39,537 bases of DNA from Deltaproteobacteria bacterium (lineage in GTDB: Bacteria; BMS3Abin14), in the NCBI GenBank assembly GCA_013151915.1, contig JAADHJ010000020.1, positions 1 to 39,537 of the forward strand. The letters run 5' to 3'. Every line of letters begins with the position of its first letter. Within the stretch, counting starts at the first letter, position 1. The notes under the pieces are model-generated. The model was not told the DNA's origin, did not search any database, and saw nothing but the letters and a program-made list of their open reading frames with translations. Positions 1-39,537 of this stretch are shown here, piece by piece. A program made the position numbers and the translations under genes.

Positions 1-60
1 CCGCCGGGGAAATCCGGGCGGTTCTATTCCATTGAAACCTTCAAGGAGATCATCCCTTAG
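1..60 (+). CDS. C-terminal end of an unidentified gene (truncated by the window edge)
   Basis: Frame 1 is open from the first base and stops with TAG at 58-60. It gives 19 residues, ending in a mixed polar and hydrophobic stretch (RFYSIETFKEIIP). The piece is too short to assign a family. It is called coding only because no other use of the stretch is apparent and the repeat-rich intergenic DNA begins right after it. Confidence 0.4.
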   Translation, partial: PPGKSGRFYSIETFKEIIP

Positions 61-449
61 CCGATCAGGATGGACCTGATAAAACCTTGACAACCTCGCA
101 AAAAGTCCATCAACCTTAACATTGCATTTTGCCATGCTGGTCTTATATTTTTGATTTATCCGGTTAATGCGTACCTTATATTATTATTTTGCTGTCATTG
201 CGAGGAGCATCGAGGGAGACGAGAGTGACGCGGCAATCCCGGGCGGAGCTGAGAGCTGAAAAGGCCGTCACGGCGCCCTCCGGTCGCCACGGGATCGCTT
301 CACTCAGATACGGTTCGCGATGACAAATGGTGAGGTATGGTTCTCATCCAGGTACTCATTTCCAGGATGATCCATATTTTTGCGATCCGGGGGAAAGCGC
401 CCCGGATCTGAAAGAACATCATTTTTTCAAAAAACATGAGAGGAGAACC
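61..449. repeat. Intergenic stretch filled by two interspersed repeats
   Basis: The stretch first holds a decayed hairpin repeat (arms GATGGAC near 70 and GTCCATC near 105). From about 155 to 370 it holds a full copy of a roughly 215-bp repeat that begins ATCCGGTTAATGCGTACC, runs through GTCATTGCGAGGAGCATCG and CGGCAATCCCGGGCGGAGCT, and ends AGGTACTCATTTCCAGGATGA. Related copies lie at 11971-12058 (diverged), 28967-29247 and 35915-36085, with a diverged reverse copy at 10885-10964. Bases 371-449 are the leader of the next gene. Confidence 0.8.
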
Positions 450-1334
450 ATGAGCGGAAACAGCGGATGCGGTGGCGGATCATGTTCGGTAGGGGGAAGT
501 GCACAGGGTTGGTCCCCGGAGCAGGACGATGGTTCGGCCGCCATAAAGAGGAATTTCGACAGGATCAAACACACGATCATAGTCATGAGCGGCAAAGGAG
601 GAGTAGGAAAATCCACCGTTGCGGTAAACTTGGCCACAGCCCTGACCGAGGCGGGGAAAAAGGTCGGCCTCATCGACGTCGATTTCCATGGGCCCACAGT
701 GCCTACAATGCTCGACCTGGTGGGAAGACAGCCGGTTCAGTCCGAATCGGAGATGCTCTATCCGGTTGAGACCGAATGGGGCCTTAAAGTCATCTCCATC
801 GGTTTTTTTCTTCGTGATCAGAATGACGCTCTTATCTGGCGGGGCCCCATGAAGGCGGGAGCCATCAAGCAGCTTCTCCGTGATGTCCAGTGGGGGGACC
901 TGGATTACCTTCTTGTGGACTGTCCTCCCGGAACCGGCGATGAGCCCCTCTCTATCGTTCAGCTTCTGGAAAATCCCACAGGCGCGGTCATCGTCACGAC
1001 ACCGCAGGAGGTTTCCCTGGCCGCGGTCAGGAAGTCCATCACCTTCTGTCGGCAGATGAAACTGCCCCGGCTCTGGATAGTGGAGAACATGAGCGGGTAC
1101 CTGTGTCCCCATTGCCATGAGACAAGCAACCCCTTCCAGCAGGGCGGCGGTCTGGAGTTGGCAAAGAAGGAAAAGATCCCGTTTCTCGGAACCATCCCCC
1201 TCTCCGTTGAGGTTGGACCGTCCGGTGACAACGGTATGCCGGTGGCATTGAAGAAAGAAAGCCCTTCCGGCGGCCTTTTCAGGGAGATGGCGGAGACCCT
1301 CGTGTCGGACCTGGAGGAGAACGGGAAGGGGTAA
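450..1334 (+). CDS. mrp: Mrp/NBP35-type P-loop ATPase, iron-sulfur cluster carrier
   Basis: The 294-residue product belongs to the Mrp/ApbC/NBP35 family, cytosolic ATPases that bind a Fe-S cluster as a dimer and hand it to target proteins. Seen directly: a deviant Walker A motif GKGGVGKST at about residues 48-56, the family motif DCPPGTGDEP at about 158-167, and a CPHC pair (C219, C222) that in this family bridges a [4Fe-4S] cluster. The N-terminus is Gly/Cys/Ser-rich with Cys7 and Cys12. The start at 450 is chosen because AGGAGA lies just upstream. The frame stays open back to 327, but that extension is encoded by an interspersed repeat. It faces the next gene tail to tail with 23 bp between. 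Which apo-proteins it serves cannot be read here. Confidence 0.93.
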   Translation: MSGNSGCGGGSCSVGGSAQGWSPEQDDGSAAIKRNFDRIKHTIIVMSGKGGVGKSTVAVNLATALTEAGKKVGLIDVDFHGPTVPTMLDLVGRQPVQSESEMLYPVETEWGLKVISIGFFLRDQNDALIWRGPMKAGAIKQLLRDVQWGDLDYLLVDCPPGTGDEPLSIVQLLENPTGAVIVTTPQEVSLAAVRKSITFCRQMKLPRLWIVENMSGYLCPHCHETSNPFQQGGGLELAKKEKIPFLGTIPLSVEVGPSGDNGMPVALKKESPSGGLFREMAETLVSDLEENGKG

Positions 1335-1357
1335 ATCAGGTTGTCCGGAGACGATGG

Positions 1358-2137
1358 CTAAGGCAGGACCTCCGGCGTCTCCATTATTCCCCGAGCCTTG
1401 ACCACAAGGGAGAACCGCTTACCGAGTTCCCTGAGGCGCGTTTTTGCCCCGAAGGCATCCTCGGGCCGGTCAAACACGCCGGCCTCTCCGAACGTGTTCC
1501 CGGATGCGTCGGTGAGAAGACGACCGGTAATTCCTTCCTTCAGGGCGGCTTTTTTGAAGGCGCATACCTGGTCTCCATACAACGGAAAGGTCCGGAGGAA
1601 ATATCTCACCTTGTCGGAGGGGACGGTTTTTGTCGGCCTGACGTCAATCACCAGCCGGGCCGGGTGCAGGATGGTGAATATTCTGTACTCCAGGGGCCTT
1701 GATGGAACAAGGGTCAGGAACTGGCCGCCGCCGCAGGAATCGAAAAGATTAAGGCCCGACAGCATACGGCTTTTTGAGAACGGATGCCTGACAGTGTAGA
1801 TTTCCTTTGCCCTGGTCGGCACACCCGCCAAACGGATTGCCACCCTCGCGGGGTACTCATCCTTCTCAACCTCCATGCGCGGCAGTTCCGGAATCTGTGC
1901 GCCTGTATCCCTTTCCCTGAATTCCACCACAACCCTTTCGAAGGATCGGTGATCTCCCCACCGGACCTGGTATAGGATGTAACCATCCCCGGTTCCTCCG
2001 GAAAAATTGAAGTCCGTCAGAAATGTGCCGGGCTCCTTTCCGGGAAGAGGGGACGGGGCAGCAACCGACAGGGAGCCAAGGGACAGGAGCATGAATGCCC
2101 CCAGGATTACTGACAGGTAAATTTCATTTAACTTCAT
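1358..2137 (-). CDS. Exported protein with AMIN-like domain
   Basis: This 259-residue protein has a signal peptide (positive start, hydrophobic segment at about residues 8-26, AAP cleavage region), so it should lie in the periplasm. The body has the alternating beta-strand pattern of AMIN-like domains: a strand FERVVVEFRE near residue 67, a PARVAIRLAGV strand, and a closing HPARLVIDVRP near 160. AMIN domains bind envelope polymers or secretin complexes. The C-terminal 80 residues (DQVCAFKKAALKEGITGRLL... and DAFGAKTRLRELGKRFSLVVKARG) resemble a SPOR-like fold, which is a weaker guess. It stands alone on the minus strand. A role at the cell wall is inferred, not shown. Confidence 0.7.
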   Translation of the reverse strand: MKLNEIYLSVILGAFMLLSLGSLSVAAPSPLPGKEPGTFLTDFNFSGGTGDGYILYQVRWGDHRSFERVVVEFRERDTGAQIPELPRMEVEKDEYPARVAIRLAGVPTRAKEIYTVRHPFSKSRMLSGLNLFDSCGGGQFLTLVPSRPLEYRIFTILHPARLVIDVRPTKTVPSDKVRYFLRTFPLYGDQVCAFKKAALKEGITGRLLTDASGNTFGEAGVFDRPEDAFGAKTRLRELGKRFSLVVKARGIMETPEVLP

Positions 2138-2593
2138 AGCCCAACCCTCCGCATGGAATGAAATAAGATGCCATGTTCAGTCCTATAATCTGCCATAATG
2201 TATTTTGACCGACAAAGCAAAAGATAAAGAGCGTTCAAGGTTCAAAGTTCAAAGTTCAACGTTCAAGGTTCAAGGTTCAACGGGGAAAAGCAGGCTATAG
2301 GCTGTAGGCTATAGGCAATGGATAAAGGCAGGCGATAATGAACTCCACCCTCGGCTTCAACGTGATAAATCGGCTTGGCAAGCAGGGTTTTAAAGTCAAA
2401 AACACTAATCTTTGGTTTTACCCTGTGGTGTGACCTGGGAGTGGTCACGCTGTGGTAAATGGACTTTAAGAAAGTGTTTATTATTTCACCATGGTTTTAC
2501 ATCCAGGTACTCATTTCCAGGATGAACCAAACTTCAAATGTCTGCCACCCGCCGTCGCAATGACATTTTTCGCTTTCCGTGGAGTAAAAAGCC
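2138..2593. repeat. Intergenic region of mixed short repeats
   Basis: Bases 2233-2282 are tandem 7-bp units of the GTTCAAG/GTTCAAC type. They are followed at 2288-2336 by a GGCTATAGGCTGTAGG tract that reappears next to similar heptamers at 38831-38894. Bases 2495-2524 repeat the AGGTACTCATTTCCAGGATGA tail of the large repeat family. From 2554 a partial copy of the hairpin repeat family begins (TTTCGCTTTCCGTGGAGTAA) and runs into the next gene. No independent gene is seen. Confidence 0.75.
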
Positions 2594-3778
2594 ATGGACG
2601 GACTTTTTACGACCCTATCAATACTAATCCTGCTGAACATTCTGGCCTGTGGATTCTGGTGGTGGGTGGCGCTGTCATGGATGGCCGGATCGAGAAAAAT
2701 ACCCGATCTGGTTTCGTTGCCGGAGCCGGCGAATGAGGACCTTCCTGTTCTTTCGGTGATCATTCCCGCTCGGGATGAGGCCGACTCTCTTGGTCCCGCC
2801 CTGTCCAGCGTCCTGCAAAGCGTTCCACCCAATGCGGAGGTCATCCTGGTTAACGACCGCTCTTCGGATAACACAGCTGAATTGGCCCTGGAGATGGCCC
2901 GGAAGGACGCAAGGGTCACGGTGCTCACCGTAGCGGACCTTCCTGCCGGATGGCTTGGAAAGAACCACGCTATACAGCTGGGCGCCGATGCCTCCAGCGG
3001 GGAGTGGATGCTGTTCACCGACGCTGATGTTCACTTCGAGAACGGATGCATTGAAAGAGCTCTGAACTTTGTCCTGTGTGAGGGGTTAGATCACCTGGTG
3101 GTCGCACCCGAGCTGAGGACCCGGGGATTTTTTGAAAAGGTGTTTGTTTCTTTCTTTGTGGTCATTCTGCTGACGTGGCTGCGGGGGTGGAGGGTGAACG
3201 ACCCGGCCTCGGAAAGCTACCTCGGGATCGGAGCGTTCAATCTGGTTCGCAGGGAAGCGTACCTGAGAGCAGGGGAACACCATGCCCTCCGGGACGAGGT
3301 GGTCGATGATCTCGTTCTTGGGCGAAACTTGAGAAGGACCGGCAGCCTTCAGCGGGTTGTGGGGGGGCGGGGATGTCTATGGGTTCGCTGGAACGAGGGG
3401 CTCGGGGGCCTTATTAAAGGGGTGGAGAAAAATGCCTACGCCGGATTCGGCTACAATCCTTTCAGGGCGGCCGGGGGATGCATCGCACTTCTCACGGCCA
3501 CGCTGGTTCCCTTCTGGACCCCCATCCTTCATGCCGCTTTCGGGTGGCCCTGGACCGGGTGGGCCGGCATGGCCGGCCTGGCCGCATGGCCGGCCTTCGG
3601 CCTCATATACAGGCAAGCCGGGCGCCACACGGATGTCCCATGGCTGTTTTTTCCAACGTTCCCTTTAGGAGCCATCCTGCAGGTAGGGGCTATTATCCGG
3701 TCGGCGGCCGTATATCATATTTCCGGTGGGGTCAGGTGGAAGGGGACTTTGTACGAGGATCACGGAAAGGGGCTTTGA
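2594..3778 (+). CDS. Membrane-bound family 2 glycosyltransferase
   Basis: The 394-residue product has a GT-A fold glycosyltransferase domain between membrane segments. Seen: an N-terminal hydrophobic helix (residues 8-28), nucleotide-binding strands SVIIPARDEAD (54-64) and ILVNDRSSDNT (84-94), the GWLGKNHA segment (119-126), the metal-binding DAD motif (D143, D145), a conserved GIGAFNLVRREAY segment and a VVDDLVLG segment holding the probable catalytic acid. The C-terminal third has further hydrophobic helices. The layout is like the CrtQ/HpnB-related transferases that glycosylate lipid acceptors; the actual sugar and acceptor are unknown. No hopanoid or carotenoid genes are nearby. The start codon, its GGAG ribosome site and the first eight or so codons lie inside an interspersed repeat, so either the start was captured from the repeat or a downstream start is used. 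Confidence 0.85.
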   Translation: MDGLFTTLSILILLNILACGFWWWVALSWMAGSRKIPDLVSLPEPANEDLPVLSVIIPARDEADSLGPALSSVLQSVPPNAEVILVNDRSSDNTAELALEMARKDARVTVLTVADLPAGWLGKNHAIQLGADASSGEWMLFTDADVHFENGCIERALNFVLCEGLDHLVVAPELRTRGFFEKVFVSFFVVILLTWLRGWRVNDPASESYLGIGAFNLVRREAYLRAGEHHALRDEVVDDLVLGRNLRRTGSLQRVVGGRGCLWVRWNEGLGGLIKGVEKNAYAGFGYNPFRAAGGCIALLTATLVPFWTPILHAAFGWPWTGWAGMAGLAAWPAFGLIYRQAGRHTDVPWLFFPTFPLGAILQVGAIIRSAAVYHISGGVRWKGTLYEDHGKGL

Positions 3779-3811
3779 CAGAAAAATAACAGCGGTGTTG
3801 GCGGCCTGGAG

Positions 3812-4876
3812 TCAGGGTTGGACCCGGCACGGGTCCGGATCACAGTAGGGTACCGCTTTCCCGGATGGGCCCGTGATGATGAATCGGCCTTCGGTGACCT
3901 TGACGAAATTACCTGCCGAAAGCAGGATCTTCCCCTGGGCGTCGGGGAGGTCGACCACAAAGAGGGGAAGCGCCATGGGGGATGTGCGTTCGCGCAGGGT
4001 ATCCATGAGCTTCAACCCCACCTCCAGGGGAGTGCGGAAGTGCTGGGCCCCCCGGATCAGATCCAACTGAAAAAGATAGTATGGACGAATCCTGAGGGTG
4101 AGAAGCGACCGGAACAGGGTTTCCAAAACGTCCGGGTCGTCGTTGATATCCTTGAGCAGGACGGTCTGGTTACCCATGGGGATGCCGGCGTCGGCGAGGA
4201 GGCGGCACGCTGCCGTGCTTTCACCGGTGATTTCGTCGGGATGGTTAAAATGGGTGTGGACATATAAAGGCTGATATCGGGAAAGCATCCAGGCCAGCCG
4301 CGGAGTAACCCGCTGGGGGAGGGCACATGGAACCCTGCTGCCGATACGGATAATCTCCACGTGATTAATGGCTCTGATTCTCCTTAGGATTTCGTCCAGG
4401 CGGACATCGCTCAGCATCAGGGGGTCACCCCCGGACAAAAGAACATCCCGGACCTCGGGATGAGAGGAGATATACTCAATGCCCCTGTCAACCGTTTCGC
4501 GGGTGACTACAAGGCCCCGGCCCAGTTTTCTTTTCCTGGTGCAAAAGCGGCAGAGGATGGGACAGCGCGGCGAGATCAGAAAAAGAACCCTGTCAGGATA
4601 CGTATGGCTCAGATTTGGAACCGGACAGTGGGTATCCTCGCCGATGGGGTCCTCTTCAGCGGCGGTATTCGAGGGAGAAATTTCTTCCGGATCGGGAACA
4701 ATCTGGCGGTATATGGGATCGCCTTTTTGCCCGATAAGGCCCTGAAAATAAGGGTTTATGAGCGCAGGGTAGTGCTCTGTCACCGAGGTAACGGACGCCG
4801 TATCCAGGGAAAAAACCCCGGCGATATCACCCGGTTTCGTCAGGCTGTCCCGGTACAGTTTTTTGTATATGTCCAT
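3812..4876 (-). CDS. Lysine 2,3-aminomutase family radical SAM, PLP enzyme
   Basis: This is a 354-residue KamA-family protein; these enzymes move an amino group from C2 to C3 using S-adenosylmethionine and PLP. Seen: radical SAM cysteines C105, C109, C112 in the spacing CxxxCxxC, then LLSGGDPLMLS, IRIGSRVPCALPQR, HTHFNHPDEIT, and RPYYLFQLDL followed by VVDLPDAQGK. By comparison with lysine 2,3-aminomutase, the Asp residues in the last two motifs match those that hold the substrate amino group, and the Lys in DAQGK matches the PLP lysine. Lysine is therefore a plausible substrate. The length is nearer to EpmB or short aminomutases than to the roughly 416-residue KamA, and no beta-lysine acetyltransferase lies next to it. 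The start has AGGGGAA upstream. Confidence 0.87.
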   Translation of the reverse strand: MDIYKKLYRDSLTKPGDIAGVFSLDTASVTSVTEHYPALINPYFQGLIGQKGDPIYRQIVPDPEEISPSNTAAEEDPIGEDTHCPVPNLSHTYPDRVLFLISPRCPILCRFCTRKRKLGRGLVVTRETVDRGIEYISSHPEVRDVLLSGGDPLMLSDVRLDEILRRIRAINHVEIIRIGSRVPCALPQRVTPRLAWMLSRYQPLYVHTHFNHPDEITGESTAACRLLADAGIPMGNQTVLLKDINDDPDVLETLFRSLLTLRIRPYYLFQLDLIRGAQHFRTPLEVGLKLMDTLRERTSPMALPLFVVDLPDAQGKILLSAGNFVKVTEGRFIITGPSGKAVPYCDPDPCRVQP

Positions 4877-5065
4877 CAGTGTGATTTCCCCTGATGTCCG
4901 CTTCGCAGCCGGAAAGTTCCATCGCGAGGCGTGGAATCATGCTTTCTTTTGGGCCTTTCATATCCCAGGGCGCAAAAAATTGGAAGGGCAATGGGAGGAA
5001 AAAGGTTGCATGTGTGTATCCACAGGCTCTATACTTTCCCCATCACATCTAAGAGGGGTATCGTT

Positions 5066-5665
5066 TTGGTCGTTGGCGCCCGTGATTTTCACAAGCTTGA
5101 ATCCCCCGAAAGAAAAGCCCTCCAGGACACAAAGCTTTTTTTGGGTCTGGTGCGTTCCTTTCGTTGGCGTACCTGTGCGGACTTGGGATGCGGGATCGGA
5201 TTCTACACCCTGCCCATGGCTCAGGAGTGGAGGACATCACGCCAGGTCATCGCTGTCGATAGAAGTACGCCCATGCTCGAGGAGTTGGACAAGCGCGTGG
5301 AATATCTGGGTCTTACCAATGTCCATATCCGGCAGAGTGTAAGCGACCGGATCCCCATCGAGGATACCGGGGCCGAATTCGTAAACCTGGGCAATGTGTA
5401 CCACGAGATCAAGGGGCGATTAAACTTCCTGAAAGAGGTCTACCGGATTCTCAAACCAGGCGGGGTTTTTCTTCTTATCGATTGGGATCCGGAGGAGGAC
5501 ATGGGCATCGGGCCGCCCGTGGAGGAACGGCTTCCCATGCGGCAGGTCGTCCAGGACCTTAAATTTGCCGGTTTCGACAGTGTAAAGAATGTGTTTATCT
5601 ACATCGGCCATTACGCTCTGGTCGCAAGGAAAGCCCGGGAACATGGGCCGGAGACAAGACCCTAA
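5066..5665 (+). CDS. Class I SAM-dependent methyltransferase
   Basis: The product is a small methyltransferase of the UbiE/Methyltransf_11 kind. Seen: motif I CADLGCGIGFYTL, the acidic strand VIAVDRS, motif FVNLGNVYHEI, and the post-I segment LKEVYRILKPGGVFLLIDW. The substrate cannot be told. The start is uncertain. TTG at 5066 follows an AGAGGGG ribosome site and begins just before the family-like FHKLESPERKAL segment. The frame remains open upstream to 4931 (GTG), which would add 45 residues with no domain. Its stop overlaps by 3 bp the stop of the opposite gene. It is divergent from the aminomutase gene, and a shared role is possible but not shown. Confidence 0.82.
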   Translation: MVVGARDFHKLESPERKALQDTKLFLGLVRSFRWRTCADLGCGIGFYTLPMAQEWRTSRQVIAVDRSTPMLEELDKRVEYLGLTNVHIRQSVSDRIPIEDTGAEFVNLGNVYHEIKGRLNFLKEVYRILKPGGVFLLIDWDPEEDMGIGPPVEERLPMRQVVQDLKFAGFDSVKNVFIYIGHYALVARKAREHGPETRP

Positions 5666-6159
5666 ACCCCAGTACCTGGTACCTGGTACCTGGTACCAGG
5701 ACCCCCACTATTAACTCTCGATCCAATGGTCTTTTCCCATTCCTTCGGTTCATGAACAAGCCAGGCGATGGATCCTTCCGGGTCCTTCAAATCTTTAACC
5801 CTCACCACCATGCATGGAACAGAAAACCCCAGTTTGCCGAAAGATGCTTGAAGTCCGACACCGTTGACCCATTCGTATGGAAGGGAAATGGGCTTGCGGG
5901 GAAACCAGGGTAAAAAAAAGATCTTCCTGTCGGTTACCGCCAGGACCCCGCTGGTCCTGGGTGGTAGATTCGGGCCCGGGAAATCGGCGCCGAGGAAGCT
6001 GGCGTTGTCGGTGATCTTAAGGATCTTCTCGTTGACAAGCAGCTTCCGCGCGGCCTTGAGCGCGCTTTTTTTCAGGAAGGCGGCGATTCCCTTGAGAAGG
6101 AGGATAAGGATGATCCACCCTCCGACGGCAACCGCCGCGATTATGAGAAAGATATTCAT
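5662..6159 (-). CDS. Small membrane-anchored protein, PH-like domain suspected
   Basis: The 165-residue product starts at an ATG followed directly by a strong transmembrane helix (NIFLIIAAVAVGGWIILILLL). The cytoplasmic part reads like a bacterial PH or GRAM-type beta-barrel, with NEKILKITDNASFLG, then GVLAVTDRKIFFLPWF and ISLPYEWVNGVGLQ. This resemblance is weak. The last residues (GTRYQVPGTGV) are encoded by the tandem GTACCTG heptamers at 5672-5699, so the C-terminus has been extended by a repeat. The frame continues upstream to 6267, but that part is repeat-derived. No function is proposed. Confidence 0.65.
   Translation of the reverse strand: MNIFLIIAAVAVGGWIILILLLKGIAAFLKKSALKAARKLLVNEKILKITDNASFLGADFPGPNLPPRTSGVLAVTDRKIFFLPWFPRKPISLPYEWVNGVGLQASFGKLGFSVPCMVVRVKDLKDPEGSIAWLVHEPKEWEKTIGSRVNSGGPGTRYQVPGTGV
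5672..5699. repeat. Tandem GTACCTG heptamers
   Basis: Three direct GTACCTG units and one GTACCAG unit follow one another. They lie within the last codons of the minus-strand membrane protein gene, just after the stop of the plus-strand methyltransferase gene. Confidence 0.8.
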
Positions 6160-6180
6160 AGCAGAAAACTTAACAGATTG

Positions 6181-6430
6181 GGGGACGTAGTTAAATAGTT
6201 GATGGACTCTTTGCAAGTCCATCAACGCGCCCGGGGAGGGCGCCCAAATCGATGGTTTGTCCCGCAAGTCATTGATTTGCGGGACAAACCGTTGATTTGT
6301 GAGGAAAGTGAAAATGACACTTTTCGCTTTCCGTGGAGTAAAAAGCGGCGAATGGACTTTTTACGACCCTATCAACAGTTAAGTTGTGGGGCGCCGGGCA
6401 TGTTTTACTTAACAACTTGACTACGTCCCC
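6181..6430. repeat. 250-bp element with terminal inverted repeats, including a hairpin-repeat copy
   Basis: The left end GGGGACGTAGTTAA is mirrored by TTGACTACGTCCCC at the right end. Inside lies a long copy of the hairpin repeat (6199-6375): GATGGACT/AGTCCATC arms, a GC-rich GCGCCC tract, two inverted copies of GGTTTGTCCCGCAA, then TTTCGCTTTCCGTGGAGTAA and TTTTTACGACCCTATCAA. The right end overlaps the tRNA-Leu promoter. No ORF of note is inside, so it looks like a non-autonomous element. Confidence 0.6.
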
Positions 6431-6437
6431 TTATAAT
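6409..6437 (+). promoter_or_regulatory. Sigma-70 type promoter of tRNA-Leu
   Basis: TTAACA at 6409-6414 and a perfect TATAAT at 6432-6437 are separated by 17 bp. The -10 box ends 8 bp before the mature tRNA, so transcription would start almost at the tRNA 5' end. Confidence 0.75.
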
Positions 6438-6445
6438 ATACCCAT

Positions 6446-6532
6446 GCCGGAGTGGCGGAACTGGTAGACGCGCTGGACTCAAAATCCAGTGATTTTCGGG
6501 TCGTGAGGGTTCGAATCCCTCCTCCGGCACCA
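6446..6532 (+). tRNA. tRNA-Leu (anticodon CAA)
   Basis: This is an 87-nt class II tRNA. The acceptor arms GCCGGAG and CTCCGGC pair over 7 bp, and the 3' CCA is encoded. The anticodon stem CTGGA/TCCAG holds the loop CTCAAAA, giving anticodon CAA for UUG codons. A long variable arm (GATTTTCGGGTC) and the T-loop GGTTCGAATCC fit leucine. Confidence 0.97.
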
Positions 6533-6648
6533 CTTTGACCACCTCACAATCCTTATAATTTCCTCCTTCCATGAACCAAAAATCAATGCGAAGTCCGACA
6601 GGCAGGTCCACATAAAGAAGCGGACTCCTTTTTCCGGTTATTTCTTCT

Positions 6649-6680
6649 GTAACGTTTCCGATTGAAGATTGTCCAAAGGG
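6649..6680 (+). promoter_or_regulatory. Probable ECF-sigma promoter of the exported repeat protein
   Basis: GTAAC at 6649-6653, 17 bp, then GTCCAAAGGG at 6671-6680. The same pentamer, the same spacing and a near-identical -10 region (GTCTAAAGGG) occur before the sigma gene at 7456-7487. Both -10 regions are preceded by GATT and followed by TAA and a short ACAC-containing run. -10 boxes of the GTC type are usual for ECF sigma factors. The next gene starts about 100 bp downstream. Confidence 0.65.
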
Positions 6681-6784
6681 TAAAAAACACATGAACGGTG
6701 GTGTTAAATGGGAAGGTTGATCAAGAGCACCCTTTCCAACTGTAAACGGAGAGTCAATAAAGACCGGAAATGGAGGAAAAAACG

Positions 6785-7363
6785 ATGAAACAGGTAAAAA
6801 TTATGAAACAGCGATTGACGAATGACAAGATAATTGTTTTATCAATTATTGCGGTGGCGATGTTTCTTTCCCTGACTATAACCATCGTTCCAGCCATGGC
6901 TGCGCCGGTTCTGTCGGACAGCCTGACACAGTTTATAACGGATAATGTCACATCGCCCGACATGAGAACTGAAGTATTCCAGAGTGTCGGCGAAGCGCTC
7001 GCAGCCGGGGCCTCTGATGCTGAAATCATGCAGATTATCACCGATTGCCTGACCAGTGACAGCAGCGGGAAGTCTGTGGCTGACGCCTTGGAAACACTGG
7101 TCGAAGCTAACGGCGACGCCAGTGAAATGAAGGACGGCAACATGGTCGAAGCTAACGACGACAGCGGCGAGATGAAGAACGACAGCATGGTTGAAGCTAA
7201 CGGCGATGTCAGTGAGATGAAGGACGACAGCATGGCCGAAGCTAACGACGCCGGCAGCGAAATGAAGGACAGCAGCATGGCCGAGAATGACAGTGACGCC
7301 TGCGATTATGGAAGTGACGGTGACGACGGCGGGAGCGGTGGCGGAGACGGTGGACACGACTGA
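6785..7363 (+). CDS. Exported acidic protein with tandem 15-residue repeats and a Gly/Asp-rich tail
   Basis: The 192-residue product has a signal peptide with a hydrophobic core at about residues 16-36 and an AMA/AP cleavage site. The mature N-terminal domain (LSDSLTQFITDNVTSPDM... through ALETLVEA) aligns with that of the exported protein at 9100-10014. Next come four 15-residue repeats of the form M-V/A-E-A-N-x-D-x-S-E-M-K-x-x-S, then a tail of Gly, Ser, Asp and a final His-Asp. The product is strongly acidic, so metal or polymer binding outside the membrane is possible but unproven. The start at 6785 has GGAGG 7 bp upstream, and the leader resembles that of the paralog. It follows a probable ECF promoter at 6649-6680. 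No known family is recognised. Confidence 0.78.
   Translation: MKQVKIMKQRLTNDKIIVLSIIAVAMFLSLTITIVPAMAAPVLSDSLTQFITDNVTSPDMRTEVFQSVGEALAAGASDAEIMQIITDCLTSDSSGKSVADALETLVEANGDASEMKDGNMVEANDDSGEMKNDSMVEANGDVSEMKDDSMAEANDAGSEMKDSSMAENDSDACDYGSDGDDGGSGGGDGGHD
7097..7276 (+). repeat. Four tandem 45-bp coding repeats
   Basis: Units begin at 7097, 7142, 7187 and 7232, each with a core like TGGTCGAAGCTAACG, and a partial fifth starts at 7277. They stay in frame and encode the 15-residue repeat of the exported protein. Differences between units are scattered through the codons, so the array is not a very recent expansion. Confidence 0.9.
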
Positions 7364-7390
7364 TCCACATCAGGTCTGAAACCTTCATAG

Positions 7391-7428
7391 GGCGGCTGAT
7401 CCTTATTCATGGGAACAGCCGCCTTTTT
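7391..7428 (+). terminator. Rho-independent terminator after the exported repeat protein
   Basis: GGCGGCTG (7391-7398) pairs perfectly with CAGCCGCC (7416-7423) and is followed by five T. It lies 28 bp after the stop codon, so the exported protein gene and the sigma gene are separate transcripts. Confidence 0.85.
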
Positions 7429-7455
7429 CTATTTCCCACGGCACATTGCCGCGCG

Positions 7456-7487
7456 GTAACATTTTCAGGTTTTGATTGTCTAAAGGG
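7456..7487 (+). promoter_or_regulatory. Probable autoregulated promoter of the ECF sigma gene
   Basis: GTAAC at 7456-7460, 17 bp, then GTCTAAAGGG at 7478-7487, matching the element at 6649-6680. The sigma gene ATG is 13 bp after it, so the transcript would be leaderless or nearly so. No Shine-Dalgarno sequence is visible before this ATG. Confidence 0.65.
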
Positions 7488-7500
7488 TAACCGACACCTC

Positions 7501-7998
7501 ATGGATGACGCACGGTTTCAATCAGAATACAAGCAGGTATGCGATGGGCTCTACACGTTTCTGACTCGAATGGCGAAGGACCCGGAAAGGGCTGCGGACA
7601 TCCTCCAGGATGCGGCACTCAGAGCCTACCGGTCCAGGAGGAAATTCAGGGGGGAATCCTCCTTCAAGACATGGATCTATCGCATTGCGATAAATACGAT
7701 GAAGAACCACTATGCAAAGGCGGGCAGGGCAAGGAAGTTGACCGAGACGGCACAACATCTGGGAAGGGCGAACACCCCGACCCCGGAGATGATTCTATCC
7801 GGCAGGGAGGATGCCGCCAGATTGTCCCAGGCTCTGGAACTTCTGGAGGAGGCCTACCGTGCGCCCTTCCTTCTGAAACACGTGGACGGCCTGTCCTATG
7901 GGCAGATCTCCGAGGTGCTCGAGATCGAAGAGGGTACGGCAAGGGTCAGGGTTTACCGTGCCCGCCATGCCCTCATGTCTCTTCTCAGGGAGGTGTAA
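7501..7998 (+). CDS. ECF-type RNA polymerase sigma factor
   Basis: The 165-residue product has only sigma regions 2 and 4, as in extracytoplasmic-function sigma factors. Region 2 spans about residues 10-78, with DPERAADILQDAALRAYRSRRKF and FKTWIYRIAINTMKNHYAKA. Region 4 spans about 108-160, with LELLEEAYRAPFLLKHVDGLSY and the helix-turn-helix GQISEVLEIEEGTARVRVYRAR. It would direct RNA polymerase to promoters such as the two GTAAC-17-GTCYAA elements found here. The next gene, probably its anti-sigma factor, starts one base after its stop. The signal it answers is unknown. Confidence 0.93.
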   Translation: MDDARFQSEYKQVCDGLYTFLTRMAKDPERAADILQDAALRAYRSRRKFRGESSFKTWIYRIAINTMKNHYAKAGRARKLTETAQHLGRANTPTPEMILSGREDAARLSQALELLEEAYRAPFLLKHVDGLSYGQISEVLEIEEGTARVRVYRARHALMSLLREV

Positions 7999-7999
7999 G

Positions 8000-8593
8000 G
8001 TGAAGTGGAAAGATCTGGACCTGGTCCACAGGTACGTCGATGGTGATCTCCAGGATGAGGAGAAGGACACATTCGAACTTCTGCTTGGTCGGGACCCTTC
8101 CCTCCAAAGGTACATCGAGCAGGTCGGGGCCATGGACCGGACAGCAAAGGGCCTTAGTGTTAGGAAAGCCCCTGACATCGCACTGCCGCGAGGTTTCTGG
8201 TCCTTTATCCGCGGTCTTCTGCCCCCGCTTGGTCCATTTGCTGCGGGAGCGGCGGTGGCCACAGCGTGTCTTCTGCTCGGTCTCGGAGCGGCTTCGTATT
8301 TCCGCCGGGTACCCGACCTTCCCATGCGGCCGGCCTCCTTCAGGCTCGTCTATTATTCTCCCGGGGCCCATTCCGTTTCCGTATTGGGTGACTTTAACCA
8401 CTGGTCCGGAGAGATCCCGCTGAAACCCCGCGGGAAAAAAGGCTACTGGCTGGTCGAATTAAATGTCCCACCCGGGGAATACCGATATGTCCTTCTCATA
8501 GATGGGGAAAAGCGTGTAGCTGATCCCACAGCGGACTATTTGATCAACGATGACTTTGGTTCGAAGAATTCTGTGGTCAGGATTGGCATCTAG
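8000..8593 (+). CDS. Membrane anti-sigma factor with a C-terminal CBM48-like domain
   Basis: The 197-residue product starts at GTG with AGGGAGGTG upstream, one base after the sigma gene stop, which suggests translational coupling. Residues 1-55 look like an anti-sigma N-terminal helix domain (LVHRYVDGDLQDEEKDTFELLL), but without the HxxxCxxC zinc motif of ZAS proteins. A transmembrane helix follows at about 78-101. Residues 113-195 match the glycogen-recognition (AMPK1_CBM/CBM48, isoamylase early-set) fold: VSVLGDFNHW, GYWLVELNVPPGEYRYVLLIDGE, VADPTA. This domain would face the periplasm, with the N-terminus in the cytoplasm holding the sigma factor. A sugar-polymer-sensing anti-sigma factor is the natural inference; the ligand is unknown. 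Confidence 0.82.
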   Translation: MKWKDLDLVHRYVDGDLQDEEKDTFELLLGRDPSLQRYIEQVGAMDRTAKGLSVRKAPDIALPRGFWSFIRGLLPPLGPFAAGAAVATACLLLGLGAASYFRRVPDLPMRPASFRLVYYSPGAHSVSVLGDFNHWSGEIPLKPRGKKGYWLVELNVPPGEYRYVLLIDGEKRVADPTADYLINDDFGSKNSVVRIGI

Positions 8594-8972
8594 GTCTGGA
8601 ACATGTCTCCTGTTGGTGGCGGGTTTCCTGTTTGGATGTGCCGGCGCCCCGTTTCGGACAGGTCCTGTTGCCGACAGGAACTTCATCCGTTTTTCGGTGG
8701 AGGCCCCCCGTGCCGAAAGGGTGTCTCTGGTCCTTATGAAGGCGCGATCGATTAAGGCGGCCATCCTGAAGGTGCCCGCTGAAAAACGGCACCGGGGGAT
8801 ATGGTCGGCAAGTCTCCGTCTCGCGCCCGGCCGCTATCGGTACTTTTTTATCGTTGATGGTTCCATCACCGTTGGTACTGGACGGGGCCGTTTGGAGAGG
8901 GATGATTTTGGTGGGGTCACGGGGGTCCTGACGGTAAAGGATCTCCCGAACGGCGCATTACAGGTCTATTAA
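8583..8972 (+). CDS. Lipoprotein with degenerate CBM48-like early-set domain
   Basis: The protein has a lipoprotein signal (CLLLVAGFLFGC, with Cys19 as lipidation residue if the TTG at 8583 is the start). The body repeats the fold of the preceding protein: RVSLVLMKARS, GIWSASLRLAPGRYRYFFIVDG, and RLERDDFGG near the end. The FNxW sugar-contact segment is missing, so polysaccharide binding may be lost or changed. Either start overlaps the anti-sigma gene: TTG 8583 by 11 bp, or ATG 8550 by 44 bp. Coupling to that gene suggests the two products work together at the membrane. Confidence 0.72.
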   Translation: MASRSGTCLLLVAGFLFGCAGAPFRTGPVADRNFIRFSVEAPRAERVSLVLMKARSIKAAILKVPAEKRHRGIWSASLRLAPGRYRYFFIVDGSITVGTGRGRLERDDFGGVTGVLTVKDLPNGALQVY

Positions 8973-8981
8973 GAGAAAATT

Positions 8982-9050
8982 GATGGACTTGTAAAAAGTC
9001 CATCAAGCGGTATATACGCGAAGCGTACATACCGGGGTGGGGGTGGAACC
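8982..9050 (+). repeat. Double-hairpin leader element, copy 1
   Basis: The first hairpin is GATGGACTT, GTAAA, AAGTCCATC (8982-9004). The second is CGGTAT, A, TACGC, GAA, GCGTA, C, ATACCG (9008-9034), followed by GGGTGGGGGTGGAACC. Two more copies lie at 17556-17624 and 22906-22970. The second-hairpin stems differ in sequence but still pair. It lies 50 bp before the next start codon. Confidence 0.75.
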
Positions 9051-9099
9051 TGGCAAGGAGACTTTTTCGAGGTTGTCAATATTGTTGGAGGTGAAGACG

Positions 9100-10014
9100 A
9101 TGAAGCAGCGGTTGAATACGGGTGGCGTGATCAACGGCGTGGTAATCACAGTTATGACTGTCATGTCGATGATCATCCTGTGCGCTCCGGCGATGGCTGT
9201 TCCAACCCTGTCGGATAATATAAGCCGTAAGATCGCCGAAACGATCGCATTACCCGACGAGAGAGACAACGTCCTCCAGAATGCGATCGCGGCTGTCAAA
9301 GCAGGTGTCCCCGAGGATATTATCGCTCCCGTTATCGAAAGGACTCTCGAAAATGGTGTAAGCGGCGATGGCCTTGTGGAGATGCTCCAGGCGCTGGCTG
9401 CCGCCCGGGAAAAGGACCTGCCTCCCGAACCGCTCGCCGGCAAGATCCTGGAAGGGTTGGTCAAGAACGTGGGCGAGAAATCCATAATCAGGGCAATGGA
9501 AAGGGTTGAGGAACGCATGGAATTTTCCGCCGGTCTTGCGAAAGGTCTTGGAATGAGCAAGGAAAAGAGAGAGGATCTGATAATTGAGACGGCTGGCGCC
9601 ATTGCCGCGGGTATGGACAGGGACTCCCTACGCGACATCTTCAGCGTCATGGCCGGGGATCGTTCCAGCGGGCGCCTGGCGCCTGTTCAGATCATGGAGA
9701 TGGTAAAGGCCGCCAGCGGGTATGGCGTCGATTCCCGTAAAGTCGGCAAATACGCCGCTGCGCTCATTGAGGATAAGGATGCAGACAAAGGCGATATCGC
9801 CAAATTTCTGAAAGATCTTTCAGAGAGAGCCTACAAGGGTATCTCCGATAATGATCCTGATGATATTGTTGAAAAGTATATGGAGAACATGTCATCAACC
9901 GGCGAAGACGAAACCGGCGATGCCATCGGTGAAGAGAATATGGCAGACGAGAACAACGGAGGGAGCTCCGGTGGTGGTGGGGAGCATAGTGGCGACGAAG
10001 GCGGTCCCCACTGA
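9100..10014 (+). CDS. Exported protein, paralog of the 6785 gene product, Gly/His-rich tail
   Basis: The 304-residue product has a signal peptide ending APAMA/VPTLSD, almost the same boundary as the 6785 gene product. The mature part is helical and acidic with a repeating pattern: DERDNVLQNAIAAVKAGVPEDIIAPVIERTLENG, later EDLIIETAGAIAAGMDRDSLRDIFSVMAG, then IMEMVKAASGYGVDSRKVGKYAAALI. These look like copies of one roughly 40-residue helical unit with a central AAxxAGxxxD core. The tail is Asp/Glu-rich, then Gly/Ser-rich with His (GGSSGGGGEHSGDEGGPH). Start chosen at 9100 with GGAGG upstream; this leader resembles that of 6785. No ECF-type promoter is seen here; the double-hairpin element precedes it instead. 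Family not recognised. Confidence 0.8.
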   Translation: MKQRLNTGGVINGVVITVMTVMSMIILCAPAMAVPTLSDNISRKIAETIALPDERDNVLQNAIAAVKAGVPEDIIAPVIERTLENGVSGDGLVEMLQALAAAREKDLPPEPLAGKILEGLVKNVGEKSIIRAMERVEERMEFSAGLAKGLGMSKEKREDLIIETAGAIAAGMDRDSLRDIFSVMAGDRSSGRLAPVQIMEMVKAASGYGVDSRKVGKYAAALIEDKDADKGDIAKFLKDLSERAYKGISDNDPDDIVEKYMENMSSTGEDETGDAIGEENMADENNGGSSGGGGEHSGDEGGPH

Positions 10015-10053
10015 TTTCCAGTCCGGATTTTTCGCCCTGAGGGAAGATCAACT

Positions 10054-10773
10054 GTGACAACCCTTGTTCCCATCGAAGTAACCTGTCTCTGCTGCGGCGT
10101 AACCTTCGACTCGCAAAAGGTTACCCATACCAACAATTTCGGCCCGGTGACGACCGATACCTTTGAAATGGCTGTCGGAGAACAGCCCATTCGTTTTCTG
10201 GTATACACCTGTCCCGGCTGCGGTTATACGAAAGCCTCTGCAGAAAACGGCTCCATGGACCAGGAGACAAGGCAGATCGTAGAGGAACGGATCACGCCAA
10301 AGCTTGATGGAATGGAAATTTCATCGAGCCGTAAATGGGAGTTCCTGGCTATTTTGAAGGAAGCGAAAGGGCTGAGCGATTTTGCCGTCGGTTCGCTCTA
10401 TCTTCGGGCTGTATGGTGTTCAAGTCTGGATGGACAAAAAGCTGACGAGCTGAAATACCGAAGGAAGGTAATAGAGTATTTCCAAAAGGCTTTTGAAAAA
10501 GAAGGCGTAATGGAAAACAGGTTTTATTGGACCGCCTACCTTGTGGGAGAGATGTACCGCCGCCTTGGAGACGGGTTAAACGCCCGGATATGGTTCGACA
10601 GAGTAATAGCTATGAACTACAAACACCCGGACAGGGCCTTTTGGGTGAAATGGGCCACGCAGCAGAAAACGGAACCGATGGAATACATGAGAAAACCGGC
10701 ATCACCCCCGCCTGAAAATGCGGCGAAGCCGCCCCTTCTGAAAAGAATGCTGAGCTTGTTCAAAAGTAAATAG
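10054..10773 (+). CDS. DUF2225-family zinc-binding protein
   Basis: The 239-residue product starts at GTG. The N-terminus carries two Cys pairs, CLCC (about residues 11-14) and CPGC (about 54-57) in the context VYTCPGCGYTKA, which would bind zinc. The rest is helical, with TPR-like segments (DELKYRRKVIEYFQKAFEKEG and YLVGEMYRRLGDGLNARIWFDRVI). This arrangement is that of DUF2225 proteins, which have no settled function. It lies 39 bp after the exported protein gene on the same strand and may share its transcript. No signal peptide is seen, so it is expected in the cytoplasm. Confidence 0.8.
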   Translation: MTTLVPIEVTCLCCGVTFDSQKVTHTNNFGPVTTDTFEMAVGEQPIRFLVYTCPGCGYTKASAENGSMDQETRQIVEERITPKLDGMEISSSRKWEFLAILKEAKGLSDFAVGSLYLRAVWCSSLDGQKADELKYRRKVIEYFQKAFEKEGVMENRFYWTAYLVGEMYRRLGDGLNARIWFDRVIAMNYKHPDRAFWVKWATQQKTEPMEYMRKPASPPPENAAKPPLLKRMLSLFKSK

Positions 10774-11077
10774 GCAGCCCCACCGCTTTTCCCACAACCC
10801 GTGTAGATCCGTGCCGGGGAAACCGTTCCAGGTTCAAAGAGCATGTGTCGAGGTATCGAGGTACCGAAGTGTCGAGGTCTGATCCGTCATCGAGAATCGT
10901 ACCCTTTCAGCTTCGCCCGGGATTGCGGCGCCCGCGGTTTCACTCGTGGCTCGCAATGACATCCTTTTGTCCCCCGCGCCTGATCTTCCTCTCTGGACTC
11001 TGGACCCTGGACTGACCTGTCCCGTTGAACATTGAACATTGAACATTGAACATTTTGAACATTGAACATTCTTTATC
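10774..11077. repeat. Intergenic repeats between convergent genes
   Basis: The stretch holds a GTATCGAGGTACCGAAGTGT tract (about 10852-10880; a similar tract lies at 38911), a diverged reverse copy of the large repeat family (10885-10964, containing CTCGCAATGACA), and GAACATT heptamers at 11025-11070. No gene is seen. Confidence 0.7.
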
Positions 11078-11977
11078 TTAGCGGAGCCAAACGGCCAGGA
11101 TGATGATGGTACCGTTGATAAAGTAAAGTTTTCTGACATAGTGCCCGTACCCGTTTAACTCCTGCCAGTCCTCGATTCCGGGGATAATACGCAGGAGCCT
11201 GACGAGGATGGGGAGGGTAAGCAGGGATGAGGCTGCAATGGGTGACAGGATGTTTCCGGCGGTCAGGCCCAGGATGAGGGCGTAGGTGACGGCCCACTGG
11301 ACCATGAGGCCGAAATAAGCGCCACGGCGGCCCAGGCGGACAGTGATGGTCCGCTTTCCCACCGACGCGTCGGTCTCCATGTCCGGCATGCTCTGATAGT
11401 AGAGAATTCCGGCCACCATCATCCCGATGGGCAGGGAAACGAGGAATGCGGTCACGGAAGGGGCGCCTGTTATGATCCACTGGGTCCCCACCACCATTAC
11501 CGGCCCCATGTTCACCCCTGCAAAAATCTCCCCCAACCCCAGGTAGCCATAGCGTATAGGGGGGGCGGTATAGAAAAGGCTTGAGAAGAGGGACAGGAGC
11601 ACCAGGGGGGACATGATCCACATGTGCCGGATGGTCATGAATCCCGCCGCCAGAAGGGCGGCTCCGGTATAGAGGACCCAAAGGGAAGCGCGCAGGTCCC
11701 CGATGCTGATCTTCTCTTCCTGGAGAACCCTGGAGCCGCCGATACTTTCCCCGGCGTCGGCGCCCAGGACGTGGTCGAAGTAGTCGTTGGCCAGGTTGGT
11801 AGCCAGGTGCACCATCACCGAGTACAGGTTGATGAGAAGAAAGAGGCCCACCTGCAGGGGCGCGCCGCCCTTCACCGCCAGGAGCCAGCCTGCGGTCAGG
11901 GGAATGAAGGTGGCGATGTAAAAGGGTGGGCGGCTGGCCTGCCACCATGCACGGAATTTTTCTTTAATTTGGTTCAT
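11078..11977 (-). CDS. menA: UbiA-family prenyltransferase, MenA-like
   Basis: The 299-residue membrane protein has about eight or nine hydrophobic helices. UbiA enzymes join a polyprenyl diphosphate to an aromatic ring. Seen: the first Asp-rich motif NLANDYFDHVLGAD (about residues 61-74), then GGSRVLQEEKIS, as in MenA (1,4-dihydroxy-2-naphthoate polyprenyltransferase), and the second motif YYQSMPDMETDASVGKRT with TVRLG. This fits menaquinone synthesis, in keeping with the cytochromes nearby, but no other men gene is in the window and related UbiA branches cannot be excluded. The ATG lies inside the first bases of an interspersed repeat, with no clear ribosome site. Confidence 0.8.
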   Translation of the reverse strand: MNQIKEKFRAWWQASRPPFYIATFIPLTAGWLLAVKGGAPLQVGLFLLINLYSVMVHLATNLANDYFDHVLGADAGESIGGSRVLQEEKISIGDLRASLWVLYTGAALLAAGFMTIRHMWIMSPLVLLSLFSSLFYTAPPIRYGYLGLGEIFAGVNMGPVMVVGTQWIITGAPSVTAFLVSLPIGMMVAGILYYQSMPDMETDASVGKRTITVRLGRRGAYFGLMVQWAVTYALILGLTAGNILSPIAASSLLTLPILVRLLRIIPGIEDWQELNGYGHYVRKLYFINGTIIILAVWLR

Positions 11978-12297
11978 CCGGTTAATGGGTACCTTTATTA
12001 TTTTGCTGTCATTGTGAACCGATCTACGAGTGAAGCAATCTCGAAGGTCAAGAGCTAATTTACCACAGTACAGCCCCTCGCAGGCTGCTCCACAGGGTTT
12101 TAAAAGAGGGTTTAACAGAGGGGATCAAAAAGCCATAAGGTCCTGGTTTTAAACTTCGTTAACTTTGCGGTCAGCTTGTTCTTGACCTGTGCAAGAAACA
12201 GAAACAAAATTGTTTAACCCCGTGTACTCCGTGTTGAATTAGCTTTTCCCGAAGTCCGGTCTTCATTCAGGTACTCATTTCCAGGATGACCCTTTAA
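11978..12297. repeat. Intergenic repeats
   Basis: Bases 11971-12058 are a diverged copy of the large repeat family, starting at GGTTCATCCGGTTAATG. Bases 12057-12116 (TAATTTACCACAG... CCACAGGGTTTT... GAGGGTTT) recur inverted at 39478-39537. Bases 12265-12289 repeat the AGGTACTCATTTCCAGGATGA tail. The middle (about 12120-12260) shows no recognisable feature. Confidence 0.7.
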
Positions 12298-13260
12298 TTA
12301 AAGCAGCCCTTCCTGGACCATATCCCCCCAGGTCAGTTCGGATTTGAGAATCCCCTTGCTCCGGAGCCAATTATAGGAATCCATCACAAGGCGGCGTTTT
12401 GGAACTGATGGAGGAGCAAATGCCGGTATGGGGAGGGAGTTCTGCAAAGATTTCGGGACGTGGCCGTACCTGATCATGATGGGGCGAACGCTCTGGGGGT
12501 TCTCGCTGATAAAAGCTGAGGCCCTGGCGGTGGCGGCCAGGAACCTCCGGGCGTCATCCCTTCGCTCACGCAGGAACTTTTCTGTAAACAGGAGAACCGT
12601 AGGCGCGATCCCCTTTCCACGGTCGTCAGCAACCACCGTGGCCCCCTTCTTCTCAACGAAGGTCACCAATGGTTCGGGGAGAACGGCTCCGGGAACTCTT
12701 CCGGAAAGAAGCATGGGAACCCGGGATGGAATACTCTTCGCCTCGATGAGGTTGAGCTTCGCCCCAGGCGCTTCGGCCTGGAGGAGTCTGCGGGTAAGGT
12801 ACTCGATGACGGTATTGGAGCTGCCCGCGATCCCCGCCTCGGCAAGCTCGGCCAAGGACGGTTTACCGGTGCCGGGCGCGGCTAAGACGGCGAACATGCG
12901 CTGGTCGCCGGTGGTGTTGTAGATGGTGGCAACCATCCTCGAAGGGATCTGGTTGGCGTCGAGAATGAGGGAGGTGAGCATGTCCCCGAAGTAGCCCTGG
13001 GTCCTTCCGGCGGCCATGGCGGCGTCTTTTTCAAGGCCGGACCTGAAGGTGATCAGCTCCACATTCAGGCCCTCGTCGGAAAAGTATCCCTTCTCCCGGG
13101 CGACGAACAAAGGAAGGGCCTGGATGACGGGAAGCACCCCGAAGGAAATGGTGTTGGAGGCCGCCACGGCGTTGGGGACGACCTGCGGGGAAAAAAGCAC
13201 CGTGACCAGGATTCCAATCGATACCACACTTCTCTTCAACAGGATCAATGTTCTATTCAT
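12298..13260 (-). CDS. ABC-type solute-binding protein, NMT1/SsuA-like
   Basis: The 320-residue product has a signal peptide (RTLILLKRSVVSIGILVTVLF, cleavage near VAA/SNTIS) and the periplasmic binding fold of the NMT1/THI5 and SsuA/TauA group: ISFGVLPVIQALPLFVAREKGYFSDEGLNVEL, then a segment around GYFGDMLTSL, and a C-terminal DSYNWLRSKGIL. Such proteins deliver sulfonates, nitrate or pyrimidine-like compounds to an ABC transporter; the ligand here is unknown. No permease or ATPase gene adjoins it. The ATG overlaps the end of the tetR-type gene by 8 bp, so the two are co-transcribed and translationally coupled. The frame stays open upstream to 13470, but that part is antisense to nothing functional and lies within the regulator gene. 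Confidence 0.85.
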   Translation of the reverse strand: MNRTLILLKRSVVSIGILVTVLFSPQVVPNAVAASNTISFGVLPVIQALPLFVAREKGYFSDEGLNVELITFRSGLEKDAAMAAGRTQGYFGDMLTSLILDANQIPSRMVATIYNTTGDQRMFAVLAAPGTGKPSLAELAEAGIAGSSNTVIEYLTRRLLQAEAPGAKLNLIEAKSIPSRVPMLLSGRVPGAVLPEPLVTFVEKKGATVVADDRGKGIAPTVLLFTEKFLRERRDDARRFLAATARASAFISENPQSVRPIMIRYGHVPKSLQNSLPIPAFAPPSVPKRRLVMDSYNWLRSKGILKSELTWGDMVQEGLL

Positions 13261-13912
13261 GGTTTTCCATACCCTTTTGAAAAAGTTTGACGATCTCCCG
13301 GATCCATTCATCTTCACCAGAAGCCGACCCAGCCTCCGGGCGGAGGTCGGGCGCCATGAAATCGAGATATCGGGCCTGCAGGAACCGATCCAGGACTCCC
13401 TGGAGGATGAACGCGGCTTTTTCAGGATCCAGGTCCCGGCGGAGTTCTCCCTGGGCGATGCCGTCTTCAATAAGGGATCGAAGAAAGCGTTGAGACTCGG
13501 CCTGGATCTCCCTCAGGATTTCCTTCCCGTGGGGGGAATCCCCGGTGTATATCACCCTGTAGTAAATGGCGGCGTACACAGGCCGCCGGTCGGTAAATTC
13601 CAGCCCTGCGGTGAGGATCCTTTCCAGCCTTGAGAAAAATGGGTCCCCGTGTGTTTCCTCCCGGACCCGTCGGAGAGTTTCCCTGACCTCGTCCAGTGCC
13701 CTTGTGTAAACGCGTTTGAAAAGGCCCGCCTTGGTGCCGAAATATTTAAACAGTGCTCCTTTCGAAATCCCCGCCTTCTCAACAACCCGGTTCATGCTTG
13801 TCACCCGGTAGCCGAAACGGGAGAATTCCTCGGCCGCCGTCTCCAGGATTCTCTCTCGCAGAGACGGTTCCAGCCTGTCAAAGTGCAGGGCGGCAATTTT
13901 CTCATCGGTCAT
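13253..13912 (-). CDS. TetR-family transcriptional regulator
   Basis: The 219-residue product has an N-terminal TetR helix-turn-helix: RERILETAAEEFSRFGYRVTSMNRVVEKAGISKGALFKYFGTKAGLFKRVY at about residues 19-69. It is followed by a helical ligand domain. The start at 13912 is chosen for its GGAGG. A perfect 10-bp inverted repeat lies 29 bp upstream, a likely site for autoregulation. It heads a two-gene operon with the solute-binding protein, so it probably controls uptake of that protein's ligand; which compound is unknown. Confidence 0.92.
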   Translation of the reverse strand: MTDEKIAALHFDRLEPSLRERILETAAEEFSRFGYRVTSMNRVVEKAGISKGALFKYFGTKAGLFKRVYTRALDEVRETLRRVREETHGDPFFSRLERILTAGLEFTDRRPVYAAIYYRVIYTGDSPHGKEILREIQAESQRFLRSLIEDGIAQGELRRDLDPEKAAFILQGVLDRFLQARYLDFMAPDLRPEAGSASGEDEWIREIVKLFQKGMENHE

Positions 13913-13940
13913 GGAAATCGATCCTCCTTCTGTGACCACC

Positions 13941-13964
13941 TTCCGTGACCGTATGGTCACGGAA
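13941..13964. promoter_or_regulatory. Palindromic operator, probably for the TetR regulator
   Basis: TTCCGTGACC, four bases GTAT, GGTCACGGAA: a perfect 10-bp inverted repeat. A further half site TGTGACCA lies at 13931-13938. The position between the regulator start and the start of the divergent cold-shock leader is typical of TetR operators. Confidence 0.7.
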
Positions 13965-14048
13965 TCGGAAAATACCCCATTCTCTTCAAAATGGCAAAGG
14001 AGTTATAGACCATGGTCCTTCCCCTGAAGGAATCCCCGAAAATAATGC

Positions 14049-14079
14049 TTGCAAGTCCTCTCCCTTTAGCGTATATAAT
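14049..14079 (+). promoter_or_regulatory. Probable promoter of the cold-shock gene
   Basis: TTGCAA at 14049-14054, 17 bp, then TATATA, overlapping a TATAAT at 14074-14079 (19 bp spacing). Transcription from here gives a leader of about 165 nt before the cold-shock ORF, as is common for cspA-type genes. Confidence 0.55.
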
Positions 14080-14153
14080 CCTCGCCGGTGAGAGTTGCTC
14101 CCGGTTCAAACCAGTTTTTGTAGTACGGAAGAGCTTTATGGGGAACATCCAAT

Positions 14154-14184
14154 GGTCCTGGGCTTTACGTTCAGGGCCTTTTTT
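14154..14184 (+). terminator. Terminator-like hairpin inside the cold-shock gene leader
   Basis: GGTCCTG (14154-14160) pairs with CAGGGCC (14172-14178) and is followed by six T. No plus-strand gene lies upstream to be terminated, and the cold-shock ORF begins 66 bp later. It could act as a conditional attenuator. Chance is possible because the stem is only 7 bp. Confidence 0.45.
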
Positions 14185-14249
14185 GCTTTATCCAAAGGCT
14201 GTTCCGGTAAGCTGCAAAAAAACAGAGAAGAAAGAGAAGGAGAAGTAAA

Positions 14250-14450
14250 ATGGCAGAAGGAACTGTAAAGTGGTTTAACGAGTCCAAGGGTTTCGGGTTC
14301 ATCGAGCAGGCCGAAGGACCGGATGTTTTCGTCCATTTCTCGGCCATTCAGGGCGATGGTTTCAAGACCCTGAACGAAGGCCAGAAAGTGAGCTTTGAGG
14401 TCGTAGATGGCCCCAAGGGACCACAGGCCAACAACGTCACGGCTCTGTAA
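14250..14450 (+). CDS. cspA: Cold-shock protein (CspA family)
   Basis: This 66-residue protein is a single cold-shock domain of standard length. Seen: [18 protein letters not shown] with the RNP1 motif KGFGFI (about residues 14-19) and RNP2 VFVHF (about 26-30). These proteins bind single-stranded nucleic acid and loosen RNA structure. A GAAGGAGAAG ribosome site precedes the ATG. It has its own promoter, long leader and strong terminator, so it is monocistronic. Whether it responds to cold cannot be told from sequence. Confidence 0.96.
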
Positions 14451-14475
14451 GCCACGTTAGAGCAGGCCACCTGAA

Positions 14476-14510
14476 GGCCCCGGGACATTTAATGTCCCGG
14501 GGCCTTTTTT
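14476..14510 (+). terminator. Rho-independent terminator of the cold-shock gene
   Basis: A perfect 14-bp stem (GGCCCCGGGACATT and its complement, single T loop centre at 14490) is followed by six T. It also serves as a boundary to the convergent gene at 14516. Confidence 0.95.
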
Positions 14511-14515
14511 ATCTT

Positions 14516-14758
14516 CTAAATGACGCTTTGTAACATTTGAGGTTGGTCTTCAGGCTGTTGGACGTCTGAGGATGCATCAGTCTCGAACTCCCGGATCAGG
14601 CCGTCGAGGATGTATCCCGCTACGCTGATAACCTGGTTCTGGGTATAGCCGTTTTTCCGGAGGAGCCGGTAGAAGGATCTGGCCATCATTTCCACGTCCT
14701 TGTCCCTACCCTGCGTGGATTGGCTTTTCGGAACTTCGAAAACCCTCTGTATTTCCAT
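14516..14758 (-). CDS. Small helical protein of unknown function
   Basis: The 80-residue product starts at an ATG with AGGAG 6 bp upstream. The middle (DVEMMARSFYRLLRKNGYTQNQVISVAGYILDGLIREF) is predicted helical and looks like a compact folded core; the tail is Glu/Gln/Asp-rich. The frame is open upstream to 14800 without a better ribosome site. It converges on the cold-shock gene. I do not recognise the family, though the good ribosome site and even codon use support a real gene. Confidence 0.65.
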   Translation of the reverse strand: MEIQRVFEVPKSQSTQGRDKDVEMMARSFYRLLRKNGYTQNQVISVAGYILDGLIREFETDASSDVQQPEDQPQMLQSVI

Positions 14759-15541
14759 TATGGTCTCCTGATGATTTCTCCCCTTTTTTGACTTTCCCAT
14801 CGCAATGACGCAATATGTGTGCCGAATTTCCCGCCCATCGATATCTATTCTCTGAAACCACGCTGACCGTGGGGCGTCCTTGAAGGATTCATGGGCCTCT
14901 GCAGGGTTTCGGCACCCTTCGAATCATGCCGAAAATTTCCTCGGGAGAGGGCCCCCATGGAACCATGAGGAGAGATAAATCATGACTGGTGCGGCATAAT
15001 TACCACACTGGTGGTGGCCGGGGCGACACAATGCGGAAAGCGAAAAGTGTCATTTTCACTTTCCTCACAAATCTTCGATTTGGGCGCCCTTCAGTGGGCG
15101 CGTTGATGACTTTTTGCAAAGTCATCAACCTTCAATCAACCCAATAAATGATCGAGTGATGCCATGAAAACTCTATTCAGAATCGCCCACCTTTTTCCAT
15201 TTCCCAGGACCCTCCAGAACAGAGGTTGGTGGAGATAACGCCCCCGCCCTCGAAGAGGGCCGATCATACGTCTCCAAGGCCGTGGGCACCCTCGGACCAT
15301 CGATGAGGGCGAAGGCTACTCCCCCTCCTCCTCCAGGCATATTAACTACCTTAATGGGCTTGTCTACGAAGCCGAGATCAAACAGAACTCTGGCCCCTGT
15401 CTTGCATTCCTCATAATGCCACCGGTAATCGCTTGATCAATTGATGGGTTCGCAAAGAAGTCATCAAGGCGCCCACTTACGGGGCGTGCAAATCAATGAT
15501 TTGACTTTTTACGGCTCTATCAACCGACGGAGGATGAAGCA
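14759..15541. repeat. Gene-poor stretch with two hairpin-repeat copies
   Basis: A reverse copy of the hairpin repeat lies at 15033-15130 (CGGAAAGCGAAAA... GGGCGCCC... GATGACTTTTTGCAAAGTCATC) and a short forward copy at 15441-15526. Between them at 15296-15430 is a decayed coding fragment, listed separately. Nothing is recognised in 14801-15032. Confidence 0.65.
15296..15430 (-). pseudogene. Fragment of a TctC-type tripartite tricarboxylate receptor gene
   Basis: On the minus strand one open frame reads ...TGARVLFDLGFVDKPIK and then VVNMPGGGGGVAFA. The VVNxPGGGG segment preceded by xxDKPIxV is characteristic of TctC/Bug substrate-binding receptors. There is no start codon before it (an in-frame stop lies near 15440), and the sequence after about 15300 loses resemblance before a stop near 15165. 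It is a headless, tail-less remnant of a roughly 300-residue gene. The assignment rests on one motif block. Confidence 0.42.
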
Positions 15542-15799
15542 ATGGGAAACGACGTGAAGTACAACAATGACAAAGTGGACGAGACAGTGCTGGCTCTTCT
15601 TTGCCTGACGACCTACAGGGACGATTCCGGGCACCGGGCCTGGAAAGGGCAGGACTGGGAGGTCATGAACCGTCTCCACGAAAGAGGGTATATCGACAAT
15701 CCAAGGAGCAAGTCCAGATCCGTAGCGCTTACCGAGGAGGGGAGAAAGCGTTCCGAGGAACTGTTCCGTAACTTTTTTGGCCTTCAGACCCCCGATTGA
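15542..15799 (+). CDS. DUF6429-family small protein
   Basis: The 85-residue product has the pattern of the DUF6429 family: KVDETVLALLCLT, RAWKGQDWEVMNRLHERGYIDNP, then RSKSRSVALTEEGRKRSEELF. The second half reads like a small winged-helix (LTEEG is typical of MarR/PadR-like wings), so nucleic acid binding is possible, but no role is established. GGAGG precedes the ATG by 9 bp. It stands alone. Confidence 0.82.
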   Translation: MGNDVKYNNDKVDETVLALLCLTTYRDDSGHRAWKGQDWEVMNRLHERGYIDNPRSKSRSVALTEEGRKRSEELFRNFFGLQTPD

Positions 15800-15964
15800 T
15801 AGCCTCTTTATACCCTCGGCGCCGGGGGAAGAACTTCTCCTCCGGCGCCGGATCAAACCCTTTCACATGTCTCACTGTGCTCCGGCCATGGGAATTAATT
15901 CCATTGACATCGGATGATCGACAGGTTTAGATCTGAATAAGGTCTGAAAAATATCAGGTGGGCC

Positions 15965-16210
15965 ATGAAGAAAAAACGCACCGGTTTCACGGACATCCTT
16001 AACTATGTTGCCTTCGTCGTCGTTATTCTGGCGGTCCTTTTCTACCTGTCGTCCAAGAAATACCCGTTCATGCCCGCGGACGGGATTCATCGTTCCTTGA
16101 ACACGAACCAGGCGTGCCTTCTCTGTCATTCCCCGAAGGGTGACGCGCCCCTCGGATCCAAACATCCCCCAAAGGTCGTGTGTGTCAAGTGCCATAAACA
16201 CGCAAAGTAA
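15965..16210 (+). CDS. Membrane-anchored diheme c-type cytochrome
   Basis: The 81-residue protein has one N-terminal transmembrane helix (LNYVAFVVVILAVLFYLSS, about residues 12-30) and two heme c attachment motifs, CLLCH (about 51-55) and CVKCH (about 73-77). Further His residues (His42, His67, His79) could serve as distal ligands. It is a small membrane-tethered electron carrier facing the periplasm. GGTGGGCC precedes the start. It lies beside a radical SAM gene and a pentaheme cytochrome gene, suggesting one redox module; its partners are not known. Confidence 0.88.
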   Translation: MKKKRTGFTDILNYVAFVVVILAVLFYLSSKKYPFMPADGIHRSLNTNQACLLCHSPKGDAPLGSKHPPKVVCVKCHKHAK

Positions 16211-16216
16211 TCCCCA

Positions 16217-17497
16217 TTATCCCAGGGCCGGATTGAAGTAGCCGAACCGCATCTTTGGGAACCGCTTATGAATTCTTTTCATAAGCGGCTTTATCCCGAT
16301 TGTATCCTTCGTTCCGTCCCAATCCAGGGAATCCATGTACAGGTCGGGGTCGATGTTAAGGTTCCTCCACTGGATCATGTGAATACCGGTTTTTTCGATA
16401 ATCTTTTCCAATGCGTCGGCCTCGGCAGACTCATCCGTCAGGCCCGGGAACACGAAATAGTTGATGGAGACGAACCTCCCCATGTCGTTTCCCAGGGCCA
16501 TGCTTCGAATTACATCTTCGAATGTATAACCTGATGGTCTGAAATAGCTGTTGTAAAGATCCCTTCTGGCACTGTTAAGGCTGATTCGTACACTGTCTAA
16601 CCCGGCATCGAAAAGCCTCCTCAGGACATCCGGTCGGCTGCCGTTGGTGTTAAGGTTGATCGTTCCTGTCCCGGTTCTTTCCCGGATCATTTTTATGGAC
16701 GCCTGCAGCAGCCCCCCCTGGGTGAGAGGTTCCCCTTCGCATCCCTGTCCGAAACTCACTACGCCGTTGGGGACCTGTTCCAGGTGTCCTACGGCGACCT
16801 CGGCGACCTCTTCAGGTGTGGGGGAAAAGGAAATCCGGTCCTGGGTCGAGGGGACGCATTCGGCATCCTGCAGTGAGATGCACCCGACGCATCGGGCGTT
16901 GCATGTTTTGGATGTGGGAAGCGGGGCCTCGTACCTGCCGAGGAAAAGGTTGCGGGCCGCAGGACACCTGTAAGTAATACAGCAGTGCGCCAGATGTTTG
17001 ATCAGACGATTGTCGGGATGCTTCCGTACGGCGCGGCGCGCGTTCTCATTCTCTATTTCCCCCGCCGGATAATTGTCCAGGTCCTGGCGTGGATCGGGGT
17101 CCACCCGGACGGCCGTGGTGACGAAAGAACCGTCTCTCCAGCCCAGGGAAGTGTATGCGTACAGCGGCAGACAGGAGGCGTCATGATCCTTTATGAAAGC
17201 CGTCCATAGCAGGGATGTATAGGCTGGGGGCAAAAAGGCCGAAACGGCGAAGACCGGTTTCCCTCTGAAGGAGTGTACGATCTCTGTGCGGCCCGTCTCC
17301 GGGTCCACTCCCACCGGGTGCCGACCGGGCAGGATATGCAGATCGGCGCCATAGGGGATCTCGATGATCTCCTCCGGTGTGGGCGGCCTGTGAAACCTCC
17401 CGGACGCGCCCATCATTCTGAGGTAGGGGTGCTCAAACACCTCTCCGTCAGGATCGGCCATGACCATCATGGGCAGGGTCGAAGGATCGTTTATCAT
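16217..17497 (-). CDS. Radical SAM protein of unknown substrate
   Basis: The 426-residue product starts at an ATG with AAAGGAGAAAG upstream. A radical SAM core begins at C199, C203, C206 (CNARCVGC) and continues with GVVSFGQGCEGEPLTQ, INLNTNGSRPD, LDSVRISLNSARRDLYNSYFRPSGY and INYFVFPGLTD, all usual strands of the barrel. Before the core is a roughly 190-residue domain with its own cysteines (HCCITYRCPAARN, C172, C173, C178). After the core, C214 may contribute to an extra Fe-S site. The class is close to proteins often found beside cytochrome genes in deltaproteobacteria. It is divergent from the pentaheme cytochrome gene and convergent with the diheme gene. The reaction is unknown. Confidence 0.85.
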   Translation of the reverse strand: MINDPSTLPMMVMADPDGEVFEHPYLRMMGASGRFHRPPTPEEIIEIPYGADLHILPGRHPVGVDPETGRTEIVHSFRGKPVFAVSAFLPPAYTSLLWTAFIKDHDASCLPLYAYTSLGWRDGSFVTTAVRVDPDPRQDLDNYPAGEIENENARRAVRKHPDNRLIKHLAHCCITYRCPAARNLFLGRYEAPLPTSKTCNARCVGCISLQDAECVPSTQDRISFSPTPEEVAEVAVGHLEQVPNGVVSFGQGCEGEPLTQGGLLQASIKMIRERTGTGTINLNTNGSRPDVLRRLFDAGLDSVRISLNSARRDLYNSYFRPSGYTFEDVIRSMALGNDMGRFVSINYFVFPGLTDESAEADALEKIIEKTGIHMIQWRNLNIDPDLYMDSLDWDGTKDTIGIKPLMKRIHKRFPKMRFGYFNPALG

Positions 17498-17555
17498 GCT
17501 TTCTCCTTTACCATTTTTTTTGGAAACACTGAACTTTGTTGTTATACTCGCGATT

Positions 17556-17624
17556 GATGGACTCGCAATAAGTCCATCAAACAGGACGAGCGCGGAGCGT
17601 GCATCCTGGGGTGGGGGTGGAACC
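17556..17624 (+). repeat. Double-hairpin leader element, copy 2
   Basis: The first hairpin is GATGGACT, CGCAATA, AGTCCATC (17556-17578). The second has outer stem CAGGA/TCCTG (17582-17586 with 17604-17608) and inner stem GCGC/GCGT round GGA, followed by GGGTGGGGGTGGAACCC. It lies 70 bp before the pentaheme cytochrome start. Confidence 0.75.
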
Positions 17625-17694
17625 CGGCATTTGTCCATCTGGTCCCGACAGCCATCGCAAAAACGAAACACAAGTGCGGCAGAGGAAGGTAAGC

Positions 17695-19092
17695 GTGAGG
17701 AAGAGAAACCTTTTAATCGTGATCCCCTTGATGTTCGTTTTCGCGTTCCCCGGGTCTGGCCGGGCAGCGGAAAGGGAAAAATATCCCTTCTTTCCCTCCC
17801 TCCTCAACACCAGAACCGGCGGGCCGGTCAGTTCCTCGGAGTATGAGAACCCGAACCGCTGCAAGATCTGTCACGGGGACATCTATCGCCAATGGAACGG
17901 GTCCATGCACTCCAATGCACTAAAAGACCCCGTTTTCCAGGCCCTGTGGGTAATGGGCGACAGGGAGACGAACGGTGCCATCCGCAACCTCTGTGCGGGG
18001 TGTCACACTCCCATAGGAACAGTGGGAGAGGAGGTTGTCCTGGATGCTGAAAAAGGCGTCTTTACCGCCGGAACGATCGCCTCGAGGGGTGTCCAGTGCG
18101 ATTTCTGCCACACGATCGCGGAGTTGACCTGGGAGAATACGCCTCTCATGCAGCCTTACAACGCTGCCATGCTCATGGATCCGGGCGACCTGAAAAGAGG
18201 CCCATACAGGAATTCCGATTCCCCGGGGCATGACACCGCGTATTCCAAGCTGCACACCACCGCAGAGTTCTGCGGTTCCTGCCACAATGTCTTTCATCCA
18301 GCGACAAATTTTCCATTGGAGAGGACCTACGAGGAGTGGCGGATATCTGTCTACGCCAGGGCGGGCATCGTCTGTCAGGACTGCCACATGATGCCGCTGG
18401 AAAAGGCGATAGAGGCGGCGGCGACTATGCAAAAACCCATTAATCCCGGCAAGGCCTCCCCTTTGGGGCCGGAGCGAAACAACGTCTATACCCATGAATT
18501 CGTTGGAGGAAACTTTACTGTAACCGCGATGCTCGGAGCGGACAAGCATGCCGCTATGGCCAGGGCCAGGCTGAAATCCGCCGCCGTAATCAAGATCCTT
18601 CTTCCCGACAAGGCCGTATCCGGAAAGGTAGCTCGATTCACAGTCGAAGTGTTCAATGTGGGAGCGGGCCATAATCTCCCCACGAGCCTCACCGAGGTGC
18701 GGCAGATGTGGCTCGACGTAGCGGTAAAGGATCCCAGGGGCAACGTGCTTTACCGTTCAGGTGCAGTGGACGAAAAAGGTGATATCGATCCGGACGCCAA
18801 TATTTTTCACGCGGTGGCTGTCGATAAAGATGGGAATGTCACATATAAACCATGGGAGATCTCCCACTTTTCCTATGTCCGGACAATCCCCCCCAAGGGA
18901 TCGGACGTCAGTGATTACGCCTTCCTCGTTCCCCCTAAGCTTAAAAAGGGCGAGCTGGTTATCGATGCGGTGCTTCGTTATCGATCCCTTTCCCAGGAAC
19001 TGGCCGACACCCTGTTTGGAGAGGGCGCAATCGAGGTTCCGGTGGTGGATATGACAGCGGCCCGGTCGGTACTGGAAGTATCCAGAAAGTGA
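17695..19092 (+). CDS. Exported pentaheme c-type cytochrome with C-terminal beta domain
   Basis: The 465-residue product starts at GTG with GGAAGG upstream. It has a signal peptide (LLIVIPLMFVFAF, cleavage near GRAA) and five heme c motifs: CKICH (56-60), CAGCH (100-104), CDFCH (135-139), CGSCH (193-197) and CQDCH (227-231). The N-terminal half resembles cytochrome c-554-like multiheme proteins. From about 290 onward there is no heme; strands such as VARFTVEVFNVGAGHNLPTS suggest an immunoglobulin-like or docking domain. It would work in the periplasm or at the surface passing electrons. The thioredoxin-like gene follows at 35 bp. The electron donor and acceptor are not known. Confidence 0.88.
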   Translation: MRKRNLLIVIPLMFVFAFPGSGRAAEREKYPFFPSLLNTRTGGPVSSSEYENPNRCKICHGDIYRQWNGSMHSNALKDPVFQALWVMGDRETNGAIRNLCAGCHTPIGTVGEEVVLDAEKGVFTAGTIASRGVQCDFCHTIAELTWENTPLMQPYNAAMLMDPGDLKRGPYRNSDSPGHDTAYSKLHTTAEFCGSCHNVFHPATNFPLERTYEEWRISVYARAGIVCQDCHMMPLEKAIEAAATMQKPINPGKASPLGPERNNVYTHEFVGGNFTVTAMLGADKHAAMARARLKSAAVIKILLPDKAVSGKVARFTVEVFNVGAGHNLPTSLTEVRQMWLDVAVKDPRGNVLYRSGAVDEKGDIDPDANIFHAVAVDKDGNVTYKPWEISHFSYVRTIPPKGSDVSDYAFLVPPKLKKGELVIDAVLRYRSLSQELADTLFGEGAIEVPVVDMTAARSVLEVSRK

Positions 19093-19126
19093 TAGCTCTG
19101 CAGGGCTGTCGAAAGGTAGCTGCATC

Positions 19127-20251
19127 ATGAAAATGCCAAATGGGCCGACAATTAAACGGCTCGCTTCACTGATTCTTATAGCCGTGTTCCTTGTGCCTGC
19201 CGGCGCCGGCGCCCAGGGCCGGCTCATCCAACCCGGGGATTTTTTTCCCGACTACCGGTTTCCGTTGGACCTGTCCACACCAGACGCCGCCTATCTGGGT
19301 CTGTCCGACAAAATGGGGACAAGCGGGGAATTCAGGGCGGAGGATGTGTGGGGAAATCTCATTGTCCTGGAGCTGTTCAACCGCTACTGTTTCAGCTGCC
19401 GGCTGGCGGCCCCGATTTTTAATCGTGCCTATGATCTGGTTGCGTCAGACCCGGGTCTGTCCATAAAAGTCCGATTCCTCGGTGTCGGGGTTGGCAACAA
19501 TGCGCGGGTGGTAAAGGAATTCAGGGATGAATTCTCCGTTCCTTTTCCCCTTATTCCTGATCCACGGTTAAGGCTGCTGGATGCTCTGGGCAACCCGGGC
19601 GGAACACCCTTTACACTGTTACTTCGCCGGACAGTCGGGGGGATGGTGGTCATGGATGCCCATTTCGGCGTCTTCGATTCTCCCGAGGTCCTGGTTGCCG
19701 GGATCAGGGATGTTCTTTCGGGGGATATTGATAAGTTGGTTGAGAAGGCCCCTCCTTCGGAGGTGGCGGACTGGAGCATGAAGGAGCTTAAGCCCCCTCT
19801 TTCCGAGGATGCCCTTTTCGACCGGGTAGAGGCCAGTATGAAGCGCGCCGGGTACGGAACGGTGGGGATACACACGGTCAAGCTGCCGTCAGGGGATGAG
19901 GTCTACGTCGGGGAGAGCAAACGAGGCAAGGTGTTTTCACGAGTGGTCAACCGGCTGCCGCTGTGCGACGTATGCCATCCAATCCATTTCATTCTCACTT
20001 TCAACCCCAAGGGGGAGATCGTGGATTTTGACGCTATATATGTGACCAAATATTGGAACAGGACCTGGAACGATGAAGAGGTGGCAGCCATGAGGAAAAA
20101 ACTTCTGGGGCTTTCTGTCCTTGAAGATAGAGAGTTCGATCCGGAGGTGGACGCCATCAGCACCGCGACCATGTCCTCGACGCTGATTTTCGACAGCGTA
20201 GGCAAAACCGGAAAGATCTTCGAATTATTAAAAAAAGTCGAAAGACCCTAG
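19127..20251 (+). CDS. Exported thioredoxin-like protein with a heme c motif and an FMN-binding-like motif
   Basis: The 374-residue product has a signal peptide (cleavage near AGAGA/QGRL). Residues 70-200 are thioredoxin/AhpC-like: LIVLELFNRYCFSC (active-site pair C88, C91) and a PGGTPFTLLL strand holding the cis-Pro position. Residue C280 to H284 (CDVCH) is a heme c motif. The C-terminal part has VDFDAIYVTKYW and VDAISTATMSS (341-351), which resembles the D-x-S-G-A-T-x-S/T motif where FMN is bound in NqrC/RnfG-type proteins, though the Gly is Thr here. Three redox sites in one chain would allow dithiol, heme and flavin electron transfer. It follows the pentaheme gene and probably works with it. 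The heme and FMN assignments are inference from motifs. Confidence 0.78.
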   Translation: MKMPNGPTIKRLASLILIAVFLVPAGAGAQGRLIQPGDFFPDYRFPLDLSTPDAAYLGLSDKMGTSGEFRAEDVWGNLIVLELFNRYCFSCRLAAPIFNRAYDLVASDPGLSIKVRFLGVGVGNNARVVKEFRDEFSVPFPLIPDPRLRLLDALGNPGGTPFTLLLRRTVGGMVVMDAHFGVFDSPEVLVAGIRDVLSGDIDKLVEKAPPSEVADWSMKELKPPLSEDALFDRVEASMKRAGYGTVGIHTVKLPSGDEVYVGESKRGKVFSRVVNRLPLCDVCHPIHFILTFNPKGEIVDFDAIYVTKYWNRTWNDEEVAAMRKKLLGLSVLEDREFDPEVDAISTATMSSTLIFDSVGKTGKIFELLKKVERP

Positions 20252-20300
20252 AAACCTGTCGGAGAACCCCATCGGGCTGCTAAAACAGGAGATATAGAAA

Positions 20301-21332
20301 ATGATTATAGTAATGAAGGAAGGCGCTCAGGATCAACAGCTCGAAGAGGTCCTGAAAAGGATCAGGGAACTGGGCTATACGCCCCACTTGATACGTGGAG
20401 AGCAGAGAAACGTCATCGGCGCCATCGGCGACGAGAGGGAAAAGGCGCGGCTCCAGTGCTTGGATGCCATACCCGGGGTTGAAAAGGTTGTTCCCATTCT
20501 CCAGCCCTACAAGTTGGCGAGCATCCAGGTCAAGGACGAGGGGGTCGGGGAACGCTCCGTTATCGAGATCGCGCCGGGAGTGGCATTCGGCGGGCAGAGG
20601 ATCACGGTTATCGCGGGGCCGTGCAGTGTGGAGAGCAGGGAATCCCTTCTGGAAACGGCGAGGGAGGTCAAGGCTGCCGGTGGCAGCATCCTCAGGGGAG
20701 GGGCGTTCAAACCCCGCACGTCACCCTACAGCTTTCAGGGCCTGGAGGAAAAGGGGTTGAAGCTGTTGGCCGAGGCCAGGGAGGAAGTGGGGATGCCGGT
20801 GGTCACCGAGGTGGTCAACCCGGAGGACGTGGACCTTGTGGCGGGATATTGCGACATGCTCCAGGTCGGCGCCAGGAATGTCCAGAATTTCGCCCTTCTC
20901 AAGAAGCTTGGGCATATCGGCAACCCCATCCTGTTGAAGAGGGGAATGATGACCACAATCGAGGAGTTCCTCATGTCGGCGGAATACATTCTGTCCGCGG
21001 GCAACCCCAACGTGGTCCTCTGCGAACGTGGGATCCGGACCTTCGAGACCGCGACACGAAACACCCTGGACATAAGCGCGGTTCCGGTCCTCAGGGAAAA
21101 GACCCACCTGCCCGTCATAGTCGATCCTTCTCACGCAACCGGGCACTGGCAGTATGTCAAGCCGCTCTCCTTCGCCGCGGTGGCGGCCGGGGCCGACGGG
21201 CTTATGGTAGAGGTGCATCCCAAACCTGAGGTCGCCATGTGTGACGGACCTCAATCACTTAAGCCGAGTACTTTCAGGGAGCTGATGGAGAGGTTGGCCC
21301 GGTTCGCGGAGGCCGCCGGAAGGACCATTTGA
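20301..21332 (+). CDS. aroF: 3-deoxy-7-phosphoheptulonate synthase with N-terminal regulatory domain
   Basis: The 343-residue enzyme condenses phosphoenolpyruvate and erythrose 4-phosphate, the first step of the shikimate pathway. Residues 1-70 form a ferredoxin-like regulatory domain ([20 protein letters not shown]... GAIGDE), as in the Thermotoga-type enzyme. The barrel carries [70 protein letters not shown] and [11 protein letters not shown], all diagnostic. The length fits this class. It precedes mlaE by 35 bp and may share a transcript, but it has no evident link with lipid transport. Confidence 0.95.
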
Positions 21333-21367
21333 ATGATTCGGTACATACCGGCCGGCAGGGAGTTCGG

Positions 21368-22153
21368 ATGTTTCTGATTCTGAGACGCATAGGAAATCTG
21401 CTCCTTGACTGCATCTATTATCTCGGCGGTCTGGTCATGTTCGGTATCGGGTCGCTTGGCATGATATTCACCCGGCCGACCTACTTTGCTGAGACGATCA
21501 AACAGATGTACTCCATTGGGGTGCGGTCACTACCCCTCATCGGCCTGGCGGGTATGTCGATGGGGATCGTTTTGTGTATGCAGACGATTGACATCCTTGG
21601 CCAGTTCGGTGCGGGTCAGTATGTGGCGGCGGTGGTCGGACTGTCCGTCGTCAAGGAGCTTTCGCCCGTTATCACCGCGCTGCTGGTAGCCGGAAGGTCC
21701 GGCTCCGGGATCAGTGCGGAACTCGGATCTATGATCGTAACCCGGCAGGTCGATGCCCTCAAGGTGCTCGCCGTGAACCCCCAGCGGTACCTGGCCGCCA
21801 CCCGGATCACTGCCTGTGTTCTGGTCCTGCCGCTTCTTACCGCCATAGCGGATGTCCTGGGAATTGCGGGTGGGCTCATTGTCGCCGTCACGCAGGGTGG
21901 GATCAATTACAGTACCTACTACTATAAGACCCTTGATTACGTCAGCATTACGGATGTGACTCCGGGGCTGATCAAGGCTGCGGTTTTCGGCCTGATTATC
22001 GGGACGGTTGCCTGCAACGAGGGGTTCAACGTCCGTGGAGGGACCGAAGGTGTCGGCCGGTCTACAACGGCTGCGGTTGTTCTGGCTTCCCTTCTCATCC
22101 TTCTGTCGGACGTCTACATGACCAGGATCCTTCTGGTTATCTTCCCGGAATGA
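21368..22153 (+). CDS. mlaE: Lipid ABC transporter permease MlaE
   Basis: The 261-residue membrane protein is the permease of the Mla/MCE type lipid transporter and matches E. coli MlaE in length. Seen: ETIKQMYSIGVRSLPLIGLAGM, GLSVVKELSPVITALLVAGRSGSGISAELGSM, QVDALKVLAVNPQRYL, and a C-terminal KAAVFGLIIGTVACNEGFNVRGGTEGVGRSTT. These are the family's signature blocks. The ATG at 21368 has AGGGAG upstream; a TTG at 21329 overlapping the aroF stop is a weaker alternative. Next genes encode the ATPase and the MCE subunit. Confidence 0.95.
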   Translation: MFLILRRIGNLLLDCIYYLGGLVMFGIGSLGMIFTRPTYFAETIKQMYSIGVRSLPLIGLAGMSMGIVLCMQTIDILGQFGAGQYVAAVVGLSVVKELSPVITALLVAGRSGSGISAELGSMIVTRQVDALKVLAVNPQRYLAATRITACVLVLPLLTAIADVLGIAGGLIVAVTQGGINYSTYYYKTLDYVSITDVTPGLIKAAVFGLIIGTVACNEGFNVRGGTEGVGRSTTAAVVLASLLILLSDVYMTRILLVIFPE

Positions 22154-22154
22154 G

Positions 22155-22907
22155 GTGAACGCCATCAACCAGGACCAAAGATCCGTCATAGAGATCAGGG
22201 ATGTCTGGAAGACGCTGGATGGCCACGAGGTGCTCCGCGGCATTAACCTGTCCGTCGGCGCAGGCGAAACCATGGTCATCATGGGCAGGAGTGGAAGCGG
22301 CAAATCGGTTCTCCTTCAGTGCATTATCGGATTGATGGTCCCGGATTCGGGCACGATAACCGTGGACAGGATGGAGGTGACCTCCTTTAAGACCGAGAGG
22401 GAATGGAAGGCCCTCTGGCTCAAGGTTGGATTTCTTTTTCAGGGTGGGGCTCTGTTCGATTCCCTGACCGTGGGCGAGAACGTTTCCTTTCCCATCCTCC
22501 AACACACGGCTTCGGGGGAGAAGAGAGCCTTCAGGTGTGCCATGGAACTGTTAAAATTGGTGGATCTTGAGGGTGAGGATGGAAAATATCCATCGGAACT
22601 CAGCGGGGGGATGCAGAAAAGGGTCAGTCTTGCCCGTACCCTGGCCCTGGGACCGAGTATCGTGCTTTTCGATGAACCCACGGCAGGGCTGGATCCGGTA
22701 ACATCTGATTCAGTGTCGCATCTCATTAAAAACCTGAATCGACAGGGAGGCAATACATCTCTCGTTGTGACCCACGATATCCGGTCGGCGTTTCACATCG
22801 CTGACCGGATGGCCATGCTGGAGGACGGGAAAGTACTCATGGCCGGTACGCCGGAGGAGTTCAAAGCTACACACCTGGAACAGATCCAGATGTTTCTTTA
22901 TGGTTGA
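22155..22907 (+). CDS. mlaF: Lipid ABC transporter ATPase MlaF
   Basis: The 250-residue product starts at GTG, one base after the mlaE stop. Seen: Walker A GRSGSGKSV (about residues 43-51), Q-loop FLFQGGALFDSLTVGENVSFP, signature LSGGMQKRVSLARTLAL, Walker B IVLFDEPTAGLDP and the H-loop TSLVVTHDI. It powers movement of phospholipid between inner membrane and the MCE subunit. Its stop lies within the first bases of a double-hairpin repeat that separates it from mlaD. Confidence 0.95.
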   Translation: MNAINQDQRSVIEIRDVWKTLDGHEVLRGINLSVGAGETMVIMGRSGSGKSVLLQCIIGLMVPDSGTITVDRMEVTSFKTEREWKALWLKVGFLFQGGALFDSLTVGENVSFPILQHTASGEKRAFRCAMELLKLVDLEGEDGKYPSELSGGMQKRVSLARTLALGPSIVLFDEPTAGLDPVTSDSVSHLIKNLNRQGGNTSLVVTHDIRSAFHIADRMAMLEDGKVLMAGTPEEFKATHLEQIQMFLYG

Positions 22908-22970
22908 AGGACTTGCAAAAAGTCCATCAAGTATGATGTGCGCGGAGCGTACATCATGGGGTGGGGGATG
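22906..22970 (+). repeat. Double-hairpin leader element, copy 3
   Basis: The first hairpin is GAAGGACT, TGCAAAA, AGTCCATC (one A-A mismatch). The second is an 11-bp stem ATGATGTGCGC/GCGTACATCAT (one G-U pair) round GGA at 22933-22957, followed by GGGTGGGGG. It sits inside the mla operon, 98 bp before mlaD. Confidence 0.75.
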
Positions 22971-23068
22971 GTTGATGATGCATGGTCAGGGTTAAGACCA
23001 TTCGTGCCTGCTGTTTTTGGGGGAAGTGAAATGCTCCGGGACACGTCCGGAAGATGCGGGAGAATGCG

Positions 23069-24121
23069 ATGAAGAGAAAGACCTTCATGGAATTGACTGT
23101 GGGATCTCTTGTGCTCGTGGGACTCGCGGCCGCCTTGGTCATGGTGCTTACCATTGCCAACCGTCAGAATGTCTTTGTGAAAAGGTACAAATTGTTTGCC
23201 ATCTTCGACAGTGTGGGTGGGCTTAAGGTAGGGGCCCCGGTGTTCCTTTCCGGGGTCGAGGTCGGGACCGTGAACTCTATTTCCTTCACCGGAACGGGCG
23301 GTGTCAGAGTAACCCTTCAGATTCAAAAGAGCTACCAGGACAGGATCAAGGAGGACTCCATGGCAACCATCGGTTCGGTTGGGCTCCTGGGTGACAAGAG
23401 TGTCGAGGTTACGGTCGGCTCGCCGGACGCGTTGTCCCTGAAGCCGGGTTTGTTGCTGAGAACCCAGTCTCCCATCTCCATCAACGCCCTTCTGGAAAGT
23501 GTAACCCCCCTGCGCCGCAGGCTGGAGGAGGTCCTGATCAACCTGGGGAAGATAACCGGGGAACTTGCCGATGACCGCCAGGCATTGGGAAAGGGTCTTC
23601 TGGCCGCCGCCGATCTTATGGATGGGATTTCCAAAGGTAAGGGAACATTGGGACGGCTGGTTAAGGACGACAGGATGTACGACAATCTTGCACGGACGGT
23701 GAAGGCGGCCGGGGAAACGGCCGCGTCTTTGAAAGAGCTTGCGGACAGGGTGATTCCCATGGTGGAGGAAATCCGTATAACCGTCAAAAATGTTCAGACT
23801 ACCTCAGAAAAATTTCCTGAAATTTCCAGGGAGACTTCACGTTTCCTGGCATCGGCGGGAAAAACCCTGAGCAAACTGGATGCCATCGCTGATGATGTCA
23901 AAAAGTCCTCCAATGAAATACCGGGCATCCTGATCTCCGTAGGTAAGACGGCGGACAACCTCGCGGAGGCGTCCAATGAACTTCCGGGTGCCGCGAGGAG
24001 CCTCAGAGGAACCATGGAGGAGTCGGAGAGGGTCGTAGAGGCGGTCAAGGGGAACTGGATGTTGAAGGGGGCTTTCCCCACGGATGCAGGTCCCTCAACG
24101 GTGGAGGTCGACCGGCGATGA
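23069..24121 (+). CDS. mlaD: MCE-domain lipid transport protein MlaD
   Basis: The 350-residue product has an N-terminal transmembrane helix (about residues 8-30), then an MCE domain: YKLFAIFDSVGGLKVGAPVFLSGVEVGTVNSISF with a VGLLGDKSVEVT strand. A long helical C-terminal part follows, with coiled-coil-like segments (SLKELADRVIPMVEEIRITVKNVQ and later SRETSRFLASAGKTL). This tail is much longer than in E. coli MlaD (about 183 residues) and suggests a tube or a span into the periplasm. ATG at 23069 with GGGAGA upstream is preferred over ATG 23054. Its last four bases overlap the TPR lipoprotein gene. Confidence 0.92.
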   Translation: MKRKTFMELTVGSLVLVGLAAALVMVLTIANRQNVFVKRYKLFAIFDSVGGLKVGAPVFLSGVEVGTVNSISFTGTGGVRVTLQIQKSYQDRIKEDSMATIGSVGLLGDKSVEVTVGSPDALSLKPGLLLRTQSPISINALLESVTPLRRRLEEVLINLGKITGELADDRQALGKGLLAAADLMDGISKGKGTLGRLVKDDRMYDNLARTVKAAGETAASLKELADRVIPMVEEIRITVKNVQTTSEKFPEISRETSRFLASAGKTLSKLDAIADDVKKSSNEIPGILISVGKTADNLAEASNELPGAARSLRGTMEESERVVEAVKGNWMLKGAFPTDAGPSTVEVDRR

Positions 24122-24966
24122 AGCGTGCGGCCACGATCAGCGGCGTTGTAGCTTTCCTGGTGATTTTTCTTTCCGGCTGTCTGGGCAACCGTCCCGTTAA
24201 GCACCCCACGCTTGAAGATGAGGCCCGGACTTACGCCCGGAGATATGATGGGGATTTATCACTTGGACGATATCATCAGGCCATCAGGGACGCCATGCAT
24301 TCCCTGGCAATCTACCGTGCCCTGGACATGGAAAGGGAAACCGCCATCTCCCTGAACAACCTGGGTGCGGTCCAGGATCGATTGGGGATGGTGGATAAAG
24401 CACTTGCCTCATACAGGGAAGCCATCGCCTTGTCGAGAGAAATCAACGACGATGGCACCCTCGCCGCCTCGTTAAACAACCTTGCCGGAACCCTGGCCAC
24501 AACAAACCCGGCCCAGGCCGCAACACTGGCCAATGAGGCCGGGGATATCGCATCGGCCAGGGGCTTGACCATCGTAAAGGCCAGAACCTTGAGTGTCCTG
24601 GCAACCATCTCCTTTGCTTCGGGTGATTTGAAAAAGGCGGGGACCCTTTGCAGACAGGCGCTGAAATTAAGCGCCGGGGGTGGTGGTGAGAGCGTCAGGG
24701 CCGCCTGTCTGGCAACACTGGGAAGGCTGCTGGCTCGTTCCGGAGACCCTGATGCCGGGCTGGAATCGGTCAAGTCCGGCCTGGCCATTGACAGGGAACG
24801 TGGCGACCCTTTTTCCATTGCCAGGGATTATCAGGCTATGGCAGAGGTTCAGGATGCCATGCACGACATGGATGGCGCCGAGAAAAGTCTTGAAAAGGCC
24901 GAACATATCCTGAGATTCCTCGGTCTGCAGCCCGTTAATGATGACTTTTCACGACCCAATCATTAA
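24118..24966 (+). CDS. TPR-containing lipoprotein at the end of the mla operon
   Basis: The 282-residue product starts in a 4-bp ATGA overlap with mlaD. It has a lipoprotein signal (FLVIFLSGC, Cys21). The body is tetratricopeptide repeats: LGRYHQAIRDAMHSLAIYRAL, AISLNNLGAVQDRLGMVDKALASYREAIAL, LAASLNNLAGTLA, and ARDYQAMAEVQDAMHDMDGAEKSLEKAEHIL. TPRs bind other proteins. Its place suggests a partner of the lipid transporter, perhaps instead of MlaC or an outer membrane component; this is inference. Its stop overlaps, head-on, the stop of tupC (TTAA). Confidence 0.85.
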   Translation: MKRAATISGVVAFLVIFLSGCLGNRPVKHPTLEDEARTYARRYDGDLSLGRYHQAIRDAMHSLAIYRALDMERETAISLNNLGAVQDRLGMVDKALASYREAIALSREINDDGTLAASLNNLAGTLATTNPAQAATLANEAGDIASARGLTIVKARTLSVLATISFASGDLKKAGTLCRQALKLSAGGGGESVRAACLATLGRLLARSGDPDAGLESVKSGLAIDRERGDPFSIARDYQAMAEVQDAMHDMDGAEKSLEKAEHILRFLGLQPVNDDFSRPNH

Positions 24967-25970
24967 TAGATTTTCACCGACTCCGCCTTGAAGATCAGGG
25001 TTATCTCCTCCCCCAGTTTTAACTCCATACGGGCGTATGATTGGGTGGTTATACGGGAGGTGAGCGACTCGCCCACCTCCACCCGGAGATCCACCGATCC
25101 GTTTCTTTCCTGAATGCCGGAGATCTTCCCCGAAAATGCATTTCTTGCGCTGGTGGATCCGGGCTCGCGGCTGACCAGAATGGACTCCGGGGGGATCGAG
25201 GCCGTGCGTGAACCTTCCTTTCCCTGCGGCACGGCGATGGTTATCCGTCCCGTATCAAAAACCCAGCCTCCTCCGGCCTGGTAGAGGGCCCCCTTGAATA
25301 CGTTTTCCATTGCGCCGTTAGAAACCGTCCCCTCCAGAATCGTTGCCACCTTGTCGGCCAGTCTGAAGGCCCTGTCCAGATTATGTGTGGTGAGGATAAC
25401 GGTCGTTCCCTCATCCCGGCATGTTTCCAGGAGCACCCTTTCCATCACTGCCTGGCTGGCTGCATCCACGTTGGCCATTGGCTCGTCGAGGAGGAGCAGA
25501 TCGGGTTTCATTACAATGGCCCTGGCGAGGGCTACCCTCTGGGCCTCGCCTCCGGAAAGTTCCGCGCACCTCCTCATCTCAAAACCGGGGAGCCCCACCG
25601 CGCTCAGCGCACTTTTTACCAGCCGGGCCATCTCCTCTCTGGAAGTTCCGCGGACACGGAGGGGATAGGACACGTTTCCCTCTACGGTACTTCTGAACAG
25701 GTAGGGGAGTTGGAGAACGATACCGGTCCTTCGCCGGAAAGCCGCCATGGCGGCTTTCCCCCCGGAGTAAAGGTCCCTCCCCTCAAACAGGATCCGGCCC
25801 GCGGTAGGGGAAATAAGATGTCCCAACAGCATCAGCAGGGTGCTTTTGCCCGAACCGTTGGGTCCCGTAAGGGCGGTAATACAGCTCTCGCCGACCAGGA
25901 GATCCGGGATGTTCAATACCCGGTGTTCTCCATAATCAAATAAGAGATTTTCGATTTTAAACAGAGCCAT
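24963..25970 (-). CDS. tupC: Tungstate/molybdate ABC transporter ATPase with TOBE domain
   Basis: The 335-residue product starts at an ATG 5 bp after the permease stop. Seen: Walker A GPNGSGKST (about residues 38-46), signature ELSGGEAQRVALARAIV, Walker B LLLLDEPMANVD, and H-loop TTVILTTHNL. After about residue 255 there is a TOBE/Mop-type domain (ARNAFSGKISGIQERNGSVDLRVEVGESLTSRITTQSYARM), common in molybdate and tungstate ATPases, which may bind the oxyanion and feed back on transport. The open frame runs upstream to 26228 but lies in the permease gene, so the later start is used. The tup name rests on the binding protein in the same operon. Confidence 0.88.
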   Translation of the reverse strand: MALFKIENLLFDYGEHRVLNIPDLLVGESCITALTGPNGSGKSTLLMLLGHLISPTAGRILFEGRDLYSGGKAAMAAFRRRTGIVLQLPYLFRSTVEGNVSYPLRVRGTSREEMARLVKSALSAVGLPGFEMRRCAELSGGEAQRVALARAIVMKPDLLLLDEPMANVDAASQAVMERVLLETCRDEGTTVILTTHNLDRAFRLADKVATILEGTVSNGAMENVFKGALYQAGGGWVFDTGRITIAVPQGKEGSRTASIPPESILVSREPGSTSARNAFSGKISGIQERNGSVDLRVEVGESLTSRITTQSYARMELKLGEEITLIFKAESVKIY

Positions 25971-25975
25971 CCTGG

Positions 25976-26662
25976 TCAGTACTTCTGGAATCTGCGGAAG
26001 AGCAGGTTGACGGTAAATGCCACGGAAAGGAGGATAATCCCCAGGGCCATGCCAAGGGCGAACTCGCCCTTTCCCGTCTCCAGGGCGACGGCCGTGGTTA
26101 TGGTTCGGGTGTAGCCTCTTATGTTGCCCCCCAGCATCATGGCTGACCCGACCTCCGCGATGACCCTGCCGAACCCGTTGATAATCGCGGCCATGAGGGC
26201 AAAACGGGCCTCGATCAGAACTGCCCATGAGGCCTGCCGGGCACTGGCCCCGAGGCTTATGGCGGTCAGGGAAGCCCTGTCGTCAACCGCGTTGACTGCG
26301 GCAACGGTGAGTCCCACGATGAGGGGAACGGCGAGAATAATATCACCGATGATGATCCCGGTAGGGGTAAACAGGAGATCGAGAAACCCCAGGGGCCCAC
26401 GGCGGGACAACAGGGAGTAACAGAAGAGTCCGACGACGACTGTGGGGAGGGCCATGAGGGTGTTGAGCAGGGTTAACAGGGCTCCCTTGCCGGGAAACTC
26501 CTTCGTTGCGATGATATATGCTGTGGGTATGCCCACGATGGCCGCGGTCAGGGTGGCCGTTCCCGCGACCCGAAGTGATAGCAGGGCGATGGTAAATACC
26601 TCGTGGTCGAAGTTGACCAGCAGGCGAAGGGCCCCTATGAAGGCGTTGATCAGGTACTCCAT
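25976..26662 (-). CDS. tupB: Tungstate ABC transporter permease
   Basis: The 228-residue membrane protein has about six helices and the inner-membrane component signature at ALLSLRVAGTATLTAAIVGIPTAY and the EAA-type loop DRASLTAISLGASARQASWAVLIEARFALMAAIINGFGRVIAEVGSAMMLGG. The length and ending (VAFTVNLLFRRFQKY) are those of TupB/WtpB-like permeases. It lies between the binding protein gene (52 bp) and the ATPase gene (5 bp). Confidence 0.9.
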   Translation of the reverse strand: MEYLINAFIGALRLLVNFDHEVFTIALLSLRVAGTATLTAAIVGIPTAYIIATKEFPGKGALLTLLNTLMALPTVVVGLFCYSLLSRRGPLGFLDLLFTPTGIIIGDIILAVPLIVGLTVAAVNAVDDRASLTAISLGASARQASWAVLIEARFALMAAIINGFGRVIAEVGSAMMLGGNIRGYTRTITTAVALETGKGEFALGMALGIILLSVAFTVNLLFRRFQKY

Positions 26663-26714
26663 TACCCTCCCCTGGGATTTTCCATCGTGTTATTTGACCC
26701 GGCCAAAGCTTATA

Positions 26715-27593
26715 TTACCGAGGTTTTGTAACATTCCCGGCGGCTGGAGGCTGCTGCCCCGCAATGGGAACGAATATCACGTTTCCGAACCTGTCCTTGA
26801 ATCCGCCGATAAGCCGCTGACCCTCCGGGGATGTCATGAATTCGATGAGTTTCGTGGCCCCGTCATAATTGGAATCGGGGTGCTTCTCCGGGTTGACCGC
26901 GATGATCCCGTAGGGGTTGTAGAGGAGTGGGGACCGCTTGTGAAAATCCGGGACCAATTCAACTTTGTCGGCGTATTTGAGATAGGACCCCTGATCGGAC
27001 AGGGTATAGCCGCGCTTCTCGTCGGCCATGGTCAAGGTTCCGCCCATTCCTCTTCCCGATTCCAGGTACCAGGGCTTTGCCTGAGGGACCTTCCCCAGTG
27101 CCTTGATCCAGATGGCCTTCTCTTTCACATGGGTGCCCGAACCGTCTCCGCGGGATATGAAGGGACTTCCGGAACGGGCGATCTTTCGAAAAGCCTCGAC
27201 GGCGGTGGGGGCGGAGCCTATCCCCGCAGGATCCTCCTTCGGTCCGACGATGATAAAGTAATTGGCCATTACGGGCCGGCGGTCAATGCCGAACCCGGCG
27301 TCCACGAATGCCTTTTCAAGGGCAGGGGCATGTACCAAGGTGACGTCCACATCCCCGTTTTCAGCAAGCTTGAGGGCCTTGCCGGTCCCAACGGCGATGA
27401 CGTCGACCCTGATGCCGTATTTGTCCTCAAAGATAGGCAGAATGTAGTCAAGGAGTCCGGTATTGTCGGTACTGGTTGTGGAGGAAAGCTTGAGACGGTT
27501 TCCGGCAGCCGCGTAAGGCACATTTAACGCGTATATGAGAATTCCCGTAACAAACAGAAGGGCAAGCCCGATTCTTGTCCTGTTTCTATTCAT
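26715..27593 (-). CDS. tupA: Tungstate-binding periplasmic protein
   Basis: The 292-residue product has a signal peptide (IGLALLFVTGILIYALNVPYAAAG). The mature N-terminus has the TupA signature LSSTTSTDNTGLLDYILPIFE, which contacts the oxyanion. Further TupA-like blocks are DVTLVHAPALEKAFVD, FISRGDGSGTHVKEKAIW, and ESGRGMGGTLTMADEKRGYTLSD. TupA proteins prefer tungstate to molybdate. GGGAGG lies 8 bp before the ATG. It is the first structural gene after the regulator, 64 bp downstream of it. Tungstate would supply enzymes such as formate dehydrogenase or aldehyde oxidoreductases, none of which are in the window. Confidence 0.92.
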   Translation of the reverse strand: MNRNRTRIGLALLFVTGILIYALNVPYAAAGNRLKLSSTTSTDNTGLLDYILPIFEDKYGIRVDVIAVGTGKALKLAENGDVDVTLVHAPALEKAFVDAGFGIDRRPVMANYFIIVGPKEDPAGIGSAPTAVEAFRKIARSGSPFISRGDGSGTHVKEKAIWIKALGKVPQAKPWYLESGRGMGGTLTMADEKRGYTLSDQGSYLKYADKVELVPDFHKRSPLLYNPYGIIAVNPEKHPDSNYDGATKLIEFMTSPEGQRLIGGFKDRFGNVIFVPIAGQQPPAAGNVTKPR

Positions 27594-27657
27594 GAATAAA
27601 TCCTCCCTGTGTTCCAATATGATAGGGTCGTAAAAAGTCCATGAATGGCTATGGCTG

Positions 27658-28569
27658 TTATATTGTCTCAGTGAGTATCCGACCTGCACCGGAAATGTCG
27701 TAGCCTGTCAGGCCGGCTGCAATCCCTGTAAATTCGCCGGTATTCAAAAGGCCGAAAAAGTTCTGGATCTCTTTTTGAAAAAAAGTATCCCGGTATACCA
27801 CCAGGTCGAACCGTTCCAGGAAAAGGGGAATGAAGTCGAGGCCCAACATCTCCGCGACGGCCTGGATAGCAAGGCCGACATCCGCTTGTCCTTTCATTAC
27901 CGATACACCGACCTCCATGTGGCTGCCGAGGGTCGGACTGTCATCGGCAAACCCCGAGCGGTCTGTGCCGAGGCGATCAAGTTCCCTTTCGAGGCGAAGA
28001 CGTGTGCCGGTCCCGACCTCACGACCGGCCCATCGTCGTCCGCCGGCCAGGGTATCCTCCAGGGTGTGGATTCCCAGTGGGTTGCCCTTGGGGAGAAGGA
28101 GCCCCTGTGTCCTTACCGCCATGGAGACCGCCACGGCCCTTTGATCGAAATGGTCGGCAAGATAATCTGCATCCTGGTGAGCGTCACCCGAGGGGTGGAG
28201 ATGGACCGCGGCAGCATGGCAAAGCCCCCTTTTCAGGGCCAGGATTCCCTCGGTGCTGCCGGCCCTCGATTGCAGGGGGATTGTCTCGGTAAACCGCCTT
28301 CGAAAGAGGGAAATCAACCGGACAAGAAGGGGATCATCGCTTCCCGCAATGAGGAGAAGGCCCTGCGCCCTTTGGGCGAAAGACCATTCTTCCGGAAAAT
28401 CGGCCACACCGGATTCAATCCACCTGTCCACCAGGTGACGGGGAAAAAGCCATTTTCCGGTTATCTTGGTCCCGGGAAGCCCGCGGTTGTGGATAAGGCT
28501 ATAGACCTGCTTTTCGTTAATACTCAGATATTCAGCAACCTCGCGGGTGTCGAGGAAAGAACTTATCAA
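27658..28569 (-). CDS. HTH regulator with periplasmic-binding-protein-like domain, next to tupABC
   Basis: The 303-residue product has an N-terminal excisionase/MerR-like helix-turn-helix (FLDTREVAEYLSINEKQVYSLIHNRGLPGTKITGKWLFPRHLVDRWI) and a C-terminal PBP-like domain (LLLIAGSDDPLLVRLISLF... ILALKRGLCHAAAVHL... GNPLGI... KGQADVGLAIQAVAEMLGLDFIPL). Proteins of this kind are often encoded with molybdate or tungstate transport or molybdopterin genes. It is the first gene of the tup operon, so it probably senses tungstate, molybdate or the cofactor. The TTG at 28569 is preferred because AAGGAGG lies 5 bp upstream; a TTG at 28611 is also possible. It has no signal peptide. Confidence 0.85.
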   Translation of the reverse strand: MISSFLDTREVAEYLSINEKQVYSLIHNRGLPGTKITGKWLFPRHLVDRWIESGVADFPEEWSFAQRAQGLLLIAGSDDPLLVRLISLFRRRFTETIPLQSRAGSTEGILALKRGLCHAAAVHLHPSGDAHQDADYLADHFDQRAVAVSMAVRTQGLLLPKGNPLGIHTLEDTLAGGRRWAGREVGTGTRLRLERELDRLGTDRSGFADDSPTLGSHMEVGVSVMKGQADVGLAIQAVAEMLGLDFIPLFLERFDLVVYRDTFFQKEIQNFFGLLNTGEFTGIAAGLTGYDISGAGRILTETI

Positions 28570-29270
28570 GCGTGCCTCCTTTGCGGTGGATGGTAATGAA
28601 GTTACCCTCAAAAAATGGTAGGATCAAGAAAATTATTACAAAAAATAACTATATATTACATTAATGGAGCCTTGTTGGAAGTCCGGCACCAATTCGGAGC
28701 ACGGGGTTTCACGCAGAAGGGCGTATTTTGCGGTGAATCAACCCCCCAGACCCCAGACCCTACTCTTAAAGCCTTTGCATTGGTTTTAGGGGTCTGTTAT
28801 CATTTTCGGATAGAAATTGTTCATGTTGATGACTTTGCAAAAAGTCATCAACGCGCCCATGTGCGGGGCGCTCAAATTGAAGATTTGTGAGGGAAGTGAA
28901 AATGACATTTTTCGCTTTCCGTGGAGTAAAAAGGCATAGAAGGACCTTTTACGATTCTATAAATATGGTTCATCCGGTTAATGCGTACCTTTATTATTAT
29001 TTTGCCGTCATTGCGAGGAGCATCGAGGGAAACGAGAGTGACGCGACAATCCCAGGCGGAGCTGAAAAGCTCGTCACGGCGCCCTCCGGCCGCTATGGGA
29101 TCGCTTCCGCCGTCGCCCTACAGGCTATGGCGGACAGGTCACATGGGTTACAGCTTCCGCCGTCGCTCTTCGAGCTATGGCGGGACAGGCGTGATGACAA
29201 ATGGCGGGGTATGGTCCTCATCCAGGTACTCATTTCCAGGATGAATCTATAAATATTAATTGGGGGATAA
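28570..29270. repeat. Long intergenic region made of repeats
   Basis: Upstream of the tup regulator lies an AT-rich stretch (28612-28670) that may hold its promoter. A forward hairpin repeat covers 28829-28966 (GATGACTTTGC/GCAAAAAGTCATC arms, then TTTCGCTTTCCGTGGAGTAA), followed at once by a full copy of the large repeat at 28967-29247. The open frame at 28887-29252 is only repeat sequence. No gene is seen. Confidence 0.75.
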
Positions 29271-29819
29271 ATGGAGGACAGGGTCAGACAGCTCGAAAGC
29301 GATATCCAGACGCTGAAGACACGGTACGATCAGTATTTTCTCGGGGTGCTGAAACGGCCTCCTGAGAAACTGGCCGGTGATGTCGCCAGGGAGGTACGTC
29401 GGTTTTCGACGGTCACTATAACCAATACCGCACTGCGGTTTCGGGTCCAGCAGGCCATCTCCCGATATAATATCTTCCTTCAATATTGGCAGCGGAACCT
29501 TCGGGATATCGAAGAGGGAAAGACCCCCAGAAGGAGAAGGGTTGTAAACGACGGTGAGTCTCTCCAGTCGGGCGTTATTGAGATATCCTCTCCGGAAGAG
29601 GACAGGGAGCAGATGAACTCGCTCTTTATGGTCCTGGACAGGACATACAGAAAAAATACGGGCCGGCCGGGCCCGACTATTGCCAGTGTCCGAAAAATGG
29701 TAGGTAATCAAACACGGATGATAAGGGAAAAATACAGTTGTGATCGTGTCGCTTACCGTGTGGAGTATAAAGACGGAAAGGTGAGAATCAAGGCCGCCCC
29801 TGTAGGTGTGAAGAGGTAG
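29271..29819 (+). CDS. MXAN_5187 C-terminal-domain-like protein
   Basis: The 182-residue product begins with a coiled-coil-like helix (MEDRVRQLESDIQTLKTRYDQYFLG), then KRPPEKLAGDVAREVRRF, NTALRFRVQQAISRYNIFLQYWQRNLRDIEEG. These segments are typical of the domain named after M. xanthus MXAN_5187, found in myxobacteria and other deltaproteobacteria with unknown role. A basic tail follows. It is first in a seven-gene run leading to the SPFH and NfeD genes; the next gene starts 13 bp on. GGGGG lies upstream of the ATG. Confidence 0.75.
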   Translation: MEDRVRQLESDIQTLKTRYDQYFLGVLKRPPEKLAGDVAREVRRFSTVTITNTALRFRVQQAISRYNIFLQYWQRNLRDIEEGKTPRRRRVVNDGESLQSGVIEISSPEEDREQMNSLFMVLDRTYRKNTGRPGPTIASVRKMVGNQTRMIREKYSCDRVAYRVEYKDGKVRIKAAPVGVKR

Positions 29820-29831
29820 AGAGAAAATATC

Positions 29832-30353
29832 ATGGCTCAATCCAAAGTTGCCGGACTTCTCGAATCTTTGACCCGCCTGATACCGGGCATCTCCGGCTAC
29901 CAGGCGAGGGAAAAACGACGGGGCGCCGACAAAGCGGTCCGGGAGAAAGCCGCCGGCGCGGTAATCCGCTGCAGGGGAAAGATCTCAAGGTTGATCACGG
30001 CAATGTCCAGGAAGGGTGACCTGGCTTCCTTGAAGTCCATTGGAGAACTGGAACGGGTCGCCATAAGACTGGAAAGGCTTGAGGATGAGCTTCGCCATGC
30101 AGTATACGGTTACACAGGCTTTTTCGACGAAACCGGAGTCGCCCAGGAGGAGTTGGGGCTCCTTTACGAGTTTGACATAGAACTGTTAAGTGAGTCTGAA
30201 AAACTTGAAGGGCTTGTGCCCGACCGGCAGTCCGGGACCACCGAAGGCTGGCTCGAATCCTTGAGCAACACCGTGGATGCTGTTCAGAGATCTTTCGAGG
30301 CTCGGAAACGGGTTGTCGAGAGGAAAGGCAATGGGTGTGAGGTGGCCGAATGA
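29832..30353 (+). CDS. Helical protein of the SPFH operon, function unknown
   Basis: The 173-residue product is almost wholly helical and rich in Glu, Arg and Lys, with possible coiled-coil segments (GDLASLKSIGELERVAIRLERLEDELRHAVYGYTGFF and SESEKLEGLV). It has no signal peptide or Cys. Its stop overlaps the start of the SPFH gene (ATGA, 4 bp), so the two are made together. The role may be like YdjH or PspA-type partners in Bacillus ydjFGHI, but I see no homology that proves it. Confidence 0.72.
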   Translation: MAQSKVAGLLESLTRLIPGISGYQAREKRRGADKAVREKAAGAVIRCRGKISRLITAMSRKGDLASLKSIGELERVAIRLERLEDELRHAVYGYTGFFDETGVAQEELGLLYEFDIELLSESEKLEGLVPDRQSGTTEGWLESLSNTVDAVQRSFEARKRVVERKGNGCEVAE

Positions 30354-31477
30354 GCGAGTTTATCGAGGTCCTGGAATGGATTGATGAAACCGGCGAGGAA
30401 ATGGTGCACCGCGTTCCTCCCGCAGGAACGGGAGAGATCAAGTTCGGGGCCCAGCTGGTGGTTAACGAAAACCAGGCCGCTGTATTTTTCCGGGATGGTC
30501 GCGCCCTGGACGTGCTTGGTCCCGGGCGGCAAACCCTTACTACCCAGAATCTCCCTCTTCTGACCAAAGCATTGAGCCTTCCTTTCGGCTTCCGGAGTCC
30601 CTTCAGGGTGGCCGTCTATTTTGTGGCGATGAAGACCTTCACAAATCTTACCTGGGGTACGAGAGACCCCGTGGCCTTTCGTGACAGTGAATTAGGCATG
30701 GTCCGGCTCCGGGGTAACGGAAATTTCACCATCAGGATTTTGCAGCCCATGCTTTTTGTAAACGTGGTCGCCGGGACGCAGGGCATCTACACCACCGACG
30801 AGATAGCTGATTTTCTGAGGGGCATCATCGTATCGAGGATCAACGACCTCCTGGGTGAAAGCCTTGATACCCTCCTCAACCTGCCCCAGGTTTATGAAGA
30901 ATTGGGAGCCGCCGCCAAGGCCAGGGTCCGGGACGAGTTTCTCAAATACGGTATCGAACTCAGGGATCTCATCATACGTTCCATTACCCCGCCGGATGAT
31001 GTTCAGAAAATCATCGATGAAAAAGGAAGCATGAAAGCTGTCGGCGAGGGAGACTACCTTCGATTCAAAGCGGCGCAGTTCATGGGCGACGCTGCGGAGA
31101 CAGGGGCGGGAGGAACGACGTCAGGCGCCGGGTCCGGCATGGGTATGGGGCTGGGTGCGGGGCTGGGAATGATGATTCCGGCTTTTCTTAAAGGAGCATT
31201 GAGTGAGGGAGGTAAGAAGGAGCGGGTTAAGGGTTATCCATGTCCCCAGTGCCGTTGTGAACTGCCCGAGGACGCCAGGTTTTGCTACCGATGCGGTACG
31301 CCTGTCGTTAAAGGACAGATCTGCCCCGGATGTCAAACAGATCTGCCCGCCGACGCCAAATTTTGCTTCCGGTGTGGGCAGGAGATAAAGAAGCGGGAGA
31401 CGAAATGCCCTCATTGCGGGAAAAAGGCCCCGGACGGAGCGCGTTTCTGCCTGAATTGCGGCGAGAAGATTCAATAA
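30350..31477 (+). CDS. SPFH-domain protein with three C-terminal zinc ribbons (YdjI-like)
   Basis: The 375-residue product has an SPFH/virion-core-type domain at residues 15-235, like B. subtilis YdjI: EEMVHRVP, VNENQAAVFFRDGRALDVLGPGRQTL, TNLTWGTRDPVAFRDSELGMVRLRGNGNFTIRI, and PPDDVQKIIDEKGSM. A Gly/Met-rich linker with a hydrophobic stretch (GAGLGMMIPAFLKGAL) follows. The last 80 residues have three zinc ribbons, each with two CxxC pairs: CPQC/CYRC, CPGC/CFRC, CPHC/CLNC. It would form membrane-associated assemblies, with the ribbons binding partner proteins. It is coupled to the upstream gene and followed at 19 bp by another zinc-ribbon gene. Confidence 0.87.
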   Translation: MSEFIEVLEWIDETGEEMVHRVPPAGTGEIKFGAQLVVNENQAAVFFRDGRALDVLGPGRQTLTTQNLPLLTKALSLPFGFRSPFRVAVYFVAMKTFTNLTWGTRDPVAFRDSELGMVRLRGNGNFTIRILQPMLFVNVVAGTQGIYTTDEIADFLRGIIVSRINDLLGESLDTLLNLPQVYEELGAAAKARVRDEFLKYGIELRDLIIRSITPPDDVQKIIDEKGSMKAVGEGDYLRFKAAQFMGDAAETGAGGTTSGAGSGMGMGLGAGLGMMIPAFLKGALSEGGKKERVKGYPCPQCRCELPEDARFCYRCGTPVVKGQICPGCQTDLPADAKFCFRCGQEIKKRETKCPHCGKKAPDGARFCLNCGEKIQ

Positions 31478-31496
31478 CCACCCCGTGACCTGATAC

Positions 31497-32813
31497 GTGA
31501 AAAAAACCTGTTACGTCAGCCATCAATGCCCGCAGTGCGGCGGCGAAACGGTCTTCGACCAGGAGGCTACAGGCACAAAGTGTCGCTATTGCGGTACCGC
31601 GCTCATGGTGGTGGGCGGCCGTTCAGCATGGTTGAATTTCCTCATTAAACCAAAGATCAAGGTCAAGGATACCCCTCCTGAAATCACTGCCATAGCCAGG
31701 AAGAACCGCTGGAAACCGTCTCTTGTAAGGTCGGTTATCCCTTTCTATTACCCTTTCTACAGGATAAGAGGGCAGGCCATCCATTGGGTGACCGGTGAGA
31801 AGAGGAGAGACGATGTTCGCCAGGGGGAATCGGTGGAGGAATTGAAAACCAGGAATTTCGACCTGATGCGGCCGGGGCACACGGACCTGTCCACCGGCCT
31901 CTTCTCTCCCGGGATCAGAGCACAGACCTTGCACCTCTTTCTGGCCACGAGGGAAAACGCGGGGGGGATCCCATTTTTACCGATGCAGTTGAGCAGAGAG
32001 AAATTTCACGATAGGGTCAGGCACAACACTACCGAGGGTTTTGATGTATCCGACCTGTTTGTCCTCGAAGAGAAGACCTTCCTGATCTGGGAGCGCTACT
32101 CCATACTCTATTTTCCCCTCTTTCTTGTGGAGATCCGGGAAGGTGAACAGCTTCGGCTTCTCCTTATGGATGCCGTCAGTGGTCACCTTGTACGTCAGAT
32201 CGGGCATCAGGAGATGGAGACCCTTTTAAACAACCTGGGTATCGGAGAGTCCCAACCCCCCATTGAGAACCGTCTCAAACTTGTCCCCCTTATCTGCCCT
32301 GAGTGTGACGGTGATCTGCAGTCGGGTACGACCGCGGTTATCAGGTTCTGCTTCAACTGCGGGCGGGGATGGGAATCTGGAGGATCCAGGCTTCAGGAAA
32401 GGAAATGCCTCTGGGCGGGGACGGAGGTGATGGTTCGACAGGAACAAACGATCTTTCTGCCTTTCTGGCGGCGAAATGCCGGTGACGGCGGTTCAGTGAT
32501 ACCGGCTTTTGGAGTCCGGTCTCCCCACCTCCTGTATAATATATCGAAACGGTACTACAATGCCGACTTTCCGGTGGAGAACATTCCTTACAACTGCCGG
32601 ACATCCGTTAAAACCCTTCCGGCTGAGCTTTCTCCGGAGGAGGCCATGGAATTGATGGATGTGGTAGTCTATACAAGCCGAAAGGCCCGGGTGGAAAACA
32701 GAAAATTGGATTCCCTGGTATTGATCCCCTTCAGCCGCAGAGGGCCTGATCTTGTTGATCACTATCACGGGCTTGCCGTCCCGGTGTCTGGTCTCAATGT
32801 GAGGATGTCGTGA
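31497..32813 (+). CDS. Zinc-ribbon protein of the SPFH operon (YdjG-like candidate)
   Basis: The 438-residue product starts at GTG with a poor ribosome site. The N-terminal zinc ribbon is CPQC...CRYC (about residues 11-34), as in TFIIB-type ribbons, and a second lies in the middle, CPEC...CFNC (about 264-285). Between and after are beta-rich stretches with aromatic pairs (SVIPFYYPFYRIRGQAIHW, SILYFPLFLVEIREG and IFLPFWRRNAG) that look like two copies of one domain. B. subtilis YdjG also joins zinc ribbons to a long body and works with YdjI, but the similarity is by layout only. Its stop overlaps the protease gene start by 4 bp. Confidence 0.7.
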   Translation: MKKTCYVSHQCPQCGGETVFDQEATGTKCRYCGTALMVVGGRSAWLNFLIKPKIKVKDTPPEITAIARKNRWKPSLVRSVIPFYYPFYRIRGQAIHWVTGEKRRDDVRQGESVEELKTRNFDLMRPGHTDLSTGLFSPGIRAQTLHLFLATRENAGGIPFLPMQLSREKFHDRVRHNTTEGFDVSDLFVLEEKTFLIWERYSILYFPLFLVEIREGEQLRLLLMDAVSGHLVRQIGHQEMETLLNNLGIGESQPPIENRLKLVPLICPECDGDLQSGTTAVIRFCFNCGRGWESGGSRLQERKCLWAGTEVMVRQEQTIFLPFWRRNAGDGGSVIPAFGVRSPHLLYNISKRYYNADFPVENIPYNCRTSVKTLPAELSPEEAMELMDVVVYTSRKARVENRKLDSLVLIPFSRRGPDLVDHYHGLAVPVSGLNVRMS

Positions 32814-34273
32814 GCATGAGAAGAATTTCCTTGCGTGTAATCATCTTTTTCGTCGCCCTGGGTTTTGCCCAGTTTATTCCAGGGCCTGGTTCGTTTTTCG
32901 GAGGACAATTTTCCACAGGTCTTCTGGCCGACAGTGATGTTTCCCCCACCGGGCAAAATGCAGAGGACAGTGTGCCCCTGGTCGTCCGTATCGTTGTCGA
33001 TGGGTCAATCAACCCAATCACCGCAAACTATATCGAAGAGCAGCTTGTGCAGGCGAATAAGGACAAAGCCGAGTTGCTGGTCCTGCAGTTGGACACCCCG
33101 GGTGGACTCATGTCCTCCATGCGGCAGATCGTTAAAGCCATCCTCGCTTCGCCCGTCCCGGTGGCGGTTTACGTAGCCCCTTCAGGGGCGAGAGCCGCGT
33201 CGGCCGGGGTTTTTATCACCCTCGCGGCCCCCATCGCCGTCATGGCCCCGGGGACCACCATCGGGGCGGCCCACCCGGTCACGGTGGGGGGAGGGGGATT
33301 TTTCGGCGGGAAGAAGAGTAAAGAGGGAGGGAAGAAATCCGGGAAGGATGGAGAGGAAAAGACGGCTTCACCGCCCCCTGAAGGCGATGTCATGGCAACC
33401 AAGATCCTCAACGACACAGTGGCCTTCATACGGTCCATTGCCGCTAAAAACGGCCGCAACGTCAAGTGGGCCGAGCGGGCGGTTCGGGAAAGCATCTCCT
33501 CGACGGAGACGGAGGCCGTTAAGGAAGGGGTGGTGGATTTCGTCGCGGCGAACATGGACGAACTGTTGAAGAAGGTCGAGGGGATGACGGTGACGGTGGC
33601 GGGCGGGAAGCGGACCCTGGCCCTTTCCGGAGCACATGTTGAGGACAGGCTCATGGGCACCCGGAGACGGATTCTGGCTGTTATCACCGATCCCAATGTC
33701 GCCTATCTCCTTATGCTGCTGGGAATCTTCGGGATCTTCTTTGAACTGGTCAACCCGGGTGTTATACTACCCGGCGTCCTGGGTGGAATTTCCATAATCC
33801 TCGCCTTTTTCTCCTTTCAACTCCTGCCCGTCAACTATGCGGGCGTTCTTCTGATCCTGTTCGCGCTGGTTCTGTTTGTCCTGGAGGTGAAGGTGGTTTC
33901 TTTCGGGATGCTGACCGTTGGCGGCATCCTGTCCCTGGTGTTGGGCAGTCTCATGTTCTTTAACTCCGCGGATCCGTACTACCGCGTTTCCCTGTCCCTG
34001 ATCTTCGGGATGACAGGCCTGATCGCGCTCCTCTTCATAGTCGGGCTTGGACTTGCCGTCAGGATAAGAATGAGAAAACCGACAACCGGGATCGAGGGGC
34101 TCATCGGAGAGGTGGGAGTTGCCGATACCGACCTGGAGCCGGAGGGAAAGATAAGGGTTCACGGAGAGATCTGGTCAGCGGCCTCAACCGAACCTGTCAA
34201 GGCAGGGGAGAAGGTTGAGGTGACAGAGGTAAATGGGCTGGTCCTGACGGTCAAACGGCCCAATACGGAATAA
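32810..34273 (+). CDS. NfeD-family membrane serine protease (ClpP class)
   Basis: The 487-residue long-form NfeD protein has a signal helix and a ClpP-like protease domain: VVRIVVDGSINPITANYIEEQL, LLVLQLDTPGGLMSSMRQIV, and the nucleophile segment GARAASAG, in which the Ser matches the catalytic Ser of PH1510-type proteases. A Lys in ATKILNDTVAFIRSIAAKNGRN is the likely base. Four to five transmembrane helices follow (about 285-415), then a C-terminal OB-type NfeD domain (GLIGEVGVADTDLEPEGKIRVHGEIW). A Gly/Lys-rich insert (about 160-195) lies before the catalytic Lys. NfeD proteases cleave the C-terminus of partner stomatins, and the next gene encodes one, 15 bp away. Confidence 0.92.
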   Translation: MSMRRISLRVIIFFVALGFAQFIPGPGSFFGGQFSTGLLADSDVSPTGQNAEDSVPLVVRIVVDGSINPITANYIEEQLVQANKDKAELLVLQLDTPGGLMSSMRQIVKAILASPVPVAVYVAPSGARAASAGVFITLAAPIAVMAPGTTIGAAHPVTVGGGGFFGGKKSKEGGKKSGKDGEEKTASPPPEGDVMATKILNDTVAFIRSIAAKNGRNVKWAERAVRESISSTETEAVKEGVVDFVAANMDELLKKVEGMTVTVAGGKRTLALSGAHVEDRLMGTRRRILAVITDPNVAYLLMLLGIFGIFFELVNPGVILPGVLGGISIILAFFSFQLLPVNYAGVLLILFALVLFVLEVKVVSFGMLTVGGILSLVLGSLMFFNSADPYYRVSLSLIFGMTGLIALLFIVGLGLAVRIRMRKPTTGIEGLIGEVGVADTDLEPEGKIRVHGEIWSAASTEPVKAGEKVEVTEVNGLVLTVKRPNTE

Positions 34274-34288
34274 AAAGGAGGTTTTGCC

Positions 34289-35074
34289 ATGTTTTTATTT
34301 TCTTTCAGCCCCATTGTCACCGGTGCGGTGGCTATCATTCTTTTCCTCGTCGTTTCGGGCATCAAGGTCCTCAAGGAGTACGAGAGAGGGGTTGTCTTCT
34401 TCCTTGGGAGGCTGGTCGGCGCCCGAGGCCCCGGCCTCATCTATATCGTCCCGGGGCTGGAGAAGATGGTGCGGATCGGCCTGAGGCTGATAGTGATGGA
34501 TGTACCGCCCCAGGATATCATCACAAGGGACAACGTGTCGGTGAAGGTAAACGCCGTCGTCTATTTCCGGGTTATGGATCCCTCCAAGGCGGTGGTTGAG
34601 GTAGAGGATTTCTTCTACGCCACCAGCCAGCTCGCACAGACGACCTTAAGAAGCATCCTGGGGCAGGTGGAGCTGGACGACCTGCTCTCAGAACGGGACA
34701 AGATCAACCACGATCTGCAGGAGATTCTCGATTCCCAGACGGACCCGTGGGGGGTCAAGGTGACGAATGTGGAGATCAAGCACGTGGACCTGCCGCAGGA
34801 GATGCAGCGGGCAATGGCCAAACAGGCCGAGGCGGAGCGGGAGAGACGGGCGAAGATCATTGCCGCGGAAGGCGAGTACCAGTCGGCCACAAAACTGACC
34901 CAGGCGGCGGACATCATGTCCGGTAACGACCAGGCCCTTCAACTGAGATATCTTCAGACCTTGAGGGAGATCGCGACAGAGAACAATTCCACCACCATCT
35001 TCCCTTTGCCAATGGATCTTCTGAAGGCCTTTAAAGGATTCCTCGGCAAGGGGAAGGACGAAGGAGACGAGTAG
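34289..35074 (+). CDS. Stomatin/prohibitin-type SPFH membrane protein (slipin)
   Basis: The 261-residue product has one N-terminal membrane helix (residues 9-26) and a full SPFH domain: [58 protein letters not shown], and [31 protein letters not shown] helical stretch ([22 protein letters not shown]) follows, then [10 protein letters not shown] near the end. It is close to bacterial slipins and QmcA-type proteins. Stomatin-NfeD pairs form oligomeric membrane microdomains in which NfeD trims the stomatin tail. AAAGGAGG precedes the ATG. Confidence 0.95.
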
Positions 35075-35863
35075 ATGACGAGGATTCTCAACGTTCACCC
35101 CAAATATTTCTCCGACCGGCGTCTGGCCGCGGAGCACGACCACCTCCATGAACTCCTCAATGCCTTGAACGACGAGGAGAAAGCCACGGATCATCCCGAC
35201 GTTTTCAGGTTCAACGGCAGGAGGGGGCTTTTGTACATCAGGCACAGGATGTTCGCCGAGGAGATGGGGATCAGGGCCATGGAGCATCTGACTCTCATCG
35301 ACCGCATGAACATCCCTTCCAGCGAATGGAAAAGCCTTGAAATGGACGACGGGGCTATTTTGGAGGATCTCGAAGAGGTCAGGGCGGAGGGGGTGCCTGG
35401 AAGGGTGCCCCTTCCGGACGGCAGGGACATCACGGAGGTAACCGGCGAGATGGACGTGCTCTCGGTCATCCCGGGCATCATAGAGGACGAGATCCTCCTG
35501 GGGCTTTACAGGCGCTACAAGTACGTTGTCATGGAGCGATCATACCGGCGCTACAGGAATCTCGCCGATCCCCTGCGGGGCAAATTGAGGGGGCAGACAT
35601 GGATCCTCTTTGAACTTATGATGGAGGAAACACTGGCCGTAAAACCGGACGAAAGAGGGCCCGCGACAGCATATGAGACGTTGTGGGAGCGGCTCCGGGA
35701 AAGTGCTACAGATGAGGAGAAACACCGGTTCGAGGCCCTCTTCGGGGCGCTTGAACCGGGGAAGGTCAGCCTCGAAATGCGAGAATTTCTGGCACGCACA
35801 GCCGCCCGCATCGGCGACAAAGACCTTATGGTTTCACAGCTCCTTGTACCGTATATGGATTGA
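35075..35863 (+). CDS. Protein with T4 endonuclease V-like N-terminal domain and a second helical domain
   Basis: The 262-residue product begins directly after the stomatin stop codon. Residues 1-65 (MTRILNVHPKYFSDRRLAAEHDHLHELL... FNGRRGLLYIRHRMFAEEM) resemble the pyrimidine-dimer DNA glycosylase family (T4 endonuclease V), including Thr2, whose amino group attacks the DNA, and Arg3. The position of the catalytic Glu23 appears to be His23 (EHDHL in place of EHREL), so the enzyme may be inactive or altered. The C-terminal half (LYRRYKYVVMERSYRRYRNLAD... HRFEALFGALEPGKVSLEMREFL... VSQLLVPYMD) weakly resembles DUF1722. Its presence at the end of a membrane microdomain operon is unexpected. Confidence 0.7.
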   Translation: MTRILNVHPKYFSDRRLAAEHDHLHELLNALNDEEKATDHPDVFRFNGRRGLLYIRHRMFAEEMGIRAMEHLTLIDRMNIPSSEWKSLEMDDGAILEDLEEVRAEGVPGRVPLPDGRDITEVTGEMDVLSVIPGIIEDEILLGLYRRYKYVVMERSYRRYRNLADPLRGKLRGQTWILFELMMEETLAVKPDERGPATAYETLWERLRESATDEEKHRFEALFGALEPGKVSLEMREFLARTAARIGDKDLMVSQLLVPYMD

Positions 35864-36188
35864 TTTGGGCGCCCTTACATGGGCGCGTTGATGACTTTGC
35901 AAAACGTCATTAAACATGCTTCATCCGGTTAATGCGTACCTTTATTATTTTGCTGTCATTGCGAGGAACATCGAGGGAGACGAGAGTGACGCGGCAATCC
36001 CGGGCGGAGCTCATAGCAGCGCCCTCCGTCGCCTACGGGATCGCTTCGCATGGGTTACAGCTCGCGATGACAGATGGATGGCTTCTTGCGAGTCCGTCAA
36101 CCCTTGAACCTTGAACGATGAACCTTGAACGTTAATAGGGCCGTAAAAAGTCCATCAATGGGTGCGTTGATGACTTCTCACGAAGTCA
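35864..36188. repeat. Intergenic repeats before zwf end
   Basis: A partial reverse hairpin repeat lies at 35862-35912 (GGGCGCCCTTACATGGGCGC, GATGACTTTGC). A copy of the large repeat follows at 35915-36085. GAACCTT heptamers lie at 36101-36133. A further hairpin repeat at 36137-36193 ends in GATGACTTCT, CACG, AAGTCATC. The open frame at 35916-36107 is repeat sequence only. Confidence 0.75.
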
Positions 36189-37772
36189 TCAACTGTCATG
36201 CATAAGCCTTTTTAGCGCCACCGCCTCCGGGGGCCCCCATGTTCCCGCTTCGTAAACCTTCAGGTGATCCGCCCGGTCCGTGCAGGTCTCGCACTCGTGG
36301 AGGACCGGGTCGATATAGGTCCAGGTCAGGTCGATCTCGTCCTCCCTCAGGAAAAGCATCTTCTCCCCCTGCATGCAGTCCAGAAGGGCTTTTTCGTAGG
36401 CCGCCAGAACCGGTCCCGAGTATCCCTGAAGGAAGTCGAAATTCATTGTAACGGGACGTAAGAGAATCCTGTCCCCGGGGATTTTCGTCTGGAAGGAGAG
36501 GGATATCCTCTCCTGGGGCTGGATTCCAAGGGTCAAAACGTTTGCCGATACAGGGTTTCCGAGAATTTCACGGAACATGGTGATGGGGACATCCTTGAAC
36601 CGGATCATGATTTCCGTCAGCTTGGCTCCCAGCCTTTTGCCCGAAGTGACGTAGAATGGAACCCCCTGCCAGCGCCAGTTGTCAATGAATATCCTCATCA
36701 TGGCGAACGTCGGAGTAAGGGAACCGGGCGCCACTCCCTCCTCCTCTAGATAGCCGGCTACCGGTTTCTTCTCCACCTTGCCCGGCCCGTACTGTCCCAG
36801 GACGAGGTTGCCGTAGACGTCGTCCAGGTGGAACGGTCTCAGTGAGCGGAAGACCTTGACCTTCTCATCGTGAAACGGTCCGGTTGAAAATGTGGAGGGC
36901 GGTTCCATGGCCGTGAGGGCCAGGATCTGCATCATGTGGTTCTGGAACATGTCCCTGAGGACCCCGGAGCTCTCGTAGTAGCCCGCCCTTTTTTCCACAC
37001 CGAGGGTCTCTCCGGCTATGATGTCCACGTGGTCAATGTAGTTCCTGTTCCAGAGCGGCTCGAAAATCGTGTTGGCGAAACGGAACATGAGAATATTCTG
37101 GACGGTTTCCTTGGCCAGATAGTGATCGATGCGATAGACCTGCTCCTCGGCAAAGCTGGAGTGGATGGTGCGATCGAGTTCCGCCGCCGACTTCCGGTCT
37201 CTGCCGTACGGTTTTTCCACGACGATCCGGGACCACCCATTTGTCTCCGTATTTTCCGCCGACAGGCCGGACTCGCCGAGCAGCCTGGCGACGTCCTGGT
37301 ACAGGAACATGGGAAGCGCCAGGTAGAAGATCCTGTTGCCTCCCGTTTGGCTGTCGCGGTCAAGTTCGATGAGAAAACCGGCCAGGTTCCGGTAGGATTC
37401 CAACGAGTCCATATTCAGCGGTACGTAGTGAACTTTCGAGGCGAAATCCTCCCAGCCCTCGAGGTCGTTCCCCCCCTTCATGGCCGATTTTTTGAGCATG
37501 GCTCGGAACTTTTCGTCATTCATCACCGTTCTTCCGCAGCCCACGATCCTGAACCTTTCGGGCATCCCCCCCTTCCGTTCAAGCTTGAGGAGAGAGGGGA
37601 TGAGCTTTCTGGCGGTCAGGTCGCCCGTTGCGCCGAGGATGACGATGATGCACGGATCGGAAGGAGCGTCGAGGGCGCTGCCGCCGGTGGGCACGGTTTC
37701 GGTTGACGCGTGCCCCTCGAGGAGGTTTTCAAGCCCTTCATCCTGTACCCTGCGCCCCGCGTTTCCGCTCAT
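36189..37772 (-). CDS. zwf: Glucose-6-phosphate 1-dehydrogenase
   Basis: The 527-residue enzyme oxidises glucose 6-phosphate to 6-phosphogluconolactone with NADP, opening the oxidative pentose phosphate pathway. Seen: the dinucleotide motif GATGDLTARKL (about residues 48-58) and the active-site motif RIDHYLAKE, with the usual RFANTIFEPLWNRNYIDHVDI after it. About 38 residues precede the NAD(P) fold, more than usual. The ATG overlaps the gnd stop by 4 bp. The TGA stop is provided by a hairpin repeat (GTTGATGACTT), so the last residues may vary with repeat insertion. No pgl gene for the lactonase is seen. Confidence 0.96.
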   Translation of the reverse strand: MSGNAGRRVQDEGLENLLEGHASTETVPTGGSALDAPSDPCIIVILGATGDLTARKLIPSLLKLERKGGMPERFRIVGCGRTVMNDEKFRAMLKKSAMKGGNDLEGWEDFASKVHYVPLNMDSLESYRNLAGFLIELDRDSQTGGNRIFYLALPMFLYQDVARLLGESGLSAENTETNGWSRIVVEKPYGRDRKSAAELDRTIHSSFAEEQVYRIDHYLAKETVQNILMFRFANTIFEPLWNRNYIDHVDIIAGETLGVEKRAGYYESSGVLRDMFQNHMMQILALTAMEPPSTFSTGPFHDEKVKVFRSLRPFHLDDVYGNLVLGQYGPGKVEKKPVAGYLEEEGVAPGSLTPTFAMMRIFIDNWRWQGVPFYVTSGKRLGAKLTEIMIRFKDVPITMFREILGNPVSANVLTLGIQPQERISLSFQTKIPGDRILLRPVTMNFDFLQGYSGPVLAAYEKALLDCMQGEKMLFLREDEIDLTWTYIDPVLHECETCTDRADHLKVYEAGTWGPPEAVALKRLMHDS

Positions 37773-38692
37773 CTCTTTTCTCCCTTCTTGCGCGACGAGA
37801 CCACCCTGTGTCCTCCGAACTCCTTGCGCAGGGCTGCGATGACCTTGTCGGAGAAGGAGTCTTCCTCTCTTGAGCGGAATCGCTGGAAAAGAGAAAGCGT
37901 AATCGCCGGCGCGGGTACGCCTGTTTCCACGGCCTGCTGGATTGTCCACCGCCCCTCACCCGAGTCCTCAACGTACCCCTTTATCGTTTCTAACCTCGAG
38001 TCGTCGGAAAAGGCGTACTCGGCCAGTTCCAGGAGCCACGACCTGATAACGCTTCCCTGGTTCCACAGGTGGGAAAGCTCCGAATAGTCGAGGGATGGCC
38101 CATATTGCGACCCTTCAAGGATGTCGAAACCCTCACCATAGGCCTGCAGCATGGCATATTCAATGCCGTTGTGGACCATCTTGACGAAATGCCCGGCCCC
38201 CGTTTTGCCGCAGTACAGGTAGCCCTCCTCCGGGGCGAGGGTTTTGAATATCGGCTCCAGCCGTTGGTAGCTTTTCTCGTGACCGCCGACCATGAGACAG
38301 TAGCCGATCTTGATGCCCCAGATCCCTCCCGACACGCCCGCGTCCAGGTATGAAATCCCGGCGGCCTTCAGGTCCTCGGCGCGGCGGATGTCATCCTTGT
38401 AGTAACTATTGCCGCCGTCGATAATAATGTCCCCCTTAGAAAGCAGGCCTTTCAGCGTTGTGATGGTGTCGTCAACCGGCTTGCCGGCGGGGATCATTAT
38501 CCAGACGGTCCTCGGCGGTTTGAGCTTCTCCACCACCTCCTCGAGGGAATAGGCCCCCTCAGCGCCTTCCCCCTCGATCTCCTTTGTGTTCTTGATGGAC
38601 CTGTTGTAGGCGACGATGGTGTGCCCGCCCCCCATAAGACGCCGGGCCATGTTCATGCCCATCCTCCCGAGACCAATCATAGCTATCTGCAT
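37769..38692 (-). CDS. gnd: 6-phosphogluconate dehydrogenase, decarboxylating, short form
   Basis: The 307-residue enzyme turns 6-phosphogluconate into ribulose 5-phosphate and CO2. Seen: Rossmann motif MQIAMIGLGRMGMNMARRL, DGGNSYYKDDIRRAEDL, LDAGVSGGIWGIKIGYCLMVGG, and GHFVKMVHNGIEYAMLQAYGEG holding the catalytic Lys and the NGIEY segment. The protein lacks the extra C-terminal domain of the roughly 470-residue form, as in the shorter class often NAD-preferring. It comes first, with zwf overlapping by 4 bp, so both steps are co-expressed. CAGGAGG precedes the ATG. Confidence 0.96.
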   Translation of the reverse strand: MQIAMIGLGRMGMNMARRLMGGGHTIVAYNRSIKNTKEIEGEGAEGAYSLEEVVEKLKPPRTVWIMIPAGKPVDDTITTLKGLLSKGDIIIDGGNSYYKDDIRRAEDLKAAGISYLDAGVSGGIWGIKIGYCLMVGGHEKSYQRLEPIFKTLAPEEGYLYCGKTGAGHFVKMVHNGIEYAMLQAYGEGFDILEGSQYGPSLDYSELSHLWNQGSVIRSWLLELAEYAFSDDSRLETIKGYVEDSGEGRWTIQQAVETGVPAPAITLSLFQRFRSREEDSFSDKVIAALRKEFGGHRVVSSRKKGEKR

Positions 38693-39117
38693 CGTGAACC
38701 TCCTGAGCTGGGTTGATTTCCAATTACCTGAAGATAGTTTAGCACATCGAATGTAACAGGGGGGTCACGCCGTTGGTGTGAAGATAGTCCAGAGGCATCC
38801 ACCTTCGCTCTTTGAGCTTCGGTGGACAGAGGTTCAAGGTTCAACGTTCAACGTAGAAAAGCAAGCTGTAGGCAATGGATAAAGACAGGCGATGTGGAAG
38901 GACAATATGGAGGTATCGAGGTATGGAAGTAACGTTCAAGGTTCAACGTTCAACGTCCAACGTGGAAGGACGAGTTTGAGGTTTAAACCCAGACCCCAGC
39001 TTGCCACGCCATAGCTCGAAGAACGAAGGCGGAAGCGATCCCGTGAAAGGGCTGCATTTTACAGGGATGGAGGGGATGAAGGGGATAGACCCTTTCTTTA
39101 CTCTTCCTCCCCCGGTC
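38693..39117. repeat. Intergenic region with heptamer and composite repeats
   Basis: The gnd leader lies at 38693-38760. GTTCAAC/GTTCAAG heptamers lie at 38831-38854, followed by the GCTGTAGGCAATGGATAAAG tract to about 38894; this pair also occurs at 2233-2336. More heptamers lie at 38934-38961. Bases 39000-39050 resemble the large repeat in reverse. No gene is seen. Confidence 0.65.
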
Positions 39118-39146
39118 TTGCCAGACATGGGTTTTTAGGCTATCTT
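39118..39146 (+). promoter_or_regulatory. Possible promoter of tRNA-Ala
   Basis: TTGCCA at 39118-39123, 17 bp, then TATCTT at 39141-39146, 21 bp before the mature tRNA. The match is moderate. Confidence 0.5.
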
Positions 39147-39167
39147 TCCTGACAGTTTTTAAATCGT

Positions 39168-39242
39168 GGGGACGTAGCTCAGCGGGAGAGCACCTGCTTC
39201 GCATGTAGGGGGTCGTGGGTTCAAATCCCATCGTCTCCACCA
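39168..39242 (+). tRNA. tRNA-Ala (anticodon CGC)
   Basis: This 75-nt tRNA has acceptor arms GGGGACG and CGTCTCC, which pair with the G3-U70 wobble that marks alanine tRNAs. The anticodon stem CCTGC/GTAGG holds the loop TTCGCAT, giving anticodon CGC for GCG codons. The 3' CCA is encoded. Confidence 0.97.
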
Positions 39243-39252
39243 CTCGACGCAT

Positions 39253-39290
39253 AAAAAGGCCACCTCGGAACGAGGTAGGCCTTTTTATTT
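39253..39290 (+). terminator. Rho-independent terminator after tRNA-Ala
   Basis: AAAAAGGCC plus ACCTCG pairs with CGAGGT plus GGCCTTTTT, with one extra A in the right arm and a GAA loop. The T run completes it. It lies 10 bp after the tRNA. Confidence 0.9.
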
Positions 39291-39537
39291 GCTCGTGGCA
39301 GGCCAAGTTCCGGTAGTCGTGCGACACGAGCAGCGTCGAGTTGTCCTGAGCAAAGCGCCGAAAGCATGTGCGTTGCGTCGAGGGGCACTCGTTTTTTCTT
39401 GTTGTTCGTTTCAGGCCGCATTATGGCAACCGCGCGACACGAGTCACGCCACGGGCGTGAGATAGATCTTTCCCTGTGAAACCCTCTTTAAAAACCCTGT
39501 GGAACGGCCTGCGAGGGGCCGTGCTGTGGTAAATTAG
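39291..39537. repeat. Terminal non-coding stretch ending in an inverted repeat copy
   Basis: Bases 39478-39537 (AAACCCTCTTTAAAAACCCT, CCTGCGAGGGGC, CTGTGGTAAATTA) are an inverted copy of 12057-12116. The section 39290-39470 contains GCGACACGAG at two places and TTGTCCTGAGCAAAGCG, which look like repeat pieces. No gene is recognised. Confidence 0.5.

Follow-up and report, generated by a model that had tools for sequence, protein, structure and literature searches.

Conserved ECF-type promoter pair and autoregulated circuit predicted at an ECF sigma factor locus in a deltaproteobacterial draft genome

Positive autoregulation and an AAC sequence at −35 are classical hallmarks of ECF sigma factors, about 55% of which are predicted to be autoregulated (PMC8103513). 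In systems of the RpoE–RseA type the sigma gene has its own ECF-type promoter with an AAC-containing −35 element, the anti-sigma gene lies next to it, and extra envelope genes are included in the operon. The locus described here, which lies in a deltaproteobacterial stretch of 39,537 nucleotides (hereafter the window), is alike in each of these respects, but its −10 element is TGTCTAA, its −35 element starts with GT, its regulon appears to be very small, and its putative anti-sigma has a CBM48-type ectodomain and no zinc motif; no RseB- or RseC-like genes were seen. A carbohydrate-binding module on the outer side is also found in RsgI, a membrane anti-sigma of Clostridium thermocellum (PMC12203970) that acts there as a polysaccharide sensor. 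The partner of RsgI is, however, SigI, whereas here it would be an ECF sigma; RsgI modules include CBM3, CBM42 and PA14, and most RsgI proteins have a self-cleaving periplasmic domain that is not seen here, the two systems having their logic alone in common.

The closest described relative of the ectodomain itself is the glycogen-binding domain (CBM48) of the AMPK beta subunit, which is its best match in the PDB by sequence and among the top matches by fold. The ectodomain keeps the tryptophan of the FNxW motif and an asparagine near the end of the domain, but where AMPK has its second sugar-contacting tryptophan (QWVHDP) most orthologues carry other, varied residues, and the domain is here extracytoplasmic and fused to a membrane anchor. 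As one of the two binding-site tryptophan positions of AMPK is kept, binding of an alpha-glucan is possible.

An autoregulated ECF circuit is in itself of a known, ordinary kind. For a previously uncharacterized ECF sigma, from a lineage represented here by draft genomes only, the promoter pair gives the likely DNA target and the direct outputs, and the defined promoter and apparent two-unit regulon make the proposal testable with reporters in a laboratory host. The unusual part is a cassette of sigma, anti-sigma-CBM48 and exported helical protein genes, which recurs in several phyla. The features of the locus are collected in Table 1.

Table 1. Features assigned at the locus, with window coordinates.
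Feature	Position	Strand	Description or basis
Predicted promoter P1	6649..6676	+	−35 GTAAC 6649–6653, 17-nt spacer, −10 GTCCAA 6671–6676; upstream of exported gene at 6785
Exported acidic protein gene	6785..7363	+	translation, repeats, orthologues with acidic D/G tails
Intrinsic-terminator-like hairpin and T run	7389..7429	+	fold of 7370–7440, −26.4 kcal/mol; between exported gene and sigma operon
Predicted promoter P2	7456..7483	+	−35 GTAAC 7456–7460, 17-nt spacer, −10 GTCTAA 7478–7483; immediately 5′ of sigma gene
ECF sigma factor	7501..7998	+	165 aa; regions 2 and 4 only
Single-pass membrane anti-sigma-like protein	8000..8593	+	helical N-terminus, TM about 78–100, C-terminal AMPK1_CBM/CBM48 domain
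Lipoprotein, one CBM48 domain	8550..8972	+	PF02922 1.2e-5, above cut-off; lipobox-like LFGC
Second exported protein	9100..10014	+	all-alpha domain of 12 helices with a signal-type segment and a tail that is acidic and Gly-rich; paralogous to 6785 product

The promoter pair and its conservation

A preliminary description of this DNA had claimed two copies of GTAAC-N17-GTCYAAAGGG, and both are indeed exact, with a spacer of 17 bp in each: one at 6649–6680 (GTAACGTTTCCGATTGAAGATTGTCCAAAGGG; P1) and one at 7456–7487 (GTAACATTTTCAGGTTTTGATTGTCTAAAGGG; P2), each on the forward strand. The flanks which it had listed are also present at both sites (GATT before the GTC, GGGTAA after it, and ACAC some bases further), but AGGG, GATT and ACAC are not conserved beyond the genus, and the core that is kept reads tGTAACGtTT-N13-TGTCYAA, with a weak GTA behind it. 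No third copy of the long pattern occurs in the window at up to three mismatches, and the 2.27 Mb genome has no exact copy of it besides P1 and P2; these two are also the sole genome matches, at up to one mismatch, to the 13-base core GTAACG-N15-TGTCTAA. A genome search with the spacer lengthened by one base, used as a spacing control, gave no exact and 11 one-mismatch matches. At up to three mismatches the long pattern has 82 matches genome-wide against 233 for the reversed control, so that no regulon is readable from a scan at this threshold. A search of 6500–10100 for sigma-70 promoters returned three weak matches, at background level and none upstream of a start, and Rfam returned a tRNA and one sub-threshold match, nothing else; the tRNA-Leu ends at 6532, 5′ of P1.

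Six further genomes of the family carry orthologous loci (G001, G004, G005, G007, G008 and G009), of which G001 belongs to the same genus as the window genome; searches at order and phylum level gave the same 12 genomes only. The six relatives share the order of the window: the exported acidic protein gene, with a promoter before it and a terminator after it, then a second promoter and the genes for the ECF sigma, the membrane anti-sigma, the lipoprotein and the second exported protein. The site upstream of the sigma gene is found in all seven genomes, and that upstream of the exported acidic gene in all six in which this stretch is assembled (the window and five others). The upstream site of G009 is the weakest (GGAAC...ATCCAA), ranking 9 of 9,686 in its contig. 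The preliminary description had proposed a comparison of the regions upstream of orthologous sigma genes; both elements are kept in these relatives.

A weight matrix built from the other genera placed P1 at rank 1 and P2 at rank 2 of 78,984 window positions. Since the sites in this matrix had first been located by similarity, a de novo motif test was added, with nine 200-nt upstream regions from five genomes as input and the window and its genus left out. It returned TGTAA-N17-TGTCT with a mismatch sum of 3, compared with 19–20 for the best in 40 shuffles, and at up to one mismatch this motif occurs in the window only at 6648 and 7455, that is, at the two sites. On these comparisons, the similarity of the pair is not due to chance.

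When 15 sites are aligned, the box columns are almost invariant, at 1.1–2.0 bits, and most of the spacer has less than 0.4 bits (columns 12–20), so that sequence is retained in the boxes and has drifted outside them. The −35 box is GTAAC or GGAAC at 14 of the sites and GTAAT at the remaining one. The −10 consensus, TGTCTAA, departs from the classical CGT(C) in that GT is retained with T in place of C. CGT at −10 characterized the few ECFs of an early set and was later dropped as defining (PMC8103513), so TGTC at this position does not exclude an ECF promoter.

Sigma gene, transcription units and regulon size

The sigma protein matches Sigma70_r2 (4.1e-16, residues 16–76) and Sigma70_r4_2 (2.9e-14, residues 107–157) above cut-off, and its match to TIGR02937 (5.1e-27) also exceeds the cut-off. 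Regions 2 and 4 are present without region 1 or 3, which places it in group IV, and it may fall under an already existing ECF group number. The sigma gene of G001 (L061:9415-9684, G001:C13) has an in-frame deletion of approximately residues 44–118, joined at a repeated AYR motif and leaving 89 aa; both promoters and all neighbours are intact in that genome, and the deletion is either a recent loss or an assembly artefact.

The product of the 6785 gene has an N-terminal hydrophobic signal-type segment followed by a short helical region related to the 9100 product, and 45-bp tandem units at 7098–7322 encode 15-aa acidic repeats. Its leader is 108 nt long with a strong Shine–Dalgarno sequence (GGAGG; anti-SD duplex −9.3), and across the genomes the leaders of the exported acidic genes measure 56–108 nt with strong ribosome sites. 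The sigma ATG, by comparison, lies 14–24 nt 3′ of the −10 box in the seven genomes (17 nt in the window), with weak ribosome sites, which implies a leader of just ~5–17 nt. In G001, G005, G007 and G008 a hairpin similar to that in Table 1 occupies the corresponding intergenic position, and those of G001 and G007 show a clear T run. Together, the terminator between the units and the asymmetry of the leaders suggest two independent transcripts that would be translated unequally; the sequences themselves show the pair of sites and its conservation, the order of the genes and the unequal leaders.

In 12 genomes of the family, GTAACG-N15-TGTCTAA has 7 exact matches, each of which belongs either to this locus or to the region preceding an orthologous PilZ gene; with one mismatch allowed, the same holds for 12 of 17. 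The PilZ-domain genes with a site upstream are those of G003 and G005 (PF07238), which are orthologous at 66% identity and appear to be a third target in these two relatives; no site precedes the PilZ homologues of the window genome, G001 and G008. With P1 and P2 as the sole genome sites, and PilZ homologues lacking one, the regulon of the window genome seems to be very small and to consist of these two units. The genome-wide motif scan that had been put forward for finding the regulon thus returns two sites only, and points to a tiny regulon, not to a broad set of envelope genes.

The anti-sigma-like protein and a cassette in other phyla

The anti-sigma-like gene is co-directional with the sigma gene and 1 nt away from it, an arrangement repeated in the six relatives. 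Its ectodomain, at about residues 110–197, matches PF16561 (1.8e-10; 41.3 bits, cut-off 26.8) and PF02922 (7.6e-9; 36.2 bits, cut-off 22.4). The N-terminus has helices at 3–13, 19–31 and 33–50 in a low-confidence model, and its matches to known anti-sigma HMMs are weak and below cut-off. The zinc motif Hx3Cx2C is absent, with no conserved cysteine among seven aligned sequences; non-zinc ASDIs make up about 44% of class I anti-sigmas (PMC7406223). The protein has no plasmid match. The start of the lipoprotein gene overlaps the end of the anti-sigma-like gene, and the lipoprotein cysteine after the signal segment is conserved in relatives. L212, L213 and L214 (G007:C40, G008:C3 and G001:C11) encode another anti-sigma-like protein, which combines a CBM48 domain with a zinc motif of the form H..C..C; there the next genes are a relative of the exported helical protein gene and a multihaem cytochrome-like gene, and no ECF sigma gene adjoins.

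The 9100 product is predicted by AlphaFold2 to be all-helical (12 helices, mean pLDDT 85); it has no Pfam family and, by Foldseek, no PDB match at E 0.001. When named genomes were scanned with the anti-sigma alignment, pairs of sigma and anti-sigma-CBM48 genes emerged in Nitrospirota, Gemmatimonadota, Bipolaricaulota, Desantisbacteria and one unassigned MAG, and there a relative of the 9100 product is the next or next-but-one gene (E 3e-10 to 7e-3 among 5,779 ORFs); for the weakest of these relatives (E up to 7e-3) the assignment owes as much to their position, which is constant, as to the score. The motif LPxxPLxxKxxEGLAK is conserved in the exported helical proteins that follow such pairs in several phyla (L131-L140, L143, L128, L129, L136), which are a candidate new protein family. 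No GNAAC-N15-19-[GA]TC occurs within 260 nt before the open frame of the cassette sigma genes of the other phyla, as would be expected if promoter specificity has diverged.

No description of this cassette, or of an anti-sigma with a CBM48 domain, was found in the literature searched, the scope of which did not extend to the ECF classification (10.1093/nar/gkaa1229). Tentatively, and with somewhat less than even confidence, the locus may represent one branch of an ECF cassette that spans several phyla and is so far undescribed (sigma, CBM48 anti-sigma, exported helical protein) and that would sense an extracytoplasmic glucan-like polymer or its own exported protein; the acidic paralogue, behind a promoter of the same type, would have been gained in this family as the main output.

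Proposed circuit and rival explanations

P1 and P2 are, with high probability, promoters read by the ECF sigma of 7501–7998, which would be autoregulated. A near-identical pair kept in related bacteria makes it most likely that this sigma activates both itself and the secreted acidic protein; conservation in relatives with the same sigma gene supports what the preliminary description had proposed, both for ECF-type promoters with sigma autoregulation and for sigma control of the exported acidic repeat protein. That this sigma recognizes the sites, that the putative anti-sigma acts as one, and which way the circuit responds are points that we infer. In the proposed circuit, the anti-sigma would hold the sigma at the inner membrane, with its outer domain a beta-sandwich of the AMPK/CBM48 type, until a signal inactivates it, probably via proteolysis, and the sigma is freed. 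P2 would then drive the sigma's own operon (sigma, anti-sigma, CBM48 lipoprotein and exported helical protein), and P1 the exported acidic protein on a separate, terminated transcript. Given its short leader and weak ribosome site the sigma would rise modestly, and the secreted product, with its long leader and strong site, would rise strongly. Conceivably a polymer of the envelope, glucan-like in nature, serves as the signal, or the exported proteins do so, though we regard this as less likely than not. Overall, the locus most likely encodes a small self-contained envelope-sensing circuit. Counting against this explanation are the motif in G003, the TGTC at −10, the sigma deletion in G001, the weak site in G009 and the weak anti-sigma scores.

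The sites might alternatively be such promoters read mainly by another ECF sigma, the neighbouring sigma gene being merely a target. The window genome encodes four or more ECF-like genes, the promoters of ECF sigmas overlap in their sequences, and G003 carries the motif before its PilZ gene with no sigma gene found there. In G003, however, a fragment of the cassette (the end of the second exported gene) lies directly downstream of an N gap in the assembly, and in the window genome the motif is near none of the other ECF genes. Moreover, family genomes without the cassette still carry other ECF sigma genes, yet the motif is absent from two of them (G002 and G011) and occurs in G006 and G010 as one-mismatch strays only, which makes this alternative improbable.

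A conserved, spaced pair of boxes could in principle also be a two-box binding site, that is, an operator of a separate DNA-binding regulator and not a sigma promoter. This we consider very improbable: neither box repeats the other in inverted or direct orientation, the geometry of a promoter is matched by the 17-nt spacing, the AAC at −35 and the distance from −10 box to sigma ATG in the seven genomes, and the gene conserved next to the site encodes an ECF sigma and no other regulator. Least probable of all is that the pair is a remnant of gene duplication or of a repeat; interspersed repeats abound in the genome, with several families in the window, and the 6785 and 9100 genes encode paralogues, but the 9100 gene has no such site, the spacers vary freely while the boxes are kept across genera, and the window genome has just two copies. 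Recognition by the adjacent ECF sigma is therefore the reading that we prefer.

Three interspersed repeat families were noted in the window. One, with GGACTTTTTACGACCCTATCA, is represented at 2531–2621, 6285–6375 and 28873–28963 and at 2600, 6354, 15502, 24942, 27620 and 36133; it has six near-copies in the window and none in shuffles, and similar stretches lie just upstream of the sigma gene in G009 and G004. Another lies at 181–256, 28994–29069 and 35942–36017, and a further one, containing an inverted TTGATGGACTT...AAGTCCATCAA hairpin, at 8979–9055, 17553–17629 and 22903–22979.
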